This document shows, piece after piece, positions 1 to 64,000 of a stretch of DNA of 64,000 nt. The stretch comes from Telopea speciosissima (Eukaryota; Streptophyta; Magnoliopsida; Proteales; Proteaceae), in the NCBI RefSeq assembly GCF_018873765.1, contig NC_057921.1, positions 64,903,557-64,967,556 on the forward strand. The letters are read 5' to 3'. The position numbers were made by a program, and so were the translations under genes. The notes under the pieces are model-generated. The model saw only the letters and a program-made list of their open reading frames with translations. It was not told the origin of the DNA and made no database searches. The stretch's first letter is position 1. Each line of letters begins with the position of its first letter.

Positions 1-651
1 AGAAAAACCCATTGGGTACTTGAAAGCACTCAAAAGGAAAGGAAATATAATACTGTCCTCTTGTTTCATGTTCTTCACAGCTTCTCTACTCACCAGTCAC
101 TCCTCTCCATTAAAAATAATAAGAAGGAAAAAGGGGAAATGCTGTCTTGCTCATCACCCCATTTCTGCTGCCCTCACCTCTCTTCCCTTCCTTCCATCAC
201 TCCATCTTTTCCTTTTGTCTTTTTGTCTTTTTTTAATTTCATTACTTTTTTTGGTTCTTTTCTTCCTGTCTCCCTCTACCCAGCTCTTCTCTCTCTTCCT
301 ACCTAGTTTAGGGTTTCCCTTTAATCTTCCCTTTCTGGGTTTTGTTTAAGGCTTTCAGTAAGTCTAACAAACAGAGAGGCTGCCCAAAATTCTAGACGTC
401 ATGGGCCGTAGAGTAAACTTCTTTGGTTTCTTTCCTCCTTTCCTTCCTTCCTTTCCTTTGTTTAAATAGGGAAGACCTTAGGTTCCTTTCGATCTTTTTT
501 TTTCTCTTGCTATTTTTCTTTCATTTGCCTCTTTCAAAGTGGGCTCCCTCTTTCATGTGGTAGGGGCGTGTTCTTTCGTGTTCTACCTAACTTAATTCTC
601 ATTTCATATTCCGTCCATGTGACCACTCTCTTTCTCATGAAAAGAGAGGAG
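1..651. other. Intergenic, pyrimidine-rich stretch
   Basis: No gene recognised. The plus strand is strongly C/T-rich between about 160 and 340 and again near 420-540. This opens long low-complexity frames rich in Ser, Leu and Phe that match no protein family I know. An AGGGTTT (telo-box-like) motif occurs near 309. It could be the leader or promoter of a gene outside the window, but nothing inside supports that. Confidence 0.4.
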
Positions 652-660
652 AAAAAAATT

Positions 661-970
661 GGGTTTTTTACAATTACCACCCCCAAATCTTTCATATCTA
701 CTATTACCCCTCCAAAAACTTTTAAATAACTGTTACCCTCCCCTATTGTATACTAATAATAAAATGACCCCCACCGTTACAGACTCGTAACGGAAGGGGT
801 TAGTAGTGATATTGTGCTGTTGTCATAAATTTTATATGACCAAAATACCCTTCTAACAAATCCTTCCTCTTCACTTCATCACTTGCAGGAAATGGGAGGA
901 ACAAGAACATCGCTTCCTTCTCCAGCGAACACCTCCTTGTTCCGTGACGACTTCTTTCTCCGGCGAACAA
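661..970 (+). repeat. Left terminal inverted repeat of Pack-MULE 1
   Basis: This arm pairs with 2402-2724 in inverse orientation with scattered mismatches and small indels. Shared blocks include the terminal 20 bases, the CTATTACC and CCCACCGTTACA blocks, and an inner block encoding the AACAAGAACATCGC and CTCCGGCGAAC motifs. The inner limit near 970 is approximate. Confidence 0.8.
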
Positions 971-1068
971 GAACATCGTCTTCCTTCAAGCAGATTTGGA
1001 TTCAGAATTAAAGATGATTGAGTACTAAAGAGAAAGAAACCGAAAAAAAACCAATGAAAGTTACCAAC

Positions 1069-1851
1069 CGGGTGCCAGGATTCATCGTTCTCGACATGCC
1101 CATGGTTCTGGTGATCTGTTCTGTGGCTAATTCTCCTGCAGCATTCATCAAAATGTAATACCATCAAATGTCAGACCTCATGAAGCCATTAAGTCTCTGC
1201 TACTACGTCAAATACACAAATCTATATTCTTACATATCAAAAGAAGATAGTGGGGGAAAAAAGAGAATCTTTAACAGAACATACCATCCATGGTAGGATA
1301 CACTATTTAACTGAGGGTTGTTGGAAAAGCTTCCATGGCCACTGTACCATCAACATTCCAAACACAAATTGCATCAAGAGCGTGAAAATTAAAAGCAGGG
1401 GATGGATAAAAAACCCACTACACAAAAAACTGAGAAGAAATGGGGTTTTAATTTACCAATCATGGCCAAGAACAAAGAGAGCCCAGAACATGGTTCCCTG
1501 CGCAGCCCAATAGAGAGGCCAGACAAGCCAATTGTTGAGGTAAGCGGCAGCAGCAGCTAACCCAAGAACCACAACCACATCTCTAACAACATAGCTCATT
1601 GAGCGCCATGGATCCTTAACCCAACAATGTTTAGGCATGGCTGTTCGAATGTCAGCCAAACGGAACGGAGGGGGATTACTTGGATCGAAATCGTCTTCTT
1701 CGCCGATCCCATTAAACCCATTCAAGCCCATCTTCTCTTCTTCTTTGTCCTCTCCATCAATGGATGGAACCTTCAAGGGAGCGCTCACCTTCAAACTCCA
1801 CTCTCTACCTCTGGAACCACCACCAGAGACGGGGGAGGGGTCTGACACCAC
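1069..1851 (-). pseudogene. Captured plastidial omega-3 fatty acid desaturase fragment (FAD7/FAD8-like), exons 1-3
   Basis: The exons read on the minus strand. Exon 1 (1457-1851) encodes the [11 protein letters not shown] stretch, an acidic linker, then [34 protein letters not shown] and LGHD. Exon 2 (1285-1341) continues with CGHGSFSNNPQLNSV and YHGW. Exon 3 (1069-1135, 67 bp) gives RISHRT, HQNHGH and [12 protein letters not shown] borders are kept, and the junctions rebuild the first histidine box HDCGH. The [11 protein letters not shown] and ESWHP wording fits the chloroplast desaturases better than the ER form FAD3. The fragment lacks the transit peptide and everything after exon 3. Exon 2 is 57 bp where the family has about 90 bp, an in-frame loss of about 11 residues. 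The second histidine box reads HRTDH instead of HRTHH. It cannot encode an active desaturase. No in-frame ATG opens exon 1; the frame begins at a GTG near 1851. Confidence 0.88.
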
Positions 1852-2186
1852 ATTCTGACAAGACCCAGCTCGCCATTACGGACTCAGATGAAGAAAAACA
1901 AAGATATTTAATTCAGTGCCTACTACTTGTTTGTGAGAAGTCCACAAAATAAATGGTAGAGAACCAGAGACTCGCAGAGCGTACGTGAAACCCAACAAAT
2001 TTGTTTAACTAAACAGATGAGAAAAGATTCTAACTAAATATAATTGATAATCAGAAAACAAACAAACAAAACAAGTTGTAAAGGATTTGGGATAAGATAA
2101 GGAGATGGGTTTCTCTCTTCTCTTCTCTTTTGATTTCCTTCAACAAGAACCTCACGTTTTGGGTTTCGTCGATGAATTGTGAGTAT

Positions 2187-2345
2187 GGTGAGATCGAGTG
2201 AAGAAACGCGTCCGTCGGGAGAGCAGTTGACACCATTCCAGGTGCAAGGATTGTGAGAATTAGGAATCCAATCGGTCAAGAAGCCAATGGGATCAGTGTG
2301 AACAGACAAGTTCTGGAAGGATATCAGGGCCACATCCTCGTCGTC
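2187..2345 (-). pseudogene. Captured LRR receptor kinase fragment (N-terminal LRR cap, BRI1-like)
   Basis: The minus-strand frame reads DDEDVALISFQNLSVHTDP, then GFLTDWIPNSHNPCTWNGVN and CSPDGRVSSLDL. This is the N-terminal cap domain (LRRNT_2) that opens plant LRR receptor kinases, with the paired cysteines of the CxWxGVxC motif. The wording is closest to BRI1-like receptors as I remember them, which is a weak assignment. The match stops abruptly after LDL, so only about 52 codons were captured. There are no LRR repeats, membrane segment or kinase. The open frame continues upstream into the right inverted repeat of the Pack-MULE, to an ATG at 2579. Confidence 0.72.
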
Positions 2346-2401
2346 TTTATGAGGAGCAGAGAAGAAGTTATATGCACAGATGGTCGCTGCTGGAGCAAGA
2401 G

Positions 2402-2724
2402 GTGTTCGCCGGAGAAAGAAGTCGTCAAGGAACAAGGAGGTGTTCGCCGGAAAAGGAAGCGATGTTCTTGTTCCTCTGGTTTGCTGCAAGTGATGAAGTG
2501 AAGAGAGGAAGTGAAGAGGAAGGATTTGGACGAAGGGTATTTTGGTCATATATAATTCGTGACAACAGCATAATATCACTACTAACCCCCTCCGTTACAG
2601 GTTTGTAACGGTGGGGGTCATTTTGTTATTAATATTCAACAGGGGAGGGTAACAGTTATTTGAAAGTTTTTGGGAGGATAATAGTAGATATGAAAGATTT
2701 GGGGGTGGTAATTGTAAAAAACCC
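2402..2724 (-). repeat. Right terminal inverted repeat of Pack-MULE 1
   Basis: Inverse partner of 661-970. The outer end is exact because the 9-bp target duplication starts at 2725; the inner limit is approximate. Confidence 0.8.
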
Positions 2725-2749
2725 AAAAAAATTCTACCAAGAAAAAGAA

Positions 2750-3920
2750 GTTGTCTCAACAATCGAGAGTCGGTTCGGTTTGGTTTCAATAAGGTTCAAT
2801 TGATTTTCAGTCTGATATTGGACCAAACCAAAGCCGAACAATTAAGGTAAATTTCGATTTGGATCTGTGCTTTGGTTTCAGTCCAGTTGGATTTCAGATT
2901 GTTATTGAGTTAGCTTAACGGGTTCTTACTGGAGTGTTATCAGTTTGGTTTTAGTTTTCTACACATCTATATACAATAATGTAGGAAAATCTTTTTTTAT
3001 TTATTTTCCGGTTGTTTCTGATTTTATCGGGTTTGATCCAGTTTTTTATTTCGAACAGTTGGATCAATTATCGGTTTATATAGGACTCTAAAAGGTTCAA
3101 ACCGAAACCAAACCAATAAATTTGGTTTGATTTTTTCATTTGCTCCAACCAGTTTAGGCTTGAATTAGACACCCTCTTCAAGATTTGTTGGGGGCTAAAC
3201 TGGTAACTCAAAACCATTAGATGGATAGGCACCCTTACTTTTTCACGCGGGGGGTGGCGCAAAGAACATTGTAAGGCAATGTAGCGTATGCTTGCACCTC
3301 CTTGTTCATCTCTTTTCTCCCTCTTATGAAATATCATGTCTTTCCCTAATCATGGAAGGAGAGAGATAGACAGAGAAGCGCTAGTGTACACTACACAGCC
3401 AGATAGGAACTCAATCCTTTTCTTTTTTAATGAAATGATCTATATATAAAAGGAGATAATTACATCCTATTGAAAGAGAGAGATAGACAGAGAAGAGATC
3501 ACATAGAAGCGCTAGTATGGCCTCTAGCATCTTTACATACTAGATTGCGTGGGGGTGGGGCGACATGAAGTTTTCTATACAAAAACTGAACTCATGTATA
3601 CAATTCACAATACCGGGTGAGCCGGTTGGAGTGGTTGGATTTCCTTGTTAAAAAAAATTGAATTTGACCTCGAGGATTTGATGCGAGAGCTCAACTCAGA
3701 GATGTCCTAAAGAAGGTACCAAGTAGTCCGATGGGCTTGTTGCTTGGAGGATATGTCTTCGAATGGTGAACACTCTAGTCCACATTCAATAGCAACCCAA
3801 TTTGGAGGAGAGGTTTGCCAATGATAGATTTCAGCCAATCACAATCAAACAACCACCATGTGATGAATTTTTTGTCATGATTTTTACTATAAATTATATT
3901 TCAAAATTTTTAATAAGGGA
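2750..3920. other. Intergenic region with degraded repeats
   Basis: 2760-3140 is a run of TTCGGTTTGGTTT-like words, typical of decayed internal sequence of the hAT-type elements found at 5732-6887. Near 3350-3420 and 3470-3530 there are two similar stretches containing GAGAGATAGACAGAGAAG, a short dispersed duplication. No gene recognised. Confidence 0.4.
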
Positions 3921-4092
3921 ATAGTTTTCTGTCCGCGAGTCTGGCCTACGCCTGCACGCCTATGTGTCTATCTCTCTCCTCCTCAAAACAAGGGCGGAGA
4001 TGTCTTTTCATATAAGGAGGAGAGGGATAGACTTATGGGAGTGCTGGTTTAGGCCACACTCTAAGCCAGCACTCCCACACAAAAACTATCTT
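3921..4092. mobile_element. MITE, family with GGGAGTGTGG-type inverted ends
   Basis: A short inverted-repeat element. The left part carries GTTTTCTGTCCGCGAGTCTGG and the right part the inverse of a similar sequence, with a central CCTCCTCAAAACAAGGGCGG block. Related copies lie at 13467-13607 and around 29214-29470. It has no coding capacity. Ends are approximate. Confidence 0.5.
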
Positions 4093-4717
4093 ACAGTTTT
4101 TTTTTCAAAATTATTCCACTTATAAACCATCCTTTTCCAACATATTTCCGTCCTATCAAATGTTGATGTATTCAACCTGAAACATACAACATAAATAGAA
4201 ATTGATTGGTCACAATAGGAGAAAGCTTTTTATCACCACACAGTGAGGATTCACCACATGTAATTCTAGGGTTCACAAACCCTATAGATTTTAGCCTGTT
4301 TCCTAAATACCCTCTTGATACCCTTTATCACGCATTTGAAGCCCCGCAGTGAATAGAATCTCATTCACCATGGCTTAACAAAAACTCGCTGTCACAATAT
4401 GTCCATAAAACTTTTGCCAACAAAGCTATTCCGAGCTACCTATAGCAATTTTGCCAGATGAAATTCCTTTAATTGCCATGTAGCAATTACTTGGCCTTAT
4501 GGGAGTGCTGGCTTAAGTGGGTTATCTAAGAGATTGTCTATGCTTGTGAAAATTAAATAAACAATGCCAAAAAATATTGGGGTCTTGACTGTGAAGGTCT
4601 AATGAGGTTTTGGATGAATGTGAAGTTGTTGTTAAAATATATTCATGTCACTACATGTGGGGTATGGTCTAGTGATTCTATTATTGTTTGACCTAATTTA
4701 AAAATCCCCATTGTATC

Positions 4718-4987
4718 TAGGATTGTAAATGGATCGGATTCGGCTCGGATAGTGTTATATTCGCATCCGCATCCGATTAGCTATCGGACGGATTCGGATA
4801 GTGTTAAACAGTTACGAACACGGATACGGATCGGATATTTTATCCGTTTACATATAAATATAGCTTTTCGGATAGCTATAGCTTATTCGTATCCGCATCT
4901 GTTTAGCATTTGGACGGATTCGGATAGTGCTAAACAGATACGAACACGTATACGAAAATGGATTTTGACTATTCATTTACACCCCTA
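4718..4987. mobile_element. Small hAT-type MITE
   Basis: The element begins TAGGATTGTAAATGGAT and ends with an approximate inverse, ATTTACACCCCTA. It is flanked by an 8-bp direct repeat ATTGTATC (4710-4717 and 4988-4995), as expected of hAT insertions. The interior consists of repeated CGGATTCGGATAGTG and inverse words. It is non-coding. Confidence 0.72.
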
Positions 4988-5607
4988 ATTGTATCCAAAT
5001 CCTCCAATAAAGTCTAAGATAAATCACAAAAATCTTCACACTTTCTTTCCTATTTGTTTGACAACTAAATTTTCATTGATCAGACAAAGCTATTACAATC
5101 ATATGACAATGACTCCCCAGGACTATAACTCATATAAAATGGATTCTAGAAAAGAATAGAAGCAAAACTTGCAATATATGCACAACCTGATATTTATGAA
5201 GTGTGAGAGCATATAAGTTCTACAAATTAAGTTAAAAACCCATAACAGTTACAACTTTGAACCAAAAAAAAGAAGGGGACCCATCAGATATATACAAAAG
5301 CTAGGATTAGGACAGTTAGGCAAAAACACCCAAAATAGACTGAGAAATGACATGAAGCATATCAAAATCACTGAATCTCTAAGAAAGAATAATTTCAATA
5401 AAAATGCACATGTTCTTCTTGACTGTTGAAATATGGTAAAATAAATCTCGCAATTGGGTTTTCTTTCTCCATCATTATGCCTAGTGAAGTATAATGCTTC
5501 ACTATTTATCACATAAGTTGGTTCATGTGATAAAGGACCACACAAGCATATCATTATTACAATTCAGCTTAAAATGAGTATAAAAAAATAACTATTATTA
5601 CAAAATA

Positions 5608-5762
5608 TTCCCTTTTTTTTTTTAATGAAAGTGTAATCACACAAACCACACACCTAGGGGTGTCAATACCCAACCCGAACCGATTCCCTTTTTTTTTTTT
5701 AATGAAAGTGTAATCACACAAACCACACACTTAGGGGTGTCAATACCCAACCCGAACCGATG
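5608..5762. repeat. 76-bp tandem duplication at the edge of a hAT element
   Basis: A unit of about 76 bp starting TTCCC plus a T-run is present twice in direct tandem (5608-5683 and 5684 onward). It runs through AATGAAAGTGTAATCACAC into the first 30 or so bases of the hAT-type element. The copies are nearly identical, so this is a recent local duplication that also copied one element end. Confidence 0.8.
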
Positions 5763-6887
5763 AAACCGGCCTGAACAAGCCCGGACCACACCGGACCGAA
5801 CTCTTAATGGTTCGGGTTCGGTTTGTGGATCCAGAGAGGCAAACGGTTTGGTTTGGTTTGGGCTAGCCCGACGGTGCATCGGTAGCCCGAACCGTTAGGC
5901 CCGAACCCAAACCGAACCGACCTAACCCGATAAATAAGTAAATCAATAAATGCCTAATGTAGGGGTGTCAACGGGTCGGTTTCGGTTCGGGCTTTTCGGT
6001 TTCGGTGTGACTTTTATAGAAACCGAAACCAAACCATTAAGAAATATTCGGTTTCGGTGCGGTTTGGTTTCGTGTTGGTTTCGATTTATGATAACGGGTT
6101 GATATCGGTTTGGTACCGATTTTATATAACTAGTAAGGTCCGGTTAGTGCTCATTCATAAAATATTTCAAATACAATGCATCTTTGTATCCTATGTCCTA
6201 TGGTCTATGGATACAATTGGTTGGGTAATCACTAACAAAGGATATGAGATAAAGTGAGAAACTATCACAACACATTTAGGGGGCAATGGGGCATTAGGCA
6301 TTTACTGATTTACTCATTTATCGGGTTAGGTCGGTTCGGTTTGGGTTTGGGCCTAACGGTTCGGGCTACCGGTGCACCGTCGGGCTAGCCCAAACGAAAC
6401 CAAACCGTTTGCCTTTTTGGATCCACAAACCGAACCCGAACCATTAAGAGTTCGGTCCGGTGTGGTCCGGGCTCGTTCGAACTGGTTCGGGCCGGTTTCA
6501 TCGGTTCGGGTTGGGTATTGACACCCCTAGCCTGATGCCCCATTGCCCCCTAAATGTGTTGTGATAGTTTCTCACTTTATCTCATATCCTTTGTTAGTGA
6601 TTACCCAACCAATTGTATCCATAAGCCATAGGACATAGGATATAAAGATGCATTGTATTTGAAATATTTTATGTACTTAAAAGAGAAAGAGAAGAAAAAT
6701 TAGCACTAACCGGACCTTACTAGTTATATAAAACCGGTACCAAACTGAATCCAAACCGTTATCATAAATCAAAACCGACACGAAACCAAACCGCACCGAA
6801 ACCGAACATTTCTTAATGGTTTGGTTTCGGTTTCTATAAAAGTCACATCGAAATCGAAAAGCCCGAACCGGCCCATCGACACCCCTA
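5732..6887 (+). mobile_element. hAT-type non-autonomous element interrupted by a second copy of itself
   Basis: Termini are TAGGGGTGTCAATACCC at the left and the inverse type ATCGACACCCCTA at the right. The flanking 8-bp repeats are CACACACT (5724-5731) and CACACACC (6888-6895). The element is split at 5959/6530 by a second family member in the opposite orientation. Without that insert and its target duplication it is about 578 bp, the same size as the insert. The interior is made of GGTTCGGTTT-type words and codes for nothing. Confidence 0.8.
5960..6529 (-). mobile_element. hAT-type element nested inside its sibling copy
   Basis: This 570-bp copy lies in minus orientation inside the element at 5732-6887. 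Target duplications are GCCTAATG (5952-5959) and GCCTGATG (6530-6537), 8 bp with one mismatch. Termini are TAGGGGTGTCAACGGG and TATTGACACCCCTA. Because the two siblings are opposed, the locus now forms two interleaved inverted repeats. Confidence 0.8.
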
Positions 6888-7204
6888 CACACACCAATCC
6901 CAAAAGATGACTTTTAGGACCGTGGAATTAATTACAAAAGATTCCATTTTACATTTTATGAGAAAAAAAAAAAGGGTAATTGGTCGTGTGATTAACGTGG
7001 TTCATGCGCCTAGACACAAACCAATGTCTTTGTGTACAAAAAGACTGTTCAACCCCCAGTGAAATCGAAAATCACATACAAACCAATGCCTTTGTGCGCA
7101 CTTTCATCGGCTACTGTCGCACTGGTATAGGGGCTACACGATTGATTAGCATCCTCTTGCCTATATTTTATATTCATCTTTATTGGTTGGCATTTCGGTA
7201 ATTT

Positions 7205-7352
7205 AATTAAAGGAGAGGGTTGGGCATGCCACCAGCTTTCGGTAAGCTAATGGCATGCACCAATCATAAAGGTGGACACAAAAGGGGAAGGGGGAGGAGA
7301 GCGGATGACACATGATGGGCAACTAGCGGCGTACCTAGCCTTTTCCCTTTGC
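7205..7352. mobile_element. MITE, AAGGGAAAAGGCT family
   Basis: The right end reads GTACCTAGCCTTTTCCCTTT, whose inverse resembles the left end AAAGGAGAGGGTTGGGCATG. A related copy with the same ends sits at 51762-51928 inside a pyruvate kinase intron. It is non-coding, with approximate limits. Confidence 0.5.
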
Positions 7353-7971
7353 TAAAATTTTAAATATGAGTTTGACTAATTTTCCTTGTTTCCTTTGACT
7401 AAAATTTTGTCATAAAGATATATGTGGGATCCTCTATCAAATGGACTAATCAAGGTAGTGCCAAATGGCAAATAGTGAATTATTATACTTCATTAAACTT
7501 AATTACGCCTACAAAGGCGATTTAAAATTATGGCATTTGGGTTTAATCTTCGTCTTTCCATTAATTCAAATATCAAAAAGAGGCATAACATAATATAATA
7601 ATCTTATGGGTATGTAACCATTTGTTTTCCTCCACTAGTCACTAATGTGGAAAAAGAGACTGAGACTTAAAGTGAAACAATCACCACTACTAGTCCCTTA
7701 AGTTCAAAACTCAACTGGAGTTGAACTTTCACTTATAGGACTTTATGTCCTGTTTGTCATTTCAATGGAGAATGCACTGAGAGGGTGATGGTGGACATTC
7801 CACTTGGGCAACTCTTTCCAGCCAATCCATCAGATATTCAAATGCCACTGAGTCATTTGTTCTTCTTTCAATACTTCTATAGAAACCCCATTTCCAAACA
7901 GTTGTTTTTCAATCATATTAAGCTGTGGCTGGTAGCTGGGGAATTAGAAATTGGAGTATATATCCTCTAAG

Positions 7972-8481
7972 TAAGGATGTCAATGGATATTCAAATATCG
8001 TATTCGATTTGCGTTTGTATTTGTTTAGAAGAATCTAAATCCGTCCGAAAATTAATTGGATACAAATATGATAATCCCCCTATCTGATCGATTATTATCT
8101 AATTCGTTTAGCAATTCCAACAATAATAAAATATCTTTGTGTGTCTGTCTATCCGATTAAATTTTTTTATTTTTATAATTTTATAGGTTAAGATAATGTG
8201 ATTCTTTTTCTAGATTTTCTATTGGTTTATATATATAGTTTTATGTATTGTGATACTTGGAATAGCATATTTATTAAAATATATACAAGATAAAATGAAA
8301 AATAGAAACGTAAAAAAATCAAAGAGTAAGAAGAGTAGAAGAAAGGGTAGTCGCTGAACTCTCAAGTCTCAACCCTAACCCTCATCAACAAAACAGTAAA
8401 GATGTCTAATCCATCTGAATATAATTGGATACGAATAGATAATGACAATATCCGACCGAATTCGATCCATTTACATCCTTA
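7972..8481. mobile_element. hAT-type MITE related to 4718-4987
   Basis: It begins TAAGGATGTCAATGGATA and ends ATCCATTTACATCCTTA, a clear inverse pair. The flanking octamers are CCTCTAAG and ATTCTAAG, an imperfect 8-bp target duplication. The interior is AT-rich and non-coding. A further degraded element of the same style seems to run from about 8487 (AAGGGTGTCAAATGG) to about 9028 and encloses the MITE at 8760. Confidence 0.55.
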
Positions 8482-8759
8482 ATTCTAAGGGTGTCAAATG
8501 GTTCGGTTTGGTGTTACCAAAAAAAAAAACAAATGGTCCGGTTTGGTTTCGGTTGAAGAGGATCAATCACCTTAGCAAATATTAAGCTAGATCGAAATGA
8601 AATCAATAATTAATTATGAATCGTCCAATAGGAGTGGGCATTTAATGAAGAAAGAGGGTGCGAGGTCTACAGGTGGAATGTAAGAAGGTGTGCCAAGGTA
8701 TCCAAACACTAGCATCGTGCGGTTCCTTATTCCAGAAATATAATACATTGTAAAATGGG

Positions 8760-8890
8760 CTGATGTTCTTTGTGCCACAGTGCAGCCTGCGCCCATACAC
8801 AGGGGCCTGCCATTTAGGGGGTAGGATGGTCATTTCACCCACCCCATGTGTCTGGGCACAGCCTGCGCCCCTGACACAGAGAACATTTGG
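8760..8890. mobile_element. MITE, GTTCTCTGTG hairpin family
   Basis: The two halves are inverse copies: GATGTTCTTTGTGCC with CAGCCTGCGCCCATACACA on the left and TGTGTCTGGGCACAGCCTGC with CACAGAGAACAT on the right. The sequence is GC-rich compared with its surroundings. Related copies lie at 10244-10377 and 31624-31733; 30962-31147 and 27042-27255 look like more distant relatives. Confidence 0.6.
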
Positions 8891-10243
8891 CCTTGTAAAA
8901 TATATCAGTTTTATTAGTTTTGACAGGTTTTTCATGCTGAAACCAAATTATTACAAGGGTTTTTTCTACAATCAACCAAAGGTTTCAATTTTTTCGATTT
9001 GATTCGGTTCAGCCTCCACATTAACACCTGTATCTTAAATTGATACCTCTACCCTTTTCATATTTGCTTTCTTTGTTCCAACCGTATGTAGTGCTTGAGG
9101 ATGTTTTCTTTTGCTTTCACATAGTAGTTTTTGACAAATTTCAAGTATGAAACCCTAGTAATTAGGTAAAGGGAAAGATATCGTTGTCTAGGCATGTAGC
9201 ACTTGCACCAGTGTGGGGCACCAGTGAGAATGCTTGTAGGAGGATCAGTTGGAATGGGACTTTTGAATTCACTGAGGGCTGAATGATAAAAACCCACGAT
9301 CCTATGTCTAGACACAAAAACCACGCAATCGGTTATGGGAAGGAAACAAGTCTTTGACTTCCGTTTATAATCGAAGTGCATTTCAAAGAGTATTAGGCCA
9401 ATCTATGGAATGGATTTTTGAGCCTTAGAGTACTTCTACTTGTCATATAGCACTCCTAAGGAAGACAAGTTGTTGGCTAATGTTTATTATCTAATAGTGC
9501 AATTCAAAGCTTAGATCCCTTCCTTCTACTTGTCATATAGCTTTCCTCTTTCATAACTAAAAGCAATTGAAATCTTTGGCGGGTCAGATTGTATACTCCC
9601 TCCCTTGTGGGGTTCATAATTAAGGTTGAGACATCCACATCCACCATGCCTTTTTTATGAGTTTCTGCTATTCAAAGAGTTTCGAAGTAGCCTTAGATTA
9701 CTTCTACTTCTCATAAGCTTTCCTCTTTCATAACTAAAAGCCATTGAAATCTAAGGTGGGTCGCATAATATCCTCCCTCCCTTGTGGGGTTCGTAAGGTT
9801 GAACCATCCATATCCACCATGGGTTTTTTTTTTTTTAAATATCATTTAAATTTAATTTTTAATGATATTTATAGTTTTCTTGATGAAACCATCTGAACTA
9901 ACTATTGATTAACTTTAGTACTTAGTCTTAAATTTAGTTGTTTAACCTTGCCTCTGTGGCTTCATCCATGTTGATGTTTTATTCTATTCTTATTTGAAGA
10001 GAAATAAGTTTTCATCCATTGGCTTGTAGCTGTTAGGAACTATCGATTCAATTGGAATTGATCTAATCTGAATTGATTAGAATCAAGATCAATCCCGCTC
10101 GATCAATTCTAATATGAATCGATCAATCAAGATCAATTCATTAACCACTGACCTGATTTCCTACACCCATTTCGTACACCATAATTGATGTAGCATAAAA
10201 AAACCTTACCTAAAAGGGGGAAAAAACACATAAAATCAAGGGA
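8891..10243. other. Intergenic, no gene recognised
   Basis: AT-rich sequence. Two stretches near 9440-9610 and 9690-9800 are similar to each other: both contain CTTCTACTT, TTTCCTCTTTCATAACTAAA and CTCCCTCCCTTGTGGGGTTC. They are a diverged direct duplication of roughly 150 bp. 10020-10150 is built from GAATTGATC/GATCAATTC words. No coding region is supported. Confidence 0.4.
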
Positions 10244-10377
10244 GAATGTTCTCTGTGCCGGGGGTGCAGGCTGTGCCCAGACACATGGGGGTGGGCACAG
10301 TGATCACCCTACCACTCTGAGTGGCAGGTTTAAGTGTCTGGTGCAACTTACGCTGCAACGCAAAGAACATGAGCCCT
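10244..10377. mobile_element. MITE, GTTCTCTGTG hairpin family
   Basis: The left half TGTTCTCTGTGCC with GCAGGCTGTGCCCAGACACA is inverse-related to the right half, which ends in CAACGCAAAGAACA. It is the second copy of the family at 8760-8890, with a more diverged right arm. A long T-run (about 10420-10448) follows. Confidence 0.55.
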
Positions 10378-11424
10378 AAAATCAATCAAGTCAATCATTG
10401 TATCACCATATTTTTATTTCTTTTTTTTTTTTTTTTTTTTTTTTTTTTGTTGTTTTCTGGACCTCCAAACATAAGCTTAGGCTATGTTTGGTTGGTTGGC
10501 AAGAAATAAATATAATAAAAACAAAAAACATTCAAATTTTTTCGGGTTTCAACTTTCTAGATAGAAATTCTGTCCGACAGGTACGCAGGAATGGGTTGGA
10601 CTTTTACGAAAAAAATAAAAGGAATGGGTTGGACTATACTAACCATGCCCGTGCGCCCTGGTTTCATGGGCACGCACGAAGAAATGGAGATTTTAAAACA
10701 AGAAAAATGAAATTAATTATAATAATTTATGGAGATAATAATCTTACCCCAAAAAAAAAATGAAGATAATAAATTAATAATCTTTGGATGTTACATTGAC
10801 TGAGGTGATCGTACGCCAGGGGAAGGAGTCGGACCGGCGGAAAATCCGGAGAAAGATGGAGGAGGAGTTGTTGTCAGAACTCAAAACCATATTGTCCTTT
10901 AGAATTGCCGCTGTAGCCGTCGTATCAATCAATTTAATTATTTTGATTTATTTATGGATGATGTGAAGTGAGGTGAGGTGAAATTAAGTGAAAGGAAATC
11001 TCAGATCCAAAAAATCGTTTATCAGAGATTTCATATCATATAATATAACTTTATCGTTATCAGCTGATCCTATCGATATGGGTAAGCTGATACCGTACAG
11101 ATGTGATATTTTTTAATATAAAAATAGAGAGAAATAACGTCATTCAGTAACGTGAGATGGTTTTAAATATCGGTATCGTATCGCCCGTATCGGATAATAC
11201 GTATCGGTTTTGCTAATCACCAATATTGATACTGTGTCGACACTGTATTGATAGTATGATACGTACAAGGGGTAAAATATTCCGAAAACTCATTTTTTAA
11301 GAAAATCAAGGGATAATTTTATTTGATACAGCCGATTCAGATTGATATCGTATCGATTTTCTATGTCTCCGATAATCGTCCTGATACCATGCACTAAAAC
11401 CATGAGTGTCAATACACAGCCGTG

Positions 11425-11720
11425 CTTCTATTAGGGAATTAATTACCATTATACCATCGAATTCTTTGACTATTATTTGTGATGATAGTTTTGTAATAGA
11501 CACACGGGAAGCAGGATGGGCTGCTATTATTGTTCATAACAATAATTTTTTGTGTGTTTGTTCGGATTTTGATTAAACTGAATCAGCACAAAAAGTAGAA
11601 ATAAAAGGATTGCTACTCAGACTGCGATAGATAGGATCATGGCCAGGCATTCATCTCGATTAACATCTGGACTGATTGTCTAGATATCATCAATTGGCTT
11701 ACTCAACCTACCAATAATAG
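11425..11720 (+). pseudogene. Decayed LINE-type RNase H fragment
   Basis: The plus strand contains TIICDDSFVIDTREAGWAAII, which resembles the start of the plant LINE RNase H domain (DGS followed by AGWGAVI). After it come pieces resembling ESAQKVEIKGLL and HLDINIWTDCLDIINWL in other frames with several stops. It is an old, heavily broken piece of an L1-type element. It is flanked by TATCGG-rich sequence at 11040-11260 and 11700-11780, which also recurs near 28800 and 44470. Confidence 0.5.
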
Positions 11721-12096
11721 GGATTATACAGTTGATACATATTGATATCAGTATCGATGATGATTGATACATTCAATAATCTTAGGTATCTCTTTGGCTC
11801 TTTTTCCTGTTGCTCAAAAAATCAGTCTACCATTTTACTACATATGTTTATTATACATATGTTTAATCAATTCATACATAAAACATAGTTTGAAAGTTGT
11901 AAGTATATAACATGAAACTATAAGCTAATGTAAACAAAGTATATTGAATCATTTCAATTATTCCTAGTTTACTCATTCTAGGTACAGATTTTTTTGTTTT
12001 TTCAGGGAATCTTTTGTTGGAGCAAGTTTTCTCACTTGCATCATGTGACCCCACGATTGGAGTCTTATGTCAATGTTGTAAATAAATGAGAACCTT

Positions 12097-12428
12097 GGCT
12101 CCGTTTGGTTGCAAGGGGAATTAAAGGGAAAGGAAGTGAAATTTTCATAGTTAAAAAATGCATTTTTTTAATCATTACCTTATGTGATATGGAATCATGT
12201 GACAATACATCTAACTCCAAATCATTGCATATTTGGTTATTAAATTTCACTTTACTTTGCATCCATTTCCCTTTGGTTTAAAATGTAAAATAAATATTAC
12301 ATGTAAAATGTATCTTTACTAGATATGGTAAGAAATTTAAGTAGTTTATACAATCACATGGGGTAATGATTATAAAAATTTCTATTTTTAGTTTGAAAAT
12401 TTTTCCTTCTCTTCCCTTTGCAATCAAA
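12097..12428. mobile_element. MITE unique to duplication copy 1
   Basis: It starts GGCTCCGTTTGGTTGCAAGG and ends CCCTTTGCAATCAAAC, an inverse pair. Copy 2 passes straight from GAGAACCTT to AAACAATGC (near 17550), so the insertion followed the duplication or the element was lost from copy 2. The GGCTCCGTTTGGT-type terminus is common among plant MITEs. It is non-coding. Confidence 0.65.
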
Positions 12429-13466
12429 CAATACAAAAAAAAAGAATAAAAATCGCAAACAACAATCAAGTGGAAAAAATGGGAGAAATATATGGGCCCT
12501 ACCATATTTACTTTGGAATGGGCCACGTCCAAGTAAGAGCTCCAAGTCGGGGGTCTGGGTTATTGAAAGCCTAGATCCGGCCCAAGGTCTCAAATGTGCA
12601 TCACAAGCCTGAATCAGCACGTAGTTGGGTTGGGGTATCCAAATTACAACCAACCTGACATTGGGCCGGGCTGAATCAAGAATCAAATTTGCTCCCCTAG
12701 GAGAGAGATAATACGGCCCAGCCCAAGGCCTCAGATGCACACCCCAAGCCTTGAACCCCATGCGATTGGGCTGGAGGAGGTTGAGCCTGAGTTGAACAAT
12801 AATTAAGAATAGTCCTCTACGTGCAGAGGAGAGAGAGGGTTTCCTACCCGCTAGCTGTGTGGGTTTCAATTCTTGAAATGGGCCAAATCAATCCCATGGG
12901 TTGGATTTTAAAGTGACATGTGGCAACCACTGAGGCTCTCACTGCATTTCATTGGTAGATGAGGGCACTATGGAGGGTTTTTATCCCAAAAACATAGGCA
13001 TAGAGGATCTCGTCTTGCAATTTTCACATTAAATAGGTTATTGATTTAGTATAATGTAGACACTGGATTTTGTCACCTCGGGAATTATATTGAGAGTGAT
13101 GATATGAACCTCCAGGAATCTCATTATAAATTTCAATAGTAAAAATTCAGGGTTTTCTAGACAAAATTATCCTTTTTACCCCTAATTTAATTTGGGAACC
13201 TTAACCTTTTTGAAATTAACTAAAACTTATAGGATAAGATTGTTTTATCATTTTAATAAATGTAGATTTGTTAAGGTGCCATCATTTCCGTTTTGGCCTC
13301 AAATAAGGGCAATTTGTTAGGTTTACAACTCTAAGATTTATGTTTAAAAGGTTTGGCTAAAATTCTTACAATGTCGAATCAAATACAACAGCCTTCCTCT
13401 TTGCCTGGGTTTGATATAGGCAGAGTAAAAACATTGGGTTTATCAAGTATCAGATAAATAGTTTAA

Positions 13467-13607
13467 GAGAGAAAGTTCTCTGTACGGGAGTGTGGTCCTC
13501 CCCATTTGAATAGACACCTCTTCCCCTCCCTTGTTATAAGGAGGAGAGAGATAGACATATGAGAATACTGACGTAGGCCACACTCCCGACCAAAAAAACT
13601 GTTTCCC
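13467..13607. mobile_element. MITE unique to duplication copy 1, GGGAGTGTGG family
   Basis: An insertion of about 141 bp flanked by a direct repeat ATAGTTTAA (ending at 13466 and 13616). The ends carry CTGTACGGGAGTGTGG on the left and CCACACTCCCGACC on the right. Copy 2 shows the unoccupied site near 20477-20485. Relatives are at 3921-4092 and 29214-29470. Confidence 0.72.
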
Positions 13608-14948
13608 ATAGTTTAAATAATTGTTTTTTATTATCCGAGAATGTAAAATCAACCAAGAATGTAGTATTGGTAATGCCAGAAATGAAATTGAAATAGAGAA
13701 AAAAAAAATAAAAAAAAAAAAGAAAAGAAAGAAAGAAAACCCTGGGTGAGAGAAACTCGGGCCAATTTTGACCATTTGAAAAAGTGAAAAGACAAAAAAT
13801 TGTACAATGGTCGGGGTCATGTAGTATAGGTAATGTCAGAAATGAAATTGGTATCCTAAGTAGTAATATTTCATGGTCAAGTCTACGCAAATCTGGCATA
13901 ATTTTCTGCCACATGATTGTTGAGGGTCAAAATTCACTAGGGTTATAGACCACTCATCTTGTCTCAATAATAGGCCCAAATGGGATCCAATGTGAAAAAG
14001 GAACCCTCCTCAGACGGCCCATACACCCATTGTTTTGGTCATTTTGAATTCACGATCTTAGGATAACTAATGAGAAAATTGAGATACACCCATTGAGGGG
14101 TACTTATGGAAATAAAAAGGACAAGTGGTTGCCACCCATATGTATGTTCACCTACACGTACGTGCAGATGATCCATTTGTATTAGTAATATGGCTTGGAA
14201 TAACCATGGGTTGTGTATGTCTTTGATCCATTTGGATCAAAGCTAATGTACGGATTGTGTTGACGGTCTTGATATTGAAGTTTTAGTTCTATGCCCTGAA
14301 CATTTAACTCTGTGCAATGATGTCGTGGCATAGAGTTAAGATCAAGGTTTCGAGATCAGATCAGTTGATTTGAATTGGGATTGGCCTCAAAATTAGCATA
14401 TTCCTAGCATCTAGGGTTTTTTGTACATGATTCACTTGTCGGATCAGGGAGAATCATGTTTGGCCTTGACCAATTCTAATTCAAATGGATTAGAAATTTA
14501 GAATTGACCTATTCGATCCAATTCGTTTCCAAAAACTAAAATTAGGGGATTATGGAATATTCGAGCCGATTCTTATCGATTTTTAATTCACTACCAATCC
14601 ACCCGATTCTGAGTTTTGAAATCAAGGTTGAGACACGAGGCATGGAATTAAGGGATAAAATTGGGTAGTTACATTTTTTTGATAGAACAAAATTTTGCCG
14701 TTACACTACAAGGCTAGCAGCCAAGGAAATAGAATAATTTACTTCTTCTCTGGATTCATAAATACACTCCTAGGTTATTGTATTTTTTAAAATACGGTGT
14801 AACAGCAAAATTTCATAGACTTCAGGGTCAAAACCGTCACAAAATCCCTGCCGTAACAAGGACGGGTCAAAGTCAAGTAAACTCCAATTTTCTCAGCAAA
14901 ATTCAAAATGACCAGAACGTGGACCGTGGGCTCTGGGCCTTCTTCCTC

Positions 14949-14956
14949 CTATAAGA
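14949..14956 (+). promoter_or_regulatory. Putative TATA box of chitinase gene 1
   Basis: CTATAAGA lies 78 bases ahead of the ATG at 15034. The same CTATAAGAAGGGATCC context precedes the second chitinase gene (about 22480), where it is also conserved. Confidence 0.5.
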
Positions 14957-15018
14957 AGGGATCCTTTTCCAAATTGTTTCTTCAATCCAATTTCAAGTTT
15001 CTTTCTTTACGAAGTTAA

Positions 15019-16005
<987 letters not shown>

Positions 16006-16617
16006 TTTCGTATTCTCAGACAATAAATTAAAAAAAACTATTTTTATCATCCAAGAATGCAAATTGACCTGGATACCAAACACAGCCGTAGTGAAATTTA
16101 GGGGACATAGAGAAGATAGAAGCTGCTACCAAAAAAAGTAGAGGGAGAGATAATGTCTTCTATTATAGGGCCTCCATCGCATCCCCACATTGGCCCCACA
16201 CCACGCCACGGGGCAGCATTCTTCTTGCCTAAAAATGGACATGCAAGTATAGTGAATTAGCTTTTTTTATTTATTTTTATTTTTTTATATTTTTATTTTT
16301 ATGGTTAAAAAACAAAATATATTACTATAAGTTAGAGAAATATACAGTATTCTTAGTTTAGGCATATCTAGCAAGGTTCATAGCAACAGCTATACAAAAG
16401 GTGTCTACTTGAGAATTAAAACATATTTCTTGGGCTTTATCAGAAATATAGATCAAATCTTTAACAAGATTCTAAGGTCAAGGGAGTTTAGTTGGAGATG
16501 GAAGAACATCAGTGAACTGTTGATTTGAACATCATACTTTTATCTTCAACCCCATACTAGCAACATGGTCAAAGCCTATCCGAATACTAAATAGTTCGGG
16601 TTCCATCAGTGAGCTTA
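16006..16617. other. Intergenic, no gene
   Basis: Begins with sequence resembling the internal 13620-13690 part of the duplicated segment (TTTTTATCATCCAAGAATG), then AT-rich sequence. Nothing else recognised. Confidence 0.4.
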
Positions 16618-16925
16618 TTTTTTTGTTTTTGGTAAAGAGAAAATTTTTCATTTAGGAGTGATGGGCTCAAGGAGTCCTTGTTACAAACTTGGACTAGTCA
16701 AGGAGTGGAGCTGAGCCAAAGTGTCTTACACTCCAGAGACACTGCCCTCCGAGCCAAGGTATCAACTACTGTGTTGATAGTCCTTGGAATGTAAACAAAC
16801 GTACATTGAAGAAAGAAAGAAAGAAGATAAGTTCTGAATGTCCTTTGCCAAGTGGAAAATCTCCAAAGGGGGAGGGCTTCTATCACCGTTAAGAAATTGA
16901 ATCAACCCTTGATTATCTGATTGAG
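16618..16925 (-). pseudogene. 3' fragment of an L1-type LINE (RNase H C-terminus)
   Basis: On the minus strand SDNQGLIQFLNGDRSPP in one frame leads into VDTLARRAVSLECKTLW in another. Both match the C-terminal RNase H part of the LINE at 62975-64000 (ESDNKGVVNFIND and ADSLARKSLSLECTTVW). A frameshift separates the parts, and a stop follows LSSTP. The 3' end lies near 16618, next to a T-rich stretch that would be its tail. The fragment is 5'-truncated, as is usual for LINE insertions. Confidence 0.65.
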
Positions 16926-18410
16926 ATGACCTAACTATGTATTACATGATTATTAATATTATATTGACTCTTTAACGTGTATATTTCATTTTAATATTCA
17001 AATGATATTTTTTAATTTGGGTCTGCTATCGTGAAAAAATAAAATTAGCCTACAGTGTAGACTGCGACCTACCATTTTTGAATTTTAAGTGGTAATTTTG
17101 AACTGAGCTCGTCTACCAACCATTGGATTTGCATCAAATCCATGTGGCTGCCTGTGAGTTGAGCACAACACGATGGCCACTCATCCCTAGGCCGCAGAGG
17201 ATCCAAATCCCTAATTTTGTACTTAAAAACTAAACATATGTATAATAAACGTCTGTATAAAACATATGTTTTAAACATATGTATAATCCGTTCATACACA
17301 AAACATTTTTGAAAGTTGTACATATATAACATTCGAACCAAAAAAAAACATAAGTATATAACATGAAACTATAAGCTAATCTAAACAAAGTATATTGAAT
17401 CATTTCAATATTCCTAGTTTACTCATTTTAGGTTCAGATTTTTTTCTTTTCCCACAGAATCTTTCGTTGGTGCAAGTTTTCTCACTCGTATCATGTGACA
17501 TTGTGACCACACGATTGGAGTCTTATGTCATTGTTGTAAAAATATGAGAACCTTAAACAATGCACATAGAGAATGAAAATCGCAAACAATAATCAAGTGG
17601 AAAAAATGGGAGAGATATATGGGCCCTACCATATTTACTTTTGAATGGGCCACGTCCAAGTTAGAGCTCCAAGTCGGGCAAGTTGGGGTCTGGGCTATTG
17701 AAAGCCCATATCCGGACCAAGGTCTCAAACGTGCATCACGAGCCTAAACCAGCACGTAGTTGGGTTGGGGTATCTTAATTACAACCAACCTGACATTGGG
17801 CCGGGCTGAGTCAAGAATCAAGATTAATCCCCTAGGAGAGAGATAATACGGCCAGCCCAAGGCCTAAGATGCACACCCCAAGCCGTGACCGACATGTGAT
17901 TGGGCTGGGGAAGGTTGAGTCTGAGTTGAACAATAATTAAGACTAGTCCCCTACGCGCAGAGGAGAGAGAGAGGATTTCCGACCCGCAAGCTATGTGGGT
18001 CTCAATTCTTGAAATGGATCAAATCAATCCCGTGGGTTGGATTTTTAAAGTGACATGTGGCAATCACTGAGGCCCTCACTGCACCTCATTGGTAGATGAG
18101 ACCGCTGTAGAGGATTTTTATCCCAAAAACATAAGAACGGAGGATCTGGCGAAAAAATTGATTTTTGCCCTTTCACATTAAATAGGTTGTTAATTTAATA
18201 TAATATAGACACTGAATTTTGTCACTTTGGGAACTGTATTGACAGTGATGATATAAACCTCCAGAAATCTTATTATAAATTTGAAAAAGTAGAAATTCAG
18301 GGTTTTCTAGCCAGAATTACCCTTTTTACCCCTAATCTAAATTAGGAATCTTAACTTTTTTGAAATTAACTAAAACTTATAGGATAAGATTGTTTTATCA
18401 TTTTAATAAA

Positions 18411-20267
18411 GGGTTTTTTCCAATTACCATCTCAAAAACTTTGATATTTACTATTACCCTCCTAAAAACTTTCAAACAACTATTACCCTTCCTTGTTGCA
18501 TACTAATAAGTAAGTGACCCCCACCATTACATTTCCGTAACGGAGAGAGTTAATCGTGACAATGTACCCTTGTCACTAATTTTCTAGGACCAAAATGCCT
18601 TTTTAGGATGGTAATTGTAAAAAAAACCCCACCCTATCACCGTCCCTTCTCCTCCTCCACCTTCTCCTTCTTCTCCTTCTTCTTCTTATTCTTCTTTTCT
18701 CCACTTGAGGTCACCTACTGTAATGGGGGAAAGGAATATGTGTCCTTTTTGAGATTGAATACCACCCAAAAATGGCGTCTACACAGTAACACAAGGTCCA
18801 TCCCAATTTAATAACTACCTCTTTAATCTCCCTCCTCGCATTGAACGACGTGTTCAATCTGGACGCTATTCTCTTCGGAGGTTCCGCTCCAGTGGACGAA
18901 GTAACGAAGCGGAGAAGTTGAGCTCGCTTCACCATGGAGAGCTTTGCAATCTACTCTCCACCCACCACCTTCGTCCCCTCTTCGTCTCGCTTATCTCTTT
19001 CCCGAAGATCTATTTCTTCGTTTAGTAAATCTCTATTCATCACAAATCGACCAATCGAACCTCTTGGATCTTATTCTTCTTCTTCATTACTTATCTTTGG
19101 TTCTCACTCTCGATTCTCTCTCTTGAACCTCAAACCATTCGCTCCTGCTTTGAAGAAATACAGACCTCAAACGTTTATTCAAGCCTCTTCGAGCTCGGAT
19201 GACAAGGTAAAGAGCTCTGTTTCTGCTCCTTCCCTTTGTGCTCTCAGTTGGCATTGGAGTGATTGTTCGGTGCTCAGTAGTATTTTTGGTGAAATATTCT
19301 TTCCCAGAACCAAAATGGCATACCTGTTAAAAGCAGCAGAGGCAGTACAAACTCGCCAAGGAAATTACCCATCGCGAGCCCTCTTTGTCATACAATCACT
19401 TGATTTTCATCACCGTTGTCTTTTAATAAAGAAATTCTGTGTGGATTCTCCATTTTATGAATGATTAAACGAAAATTCAGTTGACACAACTATCAAAATT
19501 CTACCAACTGGATTTTTGAGCAAATAATATAATAAGTATACATGTTTTTATGGAGATATACAAAAAAATTAGAACAACGAAGTGAATTTGGAACTGGAAC
19601 TTGTACACCCAAACTGTCACCCTCGCCAATGTTGGATTAAACAAAGAAAAAACCAGAAATTCGGTGAGGGGTTTTGTATTTCATGATTAAAAATAAAACC
19701 CAAATCGATAAAACAAACAAATCTTTTTCGCAACCACCAAGTTCAACTACGAAGCACTCGGTTAAAAAACAGAGGCTTTCGTTCCCTGTGCATATTAATC
19801 TATTGAGGCCCCAATATCGGCTGGATATGCACGGGGAAGAGAAAGAGATTGTCCGGAGTCCAAACAGAAATTAATATTATGATTTCAGACCCCAAAAAAA
19901 AAAATTTGCACATTTGAGTTTGACGGAGGAGGAGGAGGAAGAGGAGAAGGGACGGTGATGGGGTTAAGACCTCAAGTAGGGAAAACAAGGTTTGGGGTTG
20001 CAGAGGAAGAAGAAGAAGAAGGAGAAGAAGGAGGAGGAGCCCGGTGATGGGGTGGGGTTTTTTTTTACAATTACCACCCCAAAAGGGTATTTTGATCTTA
20101 GAAATCTATAACACATTGTCACGACTAATCCTCTTCATTACGAAAATATAACCGTGAGGGCTAATTAGTTATTAGTATACAACAGGAGAGGATAATAGTT
20201 GTTTGAAAATTTTTAAGGGAATAATAGTAGATATAAAAATTTTTGAAATGGTAATTGTAAACAACCC
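18411..20267. mobile_element. Pack-MULE 2, inserted in duplication copy 2
   Basis: Termini GGGTTTTTTCCAATTACCAT and the inverse type GTAATTGTAAACAACCC are flanked by a perfect 9-bp repeat TTTAATAAA (18402-18410 and 20268-20276). Copy 1 of the duplication has the intact site with a single TTTAATAAA (13252-13260), which confirms both ends to the base. The inverted arms (about 18411-18715 and 19935-20267) share the CTATTACC and GACCCCCACC-type blocks with Pack-MULE 1. Unlike Pack-MULE 1, each arm also contains a second, inward copy of the terminal motif (near 18610-18634 and 20055-20080). The interior holds a captured plastid-protein first exon and no transposase. Confidence 0.88.
18934..19205 (+). 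pseudogene. Captured first exon of a nuclear gene, probable chloroplast transit peptide
   Basis: ATG at 18934 (context CACCATGGAGAG) opens a frame rich in Ser, Arg, Phe and Leu with almost no acidic residues for about 80 codons. It ends QASSSSDDK at a good splice donor AAG|GTAAAG (19206). This is the composition of a chloroplast transit peptide ending near a basic-to-acidic transition. I do not recognise the parent gene. After the donor the frame stays open to 19464, but that part looks like intron. The exon lies between the inverted arms of a Pack-MULE, so it is most likely a captured fragment with no downstream exons. Confidence 0.55.
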
Positions 20268-21693
20268 TTTAATAAATGTAGATTTGTTAAGGTGCCTTTG
20301 TTTCCATTTTGACCCCAAATAATGGCAATTTGTTAGGTTTACAATTCTAAGATTTATGTTTACAAAGTTTGGCTAAAATTTTTACGTTGTCGAATCTGAC
20401 ACAACAGCCTTTCTCTTTGCCTAGGTTTGATATAGGCAAAGTAAAAACGTTGGATCTATCAAGTGTCAGATAAATAATTTAAATAGTTATTTTTATCATT
20501 CGAAAATATGAAATCAACCAAGAATCGGTCCAATTTGGACCATTGAAAAAGTGAAAGACAAAAATTGTACAATGGTGTCATGTAGTATAGGTAATGCCAG
20601 AAATAAAATTGTAGTAAAAGTCAACTAAAAAGATAAAAAAAAACAGTGGGTGAGAGAAACTCATCTTGGTCCAATTTGGACCATTGAAAAAGTGAAAAAG
20701 AACAAAAAATTGTACAATGGTCGGGTCATGTAGTATAGGTAATGTCAGAAATGAAATTGGTATCCTAAGTAGTAATATTTCATGGTCAAGTAAACACAAT
20801 AATATAATATCTTACTAAGATTATCAAATCAAATACATAATTTTCTGCCACATGATCGTTGAGGCAGAGAACAGAATCAGACAGTCTTGAACGAGATGCG
20901 AGATGATTGAGATGGAGCGTACTTTGCCTCTACGTTGGATGTTCACTAGGTTATAGACCACTCATCTTGTCTCAATAATAGGCCCGTTTTTATAAAAATG
21001 GGATCCAATCGTGAAAAAGGAACCCTCCTCAGACGGCCCATACACCCATTGTTTTGGTCATTTTGAATTTACGATCTTGGGATGACTAATGAGAAAATTG
21101 AGGAAACACCCATTGAGGGGTATTTATGAAAAAAAAAAAGATAAGTGGTTGCCACCCATATGTATGTTCACCTACACGTACATGTAGATGATCCATTTGT
21201 GTTAGTAATATGACTTGGCATAACGATGGGTTGTGTTTGCCTTTGATCTATTTGGATCAAAGCTAATGTAGGGATTGTGTCGACGGACTTGATATTGAAG
21301 TTTTAGTTCCATGCTCTGAACATTTAACTCTATGCAATGATGTCGTGGCATAGAGTTAAGATCAGGGTTTCGAGATCAGATCAGTTCATTTGAATTGGAA
21401 TTGGCCTCAAAATTAGCATATTCCTAGCATCTAGGGTTTTTTGTACATTATTCACTCGTTAGATCAGGAAAAATCACAATTGACTTCGACCAATTCTATT
21501 TCAAATGGATTAGAATTGGCTTATTTGATCCAATTCGTTTCCAAAAACTAAAATTAGGGGAATATGGAATATTTGAACCAATTCTTATCGATTTTTAATT
21601 CAGTACCAATCCAGATCCGAATTCCGAGTTTTGAAATCAATGTTGAGACACGAGACACGGAATTAAGGGACAAAATTGTGCTGTAATATTTTG

Positions 21694-22115
21694 GGAAAAT
21701 TACATGATTAGCTACTTTTGGGTTTTCATTTACAAAACTGTCTACCCTATGTCTGAGTTAACAAAAATAGACAAAAATAAGTTTAGTTTTACAAAACTAG
21801 ACAAAAACAGTGAGTCCTTCCTTCCTCGGCAGTTCCCCTCTGAAAAAATCTCTTTTTTTTTTTCCTCTATTACTTGAGGTAGCGGAGATTGGCGGTGACT
21901 GGGACAAGGGTAGGGTTGCAGGGAACGGAGGATGCCTGGGCGAGAAGGCAATGATAGGGGTAAAAATGTCTAAAAAAGTAAGTGTGGAAAGGAGAGACAC
22001 TATTTTGTCCAGTTTTGTAAACCTTAACTTGTTTTTGTCTATTTTTGTTAACTCAAACATAAGGTAGACAGTTTTATTAATGAAAACCCAAAAAGAGCTA
22101 ATCATGTAATTTTCC
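21694..22115. mobile_element. MITE with about 110-bp inverted repeats, unique to duplication copy 2
   Basis: It starts GGAAAATTACATGATTAGCT and ends with the exact inverse. Inverted similarity continues through TTTTGGGTTTTCATT and AGTTAACAAAAATAGACAAA for about 110 bp. Flanking repeats are GTAATATTTTG (21683-21693) and GTAACATTTTG (22116-22126), 11 bp with one mismatch, in the range of Mutator-type target duplications. Copy 1 shows the empty site near 14670-14685. No coding capacity. Confidence 0.8.
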
Positions 22116-22335
22116 GTAACATTTTGTTGATAGAACAAAATTTTGCTGTTACACTATAAGACTACTAACCAAGGAAATGGAATAAATTACTTTCCCTCTG
22201 TGTTCATAAATACCCTCCTAAGTTGTCAATTTTTTAAAATACCCTTCTAAGTATAGCAGCAAAATTTCATAGACTTCAGTGTCAAGACCGTCACAAAATC
22301 CATGCCGTAATAGATAAGGGTCAAAGTGAAGTAAA

Positions 22336-22402
22336 CTCCAAAGTCTAGGCGCAGCCATGCCACTAATGACTCCAAGTCTCGGCGCAGCCATGCCACTAAT
22401 GA
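22336..22402 (+). repeat. 33-34-bp direct tandem repeat upstream of chitinase gene 2
   Basis: Two adjacent units, each with AAGTCT, then GGCGCAGCCATGCCACTAAT, at 22336-22369 and 22370-22402. The corresponding upstream of gene 1 (about 14880) lacks this block. It lies 160-230 bases before the gene 2 ATG, so it is in the proximal promoter. Confidence 0.75.
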
Positions 22403-22432
22403 CTGTCCCCTCAATTTTCTCATTCAAAATGA

Positions 22433-23467
<1,035 letters not shown>

Positions 23468-23479
23468 ATATGGATTAGT

Positions 23480-24127
23480 TCACTCACTCTAGTTTCTAAT
23501 TAGAATAAACTTTGGCGTGGCATACTTGCTATTTACGCCATGGAAGCATATGTTTTCTTGTTTTTTGTTTTTGGGTTGTAAAACGTAAGGAGCTTGTTGG
23601 AGACCACAAAATGAAGAACAGATGTTTGTATTAACGTTTCTCACGAAATAGATCGAAGTAGTGTGGTGGAGTTAGGGATGACCATGCTCAGCCTAGCCCA
23701 TCCAGAACCGGTAGGCCCACTCAATCTAGGGTTGGGCCTAAGTTAACATATTTTAACTTAGGCCCATGTTGGCTTGAGCCCAATGAAAGCCCAAAAATAT
23801 TAGGGCCAGGTATGGGCTTGAATGTGTAAGCCCGGGTTGGCCTAACATTTTAATATATTTTATATTTCATATACATTAGGATCCCTTAGCCATTAAAAAT
23901 ATAAGGTTGGAGATACAAGTTTCTCAATGAAATAGGGGGCGGCATTGGTACGTGGCAAACCTAAAACACAGATATAGGTGCACTGTAGATTACACATGGC
24001 ATCCATCTAAGTTTGCCAAGTGGAAACATAAAGAATTGAAAAAAATTTATTGGTTAAGTGCGTACTATTAATGGATATAAGGAAGATGTGACAAGTGATG
24101 GAAGAATAAATAATTGGATTTGAAAGT
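23480..24127. other. 3' flank of chitinase gene 2 and degraded repeat
   Basis: 23468-23640 is probably the 3' untranslated region. 23675-23850 is built from GGCCCA/AAGCCC words (CTCAGCCTAGCCCATCC, TTAGGCCCATG), the style of the hAT-type elements seen elsewhere. No second gene recognised. Confidence 0.35.
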
Positions 24128-24371
24128 AACAATAGGGGTCTGCTAATCTGTTCCCTTAGTGAACAGTCGATAGCTCCGTTGCCGGATGAAGTGTTTGCCT
24201 CTAGGAGGTCATGGGTTCGAGCATTTGACCCTCCTGATCATATTTGTGCCATATGAAGGCACTATTTCTCTTCTTCCCCCCACCTCAGTAGTAGTAGATC
24301 TGTTGGCTTGTCTTAGTCTTCCCTCCTTCTCTTAGCTGTAGTTGGCCCTGGCCTTTGATTAAGATAGTCTC

Positions 24372-24402
<31 letters not shown>
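24128..24402 (+). mobile_element. Probable tRNA-derived SINE with poly(A) tail
   Basis: About 245 bp ending in an A-run of nearly 30 bases (24371-24399). It contains GATGAAGTGTTTGCCTCTAGG and GGGTTCGAGCATTTGACC; the latter resembles the internal B box (GGTTCGANNCC) of tRNA-derived SINEs. A clear A box and a clear target duplication were not found, so the call is moderate. Confidence 0.45.
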
Positions 24403-27041
24403 ATTACCTTACCATGTTTATTTCATTATATTTGCATTATTAAAAGAATTACACATTAGGAAAGACGAGGCAAAAACTCCCACCCCCCCCCCCCCCCCAA
24501 AAAAAATGTTGAATCTTGAAGACTTTCTTCATCCCATCACACCAATTGCGACTTGAATCTTTGCTGTCGCTGCATGTGCGGCCAATGTGCAGCCTCACAC
24601 AAGCAGGGCATGGATCCCACATGGATCCGTGGATAGGGCACGTCTGCCTATGAAAGGCTGCACGAGCTAGCCGCATGGGCAGCGGCAGCAAAAGATCCAA
24701 ATCCTTGGATGGTTGGGTATGGGAACGGTCTCCATTGATTCAATTTAATTTGTGTTAAGATTCGGCAAAATTCAATGGAAGTCAGTCAAACGTGATCGAA
24801 TTTTGGAAGTATTATAGTGTATTAGAAGGTCAATTAAGAAGTATTTACGTTGGGAATAATCCTACAATTGAAAAACTCTTAGACTTGCTGGGATGCCTTC
24901 ATGTACCAATTTTGACATCTTACCCTTTTTTTTCCCCGGCTAACAAGGGTGTTCGGACCTTTAGCCCAACCCCTTAGGCACACGCATACGTCCCTACACA
25001 CATGCACACCTAGTCAACATCAGATCATATGATAACTGTTGTCGTTGAAATCTGAGTTGGTGACGTGGAGACTTGCAATAGGTGAAGAGCATGAGAAAGA
25101 GACCCGGAACGGATCCTGAGAGAGGATTCTCCGCTGCCAAAATTAGACCCGTGCAACAGTAAAAGATGAAGAGAGAGTATGGAGAGGGTAGTAAGTTTTA
25201 TTCAAGAGTGAATGAATCATACCTTAGGCCTCCCTTAGCTATATAAAGGTAGGGCAGTTGCTGAAATGGTTGCAGGGACGGTTGTTGGGTCCTTGCATGC
25301 TGGGGGACTTTCAAATATTCCTAGTGCGTGACAGAATGGGGGTAATCCTTCCTGGAACGTGTCCTACAGTAGGGAGTTGGGCACGAAGTTCAAGTTTGTT
25401 TGGACCATGATATTTAAAAATAAAAAATAACAAATGATAAAACTAAAAAATTAGTAATTTTAACCTACCAATCCACAAGCAAAGAGTGACTTAAAGCAAC
25501 AGATCCATAAGGATAAAGCCGAACAAAAGATGGGTTAGGGTTGGGAGGTGATTTGTTAGTGGTCCAATCTATTTGGTGGTGCAAAGAACAGAAATTAATT
25601 TATGTTTGAGAGTTGTAAGGCATGGTTTGTTTGTGGTCCAATCTATTTGGTGGCGATGTTGGTGGGAGTTAGGTGTTCAATTTGGGTTAATTTGATTCTT
25701 GTTAAAGCATTTTGTAGGCAATTTTTGAGACCTGTGGTCTGTGTGATGATGATAAAATTACTTTTGCGCTATTTCTTTTCACTATTGGTATATTTGCATA
25801 CAATGTCTTCTCAACTATTTACTGTTTCATATCAAAGCTTCCTTAAACTTAAAACACTAGACAAATCTATATTACACATAAGCTTAAGGGTGTCAATTTA
25901 GAATTGGACTGGAAAATCGAATCGAATTTAAATTCCAATCTGAACTACGAGTAAGATTTGAGGTTTTGTATGAAAAAAATCTGAGATTCCAGGTTTGATC
26001 GTATCTTCATAATAGGGGGTTAAAAAAAAAGCAAAACAGAAATTTGTTGAAGAAGAAGAAATCTTTTTTTTTTTTTTTAAGTAATAGTAGAGGCGGATGC
26101 TATGAGAGTACCTCACCCTCTTGGTATGTCTGTTGGGAACTCGAATTCACCTTGTTGAATCAAATTGATTGAAGGGGATTGCCCAAAGGAACGCTCTTTC
26201 AAGAAGAAGAACAATGAAGCTAAGGCTCGCCTAGACATTGTGACACTGGTTGAACCGGAATCATAAAATAAGAATCAACCATTCAAGGGAAAGCACAGAC
26301 AAGAAGTCAATTAATCACTTGAAACAACTAACCGAAAGAAAAAATGATATTAAAAGAAACTAGGCCTAATGGCCTTCTCTAAGCAAAGCACCTAAGCTTG
26401 AAAGCAATAGCTTTTGTGCATTGTTTCGATTCATCTATGGAGAGTTGGTTAGCACCATCACCAAACTTTCTAGCAGTACCTCTCTTGTCTCACCAACAAC
26501 CATGTCTTCTAATAGTGGAGGGAAAGGAAAAAAACCTCTTAAACTATCTTACAGACAAAGGAGGTTAAGGGGTCCTCGATCTTCCAACTCTAAATCATGA
26601 GATGATAAGACGGAGGGAGTTGGATATCGATGTAGCAGAAGTGGATTTGAATGGACTTGTTATAACATATCATTATGAGTTGGAGATCAAAGTACTCAAT
26701 CAGAGAGTGCGGACGCTTGGAAATAATGCCTTCTTAGCAAATTTTTTGTATGTACTTCAGTTTGGGATTGATCATGGTTCTTGATCAACCATATTCCATC
26801 AGCTTTGGAGCTTTTGACGTATCAATCAAGTACCTAACAATTACATAGTACCATTAGGTAATGATACAAAAATTTCAGCTTTTATTATTTAATTTTTCTT
26901 CTCTTTCATTTATTTCTCTTACAATTTACAACCAGAGCCCATAGAAATTATCTACTAAATATATGGGTTGTAAAGTTATATAGCATGGTCCAATACTTCA
27001 TGCCTTTGACTGTGAGATGTATATGATGTAAATTAAAAAAA
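24403..27041. other. Intergenic with unassigned repeats, no gene recognised
   Basis: A 16-20 base C-run lies at about 24483-24498. 24500-24720 has GC-rich inverted words (GGATCCACATGGATCCGTG). 25080-25390 has a promoter-like minus-strand layout (TTTATATAGC followed by a leader) and could be a decayed LTR, but I cannot show its ends. 25886 begins TAAGGGTGTCAATTTAG like a hAT end, without a visible partner. Short open frames here match nothing known. Confidence 0.35.
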
Positions 27042-27255
27042 AAGGGTGAGACACCGTTAACCGATTGTGCGCCTGGGGTGGCTCCCATGTTTAGATACAT
27101 AAACCGCCCTATTGTTTGGAAATGATTGCCTTGCCCCCATGAAAAGACAGAAATCTTTTGGAGCAAGACTGTCATTTCCAGGCGGCAGGGCGGTTTTTGT
27201 TTGCGTGGGAGCCATGCTAGGCGCGCAATTGGTTAGCGTTCTTTCTCCCTTAAAA
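27042..27255. mobile_element. Hairpin MITE, AACCGATTGTGCGCC type
   Basis: The left arm (CGTTAACCGATTGTGCGCC, GGTGGCTCCCATG) is matched in inverse by the right arm (CATGCTAGGCGCGCAATTGG, TTAGCGTTCTTTCTCCC). The GTTCTTTCTCCC end is shared with the element at 30962-31147. Non-coding, with approximate ends. Confidence 0.5.
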
Positions 27256-27884
27256 AAATCCTCTCACTTTATTTCTCACTCGGGCATAAAAGAGGGGAGC
27301 TAGACATGAAAAGGAGTACTGGAGCTAGGCTTTAAAAACATGGAACTGGGACAGAATCGGTCCAAAATCATGTGTATAACCCTAGTTTCCATATAAGAAT
27401 CAGTCCAATCTGAGTCAATCGAATCGACCAATCTAACGGATCTTTGTCCCTTTCAGTTCCTTACCCGGCCCAATTCCCCTAGTACCTGTAATAATGTCTG
27501 TCCGGGTCGGGTCCACCCCCTTATTACATGCACTGGGTGAATTGGAGGAGATAATTTTCCCCAATCCAACTCAATTTTTAAATGAATCATTATCCCCTCC
27601 AATTTGTTGCCCCCTCCAATTCTTCCAATTCCTCACATGGGACAGAAGTGACCACCCAATTATTCATTTTTAAATCCCTTAGTGCAACTGTTGAAGTGAT
27701 CACAAGCGACCAAAATGATTAAAGTTAGCATTGTAAAGGAAGCAAACTTTAGCTTCCCATCCAACCAAATATTTAAATTAGAAAAGGCAAAAAAGAAGTA
27801 GACCAAAGCAAGAGCCACACTGTGTTAAATAAATATGTCTTATAAGTTAAGTTTCAACAACCTGGGTAGTGGCACTATAGATCC

Positions 27885-27893
27885 TTATATATT
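27885..27893 (+). promoter_or_regulatory. Putative TATA box of the dirigent gene
   Basis: TTATATATT lies 53 bases before the ATG at 27946. A (CT)n run of about 22 bases (27918-27942) fills the expected leader. The box lies downstream of the earlier in-frame ATG at 27835, which argues against that earlier start. Confidence 0.55.
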
Positions 27894-27945
27894 GATACTG
27901 TCAGAAAGGCCAAACCATCTCTCTCTCTCTCTCTCTCTCTCTGCA

Positions 27946-28509
27946 ATGGGTGGCCAAAGACTCACTGCACTCCTCTTCCTTGCCTTTCTCTTCCACTCCC
28001 CTTCCTCTGCCATGCCTGGCAAGAAAACCAAGCATCACCACCCTTGCAAGAGCTTGGTCCTCTACTTCCATGACATCATTTACAATGGCAAGAACTCTAA
28101 GAATGCAACGGCGGCGATCGTGGGAGCACCGGCGTGGGCTAACAAGACCATTTTGGCCGGACAGAACCATTTTGGTGACTTGGTCATATTTGATGACCCA
28201 ATCACTCTAGACAATAATCTTCACTCCAAGCCAGTAGGGCGTGCCCAAGGTTTCTATCTTTATGATAAGAAAGAAATCTTCACGGCTTGGTTGGGCTTTT
28301 CTTTTGTTCTAAATAGTACTGACCATAAGGGTACTATTAATTTTGCTGGAGCTGATCCCCTTATGAACAAAACTAGAGACATTTCAGTTATTGGTGGTAC
28401 TGGTGACTTTTTTATGACACGTGGAATTGCGACGGTGATGACAGATGCCTTTGAAGGAGAGGTTTATTTCCGTCTTCGTGTTGATATCAATTTGTACGAG
28501 TGTTGGTAA
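27946..28509 (+). CDS. Dirigent protein (DIR-a type, lignan/lignin coupling)
   Basis: A 187-residue, single-exon secreted protein. Dirigent proteins have no oxidising activity of their own; they steer the stereochemistry of phenoxy-radical coupling (for example coniferyl alcohol to pinoresinol) in the apoplast. Residues 1-23 are a hydrophobic signal peptide ending SPSSAMPG. The dirigent beta-barrel follows: [17 protein letters not shown], then [69 protein letters not shown] and the C-terminal [14 protein letters not shown]. Several N-glycosylation sequons (NAT, NKT, NST) are present, usual for the family. The FHDI and GGTGDF blocks fit the DIR-a/disease-resistance-206 group. I chose the start at 27946 because it sits after the TATA box and CT-rich leader and directly precedes the signal peptide. 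Normal length, no defects seen. Confidence 0.95.
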
Positions 28510-28794
28510 CTGTTTTGCATCTCAATTAAGGCCGAAGGGCTTGTTAAGAGATTTCTCTACTTCATGGGTGAAGGAAAATTTGATTCTTATTATTTTTGCA
28601 ATCTTTCTTGTGTTCAAGATTTTTTTTTTTAATTTTTTTTAACGGAAGCTTTATTGTCTTTTTTATTCGTCCTCCTTTAATTATTTCTATGCCAAAAGTA
28701 ATAATTAATGGAAGCTTTATTTTTGCAATCTTTCCTGCTTGTTATTGCCACATCATGGAATTGGACTTATCTCCTCTTTACCTATAAGGATTTA

Positions 28795-28975
28795 ATTCAC
28801 GGTATCGGTACTGGTATTGGTCGTTGTTGATATTAATACCGACATGGATAGGCTGTATCAGGCTAATTCTAATAAAAAATCACTTTTTAATCGTATCAAC
28901 CAATACATATCAATATCGTATCGGTCTTAGTCATCGTTAATACCGATCAATATGATATCAATACGTAAGGGGAGA
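28795..28975. repeat. TATCGG/GATACC-rich dispersed repeat
   Basis: Dense in TATCGGT, GATACC and ATACCGA words, like the stretches at 11040-11260 and 44470-44640. Probably remnants of one repeat family. No coding capacity or exact ends. Confidence 0.4.
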
Positions 28976-29213
28976 ATAGTGTGCACAAAAAGGGTGGGGG
29001 GAGGGGGTTTAAGACTGAATTGAGTCATCTCGATTAGAGAGGGCAACAATCATGTTGGGCTGGTTTGTATGGGCTCAAGCTTGGGCTGGAGTTGAGGCAG
29101 CGGTTACAAGAACTAAGCTCCATGTGGGTTTGAAAGTCCTATTCAAATTTCCAATTGCTATATCCAAGCCCGGCCCAAGGCTAATGATGGTATCAAATTT
29201 CCAATTCACATGG

Positions 29214-29470
29214 GGAAGAGAGAGAGATAAGACTCATGGGAGTGCTGGCGTAGGATCCGGCTCCTCTCTAGTGCACTTGTGCATCGGACGGTATCCAGCG
29301 CACATCGTTCGACTGGAGAGCTCCGATCCACACCGCCACACGCATCCCGGTGCAGTGGCGTGTGGATCGAGGCCTCTCCAACCGGACGATGTGCACTGGA
29401 CATCGTCATATGAGGGACAGGAGCTCGATCCGCTGGCGTAGGCCGCACTCCCTCACCCCCCCCCCCCCCT
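29214..29470. mobile_element. MITE of the GGGAGTGTGG family, split by a second MITE
   Basis: The left part AGAGAGATAAGACTCATGGG with AGTGCTGGCGTAG and the right part GCGTAGGCCGCACTCCCTC match the end style of 3921-4092 and 13467-13607. The middle is occupied by the element at 29254-29431. A C-run and a (CA)n run follow (29456-29490). Confidence 0.5.
29254..29431. mobile_element. GC-rich MITE nested in another MITE, 10-bp target duplication
   Basis: A 178-bp insert beginning GATCCGGCTCCT and ending AGGAGCTCGATCC, flanked by the direct repeat GCTGGCGTAG (29244-29253 and 29432-29441). The interior has further inverted words (GTGCATCGGACGGT, GATCCACACCGCCACACGC and their inverses). Non-coding. 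Confidence 0.7.
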
Positions 29471-29831
29471 CCACACACACACACACACACATAGACAGGA
29501 GAGGGTTCTCCTAGCAAGCAGGATAGGGGAGCATCCAAGCATAGCCAATAGGTTGCGGCAAAATAGTATTTATCAAAGAATGGCAGTTATGTCATTCATG
29601 TGATGATGAAAGAGAAAGGCACAGAAATGCTACCGTACCCTACCGCAGTAGCTCAAAGAATCTTTTCCCCATAGATATACGACCACAAATCCAAATGCAA
29701 AGATCCGATTTTAAATTTAGGCATTATGCGAAACGGTTATAAGGGTTATACGTTGATTACGACGTGACATGTCTCGTAGAAAGAAATAATAAAATTATTT
29801 TAGTTTTCTATATATTTCTTTAACAATGCTA

Positions 29832-29903
29832 GGGTCCATAGCTCAGTGGTAGAGCATTTGACTGCAGATCAAGAGGTCACCGGTTCGAACGCGGTTGGGC
29901 TCT
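29832..29903 (+). tRNA. tRNA-Cys (anticodon GCA)
   Basis: A 72-nt cloverleaf: acceptor GGGTCCA, D arm GCTC-AGTGGTA-GAGC, anticodon arm TTTGA-CTGCAGA-TCAAG with anticodon GCA, T arm ACCGG-TTCGAAC-GCGGT and 3' acceptor TGGGCTC, with T as discriminator. No intron. Against the plant nuclear consensus the T stem has one mismatch (GCGGT where CCGGT would pair), and one acceptor pair is G-T. It may be a slightly decayed copy. It is followed by ATTTTTG, a weak Pol III terminator. Confidence 0.85.
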
Positions 29904-30023
29904 AAATATGTTTAATTTTTGTTCTTTTCTCTTGCGATTTTTATGTCACCAATATACATGGTTTGGATCATCCGAACATACTGAATTTTTATTTATTTTT
30001 GTTAAAAAGATATTGAATTTTAC

Positions 30024-30212
30024 AGATTTGGATCCTTTACTGCCTAACTACTCGGCAGGACCGTGCTGCTCAGACACGATGTTGCGCATAAGGATCGCCT
30101 TACCCCCACTCGGGCAAGGTGTTCGGGCAAGGGTAGGGTCGACATTGCATGCAACACCGTGTCTGAACAGCACGGTCCTACCGGACAACTAGGCAGTAGA
30201 GTATCTAGATCC
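30024..30212. mobile_element. Long-hairpin MITE, ACTGCC-GGCAGGACCGTGCTG family
   Basis: The two arms are near-perfect inverses for about 65 bp: GGATCCTTTACTGCC, CGGCAGGACCGTGCTGCTC and AGACACGATGTTGC on the left, their inverses on the right. The flanking 9-bp repeats GAATTTTAC lie at 30015-30023 and 30213-30221. A sister copy is at 60253-60423. GC-rich in AT-rich surroundings, non-coding. Confidence 0.75.
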
Positions 30213-30961
30213 GAATTTTACGAGTTCAAAAGAAGGGGGGACTTTTAGTTCAAAGGCTGCAAAGCAGCTTTTTGCTCTAATTAACACCTCAAAACATATC
30301 TCCTTCTCTACTACAAATTTCAAGGGTTGGTGAAATCTTGGATTGTCAAAAGTTGGCTCGCACCAATTAGACTTAATTAAAACTGATCAATAAAAAACTT
30401 GAAACCGGATCCATCGGTTAGTATGCGGTTTGGTGTTGGGTCTAAACCAATTATTAATCGGGTATGTAGCCTGATGGGTGCTTGAGCAGAATTGACCAAC
30501 ATCGGTAATTGACCTAGTTCAACCGTTTATAGCCCTTTTTTCGCATCCGGATTAGCCCGTTATTGCTTGATCCACTCATTTATGGTTTGTTTACAACCCG
30601 TTTGTCCAATTAGCCTATTTAAATGTCGATTTTAGCCCATTCAACTTGACCCCGAATATGGATCGATAACTGACCAACCGAATAAATGTCTCCATGCCTA
30701 GCCTATGAGGTTTGATTAACTAAATAGTACAGTAATGGTGTGGGGCTTAAATTAGTGGGATCGATTAAGCCCAACTGACACCGACCAATTGACATCCCTA
30801 GTGAAATCAAACTTCTTGGAAAAATTCTTTAGTCACTTCCTCAAAGAGTCGTCGTTGGCATCAAAATCGCTATCAGCAAAGACACCATAGAGGGTGTCTG
30901 TTGCTGCTTTTCCTTGGTTTGGTGGCTTCTCTTCTCCAAGTTTTCAAAATAAAGTTGGGAA
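30213..30961. other. Intergenic, no gene recognised
   Basis: 30390-30800 contains many CCGATTAA/GGTTGGTC-like words and ends near CCAATTGACATCCCTAG, resembling the right end of a decayed hAT-type element. The left end is not clear. Confidence 0.3.
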
Positions 30962-31147
30962 AAGAGAACGCTACCTGGTTGTGTGCAGTGCACGACCCCT
31001 GCACCTAGACATAGGGCTATGCAAAATGACTGTCACACTCTCAGGAATTTTCGCCTTTCCATGGGGTGCGGCGATCATTTCGACGGCCCTGTGTCTGGGC
31101 ATAGGGGTCATGTGCAACACGCAACTAGGTAGCGTTCTTTCTCCCAT
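30962..31147. mobile_element. Hairpin MITE, GAACGCTACCTGGTTG type
   Basis: Left arm GAGAACGCTACCTGGTTGTG, GCACGACCCCTGCACCTAGAC; right arm GTCTGGGCATAGGGGTCATG, CAACTAGGTAGCGTTCTTTC. The arms are inverse to each other. Shares its outer end with 27042-27255 and inner words with 8760-8890. Confidence 0.6.
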
Positions 31148-31623
31148 AAATTTTTTTTTAGTTCATTAAAAGAAAACAATATATAATTGGACTTCTCATT
31201 TTAGATTGCCTCCCTGTCATCTCAACTCAGGAGGGCGGAGGGATATGAACAGCAAAGGGCTCAAATTCAAAAGTTACCAATTTGAGCTTGAGTTCCTTGC
31301 AACATTTCTTTAAAAAGATCAAGGGAGAAGGTTTCCCAATACCCTACATTATTCATCATGTGGGAAACAGTTTCCAACAAAGACCATATGGTTAAGGAGG
31401 AGAGAAAGTATCAGTATGGATCCACAATCTACATAGCTAGAATGCGAGAGGGTGTAGGAAAACATCCCCAACTGGCGGCTTGAAATTTTTTTCTCACCCA
31501 AAAAAAAAAAAGGGTAAATCCTTAGGCCTAAAAGATATGTCACATTTTGGCACAATGTATACTTCGTCTAGAAGCCGATCTTAGATTAACACATCTATAT
31601 ATATTTAACAAATATTACTATAA

Positions 31624-31733
31624 AGGGCAGAGTGTGCCCAGACACATGGCGGAATCAGGGAATGGGTGAAATGGTCACCCCACACCGCCCCATGTGTCTG
31701 GACGCAACCTGCGCCCCAGTGCAGAGAACATCA
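31624..31733. mobile_element. MITE, GTTCTCTGTG hairpin family, partly truncated
   Basis: GTGTGCCCAGACACATGGCG pairs with CCATGTGTCTGGACGCAACC, and the right end reads GTGCAGAGAACAT as in the copies at 8760-8890 and 10244-10377. The left outer end is shortened. Confidence 0.5.
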
Positions 31734-32116
31734 TATTGCCTCTAAAGGATGTCAAAATAACTTATTTGCTATGCTTGTAATACATATTTTCAATAAGGGG
31801 AAAACATCCTCATGATGTCAGTTTTTTGGTGAAAATGCACGCAGGCCCCCCCTCCCCACGTAGATCACCGTTCACCCTCCCCCTTAAAATGTCCTAATTA
31901 CCCCCCTATTTTCAAGGTTCCCATAATATCCCCTCCCCCTCAAATGCCAGAAATTGCACACGAGCGTTGGAGGGAACCCTCCCCTTTTCAGTAAATATCT
32001 CACAAAGTTTGCTGAGAAGATTATTTATTTACCATGGGTGATGATAAATTGGATCATCTTCATGTATCATAAAAGAAATTTATAGGACTAAGTTTCCTTT
32101 CACCCACCATGAAGGA

Positions 32117-32304
32117 GATTCGGCTCTTCTCCTTGAAGGTCATCGCCCAATGAGTGCCCAATGAGACATCCAAAGGCTGGGCTGTGTAGCACATGACCTA
32201 ACGATTGATTGGACATACATCGAGATGTGTGCAGCACAGCCCAACCTTTAGATGCCTCATTGGGCACTTATTGGGCGATGTCCTCCAAGGAGAGGAGCCC
32301 AATA
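32117..32304. mobile_element. Long-hairpin MITE, CTCTTCTCCTTGAAGG family
   Basis: Arms of about 80 bp in inverse orientation: GGCTCTTCTCCTTGAAGGTC, ATCGCCCAATGAGTGCCCAA and GGCTGGGCTGTGTAGCACA on the left, matched by AGCACAGCCCAACC, CATTGGGCACTTATTGGGCG and CCAAGGAGAGGAGCC on the right. A short loop of about 25 bp separates them. Non-coding. Confidence 0.65.
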
Positions 32305-34330
32305 GTCAAGAAGGAGGAATTCCTTCATTATGACCATTCCATCATAGGTCACATCACCAGTGGAGTGGAAGAGATTCTTTTTGGGTGAAGAAAATCGTAG
32401 TCCATCTTTATATACCCTTTACATAGTTTTTATTTTTTTATTTTTCTAAAACACCCTTTACATTTGTTATAAAATAGATATAATAACACTTTAGATATGT
32501 GTTGGAATTTAACCAACTATTACCTCTTAAAACCACATCATACACAAATAAAAGGTATTCCAAACCTTATTAATTATTATTCCCGTCCTTGTGTCTACCA
32601 ATATGTGTGCTGAATTGCATCTTTCCACCAACGGCTGACCACTAAATAAAATGAGCTTTAACCCTCAACCATCCAATGAAGGAAGGCCCCTTATCAGAAT
32701 GTCAAGCAAATTCAATGATGGACCATATATGGCTTTTAGCCCAAACAACCAAAAAGATCATAGAATGACCCTATTTTTTTTTTTTATCACCAACAAGATC
32801 ATAAGGGTCCATGTTCCATATCAAAGATGCTATTCTAATTATTATAGAACAATGAGCTCCATCCATTATTATACCACAAAATTTTTTGCTTTAAAAAAAA
32901 AAAAAGGAGATTTTTTTTTTTCATAACCCATAACCTATAACCCATATAGTGTTTGTTACGCATTTTTGGAATGGATTCTAAGGTTAGAATGCATTTGGCA
33001 CCAAGAAAAAAACTAGAGAAAAATTGGATTTCATAATGCGTATTATACCCAGAATTTATTCTAAGAATACATACGAAAAAACAACTTTATGTTATTTTTT
33101 TGTTCCACACTTTATATAATACTTGCATAGAGGAGTAGACGCATGTGCCAACTGAGAACAGAATCGTAAAACATATATTCTCTATGAATTGAAAGAGAGA
33201 GGGTCTCCACGCCGCCAATGTGGGGAGAATCTTCCCGACCACGCCACCAAAAGTAATATAAAGAACAATATCACTTATATGGGTCCATATAGTCAATCTC
33301 CTAGACCACGCCAATGATAATACAGAAAAGTACCATCTATGTGGGTCCACCTGGTCAAGAAAAGAGAGAGAAAATTATTAAAAAAATCCCATTATAAGAA
33401 GACATGATACATTAGCTGTGTGGAATACTTTTTCCCAAATTGAAAAGTTCTGTTCTATACTCACTGATCTTAGAATTATAAAGCAAATCGGGTTGGGGTT
33501 GTCCAGTCCACTAATATCGCTGTAAGAAAAAGAGAGAACTTCAAAGTAGGCTTCGATGGTGGAGAAGAATATGCCATAGCTATCAGCTATCATCTTCTCT
33601 TACCCATCTTCCCTTCCCTACTTTTCTTACCCTTCCATTCAAGTATTCAAAAGAAGGATATTAAAAAAAAAAACTTTTTTTTTTTGTTTTAAGTTTTTTT
33701 CTAACAAAAGTAAAAGAAAAATGGTAAACATTACAATAATAACACAAGAGGCAAAAATGAAGCTGCTTGCTTTTATTTGCAAAATGGGAACTGAATTTCT
33801 CTTTTTCATTGGTTGGGATTCGGGACCGTATTTGGTTGATGGAAAACCTCTAAAAGATATGATAAAAGAAGAATTTCCTGAGATACAAGTTTTCCTTTAT
33901 TTATGGTAAAAGAGGAATCTCTTTACCATTGCCAACGTTACCCTCATACTCCATTAAGGAAGGATAATTATACTTGTTAATAGAGGGTGGGAGTGTAACG
34001 GAGACCGAAGAATCCAATCAAGTGATTACTTCACCAATGAAGAAGGAATTCTTCCTTCTGAAGGTGAAGGAAATCGGTAGACATATCTAAGCAAGGGAGA
34101 CAATTTCCAAAATGACCCTCAACCTGAAATAACTGCAACATGGGAATTACAAGATGTGTGTTGATAGAAATTTGATGATATGACAAATTTGATCGCTGAT
34201 CTCTTCTCCGTCGTGCGGGAATGGGGTAGAGATGGTCGGGTACAGAGGAGAAGAGAGACAGAGATGTTTCATGCAGGAATGGGAAAAGAAAAAGCGAGAA
34301 GCTGGAAACTAAGGTAACCCGCCAAAAATT

Positions 34331-34804
34331 TAAGGCAATCTAGCGACGGTATCTTTACGATCGTCGTTATGATGATATTTTCTACGACGGTATTTCTAGT
34401 ACTGTCATTAAATATATATATATATATTTTCCGTGACGGTAATATTATGCCATCGTTATAAATATTTAATCCACGACGTAATATTATTATTGTCGTTAAG
34501 ATTCCATTTTCTGCGACGGTAATATTTATACTGTTGTTATAAATATTTAATCGATGACGTAGTATTGTTACTGTCGTTAAGATTCTATTTTCCACGACAG
34601 ACTTTGTAGTACTGTCATTATAAATATATTTTTCATGACGGGAAAATATACGCCGTCGCCGAATTAGAGTTTCCACGGCGGATACTTAAGAACCATCGCG
34701 GAAAATAATATTTTGCTACGATACTATATTAACCATCGTAGAAAATGATATTTGGCTACGAACCATTTTTCTAACCTTCGGCAAAAATAGAATTTCTTGT
34801 AGTG
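34331..34804. mobile_element. Orphan end of a CACTA (En/Spm) transposon with subterminal repeats
   Basis: The right terminus is AATTTCTTGTAGTG, the inverse of CACTACAAGAAATT, the classic CACTA terminal repeat. Inward of it lie about ten subterminal motifs of the CTACGACGG/CCATCGTAG type, spaced 30-60 bases and alternating in orientation (for example near 34371, 34430, 34512, 34596, 34690 and 34756). No matching left end was found in the window, so the element is truncated. No transposase is seen. Confidence 0.7.
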
Positions 34805-35918
34805 CAATTTTCCTATTACATTTTTTTTCTGGTATATAAAAACAACTAGATTAAAAAACAAGGAAAGAAAGTCATGTTTTAAGATACTAACGTCCATAAG
34901 TAATTTGAAGATCTCCCATGGCCAGAGTCCCTTATACTCTGCTCGATCTAGTGACTCCAGTCTCAACCAATCTAAATGTTCACGATTGTGGTTTCCAATT
35001 CTCTTGTTGTTTGCAGTCCTTGGAGCATTCCCCTTGCTTTTACTTCTTTGGTTTTTCGTATTAATAAATGTTATTCATATATAAAACCTTGATATTGATG
35101 AAATGTATAGCTTCATATTTTGATTTATGTATTTCCATGCATTAGTTTTTAAATTTAAGACTTTCCAGTTAATTTTTAACTAAGACAATTCATATCACAT
35201 AAACATGTATGATCCAATATGTCTCATTAACCTAAAATTACCTTAATATTAATATGTTATAACAAAATTTTAAAAAATTAGACTGAATTGGTGGTTGGAC
35301 CGGACAAACCAAAACCGCCTATTTCGTTGGTCTAATCTAACCAAAGATTGCCCTCTTAAAAAATCGTGTGATTTTTAAATAATTGTCCAGAATAGTTCAA
35401 TGGTTTTCATTACTATTCTAGAATTTTAATCCAACCACTAGAACCCATTCTCTCTTCATCGTGTGGTGAAAGAAAACTTCATGATTCAATCGTGTTGACC
35501 TATCTTAATGGTTTTAGACTTTGAGCTTTTCCTCAATGTCACATCCTATGTGTCTTTTCATTAATTTGGAAATCCAAATATTCCAATCCAATGTTAAGTG
35601 TAGCATGCAGGTTTTGAAACCATCAGAGCGTGTCCTATTTATGAGTCTTCTTCTTGAAGTAAGTAATAGAATTGAGTATAAGGGTTCCCAATAACGCTAC
35701 TAAGTCTACCGAAAGAAAAAAGAAATTTCAACGTAATACACCAATGAGATTCTGAATAATGGTATCATCCACATAGAACCCATATGGGATCCATTTATGT
35801 TGATTCTAAACTTAGGCATCCAAATGGGACCCATATGTTTCTTTTTCGCAAGAGAGTTGCTTTGCTAGTTAGTTACAAAGGCAGCCTTGCCAGTAACGGC
35901 CACAGCCACAGCCCACAT

Positions 35919-36574
35919 TAGGGGTGTCAATCGGTCGGGTTCGGTCGGTCTCGGTCGGGCCTAGACGGGCCTAAACGGGCACTAAACGGTGTGAAAAGTA
36001 ATATCAGTCCCATTTCCCATGTCCACAAACTATAACGTCCCATGTCCCATGTCCCATGTCCTATTTAAAAAAAAATAAGAAAAAAAGAAAAAAGAAGTGC
36101 AATTTTGCCGTGTGACTGTGTGAGACTCAAAGACTGAAATTTTGATTTTGTGAGATTGAATAGAAAAAAAAAAAAAAAAAAAAAAAAAGAGGTGGAATTT
36201 GGAAGGTTAGTTAGGGTTAATGGTTTTTTTTTTTGGTAAATAATTAGGGTTAATGGTTAGTCATTTAGGAAGGTTAGGTTACCTGGGTTGTTACTTGTTA
36301 GGGAGTTGGAAGTTGGAACGTGTATACGTTTGGGAATTTTCTCTGGGGTTGGGGGTAGAATAGGTAATAATAATCGGGCTTAGGGGGTCGGGTTTAAACG
36401 GGGCAAAGGGGGTCGGGCTCGGTCGGGTCTTTAAACGGGCGGGTCGGTCGGACACCCGACGGTGTTACTTCCAGCACCGGGAACGACCGTTTATAAACGG
36501 GTCGGGCCGGTTCGGTCTTTAAACGGCCGGGTGGGATCGGGTCTGCAGGTGCGGGCCTGGCATTGACACCCCTA
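35919..36574. mobile_element. hAT-type non-autonomous element
   Basis: Ends TAGGGGTGTCAATCGG and GCATTGACACCCCTA are inverse. The 8-bp target duplication GCCCACAT is perfect (35911-35918 and 36575-36582). The two ends are made of CGGGTCGG/CGGTCGGG words; the 656-bp interior has a poly-A run (36166-36188) and no coding capacity. Same superfamily as 5732-6887. It lies about 200 bp ahead of the ACGT-box cluster of the next gene. Confidence 0.82.
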
Positions 36575-36783
36575 GCCCACATGTTCCATCGCTAAGGTCT
36601 CCCTCTATCTATTTCATGGCCAAACCTTAAAGAAGGATTTCTCCTTCTAGTCTTGATATCGATGTCTATCTTTGTATTGTTTCGGTTGGTTTTGTTTTGC
36701 CGAGAAGCCAAAAACAAACCCCGCCATTGTAAACGAGTCCTAACTCCCAAGGTAACTGAAGTCCACTAGCGAATCAAAGTCAA

Positions 36784-36873
36784 CCACGTGGATGACGACC
36801 TTATCCGGCGCACCATGAACGGTGACTAGCAAATTTGCCTACGTGGAATATCTCACGTCATGGATGACGTGGC
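36784..36873 (+). promoter_or_regulatory. Cluster of ACGT-core boxes (G-box and bZIP sites)
   Basis: Four ACGT cores occur in 90 bases: the palindromic G-box CCACGTGG (36784-36791), TACGTGG (36840-36846), CACGTCA (36854-36860) and TGACGTGGC (36865-36873). Such clusters bind bZIP and bHLH factors and are typical of ABA- or light-responsive promoters. They sit 100-180 bases ahead of the probable first exon of the gene that ends at 44005. Confidence 0.55.
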
Positions 36874-36959
36874 GGTATCGCGTTTCACCCCATCGTATCA
36901 CCACGCGATGGCCCCTCCTATTCGATCATCCAGCCGTCCAACACATGGCGAGCGGTAGT

Positions 36960-39900
36960 GAGTAGTGACCGTGTGTCCTTATTGTAAAGTTTCTTTAAAC
37001 TTTGAACGCACAGCGTTCTTCTTAACGGACGCTCTTTGTTCTTATTTCGCCCCCGCGTTGCCACACCTTCTTATTTACTTTTTTCTGTCTCCTCCGCTCA
37101 TCTTCCCTCTTCTCTCCCTTGTTTGTTCCGGCATTTGGGAACCCTGATTTCATTATCTATAGATTCATTTTCTTCGGTAGATCATGTGTGAGTTCGAGCT
37201 GAAGAACACAATGCTTTGAGGTATAGTTGTTCTTTCGACTGTGATTTATTCGATTTTTGCCTTATTTAAGATCTGATTTTCTTACTCAAGCTTGTAAGCT
37301 TTGTTAGAAGGCATTAGATTTATGGTGTTGATTTCTTAGGAGCACTTCGTTTTCAATCGAATCTACAGAGAAGTTTTTCTCTTTTTTTTGTGTAGATAGG
37401 TAAATGTTTGATTTTGAATTAAACTCTTATCGTCATAGTTCCATTTTTAAGTTTCTTGTTGAATTTTCCATTATTGATTTCGTAATTGTACCTGTTTTGG
37501 TGCTTCACTCTTTCCACAGTTTTTGAGTGAATTCTTTGAAAGAGGTTGTGTAATTCGGTGTGATTTAACTTGAAAAAATAAGTCTCTCAGTCGATGTATT
37601 ATTGAAGTTTATTGAAATTCTGATTTCTCAATGCCAGGAGTGCATGCATCGATTCTTCTGGTGTCTCTGGTTGAGATTTCTCTCTTTTAATAGTTTTAAT
37701 AGGCTTTTCCCTTCCATCTAGTCTTTCAAAATCGAAATATGATTGAGGTTTCACCGCTGATGGTTTTAATTAGACTTTCTGAAGAATTTGTGGTGTTTCG
37801 ATGTGAATTAGTTCGAGAAATAAGTGGTTCCTCCGTCCATCGTCTTGGTTTTTTGTCCTGACTCCTGATACTCTTGATCCCAGGACATCTTGTGCTTCAT
37901 GTTTGGGATGACGAGTATTCAGAAAGTAGGATCATTTGATTCAGTACTCAGGCCATGACACTCTACAGCTTAAGAAGTTTGGTTATAGGTCCCTTCTCCA
38001 CTCTTCCCTCCCCTCCCCCTTTCTTTTGTGCAAATAATTCCTTTTTCTAGTATTTCCATGCTTTCCTATCCACTTTCCTCCATTCCCTCCCTCCCTCATT
38101 TCCTCGATTTGATTTGTAATCTGTGGATTTTTGTCTTCTGGATCCGTTCACTACTTATTAGTTAATTGAACCTCATTATTTATTTTATGCTTTTGTAGAT
38201 AACAGTGAGGGAGCTGGAACTTTTCATCGGTTTTATCAATTCCTATAAATAATAAGTTTCTCCCAATCAATTCTACCTTTGTTTTCATCCTGTGACATGA
38301 ATAACAGATACATCTACAGTTATTTATTGTTGTCATTGTAAACTAGTTCCCCTGCTATCTTAATCTGTCAACCCTTGCACTTTTTTATTTAGATTTTCCT
38401 GTTGTTTTACATCTAAAATTGGTTTTTCCTTCTTTTTTTTCAGATCATTTAGATTTTCAACAACTTAAAAGGTTTTCTGGTGTGACAATTCATTGCCTCA
38501 CCTATATCAATTCGTTGTGCTGTTCCTGGGAATAGAAATTGGTGGTATGTTATAACTTCTCCCTTTTCTTTTCTGCATCTTGCTTTTTGTTACTTTGGTA
38601 GGGCTTTCATCCTTTGTATACAAGTACTCTTGATTTATCCATATGAGGTCTGGATGGATTTTTTTTTTTCCTATTTTCTTTTTTCGATAGGCAAATCTGG
38701 ATGGCATTTTCAAGTTTGTTTCTTGCATCATCTACATTTCGGCTGTGTAGCTCTTAATTTCTTGAGGGATCAGTTCCTCTATGATTCTCAAGCACTAGTA
38801 GCTGTAGTTCGGGTTTGTTTATTGCAGCTGTGATAATCCCAATTTGCAGCAATTAGGAGGGAGGGTTGAGTTCCTTATTGTACTGTTGAGTGCCACTGAC
38901 CCAAGACTTAAGTGTTTCACTTGTGACATATGATCATATAGGAGAAATATATGATAAGATTCCTCATCATCCTTGGTGAACCTTGGGCTGCCGATCTTGG
39001 AACTTGATAACCATTAATTGGACAAATTGAAACTTACTCCCAACCATTACCTTTGTCTTGTCCAGCCATTGTCACCTGTTTGGAAGGTACAGATCCTCCA
39101 ATTTTTCTGCTGTGCTTCATATGTATGATTAGTTTAATGGAGGTTCAACAAAATCCCTTTGACATTTAATGATTGGTTCTGATATTGTTCTTAGAGGCTC
39201 AAAATCTGTCCTGTACTTTTTTCTCATTAAGGTTTGGTGCGTCTCCTTACTGTTTGATTGCACATGAGATGTCATGCTCTGTGCTTGTATTATGATCTAC
39301 TTCCTTCAACTCGGGTGTACTGCTCTCTCTCTCTCTCATAACAAGATTGCTTATCTGGCAATCTTACAAACCTTTGTGTAAAGAATTTATAAAATTCTTA
39401 CAACTATGCTATTGTTTGAGGAACCCTAGAGTTACTCATCCGGTATTGTACTCTAAAGTTTTCTGCATGCATCATATTGATACTTCTTGTGTACAGTGTG
39501 TTGGAAGCCACCGTTTAATAGGTATTTCTGATGAGTCGACTCCCAAAAGACACATTATTGTCTGACTTAATTCTTTTCTGTAGGATTTCCATACCGTGTC
39601 AATTTTGGTCCTAGGATATCTATTAGGAGAAATTATTGATTGGTATCCATACCCCTAAATATATCTGAATTTCATTCCATTATGCCATGCAGTACAGAGG
39701 ATGTCCTTTTCCCCAACCTGGTTCATGTAGCCTTCCCTTACATGGATATTAGCTGTATTGTGTGTTTACACCTTTGGGATGATCTGTGCTGCTTCTTTAT
39801 TAGGAGTGGGAGTAGCAGTCAACTATCCTTGCCTCATATGATACTTCAATACCCCCTCCCCTTCATTCCCCCTTCCTCCTGTGAGGGTTAAAAAATGAAA

Positions 39901-41932
39901 CAGAAGAATGAAATGGTGGGAATGCTTTTTATGTTGTCAGCTTCCCTTCTTTGTTTGGGTACAAATATATTTTGCTTTCTCTTTCACATAAAAAGACGTT
40001 GATATACACATCCGGTTTAGCTCTTCTGGAATGAAGTGATTGAACTCGCTGAAGTTTATTGTTTGAATGTTGTTAAATGCATTGATGATTAATGAGATAC
40101 ATGCAGATGAAATTTCTTTTTTATACTCTTCTAGTATGGCAGAAGTACATTCTCATTAGAAGAATCTGTTATCTGTACTTTCTCCACAAGCATGACAAGG
40201 GAATGGTTCAACCTTGTTAGATTTTATGTAGAGCTGCCCTGTGTTTGCTTGACACCTTTAGCATGTGATGCAGGTTGATCAGATCAGCCTGCAGGTAAGA
40301 AATTCAGCCAAACATTGCAACTTTCAGGCAATAAGTATAACCAATCAATATTTTTTATTTTAATTCGGTCGTAAAGGGGGGTGATTACTTATTGATAATA
40401 GGAAATCAGAATTCCTATTTGAACTCTAGACTTCCTGTAACATTAGTCAACTAACTCCTAACTTCAAGGATTGTAGCCCATGCATAGGATGGCTGGACAA
40501 TAAAATATTTTAACATAATCGACTCAAACAAGGCGTCGACTACCTGATAATTTTACAATAAAAATATTGGACAGTTAAAGAACCCTATGTGACCTACTAT
40601 TCAACCCTCATGCAGATGTCAATAAAATCACATTGATGAACTTGTATACAAAAATTGGTCCTATACTCTGTGGAGCAAATCCTGGCTGCACAGTGTGGAT
40701 CCTATGATGCTCCTGCATTAGCATGCCCAAGAGGTGAAACAAGAATTCCTATATTCTCAAACGTCCAATCTTAAGAAGAACCTGCTGCTGAACGACAATC
40801 TGTTTTTTGTGTTGTGTAAGTCAGATACTTAGACCACTGATGCAGCTCAAAATAAACTTGAAAAGATAGAAGAGTTTTATTGTCGAAATTTCGAGGGTCA
40901 AAGAGGACCACTTAACTCTAGGGTTTCTTGGGGACTCACTCAACCACAAGAAGACCTAAAACTCAAATGGGGACTCAAATTCTTCTTCTTTTTTTTTTTC
41001 AATACTTCACAATACAAATATATATAGGAGAAGGGAGAAGTAGTCGTTGGAATGTAGCCGTTGGAAACATCTTGGAAATAGTGCATGGGAAAAAGAGGAG
41101 TGGGCATTAATTGTTTATCAGCATGACTACATTAACCAGTAACTGTGTTCAAATTTGTTTAGAATGTGTATTTGGGAGGATTGAAATGAATGTTACATAT
41201 CAACTACAATAGCCTGAACTAAATTTAGTAGCCATTTGTGTCAAAGAGCTGATGAGTTCACAGTTTGATCTCTCATTCGTCTTCTTTCTTTTTCTAAATG
41301 CAACAATTTGTCGCATTAAAAGTTAGTATAAATTGTGGATGATTGTTTTGTATCCGATCATCTAATCCTTTTATTGAACTGCACTCTTCGTCAAAGACAA
41401 TTTTCTTGACAAATAGTACCGGGCCTAAAAATTTTTGTTGAATCATCATGTCTCACAGCGGAGAGGCCGTTCCTAGTCTTTGTTATGCTAGGCCCATTTC
41501 CAAAATTTTGGTGATTGAATAAATTCTGAAATTGACATTCAAGATCATGGTCCCATTTCTAAACCTACTCGTGATTTTTCCACGCTGCCATTTTGTTTTC
41601 CTAATGGTTTTTCTTTTGTTGGAACAGGATGTTGGCATTTGTGATGCTATGGTGAGACATTTGATTCCTTGTGGATTCTTCAGCTGCTTCTGCTGACTAG
41701 GCAAAGTCCCAACTCCTCCCCCCAACCAAGAAAAACTAATCCAAAAAAAATGGATCGCTGTGATACCTCAGGGTTTGTAAGTGGGGGTGGGATGTACTCT
41801 TTCAGAGAGTAGCTTAGTTTTGTTCTTTGTTATTTTTTGCCCCGGAAGTCAGGCAGTCAGCTTTTTTCTTTTAAATTTTTTCACATCGGAGTTTGGTCTG
41901 GATAAGGGTATTGTGTTTTCAGCCGATACCAA
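36960..41932 (+). other. Probable long, intron-containing 5' leader of the Cys/His-repeat gene
   Basis: 36960-37218 has the look of a first untranslated exon (pyrimidine-rich leader, then GCTTTGAG|GTATAG as a possible donor at about 37218). The next 4.7 kb lack coding signal. Long T-rich tracts and TTTTTCAG- or TTTGCAG-type acceptors suggest introns, and the plant homologues I know of are transcribed with spliced leaders. I cannot fix the leader exons from sequence alone. 40780-41140 contains a minus-strand TATATATA plus leader arrangement that may be a decayed LTR. Confidence 0.4.
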
Positions 41933-44005
41933 ATGGATGCAAGGTTTCGACATTTGGGTTTTTCTGCTAACCCTTCCTCAAATGCATTTGAGAATCTAAG
42001 GAAAATGAATAATTTTGGAGGAATTGGAGCTGATTATTGTGCAGACACTATCTTACGGCTTGATTCACCTGGTGTCACTTTCCCTTACTTTGCCTCAAAG
42101 GGAACCAAGAGGAAATGGAGTGCAATTGATGGATCCGTTGGCTTTGAGGATGGTTCTTTGCTGGTTCTTGGGTTAGGTTGTTCACCGAGTTCTTCTGAGA
42201 GCAAGGGAAGTTCAGCGACTGCTTGCACAACCATGTCTTCAGCAAAAGAAAACGAGGAGGAGTCATCAATGGATATTGGCCTAGATTTTGATCTCCATCT
42301 TGGTAATGAGAAAGCACGAGGCCCAAAGAAACCAGCTGGTGCTACTTTGAAGCCACTGGAAGTAAGACCCAAATTTGACCTGGAATTAAGTCTTTCGACT
42401 GGGCCTGCTGAATCTGATATCACCAGTGTCACTCCTGGCTCTACCCCATCCCAAAACAACTTTGAGATGCCATTGATGGCTAGCACCGGCCCACTTGTGG
42501 ATGAAGGATCGACATCATCTCGATGGAAACTAGGAAATGCCATACTTCCATTGCATTTTGTGCATGGTGAAGAGACTAGCTTGATTCAAAACCAGTTGCC
42601 CATACCCCACAAAACAGATTCAGTTCCTGTCATTCCAGACCTTTCAACAACGATGATAACCAGTCAAAAAAGCTCAGTCACCTGTACTTCTGGGGTTACT
42701 CAGCAGCAACAGCATCGCAGTAGTAGCACAAAGACCTGTCAGTTTGCAGGATGTGGAAAGGGAGCCAGAGGTGCATCTGGCCTTTGTATTGCCCATGGTG
42801 GTGGCAGGAGGTGTCAGAAAGCTGGCTGTCAGAAGGGAGCTGAGGGCCGTACTGTTTACTGCAAGGCCCATGGTGGTGGTCGCCGTTGTCAATATCTTGG
42901 GTGCACAAAGAGTGCTGAAGGCCGCACTGAGTATTGTATTGCCCATGGTGGTGGAAGACGGTGCAGTCATGAGGGTTGCACCCGAGCAGCAAGAGGGAAG
43001 TCTGGTTTGTGCATCCGACATGGAGGTGGCAGGCGGTGCCAGCAAGAGAATTGCACAAAGAGTGCAGAAGGCTTCTCTGGTCTCTGCATATCTCATGGAG
43101 GTGGACGCCGCTGCCGGTTTCCAGCATGCTCAAAAGGTGCTCAGGGGAGCACAATGTTCTGCAAGGCTCATGGTGGCGGCAAGAGGTGCACAGTTTTAGG
43201 ATGTACGAAGGGCGCAGAAGGGAGCACAGCTTTCTGCAAGGGCCATGGTGGAGGAAAGAGGTGTTCATTCCAAGGAGGTGGAATGTGTCCAAAAAGTGTG
43301 CATGGAGGCACCCTTTTTTGTGTTGCTCATGGAGGTGGCAAGAGATGTGCTGTGCCAGAGTGCACCAAGAGTGCTAGGGGGCGGACAGACTACTGTGTTC
43401 GTCATGGTGGGGGCAAAAGATGCAAATTTGAAGGATGCAGGAAGAGTGCTCAAGGCAGCACTGACTTCTGCAAGGCGCATGGTGGAGGTAAGCGGTGCTC
43501 ATGGGGCCAACCAAATTTTGAATTTGCTGGCCAAGGTGCTCTGTGTGACCGGTTTGCTCGGGGAAAGACCGGTCTATGTGCTGCCCATAGTGCCCTAGTG
43601 CAGGACAGGCGGGTGCATGGGGTTGGAACACTGGGGCTTGCAGTCCAAGAACCAAAGCCTAGCAAACCTGAGAAGATGAAAGAGGTGGTAACTGAAGATA
43701 TGCATGTTGATGTCATGAATATGAGCAGCAGTGGAGGGACTTTTGCAGGCTGGAGTGGTTTTGATTCAAATGGTTATGGACATCCAGCAATAGCAGTGCA
43801 ATTACCACCACAGGTTCATTTTCCTCCAGCGGAAGCAGGGCTGCCACCAGGTCCAGTTTCGCTGCCGGAAGGTAGGGTACATGGGGGAAGTCTGATGGCA
43901 ATGTTAACAAGTGGTTCAGGTTCGACTCCTGCCAGTGAAAGTCAGGTAGTTGGTGGTCCATCTGAGCCGGGGAAATCTAAGATGGTTCCTGACTGGATGA
44001 AGTGA
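41933..44005 (+). CDS. Cys/His-repeat (loricrin-like, so-called WRKY19-like) nuclear protein
   Basis: Uninterrupted frame of 690 codons. The N-terminus (MDARFRHLGFSAN, DTILRLDSPG, GTKRKWSAIDGS, GLGCSPSSSESKGSSATAC) matches a conserved plant family usually annotated as loricrin-like or probable WRKY factor 19, although no WRKY domain is present. An acidic LDFDLHLG and an EAR-type LxLxL motif, FDLELSLSTG (about 148-157), suggest a transcriptional corepressor contact. Residues 269-552 carry eleven tandem units of about 25 residues of the form C-x4-C-x10-C-x2-HGGG(R/K)R; unit 8 is slightly longer and the last is degenerate. The evenly spaced Cys and His residues imply repeated zinc binding. The C-terminal 130 residues are Gly/Pro/Ser-rich and end VPDWMK. 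Function is inferred: a nuclear regulatory or defence-related protein. Four ACGT boxes lie far upstream. Frames on the opposite strand here are shadows of the repeats. Confidence 0.88.
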   Translation: MDARFRHLGFSANPSSNAFENLRKMNNFGGIGADYCADTILRLDSPGVTFPYFASKGTKRKWSAIDGSVGFEDGSLLVLGLGCSPSSSESKGSSATACTTMSSAKENEEESSMDIGLDFDLHLGNEKARGPKKPAGATLKPLEVRPKFDLELSLSTGPAESDITSVTPGSTPSQNNFEMPLMASTGPLVDEGSTSSRWKLGNAILPLHFVHGEETSLIQNQLPIPHKTDSVPVIPDLSTTMITSQKSSVTCTSGVTQQQQHRSSSTKTCQFAGCGKGARGASGLCIAHGGGRRCQKAGCQKGAEGRTVYCKAHGGGRRCQYLGCTKSAEGRTEYCIAHGGGRRCSHEGCTRAARGKSGLCIRHGGGRRCQQENCTKSAEGFSGLCISHGGGRRCRFPACSKGAQGSTMFCKAHGGGKRCTVLGCTKGAEGSTAFCKGHGGGKRCSFQGGGMCPKSVHGGTLFCVAHGGGKRCAVPECTKSARGRTDYCVRHGGGKRCKFEGCRKSAQGSTDFCKAHGGGKRCSWGQPNFEFAGQGALCDRFARGKTGLCAAHSALVQDRRVHGVGTLGLAVQEPKPSKPEKMKEVVTEDMHVDVMNMSSSGGTFAGWSGFDSNGYGHPAIAVQLPPQVHFPPAEAGLPPGPVSLPEGRVHGGSLMAMLTSGSGSTPASESQVVGGPSEPGKSKMVPDWMK

Positions 44006-46383
44006 ATGAGAGCAATGAAGCCTAATAGGTGTCACTGACTAGCTGCCCTTGTGTTTGATTTGGTTTCTGACAAGGTATGTACTTGTTTGAGTCTCTGTAC
44101 TATTAGTTTAGCAAGTTTCTGTTCCAGATGAGAAAAATAATATTTTTCTCGTTCATTGATTTCGCAGTTAGAAGTGATTCGTCTTACACCCTTGAGATAG
44201 AATAAGGGAAAAGGAGTAATTATAGTTAGGTTTTCTGCTGTAAATATATATAATGCTATGTGCAGGTTCATGTGAATACTTAGTATTTATTTTCAAAGTT
44301 TTCTGGTCAGTATGTGTGTTAAGATGCTTTAATTTTTAATGGCCATAGTTGTATCCTTTGTGGAAATGCCTTCTTGTTATTAGGCGTTTCAACTTCCCAC
44401 TCTGATGGGTGTGAAGAGCCAACATAAATCCAAAGTTTTGGCTTCCCCAAGTTGCAAACATGTTTCGTAAAGCTGTATCAGTATCACTAGAGCTGATACC
44501 AAAACAGATGGGTGTATCGGCCAAAAAGTGAATCAGTTCAGCCAAAAGGCCCAAAACAGTATTGATTGCCCGTAAGGATCGATACCACCTGATCCGTATC
44601 AGTATTGTATCAATATCGGCCAAGAACATACCGACATCGATTATTTGAACCTTGGTTGCCATGGATTTTTTTTTTTTATTTATTTATTTTTTTTATAATT
44701 TTACATTGGATTATCTATCACTTTTAAGCCTACAGTGGCGCTGTTGGTGTCACTTTTTACCTTTTTATGGCTGGACATGGCGTGGTGACAGAAGTGCATG
44801 CACTTACTATCGATGGTTTTTGTGGTTACCGGGACCATCTCTCGGCTCCATTAACACCAACTTTAAGTTATTCTGTGTATGTGTACACTAAAATTTCTGT
44901 CGGATAAATTAGATTATATTTTTTAAGTAGAAAACGTAATCTTTTCTTTTGGTGGTGCTCCTGGTGCTAGGCTATGAAAGGCTTTGCAAGCGCATGGGCA
45001 CTAGAAAACCACTCCCCCTTTATAGGATCAAGTAAAAATTCCCCATGATATCCATTGGGATCTTTGCGGGGATACAAAATGAAAATTCTGTAGTGGGTTT
45101 GTACCCGTAATTGATTTATGGATGAGTGCAACTTTGTTCTTCAAGAAATCCGTGTAATAGAAGATCCTGAATTTTGAAACTGCAAACTAAAAATATGCTC
45201 TTAAATGAAGGTAAGGTAGTCGTGCTTGGCGGCTTGGTACTATTTACAAGTGGTATTCAAGCTTTTATTTTTGTAACTTTTGCCACTGCTTTTACAGGTG
45301 AATCTATGGATTGCCGTCATTGATTCGCTTTCGAGAGGAGGGTTCTGAGGCTTTCAAGAAACTCGTCGCTTGAAAGCATTGTAAACCTTTTGTTTTTCTT
45401 CCATTTTCACCTTTCCTCTCAATGTCTCCTCTAAGTTCCTTCAAACTTCAAGGGTCTTAGCAATTGGGGTTAAGGGTGTTAATTTGGGACTAGAATCTGG
45501 AATCATACCCGAATCGACCAATTAAAATCTTATTACTACATGGAACAGTTTTGAGAGTTGATTTTGTCCAGCACCCTGCTTGGGCTGCATGTACAGCGCT
45601 GGACAAAGTGGAGCAAGGGTGAAGTGGTCTTTTCACGTTTCACTCTGTCCAGCACTGCATATGCAACCCAGGCAGGGTGCTGGACAGGAGCCAAGTCGGG
45701 ATTGATCGATTACTAAATGAAACGAGACGGTTTTAGAATGAATTTGCCAACGATTCCAAAACAAAAGACTAATAACGAATTGACTGGAATTAGAACCGCG
45801 AAACCCCATTTAATTCATTCAGAAAAGGAATGTGTACAGCCTAAGTTCTCCAAAACACAGACTAAGGACCTTTTTTTTTTTTGGTAACAAAGGACTGATA
45901 TTTGATTATTTGTATATTTTAGAACTACATATTCAATTATTTGTATTTTTGAAAATTTATTTATGGGGGAGCATTCTCTGTGCCATGCGCAATCATTTTG
46001 AAGAATGTGAAAGTCAATTAGGTTATATTCGGATCTTTGGATACTGGCTTGTCACTTTCCAGTTCAATTCCCCATAACCCATGGTTGTTCAAGACCCCAT
46101 CTAAACTAGTGGGATTGGAAGCTCCAAATTTTAATAATCGACAAAATGTAATGAATTAATTACGAGACTTCCAACAAAATATCAAGTACAGCCTTCTCAG
46201 CCTTTTCTATTTGCCATCAAATTGAAGCTTTAAATTATCAGAAACAGTCCAACTGAATATAAATACAACTATCCCTAGACAGGGAAAATTGCTTAAGTAC
46301 ATCAGTAGATTACTCCCAGAAGCCAACAAAATAGTTCCAATATTTTCTAGTAACTCTTTTGTCCAGCTTTCCATTTGTTTCAT
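44006..46383. other. 3' flank of the Cys/His-repeat gene and intergenic repeats
   Basis: 44006 to about 44300 is likely the 3' untranslated region. 44470-44640 is a TATCGG/GATACC-rich repeat like 28795-28975. 44660-44700 is T-rich. 45470-45800 begins TTAAGGGTGTTAATTTGGG, resembling a hAT-type end, and encloses the hairpin MITE at 45557-45705. No further gene recognised. Confidence 0.4.
45557..45705. mobile_element. Long-hairpin MITE, TGTCCAGCACCCTGC family
   Basis: TTTTGTCCAGCACCCTGCTT, GGGCTGCATGTACAGCGCTG on the left is inverse to CAGCACTGCATATGCAACCC, AGGCAGGGTGCTGGACAGG on the right; the loop contains TGAAGTGGTCTTTTCACG. GC-rich hairpin in AT-rich DNA. Non-coding. Confidence 0.6.
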
Positions 46384-49300
46384 CTAAACTTTCCTGACCT
46401 GAATATTATGAGTGGATTGGGACCTCCAGATTGGCTGTCTGCCACTTTGAACTAGCGCTACCTCTTCTCCTCCTTTCACCATACCTTGCTCCTGAACAAG
46501 AGAATCCTTGTAGTTTAGAACAACCAAAGGGGAAAACTTAGGAATCTTAGCTTGTTTTGAAATGGAGCATGCATGAGGAAAATGACCATATCTAACCAGA
46601 AACACCAACATTATACATAAGCATCTTTGGGGGCAATTACTTGGGAGCTTTTTTACAATTAATAAGCAATTATGCAACAGAACTCCATGCATAAAAGATC
46701 CGAGTCCCATATGATAATATTTATGGGTATACCGACTCACCCACTTGCAAGCTCAATAAATGGCAAGGTTAGGGCAAATCACAGCAAAAAGGTTGGAACA
46801 ATTGTTGGTTTACCTTCAAATCTAGTAGAACTACTATGGCTAAAATATTTAAAAGGGTAACTCCTAGAGAGAATTTTCTGCGGATCATGCAGTTTGAGTT
46901 TGGGGGGCTATGCCCCATCTTGTAAAAGTCTATTGTGCAGGTCACATCCCAAGCTTGGTGGCACTGAAATATTGGGGGCACAAACCCCTGAATGTGCACC
47001 GTTTGTAGCACAAACAGTAAATCCTCCAACATCTACCTACGCAAGTGTTACTGTAAACATAGTCTAGAGGAACAAACAGAGTGGAATAAGAACAGACCAG
47101 ACTGGGCCATTTGAGTGACAATGAAAAGGTTTAACAAAGACCTAATCTAGCCACCACAAAATGAATAGTCTGACTAGTAGTTTTCCCCCATGTAAAATCA
47201 AATATTGTTGAGGACAAATCCAAGAGCTTGGTAGCACCAAACTGTCAGAGAAATGCCTGAGTGTGTATGACATGTAGCAAAAAAGAGTAGTCCCCCCCCC
47301 CCTCCCACACCTGCAGAGGTGTTACTGTTAACCCAGGCCTGAAACAGCACTCCCAACGAACAAATGGAGTCAAAAAATTGCAAGGTTTATTCTAGACCTG
47401 GACGTCTACTCGGAAATGCATGGCCCAAGCAGCAAGGGTAGGTAGTTTGATCAGAACCATTTGCAATTGTAAAAGGGATGGACTCAATTTATTCTCTCAG
47501 TAACTGGCCTGATTATTATTAATATTGAAATGTGTTAAAGAGATGTTGTGTCATGGGGTACAAGTGTGGGTGATTCACGATAGGGGGAGTGATCCCTATC
47601 GTGGATAACAGTTGACGATTAGATCTGTTTTATTGTTTACTAGTTAGATTTATCTACGTTCTCTTATATTAGCTATTATGTTATCTCTTGTACTATTGTA
47701 TCCTATCTAGGATACTTGCTTAAGCTGTAGCTACTGTTTTTTGTTATAATTCGTGGGACGCTGCTGAGACTACCAATTGCTAGTCTTCGCAGCAGTCATC
47801 TCTTCTTCCTCCATAGTTCGCTCCTCTCTCTCCCTCTTGTATGGTTGCTGGTTGTTAATTTCTGAAATTGTTACAAAATGCATGCCAAACCAGTTTATGT
47901 CCATCCATTCCAAAGAATTAATTACTCATCTCAACCTAATTGCAGCCCAGAAGCATATGTAAGAATAATCCCACAAAAGTTACCTGCAACAATGATAAGG
48001 CACTGGCGAATGTTTCTTCAGCATCATCAGAGAACTGCATGTACATGGGGCATACACCTTGGTACAAGGCCAATCTCTGTCTAACTCTCTCCCTAAATGT
48101 CCATCAAAGCCAATGTAGTCACTAATCAGCCATTATAAAATTCACATAACAGGTCAACAAGTCACAAATTTCACAACATGCTCTTTAAGAAATTATATTC
48201 TCAGAATGCCATCATTCCAGTCCATCAAATTTGCTGAAATAACAGTAAGAAATGGAGCAAGTTCAATTCCTTTAGGCTTCAATTCTTACTCATGTTGTCA
48301 ATGATAAAGAAATATAAGAAGAGGAATTCTCAAATTAGAACGTAAGGTAGTTTAAAAAGAAAAAAAGATGACAGGGACTCATCGATCAATGCTTTCTTCA
48401 GAAAGAGACCTCATTAGGCAAAAGATGCCCAAGATTAAAATAACATTTAGCCACCCACTGCTTAGAGATGTTGCTAATATTTATGAGCAACCAGGAGAAA
48501 GAGAAGGATCAGCTGGGACAATCCTTCCATATCCACTTTACATTAGGATTACATTCTAGGCTGAAATTAGATACCAACCAGCTTGTTATGCAAACAACAA
48601 TAATAATGAGTGAGAGCTTTCTATCCTTCCTCAATGATCAAAATTTCCTTCTTGAAAGAATGCCTGTAGAGTTTTAATGGAGATCACGATACTCACTCAT
48701 TTGTAAATGCAAAAATAGTGCCAGAAGGTCGGTAATGGCTCAGGAGGATGGCCATGAACCCAGTTCTAGTGAAGACTACAATCGAGGTGCCAAGGGTGTT
48801 GGACATCATGGTTGCATGAAATGCAAACATTCCACTCATATGGTTCTACAAAACATAAAAAGCTTCAAGTTAAAATTAAGGTGAAAATCAAATGATACGA
48901 GAAAAGACAGGATACATATAGAAGTTACTGTAGTTGAAGGCATAAGTGGTGGTAACAAACCTTAAAAGCTTGACCAAGATTTGGAGGCTGTTCACTCTTA
49001 ACCACTGTCGCTTCAGTCCTTAGAGAGACAGTGTGCATAACCTTCACTGCTTTCAGTGGGAACCTGCATGAAAGTGAGATAAATGAATTTGCATATCGTG
49101 TGAAGGTAGAAGTATAGCCTCAAAATAAGCCATATTAATAGCTTAACCATGTTAGAAGGCAAGCTAGGCTTTTCTTAAAGCTTAAAATTGGGCCCCGAAT
49201 AAAGGTCTATTAACCTCTCTAAAAAACCACAAACGGTGCCAATACTTTTGAACTAGATACAGTATCCAATTTGTCCTACTAGTGAATTGCACCAGGCATG

Positions 49301-52300
49301 CAAGCAAGGTAATTCGCCCCACCATGTGAAGCATTTTATGTAGGAAATCATCTAGGGAAAAGCTCAATGTGTCAATCTATATCTACATCTGCAATTTACA
49401 TAATTAAACTAGGCAGTTTTAACTTTTAAGTATTTTTCTAGCCAGCTGAAATCTGACATAGAATTTAGGGAATTACATCTTGGTTCAGATGCCCATAGAG
49501 GATCTGTAAGGGACATATTGAAAGTGGGCCCAATCTCACTAGGGTTGGGTAGAAATGCCACCCAATGCATCCAACTTGGTCTTTCAGTTGCATTGGATTG
49601 GATCAAGTGTCAAGGTCCTTTGTGGTGGTGTCTGAGCTATCTTATCTGTTGAAGTGGTTCCCTTGTTGGATCAAGGTGCTGTTGATGTAGTGCTTCTATA
49701 ATGCAAGTGGTGGCATGCTTGCTTGGATGTTTTCTGCACAAGGTCTCAGTTATCAAGAGGAGCTGGATACCTTGTTATGTACTTGCAATGTGCGTGAAAT
49801 GGGCATGGATAGTGTGCTAGGCTTGTTCTGCTCAACAATAGGCACATGTGCTGAAACAAGGTTGGTAGCATTTCTGAAGGGTTCATTTTTCCTTCTGTCA
49901 AAGTGTGAAAAGCTTCACATCCTCCTTTCAGCAGAAGGGGATGCCTACTCTGTTGTGGCAAGCATTGGTCAAATGCTATGGGCCATACATGGGGCAGGCT
50001 GACTTGGTTCTCATGCATCAAGGTTACAAACAATCTCCAAGTGGATACTGAAGGCAGGCTCTTGTCTGTTAGTGTGGCTAGAGTTTCCTTGTAGGATCAT
50101 GTACTGGTAAGGTGAAAAGCTGAATTTGGCCCTTGCAAGTTCAGGTTTCTGGTTGGGCTGGCCATCCACCTGACCTGGCTCACACAAGTTGCATCTTTAC
50201 CACCACCCCACCTTTTCATACACAACAGTCGCATGCTGTCCTCCAGTCCACACCATTAACATATTTAAGAAGATGCAAAATGGGGAAAAAAAAAATCTTA
50301 CTTTCCATGAGCTGTTTCTCCAGAGAGCATGACTGCATCAGCACCCTCGCGAACTGCAATGGCAATGTCTGAGACTTCTGCCCGTGTTGGTGTAGGATGA
50401 ACAATCATACTTTCCAGCATATTTGTTGCCACAATAACAGCTTTTCCCATGCTACGGCACATATTAACAATCTCTTCCTATACAAAAAAAAAAAGAAGCA
50501 ATTTGTTTGCCAAAAAGAGAAAATTTAGAATGATTAAACTGTTAAGGCAATAACTCTAAGTAGACTTAGAAAAACAAAGTAAATGATCAATCATTGTTCA
50601 AGCAGCAAAAGGCTCTTCCAAATTATGTTTTCTCTGTAGTCTTGCTTCTATCAGAAATAAGAAAACTACCTGTAGCAGTGGAACCTCCTCAATAGGGAGC
50701 TCAGCTCCAAGATCTCCACGAGCAACCATAGCCTACACATAAAGAGAAACATGTCATATTATTGTAATAATCCAACCTATAGAATGTAGCGATACTTTGA
50801 TAATAGGAATGCAAAGATAAAGTGATCACCCCATCAGATGCAGTTATAATTGAATGGAGATTTGGTATAGAGTCAGCACTTTCAATTTTGACAATCACGT
50901 GTATGTCTGCATTACAGCCTGCAAAAACAACAGGGAAGGAATGCTATCAATAAGACATGAATTATTAAAACCAACCAAAAAATCTAGTCTAGATTCAAAT
51001 GCATGTATCTTAATAATTTCTGTGTCGTGTATTTACTTCGCAGATAATCCTTCAATTCATGGACTACTTTTGCATCCTTTACAAATGAAACGGCATAAGA
51101 GTCCACTTTATTGTCCACTCCAAATTTAATATCTTCCCAGTCTTTTTCTGCATAACCAAAGTAAACAGTTACTCAGATTTACAAAACAATAGAAGTAATA
51201 GTCATTTGATAAAGAAAGAAGAGCTATCAATAAGAAGGAAACAAATATTCAAAAAATCAGATTTTTTTCTTTCTTTCTGATATTATAAAGGATACAAGTT
51301 GGTGCACCAAGGTCCTACCGGTGATGGATGGCAGTGTAGCACTTTTTCCCCGAACATTCAAGTGTCGTCTAGACTTGAGCTCTCCGCCATCAACAACTTC
51401 ACATTTTACCGAATCTTCAGTCTTTGACTTAACAACAAATGACATCATTCCCCCTGTAGAAACAAGTCCAATGTCACTAGTGTCAAATCATCTGTGTGTG
51501 AAACGAGTTAAACATCACTTTGATAAATTAAAGAGTTCATATATGCATATCTAATTTTTTTTTACATTTTGCAAAATGTTTAAGAAATGAGACATTTGCG
51601 CAACATCACAAGTAAATAATAACTGTGCGCACATGTGCATGCGCTGTGTATGTGTATGTATGTGAAACAGAGGAAATAGCAAAACTTATCAAAATAATTG
51701 ACAGTGTTTGAAATAAAAGCTTTTCAGAAAGATGCAATTAAAACCTTGTTTATGGAAAGGGAAAAGGCTGGGCACACCACCCGCGAGCCACACGCTGGTG
51801 GGCACTGTGTCTAAATCTCTCTTTCCCCTTTGAAATGACCCCCCTGCCCCTCCTGTATGGTGCCCCATCCTGAGCCCCCACCTGCTAGCATGCGGCATGC
51901 GGGCGGCGTGCGTATCCCTTTCCCTTATGGAAATTAACGTGATCCATATATCTAATAAAAATATTTGCTGCATGCAATCAACAAAAAACTTCTTGCAAAT
52001 GTTTCAGAACTAGTGAACTACCATAAGGAAAACAGGAACATGTTAACAATTCTAGAAACCAATATAAACAAAAGGGATTTTCTTATTGCTACCCCTTAAG
52101 GTGTCAAATAATTTGTAACCTTATTGCCCTCTTAATTTAACAACATTTTCAGCAAGGGTAAAACTGGGCATTTCAAATGTATAGTAGAAACAAGACAATG
52201 ACAACTACTCAAAATGACACAATGGTAAGTGTTAACAAAACAGGTTTGTGGAATAATGCTTGAATGATCAATGAGATCAGTCAAGCTCTCTATTTATAAT

Positions 52301-55300
52301 AATAATAAACGAGATAACAAGGGGAAACACTATTCACGACACTGTTCACATAAACAGTGTCACAGCCCTAATTACATTTCTACCCTTGCTCATAAATACA
52401 TAAATAAAAAATAAATAAAACACCTAAAAGACCAGAATACCATGGTGGTATTCTGGTGTACGTAATTTAACACTCCCCCTCAAGTTGGTGCAAATATATC
52501 AATCATGCCCAACTTGACTAGAATGGGATGAAACAATTTCCCAGATAATCCCTTAGTGAAGATATCAGCAACCTGATCAGCAGACTTCACAAAGGGAACA
52601 CAAATCAACCTTTCTTCCAGCTTTTCCTTGATGAAATGTCTGTCCACTTCAACATGTTTAGTGCGATCATGCTGTACCGGGTTGTGTGCAATGCTGATTG
52701 CAACTTTGTTATCACAGTACAACATCATGGGAAGATGAACAGGAACACTAAGATCTTGTAGCAAGCCTTTCAACCAAAGTAACTCACAAATGCCTTGTGC
52801 CATAACCCAAAACTCGGCTTCAGCACTAGAACGAGCCACCACATTCTGCTTCTTGCTACGCCAAGTGACCAAATTGCCACCTACAAAAGAACGACCCAGA
52901 GATAGACTTCCGATCTGCAGAGCCAGCCCACAAGATCGGTATACGCCTCTACCCGTAGGTTACCATTAGGAGACAGAAGAATGCCTTTTCCAGGAGCGAC
53001 TTCAAGTAGTGGAGAATCAAGAAGAAGCCTCCATGTGAGAAGAATAGGGATCATGCATGAACTGACTCACAGTACTCACAGCAACAGCAATATCTGAACG
53101 TGTGTGAGAGATAAATCAGCTTTCCCACTAGGCATTGGTACCGGCCTGTATCAACAGGTTCACCCTCCTTTTCTTTGAGACGAACAGTAGCCTCCATAGG
53201 AGTATCTGAAGGGTGACATCCTAACAGACCAGTTTCAGCCAACAAGTCTAGGACATACTTCCTTTGGGAGAGAAAGATGCCTTTAGAAGATCTGGCAACC
53301 TCAATCCCAAGAAAGTACCGTAGCGGCCCTAGATCTTTAATCTCGAATTCCTGCCCAAGAAACCTCTTCAACCGGCTGATCTCATCCCCATCATTGCCTG
53401 TAACCACAATGTCATCCACATACACTATAAGAACAGTGAGCTTCTCACCAGCCCTCTTTATAAAGAGAGTATGATCAGCATTACTTTGCTTGTAGCCAAC
53501 AGATGTCATTGCCTTGTGGAACCGACCAAACCATGCTCGAGGTGACTGCTTCAGCCCATACAATGCTCGCTTCAATTTGCACACCTTGCCTTCATTATTG
53601 TCAGAAGAAAAACCTGGTGGAATATCCATGTATACCTCCCCACAAAGTTTCCCATTTAGGAAGGCATTCTTCACATCCAACTGTTGGAGATCCCATCCAA
53701 GATTAACTGCACACGATAGTAAAACCCGAACTGTATTCAATTTTGCAACAGGAGCAAAAGTCTCCTGATAGTCAATCCCATATGTTTGGGTGAAGCCCTT
53801 TGCAACCAAACGTGCCTTATACCGATCCACAGACCCATCAATCTTTTGTTTGACCACAAATACCCACTTGCATCCCACTGGTTTTTTTCCTGAAGGGAGG
53901 GTTACAAGATCCCAAGTGTTGTTTTTTTCTAAAGCTCTCATTTCTTCCAACATAGCTGCCTTCCACTTTCCATCTGTATATGCTTCCTGCCAATTTTTTG
54001 GAATAGGAACAGAAGAAAGAGAGGACACAAATGCACTAAAAGATGGAGAAAGAGAACTATAAGAAATAAAGCGAGAAATGGGATGCAGGGTGCAAGTCCT
54101 AGTACCTTTTCGATGAGCAATAGGTAGATCGGAAGGAGAGGTCTCACCACAAGGAGGAGGAGGATCTGACTCCTAGGTTGGCAATTGGATAGGTATTGGT
54201 GCCACAGTGGATTGATGCTGCCCTCTATTGGAGTGTCTCTTGTAGGTGATGATATTAGAGTTGTCAATTTTCTTCTGAAATTCACTGATGGTTCTCTAGA
54301 CTGGAGTCAACTCCCCCTGACAATGATCATTACTACCATTATTTCCTACATACTCCCCCTGTAAAGGAGTCCCTACAGATGAAGGGACAACAGCCAAAGG
54401 AGGCTGGGCAGCAGCCAAAGAAGGCTGGGCAGCAGCCAAAGGAAGCTGGACAGCAGCGGTAGGAGGCTGGGCAGCAGTGGTAGGAGACTGGGCAGCAGCC
54501 AAAGGAGGAATTTCAAGGGGAGGAAACACAAGCACATCTTCACTGGAACCATAATTCTCCCCCTGAAAATGTGTAGACTGATAATAGGCAAGACTTTCAT
54601 GAAAGACCACATCCATACTGACCAAAGTATGACGAGAAGGAGGGTGGTAACACTTATAACCTTACTGGGTTGGAGAATAACCCAAAAAAATACACCTTAA
54701 CCCACGAGGATCAAATTTGCCATGAGGTTTAGTGTCTCTGGCATAACACACACAACCAAAAACTTTGGGAGGAACCACAAAGATGGAATTCCCATGTAAA
54801 ATATCGACCGGACTGCGGGAGTCAAGAACACGGGAAGGCAACCGATTAATAAGATAGGTTGCAGTAAGAATAGCATCCCCCCAATATTGGGAGGGAACAT
54901 GGCGCGAAAACATCAACGCCCTGGCCACTTCCAACAAGTGTCGGTTCTTCCTTTCAGCTACACCATTTTGGGCTGGGGTATCAACACAACTTGTCTAATG
55001 AACAATCCCATTATCAGCAAGGTATTTCTGAAATTGAGTCTCTGTATACTCAGTCCCATTATCACTTCTCAAGACTTTGAGAGTAGCATTGAACTGAGTT
55101 TTGACCATGTTATGGAAATGCTGAAAACAAGAAAAAACTTGATTTTTGGTGTGTAAAAGATAAACCCATGTGTGTCTAGAATGACAATCAATAAAAGAGA
55201 CAAACCAACGGTGACCAGAAACCAAAGTCTTACGACTGGGGCCCCAAACATCAGAATGTACTAAGTGAAAAAGTGAAGAACTCCTTTTATTAGAAATAGA

Positions 55301-58300
55301 ATAAGTTGAACGTGTCTATTTAGCCAGAACACAAGCCTCACAAAAGAAATCGGTCTTATCACAATGTTTAACCAAAGTAGGAAATAAAGATATTAAGATG
55401 CTTAAGGGGAGGGGGGGACCTAATCTAGAGTGCCATTGATATATTTCAGAAGATACTAAGGAATTCTGATGTAGTGGTAGTAATGGAGGTGGAGTGAGAC
55501 GTCCATCGTCAAGCAGGTATAGGCCACCATGCACTTTACCCAATTCAATCGTCTTCCCAGAGTCCAGATCCTGAAAAACACAATGGGAAGAAAAAAATGT
55601 TACTTTGCAGTTAAGATCACGAGTTATACTACTAATAGAAAGAAGGTTAGTAGTAAAATTTGGAATATATAAAACATTGGACAAAGGAAGGGAAGGAGTG
55701 CAGTTAATGATTCCTTTTCCAGAAATGGAGGAAAGGGAACCATCAGCCACCTTGACTTTGTCTTTCCCAGAGGTAGGAGAATAACGATGGAAGAGGCTAG
55801 AGGACCCGGTCATGTGATCTGTAGCTCCAGAATCAATGATCCAAGGATGGGAAGCCTACGAGGCACAATGACCACCAAATGAAATACCCGACCGAGCAAA
55901 GTGTAAACCGAAGGAGTAGACGAAGTGGCGTATTAGGCTGGTGTAGTAGAGGCAGGCGGTGGAAGACTTTAGCACACGTAGGAATGCCTATAAATCCTCC
56001 CGAGATAGGCCGTGTCGTAGTAGGGGCTGCGTGTGACTGAGTGATTGGCCTTGGTTTTTGGTTTTCGCTGCAGCCCGTTTAGCTTCAAAGTCGCAGGCTT
56101 CCCATGAAGTTTCCAACATTTGTCCTTGGTGTGATAAGGCTTATGACAATGCTCACAAGTAATAGTGCCGATAGTAGTACCACCCACTGAGAGAGTGCCA
56201 ATCGGTGTAGAAGGCGCCGACATGAGTCCGAAGGGCGATCTGTCGGGGACAGCAGGGTGCAACATAGCAGCTCTGCGATTTTCTTGAGAGGAGACCAAGG
56301 CATAAGATCGCTCAAGTTTGGGAAAAGGGAATGGCCCAACACTTGAACACGAATTGGGTCATACTCAACATTCAACCCAACCAAGAAGTCATAGACCCCG
56401 ATTTTATCCACATGTTTCTTATAGGCAGCCAGATTAGTAGCATTATCAGGTTGGTAATCAGAGAAGTGGTCCAACTGTTGCCAAAGGTTGCGCAGAGTAG
56501 CATAATATTTAGAGACTGTTAAGTCCCCCTGAGTAGTATGAAGAACCTTCTTCCTGAGTTCATAGACTTGTGCATCATTATCAAGCTGTCCGTACGTTTC
56601 CTTACAGGCTGACCAAACCTGAGAAGCTATATTAAAAAGGAGGAACCCATGTGCAATGTCCGAAGTCATAGAACCAATCAAATAAGACATGAGAACACCA
56701 TTGTTGGCAAGCCCGAGTCAGGGCAGCACGGGGCAGCAGGCATAGGAAGTGCCATCAATGTGGCGGTGAGACCACGACCAACAATAGCAAAAGAGGCTGA
56801 CCGAGACCACAATAGGTAGTTGCTGCCATCAAGTTTGATGGGATTGGGCTGAAAAGTATGATAATCTGATTTTTCATGTCCAGGTTGATTAGAAGTTGTA
56901 GTGGTATCAGCAGAGTCACCCATAGTTGCAACAAAGCTGTGGATAATGAAAAACCAGCAATTACACCAAACCAAGAGCTGAAATCAAGGTCGAGTGGGCC
57001 AATATGAAGGGCAAAACAGCTCCCAAAAAATCAGCAACAGCATAGAGATCCCTTCCACAGAGATCGACAATGTCAGGGTTTTGGAAGAGAACCCGAAATT
57101 GGAGATCGATGTGGTGATGGGGATCCAAAAAAAATTGACGAAGAAGCTTGATCGAATCTGTCCAGGAACCTGTAGAGGATGTCCTTGATGAAGAGAAGAA
57201 GCTCCAATAAAAAAACAGCAGCAAACAGCCCAATTCCCAAAAATCGATAATGATCAGGGTTTTAGAAAACCCTAAAAAAGAGGAATCGATTGGGAGAAGG
57301 GGTCTTCAACAACCAAAAAAGGCTTGAGGGCAGCTGGTCCAGATCGCAGATGAGTGTCCAATATGCAAAAAATCAGCCTTGATCAATGGTAGTGGCTAGG
57401 GCTTCAAAATTCTGGAAACTCCAAAAATCGCAGATAGGAACCAGCAGCAATCGAACCAAATAAATTATCTCATAAAGGGGAAAAACAGAGGTCGGAATAG
57501 AGCAGCAACTAGATCATATGATCACCTCTGTAGTGCTGCCCTTAGGAAGGGAGGAGAAGCAAAGGGGAAAAAGGAGAGAAAAGAAATCGAGAGAAGGGGA
57601 GGAAAGAAAAAACGATAGGAAGGGAGTGGGTTTTGAAAACTTAGATCAGAGAAATTTTGGCTCTGATGCCATGTTAACAAAACAGGTTTGTGGAAAAATG
57701 CTTGAATGGTCAATGAGATCAGTCAAGCTCTCTATTTATAATAATAATAAAAGAGATTACAAGGGGAAACACTATTCACGACACTGTTCACGTGAACAGT
57801 GTCACAGCCCTAATTACATTTCTACCCTTGCTCATAAATACATAAATAAAAAATAAATAAAACACCTAAAAGACCGGAATACCCCCATGGTATTCTGGTG
57901 TACATAATTTAATAGTAAGTCACTTTCAAATGATTTTGAAAACCCTCTCTTACCCTTGAATTAAAGAACTTCTGAGAGTAAGACAAGGGGCAATCAAAAG
58001 AAGGTTGCATGATCTAAATACACCTATAGAGGTGTCATTAATACAATTCCTAAACAAAATAACATAAATACATTGTACTATATTGGGGAGGAGGGGAATG
58101 GTGTTTTCTTGGTGGACAATTTTCCATAATAAATTTACAGATTCATTAGTTAATTTCCATATTTCAGATAATATTGCATAACTTTCAAGGATGTGGGAGA
58201 ATATTTGCCAGAACTGAGAAGTTTAAAGCCGAACCGTAACTTTAGGTGCGGGATTGGGGTGTCCATATCTGCTCAAACTCTACAAGTATGTGGAATGACC

Positions 58301-61050
58301 CAATCATTATAAAAACGAATAGCAACAGAGAAAAAACAAGAAGTTGTAAAAGATTTTAAATCAGACCAAACTAGGAAATTATCCCCCCTTGCCTTTGTTT
58401 AAACTGAAAACTGACCCAACGTAATTGACAATGCCAGAAGAAAGAGGGGGGAGGGGAGGGGAATAGAGTATTTGGCTTTACTCTTCGAAAATGGTGCATA
58501 AAAAAATACACAAAAAGAACATAATAGGATTGATCCATACATACCATCAACAAGTAGCATATCGCCCACTTCTACATCGTTAACAAAATCATCATAATTT
58601 ACACTGACACATGCCTCTGTGCCAACGCCTCTTCTAATGGTGAAAGTGAATTCCTGGCCAGTGACTAATGTAATTGGCTGAGGTAAGTCACCACTTCTAA
58701 CTTCAGGGCCCTAGAAGAAAGAACAGTCAGAAGAGTAGTGCATGAACCAATAAATTCCATATTCACATACACCACGATTTTATGAAAGATTGATGGACAA
58801 CTATAAATAACCATCACCCCAAAAAAAAGAGCACCCTCATGACCATACCCCAAATCTGATTCATGACCTTTACAGCTCTATCTAGAAGGTCGAGATTGAG
58901 TTGGTCATACTTCAACCCAAAGAAGGATGGAGTTGAATATACCACTGCATAAACCAGAACCATTTTTAGGGGAACTAGTGCCTGTTGCAGACTTGTGGGG
59001 CAAGCCACTCATTAGACAGGCCACACCTTGAAGATTACTGAGGTGAAAAGATACACAATGGCATGATGCTAAACATCAAATTTAGCAAGTCCATCAGGAT
59101 AGTAAAGAAAGAAAAAAGGTATAATGGTGTTGCACTTTGAAAAGTAAAAACCTTGTTATAACCAAAGTTAGTGAAAAATAAATTGTAACCTTACTTTTTT
59201 GCCGTTTTAGTACATAAACTTCTTTCTATGTAAAATCCTGTCATTTCACATGTGTATTTGAAAAATGTGCAAACCAATGACAACTCTTGAGAATGACATA
59301 ATGGTAGCCACTTTCAAATTCTTTTCAAAACTCTTTTTTCCACCTACTTAAAAAATTTTGAGAATAAGACAAGAGGCAATCGAAAGAAGGTTACAACTTC
59401 TCCATTCTACACTTTGGTTACAACAAGATGCATCCTTTTCAAAAGGTAAACTGGTATAGATCTCCTCCATCAAATGTATGATACCAATATCTTCACGTTT
59501 GTGAGTAGCCTTTTTGATCCTAAACTTTTGCATGGTAAGTTAAAAAAACATAAAAGAAGGAAGCATTTTTTTTCTTTCTGAACAGGGTGGGAGGGAGGAG
59601 GGACTTGCCTTCGTATCAAGCATAATCGCAATGACATTGTCTTTGGATTGAGTATTGTATTCTTTAACCAAGTCAATAACTTTCTGATGAGAAGAATGGT
59701 CTCCATGAGACATATTCATCCGAGCAACGTTCATACCGGCTTCAGCTAATTTCCATATCATTTCACGAGTGTTGGTAGAAGGTCCAATTGTGCAGACGAT
59801 TTTTGTCTTACGCCTTACTGCAGGCTTTGCCCACATGCCTACTGATACATCCCCATTCTGAATGTCCTGGAGTTGCTGAAACTCTTCCGCTCTCTGTTCA
59901 ACAGTGAAGACCAGCAACAAGTGAGTACAAGAACATTGTAACAAGAAGTTTTTTGGCATGATCATCAGAGTAATGTCAGATGTTGCATCAACTTCACAAG
60001 TCACGGCATATAAATTTCATTTTTAAAAACCTTGTCATGCCATTGCAAAAGCTGTAAAGAGTCATGAAAGACAAACTTTGTTTTTTAGTTTTAAAAAAAG
60101 GGTAGAGTATACCTTGAGTGCAGATGAGTAAAGAACACAATACTTGGAGAGAGACATGAACGTCATAGTGTTACTACTTTCTGCTATGCCACCGATATCA
60201 TTGTGGGGGTGGGGGTGGGGGTGGGGGTGGGGGTGGGGGGGGTGGGGGAGAGAGAATTTGGATCCTCTACTGCCGAGCTGCCCGGCAGGACCGTGCTGCC
60301 CAGACACGGTGCTGCACGCAATGTCCGCCTTACCCCTGCCCAAACGCCTTTCCGAGTGGGGGTAAGGCAGTCATTGGGCGCAGCACAGTCCTGCCGGGCA
60401 GCTCGGCAGTAGAGGTTCTGGAAGAGGGGGGGGAGGCAGTACCCCCGTTGACCTAGGACTTAATAAGCATCACATTTCCAAATAAAATGCAGAACACTTC
60501 ATAATTACTTACAATTAAGTTAACTGAATTAAGATTTAAGATAGAGTAATTCGGTTTTCATTGTTTTGTGCTAATTATATGTATATATGTAAAGCCATGA
60601 CTATTGACCACGATCCAAGAAAAGCAAACAAAGAGCAAAAAGCAGTGCAGAATTTGTATGCATTTCAGTGAACGTAATCATCAAGAGACAGATCCAACGG
60701 AGCTGAGACTCTGTACATGATTTAAAGAGAGGACAGGGAGCAGAAGACAAAACAGAACATCTCCAAACGAGGAAATAAACCATGACAAAGAGTTTTAATT
60801 TTAATAACTAAATTATAACCTTAGGTACGTCTTGTGGCGAAACTGGGAGAACTTCTGTCTCAACTCCCGCAGATCTCTTCGCCGTGATGGGAATGCAGCG
60901 AGCGATTCGATCAATCTTTCGTTCTTTTCCAGCAATTTTTTTCGCCGGGAATCTGAAATGCATGAGCTTCTCGACAGGATTCTTCTTTGATTCATAACCA
61001 GGGTGCACAAAGGAGCCATTTACGGATCGAGTAACTACAACTTGCGCCAT
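46384..61050 (-). CDS. Plastidial pyruvate kinase, beta subunit (PKP2/PKP-beta type), 12 exons
   Basis: Converts phosphoenolpyruvate and ADP to pyruvate and ATP in the plastid stroma, feeding fatty-acid synthesis; it works in a complex with alpha subunits. Coding exons on the minus strand: 60820-61050, 59609-59893, 58545-58710, 51319-51453, 51037-51147, 50830-50918, 50670-50732, 50302-50477, 48961-49063, 48697-48845, 47984-48092, 46384-46491. They total 1725 bases (574 residues) with phases that join in frame. Exon 1 starts [13 protein letters not shown] and encodes the transit peptide. Exon 2 has [28 protein letters not shown] and MLDTK, joined to [10 protein letters not shown]. Exons 6-7 give [16 protein letters not shown] and [15 protein letters not shown]; exon 8 has [14 protein letters not shown]. 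The end is [17 protein letters not shown]. Intron 2 uses a GC donor (AAG|GCAAGT). Intron 3 is about 7.1 kb because of a copia insertion. All other borders are GT-AG. The ATG at 61050 was preferred over one 19 codons upstream because it matches the family start. No defect is seen. Confidence 0.96.
47533..47875. mobile_element. Solo LTR (copia-like) in intron 11 of the pyruvate kinase gene
   Basis: A 343-bp unit beginning TGTTAAAG and ending TGTTACA, flanked by the 5-bp repeat AAATG (47528-47532 and 47876-47880). It has the usual LTR layout of a promoter-like region and a transcribed tail in plus orientation. No internal retrotransposon sequence remains, as expected after recombination between two LTRs. 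It lies about 110 bases from exon 11. Confidence 0.75.
51762..51928. mobile_element. MITE, AAGGGAAAAGGCT family, in pyruvate kinase intron 3
   Basis: Left end AAGGGAAAAGGCTGGGCACA, right end CGTGCGTATCCCTTTCCCTT, an inverse pair. The copy at 7205-7352 has related ends. GC-rich centre, non-coding. Confidence 0.55.
52230..52472 (-). repeat. 3' LTR of the copia element
   Basis: 243 bp, TG...CA type ends, roughly 95 percent identical to 57672-57914. The element reads on the minus strand, so this is its downstream LTR. Confidence 0.9.
57672..57914 (-). repeat. 5' LTR of the copia element
   Basis: 243 bp, partner of 52230-52472 and upstream in the element's own orientation. It is followed directly by the primer-binding site. 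Confidence 0.9.
59165..59395. repeat. Uninterrupted relative of the repeat that received the copia insertion
   Basis: Lies in intron 2 of the pyruvate kinase gene. It contains TTGTAACCTTACTTTTTTGCC, AATGACAACTCTTGAGAATG, CATAATGGTAGCCACTTTC and GCAATCGAAAGAAGGTTAC in the same order as 52080-52229 plus 57915-58010. It shows how the copia target looked before insertion. Confidence 0.6.
60203..60245 (+). repeat. (GGGGGT)n microsatellite in pyruvate kinase intron 1
   Basis: Six to seven near-perfect GGGGGT units starting after CATTGT. On the gene's own (minus) strand it reads CCCCCA. The plus strand has at least six runs of five G, enough for G-quadruplex folding. The long open frames across it are artefacts of the repeat. 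Confidence 0.85.
60253..60423. mobile_element. Long-hairpin MITE, sister of 30024-30212
   Basis: AATTTGGATCCTCTACTGCC, GAGCTGCCCGGCAGGACCGT, GCTGCCCAGACACGGTGCTG share sequence with the element at 30024. The inverse arm (GCACAGTCCTGCCGGGCAGC, TCGGCAGTAGAGG) lies at the other end. Located in intron 1 of the pyruvate kinase gene. Confidence 0.7.
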
Positions 61051-61127
61051 CGCAGGAGGACTCGTCGAGGGAAGAGATGAGGCGATGAAGGTTGAAGTAT
61101 CAAACAACTCGAACAGTGCTCAGCTTC

Positions 61128-61143
61128 TGTGTCTCTATAAAGC
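61128..61143 (-). promoter_or_regulatory. Putative TATA-like box of the pyruvate kinase gene
   Basis: On the minus strand CTTTATAGAGA lies about 85 bases ahead of the ATG at 61050, within a plausible distance for a short leader. It is a weak match, and a TATA-less start is possible. Confidence 0.3.
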
Positions 61144-61523
61144 TCGCTGTAGGGAAATCGCCGCCAACTGAAACAGGATTTAAGATGGGAGCCCAAAACT
61201 TTGTTTACATCGAAAAAAAGTGATGCTTTTCCCAGTTTAGCCACGTTATTCAAAACGGTAGGCTTTTTCAAAAATGCTTTTTTTTTTAAAAAAAAATCTC
61301 TGTCCGAGAGCGTATCAAATGCCATCATTTGCACATTTCACAAGGGTATGGCAGTCATTCCCCATGTGGGGCACCGGGCAGGATTGAGCTCCTCTCAGGG
61401 AACCCAGGGCACAGGGCACACACTTCTTTTTTTCAGAAAAAAAATAGAGATGAAGTTCCGTGCTGCCAGTGTGGAGGGGATCTCTCATACCACACGAATT
61501 ATTATTGTGTCAAATACTTGACG

Positions 61524-61625
61524 CGATCAAGTTTGCATAGTGCGGCTGGGCACCGCCCATGTGTGCACAGTGCGCCCCATCATGCACACATGGGCAGTGC
61601 CCAAGCGCACGATGCAAACTTGACC
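61524..61625. mobile_element. Short hairpin MITE, ATCAAGTTTGCAT family
   Basis: The left arm CGATCAAGTTTGCAT, CTGGGCACCGCCCATGTGTG is inverse to the right arm CACACATGGGCAGTGCCCAA, ATGCAAACTTGACC. The 7-bp direct repeat CTTGACG flanks it (61517-61523 and 61626-61632). It interrupts another repeat whose halves (GATCTCTCATACCACACGAA and GATCCCATACCACACCAATG) lie on either side. Confidence 0.65.
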
Positions 61626-61763
61626 CTTGACGTGGTAATGATCCCATACCACACCAATGGTGACATAACAAATGATATCGTTCTCATGGGACCATATTAG
61701 CCAAAGAGAGAAAATAATAGAAACTCCAATGTGAGAATGCATACGATGCATAAATGGGAAACT

Positions 61764-61901
61764 TCTTTTTTTTTTTTTTTGGGGGGACAGGACTAAATCC
61801 CCCGGGGCTCATGTAGCGCCCAAGGGGGGAGGCTGAGTCGAACTCAGGACCTTCAACTTCCTTGGGCTTCGTCCCTTGCAAATTATGCTACCCCTTGGGG
61901 T
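61764..61901 (-). mobile_element. tRNA-derived SINE with target duplication
   Basis: On the minus strand it reads GGGGTAGCATAATTTGC (A-box-like) and GAGTTCGACTCA (close to the B box), then a short body and an A-run (T-run 61765-61780 on plus). Direct repeats TGGGAAACT flank it (61755-61763 and 61902-61910). Together these features define a short SINE of about 138 bp. Confidence 0.68.
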
Positions 61902-61910
61902 TGGGAAACT

Positions 61911-62352
61911 ATGTTTTTTTTATGAAAAGAGAGGATTCTTGAGCAAACGTTGTAGATGAGTGCATCAATGAGATGCGACGAAATAATATCATGTAGAGGA
62001 GGGCACCGAAGTTATTTCATGTGTTGCTGGTCGAGAGAAATAGACACGCATGGTGCTAGCCTTTGGCAGTTTAGAGAATCTTTTTTATTTTTCTTGTGTG
62101 TATGTGCGTCTCTCTTCTTCGTATAAAATGATCCCACTACCCTCCCATCCATAATACCTTTTTATTGCACCTAATTGGTGTGTTCCCCTACGCCATTTGC
62201 TCAGATAATCCTTAGTCTCATCAAAGTTTGTGCTGCGTGTTTTTTTCCATAGAGTGTACTTTGCATTGTGAATCAATTTTCACCCACAAGGATTTCTTTT
62301 CTTTTTTTTTTTTTGGGTAACAACCCATAGTGACTTAATATACTCTTACCTT
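61911..62352. other. Intergenic, no gene recognised
   Basis: AT-rich sequence between the SINE and the next MITE. Short open frames only. Confidence 0.35.
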
Positions 62353-62667
62353 GAGGCCTCATTTGTTTAGAGGAAAAGGTGGGGTGGGATTGTTAGGAAG
62401 ATGAGATCCACATGTTGGTGGGGTTTTGTGGGGTGAAAAATGTTGAGATAAAGTTGTTTTTCTATGAAGAGTAATCAAATGGTTGGACTTTGGATAAATA
62501 TGGGATTTTGAAGTGTCACATCAATAGACAAAATAATTAATGATGTCCCCTGAGGTTTTGTAACTTCACCACCTCAAATAAAACAAACAAAATTGTGATG
62601 GAATTTGGAAGTGTCACGCCAATATTTTCCCACCCTACTTAAGTACCCTCTAAACAAACGGGGCCGA
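62353..62667. mobile_element. MITE, GGCCTCATTTGTTTAGAGG family
   Basis: The left end GAGGCCTCATTTGTTTAGAG, AAGGTGGGGTGGG is inverse to the right end CCCACCCTACTTAAG, TCTAAACAAACGGGGCC. The GGCCnnnTTTGTTTAGAG terminus is common among plant MITEs. A target duplication was not resolved. Non-coding. Confidence 0.6.
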
Positions 62668-62974
62668 TGGTTTTGTGAAAAGAAAGATTGTTAAATGGTT
62701 TAATTGATCACGTGTCAAATTTAAAACTAGTTCATTTATATTCTATCCATATATAGGCATGAACCCTTGTGTTAATCCAAGTATTATTAGTATTTATGCA
62801 CCTTTCGAAGTTTTAAACCTTATTATTAATACTTATTTTATCAGTTGGCCAGTTCCATCTAGGCTCACGTTTAGCATATATGCAATAAATATGGGTCTCT
62901 TTATTCATAAATTTCAGCCCCATGTGACTTACCACATAATAAAATTGATTGTTCAACCATAAATTCTGCAATGA

Positions 62975-64000
62975 ATGAGTTTTCTTTTTCTTTTTTTGTG
63001 GTAAATATATGTTTATTCAGTGGAATGTGAGGGGCACGCCGCTAATGGCTTACAAAACTCCATTAGCCACGGAGCGGAATCCGGCCATACAGTTGTACAT
63101 TCTAACGACAGGGATTTCCTTGCTAAAGAGTCTGCCAGAGCATTGGACTCTCTAGGAACATATAGGAATGAGCAAGAGAGCAAGTAGGACGAAAGCTGAT
63201 CAAGTTATGTCCTTGATTATAGCTTTAAGGTGGAGGGGTGTCCTAGTAGAGGGATCATTGATAAAGTTAACGACCCCTTTGTTATCGGATTCAACTATGA
63301 GATGATCTACTGCTTGACCGATCCCTTCCAGAAGCCCTCCCCGAATAGCTAAAGCTTCACCCACCTCAATCTCCTTGAAGTAAGTCACCTCCGATTTTGC
63401 TAGGAGAACTTCACCCTTTGAGTTGCAGACAGCGACTCCAACACCTGTTTTTCTTGAGATTGGATTTCTATCAGCATCGCAATTGACCTTTAACACCCTC
63501 GAGGGGGGAGGAACCCAAGAAGTCTTGGTAGGAACCGGATGATTGTCTGTCCTCTTAATAGTAACAGCAGAGGGTTGATTTACTTCTTGGAATTCCCCAA
63601 AGGCCTTAATGGCTCCACTAATCACATCAGTAGGAGACCAATTCTTGGTGCCAAACAGGAGCTCATTTCGAGTTTTCCACAAAAACCACAAAAAGAAGTT
63701 GATCAAGCCTTCCAAGTTTCGGCCTTCCTTCTTTCCCAGGCATTGGTACTCCTTCCAAGCTCCAATAAAATCCGAGACCGTGGTGTGTCCTCTTTTTACC
63801 ATGTTGATTCCTAGAGGGCTCCCAAACCACACTGATTGCGCAAAAGGACACTGAAGTAGGATATGCTCTATAGTTTCTGGTGCGTCACCACATCTCGTGC
63901 ACATTGGATCCACAGGCACCTGGCGCCTTGCTAAGCCCTCCCCTATAGGTAAACCATTTGCACATGCACGCCATTGAAAGGACCTAATCTTGGGGAGAGA
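62975..64000 (-). mobile_element. 3' part of an L1-type LINE (zinc-binding plus RNase H), runs off the window
   Basis: The minus strand encodes, from the window edge, PKIRSFQWRACANGLPIGE and then PVDPMCTRCGDAPETIEHIL, the zinc-binding segment after the reverse transcriptase. About 90 residues later comes the RNase H domain (VLKVNCDADRN, VGVAVCNSKGEVLLA, EALAIRGGLLEG, LIVESDNKGVVNFIND). The main frame stops at 63200-63202. The expected tail (YVPRESNALADSLARKSLSL, ending at a TAA at 63013-63015) continues in a shifted frame, so one frameshift is present. The first Asp box reads NCDAD where DGS/DGA is usual. A short A-rich tail ends near 62978. Reverse transcriptase and ORF1 would lie beyond 64000. 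Confidence 0.85.

Follow-up and report, generated by a model that had tools for sequence, protein, structure and literature searches.

A two-gene Pack-MULE in Telopea speciosissima belongs to a family whose cargo was very probably assembled stepwise

The window (the whole stretch of Telopea speciosissima DNA that was analysed, 64,000 nucleotides in length) harbors at positions 661–2724 a non-autonomous Mutator-like element (Pack-MULE) that carries fragments of two genes, both on the minus strand, and this identification is confirmed by its ends, its target duplication and the donor genes located elsewhere in the genome. Its cargo was very probably assembled stepwise and the element then spread by transposition. 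The window element is ordinary for its class, and its relatives are the informative part: one outer junction and five nested inner endpoints allow the steps of capture and replacement to be placed in partial order, which is relevant to gene acquisition by Mutator-like elements, a process described as “yet to be understood” (PMC3310237). In addition, sister elements carry an intronless cargo derived from a cytokinin histidine phosphotransfer (AHP) gene, which, if copied from RNA, would link gene capture by DNA transposons to RNA-templated repair.

Structure, donors and copies of the two-gene element

The element is bounded by long terminal inverted repeats of 309 and 322 bp (~310 bp), which are 88% identical to each other, and is flanked by an exact 9-bp target-site duplication, AAAAAAATT, within the range of 9–11 bp that defines MULEs (Table 1). 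The duplication matches at all nine positions in each of the four copies carrying the desaturase piece. As AAAAAAATT is A-rich, chance matching was tested with shifted flank pairs, of which 3 of 238,650 agreed at 9/9 positions (1.3e-5) in this local control around the window element. Among 33 related elements, which were recruited by similarity to the window element with both ends pairable and do not constitute a sample of the whole group, an exact 9-bp duplication was found in 20, at the expected ends or 1 bp from them; the duplication was imperfect in the others, with 8/9 bases in seven and at most seven bases in six, and the corresponding shifted-pair control yielded 2 matches of 9/9 in 13,200. 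A search for other elements with the same termini, as proposed with the original prediction, located the 27-nt end of the inverted repeat at 830 genomic sites with up to three mismatches, and the reversed control sequence at none. The element contains host gene fragments and no transposase; its longest open frames do not exceed 186 aa, LRRNT_2 and DUF3474 being recognized in the two longest.

Table 1. Features of the element and its flanks (positions in the window)
Feature	Position	Strand	Basis
Left target-site duplication, AAAAAAATT	652..660	none	exact repeat
Left terminal inverted repeat, ends GGGTTTTTTACA...	661..969	+	TIR comparison
Plastid omega-3 desaturase (FAD7/8-type) piece, 5′ flank to intron 3	992..2189	-	donor alignment
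Desaturase exon 3, second His box, one His to Asp	1065..1135	-	donor comparison
Desaturase exon 2 with 33-bp in-frame deletion	1285..1341	-	donor comparison
Desaturase exon 1, ATG 1874-1876, 107-bp frameshifting deletion	1457..1876	-	donor comparison and Pfam
171-aa open frame: inverted repeat, LRR cap and desaturase 5′ flank	2037..2549	-	ORF list
4-bp microhomology (ACCA, minus strand) at receptor/desaturase join	2186..2189	none	overlap of donor alignments
BRI1/BRL-type receptor kinase piece (LRRNT_2 cap)	2186..2349	-	donor alignment and Pfam
Right terminal inverted repeat	2403..2724	-	TIR comparison
Right target-site duplication, AAAAAAATT	2725..2733	none	exact repeat

A parent gene was found for each of the two pieces. 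The receptor piece, 164 bp in length, matches Pfam LRRNT_2 (E=3.7e-7) and shares 97% identity with a C9 receptor kinase gene (L049/L050), which has a frame of 1276 codons between stops; the 1,159 residues scanned contain LRRNT_2, LRR, brassinosteroid receptor Island and kinase domains, and the donor is therefore a BRI1/BRL-type receptor. The desaturase piece (~1.2 kb), which comprises the 5′ flank, exons 1–3, introns 1 and 2 and part of intron 3, derives from C8:50270268-50271651 (L013) of the same genome, from which the window copy differs at 59 of 1,187 aligned sites and the four copies at 54–61 of 1,103–1,187. Judged from its exon frames, L013 looks like a complete gene for what we take to be a plastid omega-3 desaturase. 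Exon 1 of the window element matches Pfam DUF3474 (E=1.2e-40), as does exon 1 of the donor, and this domain is presumably the N-terminal part of plastid desaturases; the short frame of exon 3 alone gave no match in the Pfam scan. The donors on C9 and C8 thus lie elsewhere in the genome, unflanked by element ends, and no TIR match was found at L013, L049 or L050. No desaturase or receptor gene was found to run past the inverted repeats, the donor alignments ending inside the element, and an uninterrupted donor gene beyond the repeats, the outcome named in advance as fatal to the original prediction, does not exist here. That prediction of a Pack-MULE with exact 9-bp target duplications, joining pieces of two unrelated genes in one orientation, was borne out, as was its description of the desaturase introns as intact, since the window copy retains introns 1 and 2 together with their GT and AG; its view of the host as a plant other than a grass is probably correct.

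Two further full copies of the two-gene element were identified at C6:68037459 (98.4%) and C4:9366404 (97.5%), together with a near-full copy at C3:1453144 that matches at 94–95% in two pieces and has lost exon 3. Each of the three has its own exact 9-bp duplication, so that the four insertion sites are marked by AAAAAAATT (window), CATTTTTAT, TTAAAATTA and AAAATTTAA, and the four copies diverge from one another by 1.0–2.6% over the desaturase piece. A further locus, L012 (L012:2001-3037, C7:16215000-16216035), contains desaturase and repeat pieces with many small indels. It was considered as an older relative and rejected, because it carries the 33-bp exon 2 deletion found in three copies in addition to these indels; it is therefore a copy that has either decayed or been poorly assembled, and the copy counts do not include it.

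The similarity of the copies raises the question of whether the donor desaturase and receptor genes might be targets of small RNAs arising from the element. The four copies are ~94–98% identical to one another, the cargo matches the donors at ~95–97% of aligned sites, the inverted repeats are long, and regulation of parent genes by Pack-MULEs has been raised (PMC3310237), but the cargo is not in a hairpin arrangement, and such a role appears rather unlikely.

The original prediction also regarded the element as a possible step toward a chimeric gene, which now looks unpromising. The frameshifting deletion in exon 1 is common to all four copies, and no chimeric enzyme can therefore be expected; the exon 2 deletion is present in three of the four, and the substitution in the exon 3 His box in all three copies that keep this exon. 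Separate further damage has occurred in three copies, namely loss of the intron-1 acceptor AG in L009, a stop in exon 1 of L010 and loss of exon 3 in L011. The frame of the LRR cap stops at window positions 2034–2036, short of the desaturase ATG, and a search within the element found no continuous frame that spans both donor proteins. A gene in the making, in which the 171-aa frame or the desaturase remnant would be expressed and selected, might be suggested by the persistence of that frame, which L001 and L009 keep open and L011 retains in a 174-aa version, and by Ka/Ks values of 0.18–0.42 between the donor and the four copies; however, constraint on the donor alone would yield such values, the frame has no start codon in L010, and the copy-to-copy changes (1–6 synonymous and 3–9 replacement) are not numerous enough to reveal selection on the desaturase remnant. 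Together with the damage described above, these observations make a gene in the making very unlikely, and the cargo of the window element probably has no protein function.

Order of the captures within the family

Receptor cargo lies beside the inverted repeat in 10 elements, comprising the four desaturase copies and six others, and in all 10 the outer receptor junction falls at donor base 6732 of L049. The inner ends are nested, at 7529 (L015 and L052), 7110 (L051), 6938 (L014 and L016), 6895 (the four desaturase copies) and 6801 (L018, which is one-sided), such that the receptor piece measures 798, 379 or 207 bp beside other cargo in the relatives and 164 bp in the desaturase copies. Since lost sequence cannot return without recapture at an identical base, the founder must have held at least ~798 bp. 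As the relatives share the outer receptor junction beside other cargo, the desaturase piece very probably replaced an older cargo; the receptor capture thus very probably came first and the desaturase piece joined later. The original prediction had both pieces captured together, which did not hold: the receptor piece is a remnant of an older capture common to six other elements. A single capture of both pieces in the window lineage, with the longer receptor pieces elsewhere representing independent captures, agrees with the clean donor match of each module of the window element, and the shared substitutions among the elements conflict in part; however, independent captures would not begin at one base, as they do in 10/10 elements, nor does such a history sit well with site 63 of the shared 164 bp, which differs from the donor in 10/10, and it is accordingly most unlikely. 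An assembly artefact or a segmental duplication of the donor loci is barely conceivable, the poor condition of L012 being outweighed by four copies whose exact 9-bp duplications all differ and by donor loci devoid of any TIR match.

Within this stepwise history, the nature of the replaced cargo can be approached through the relatives. The inner half of L014, L016 and L051 derives from an HMG-CoA reductase gene (assigned by Pfam PF00368 for L016 and for L020, a sister element discussed below, and by similarity for the others), and that of L015 and L052 is a repeat-like module; element halves also recombine in other members of the family. In a midpoint-rooted tree of nine elements, which excludes L018 and the donor and in which two of the six inner branches are resolved, L014 and the desaturase copies form a group with support of 97/96, and this grouping suggests HMG-CoA reductase as the cargo that the desaturase piece replaced. 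At site 123, the 164-, 207- and 379-bp forms share a G to A change that the two 798-bp forms lack, L018 ending before this site. Other shared substitutions conflict, L051 agreeing with L052 at site 35 and with L015 at site 111, and L014 with L052 at sites 137 and 141; these are C/G to T/A changes, and the branching is therefore blurred by repeated transitions or by exchange between elements, so that the exact branching order is one that we infer. The receptor piece differs from the donor at 4–7 of its 164 sites, a divergence that does not exceed that of the later desaturase piece (~5%), and gene conversion may for this reason have acted on it. Two loci are of interest beside this series: L052 (C968:1466-3203), which carries the 798-bp form and lies on an unplaced contig of 8.2 kb, is ~91% identical to L015, and C5:6606236-6606844 is a copy of the HMG-CoA reductase module (90%) that ends short of the element end and is a possible donor.

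The proposed history comprises four steps. An ancestor would have captured ~800 bp of the BRI1/BRL-type receptor kinase gene; the inner receptor part would then have been cut back in descendants and pieces of other genes joined, HMG-CoA reductase in one branch; in a lineage closely related to the HMG-CoA reductase element L014, the inner half would have been replaced by the 1.2-kb genomic desaturase piece at the 4-bp microhomology; and the two-gene element would finally have transposed to at least four sites. The capture process is likely to have been interrupted gap repair following excision or breakage, in which repair synthesis would start in the inverted repeat, copy the cargo inward and switch to another template; repair via invasion of an ectopic sequence is a model cited in PMC4858842. 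The ACCA overlap agrees with microhomology-guided switching, of which it proves little by itself, and the route of capture was probably template switching, from which end joining or unequal exchange are not told apart.

Larger elements that share these ends would supply a MURA-type transposase and thereby mobilize the window element in trans. Facing ends point to two elements of ~6.17 kb, at C2:7775847-7782019 and C3:17292888-17299051; both match a protein family with a homologue at C8:39806052, which shares a 646-aa open frame with a match to the Mutator DNA-binding domain (PF03108) at C8:39805650. No Pfam match was found in 900 bases of the C2 element. The MULE transposase domain occurs above the cut-off at no fewer than 150 loci, 150 of 827 candidates having been scored, and the PF10551 match nearest to a TIR end lies 203 kb away in a comparison of 70 of these at least 150 matches with 76 of the 830 end sites. 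Mobilization by the ~6.17-kb elements, which are linked to a transposase through homologues, is therefore likely on sequence grounds.

An intronless AHP cargo in sister elements

Four sister elements (L020, L022, L023 and L027) combine 52–54 bp of the receptor gene and an HMG-CoA reductase half with a second half consisting of a 668-bp AHP module, in which the AHP coding sequence is full-length and without introns (L020:2271-2726, minus strand, and likewise in the other three). The donor, C7:30226901-30228407, corresponds to six pieces that abut in the element and are separated in the chromosome by gaps of 84, 124, 297, 145 and 175 bp, and an AHP paralogue on C4 is broken at the same places. 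Two of the five donor introns were read (L069) and both are absent from the element, one having been precisely removed as a GT-AG intron and the other being GT-AA in the assembly; the remaining three are deduced from coordinates alone. The intron within L069 (C7:30226990-30227420) that would end in AA instead of AG may reflect an error, a variant or a damaged donor. The AHP frame of L020 is intact (151 aa, Hpt domain E=4.7e-16), the only one of the four in this state, those of L022, L023 and L027 being broken.

The intronless cargo suggests an RNA-derived template. No free, unbroken copy of the intronless AHP sequence was found among the 14 scored candidates of the genome search, and the cargo shows no poly-A tail past the end of its match to the donor. 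A TATA-like motif (TATATAA) lies in the module, 100 nt before the ATG, and weighs against a simple message as template. Capture of a retrocopy that has since been lost explains these data about as well as the direct use of RNA or cDNA. It is possible, and advanced here tentatively, that the family fills gaps from any template, spliced RNA or cDNA included, with the cargo trimmed and swapped by halves between elements, and in this way serves as a recorder of template switching in the course of DNA repair. The open-licence literature on Pack-MULEs provided no clear precedent for intronless captures, in a search too limited to exclude one. In the animal survey of gap-filling Pack-TIRs, intronless captures of multi-exon genes were dropped by design (PMC8277862), whereas the Telopea family has one beside intron-bearing captures; captures of the RNA-templated type would belong to a class filtered out by at least one published animal survey.

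Relation to known elements and other cargo in the family

The window element shares Mutator-type ends, 9-bp duplications, non-autonomy and host gene fragments with the Pack-MULEs of rice, maize, tomato, Arabidopsis and sacred lotus, some of which also carry fragments of several loci. The statement in the original prediction that such elements come mainly from grasses is out of date, given the 1,447 reported in sacred lotus (PMC4053705) and the 220 in tomato and 46 in Arabidopsis (PMC3310237). Multi-locus Pack-MULEs, in which one element unites pieces of several loci (PMC8903248), non-grass Pack-MULEs (PMC4053705, PMC3310237) and microhomology at capture junctions (PMC8277862) are all already published. 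What distinguishes the window family is that its donors are present in the host genome itself and that comparison of sister elements gives a partial order of capture and trimming.

PM-ZIBP of tomato is likewise a multi-copy dicot Pack-MULE with a persisting donor gene and AT-rich 9-bp duplications, its outer TIR identity being 87 and 94% in two rows of the published table; it is described there as carrying one gene fragment and tandem repeats, whereas the Telopea family has alternative cargos exchanged among relatives (PMC3310237). Ssk-FB4 and the animal gap-filling Pack-TIRs share capture with microhomology and later multicopy transposition, the microhomology being 2 bp (median) in the animal Pack-TIRs and 4 bp in the window element (PMC8277862). 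Pack-CACTA and other Pack-TYPE elements are also TIR elements in which fragments from several loci are combined, but they belong to other superfamilies and the mechanism proposed in these reports is neighbouring insertions (PMC8903248, PMC13317346).

Further cargo was recognized in the family, although a Pfam scan of ten cargo frames left four without a match. In L018 (2046-2497, 3000-3236), the one-sided member, the receptor piece ends after 70 bp, ~500 bp from a HATPase_c frame that we take to be phytochrome-like, and this locus is either a truncated insertion or a larger capture. An aquaporin (PIP-like) piece is carried by L065, as judged by PF00230, and by L066 and L068, as judged by eye. 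A piece of a DUF868 plant gene (E=2e-52) is located at L025:1459-1863 on the minus strand.
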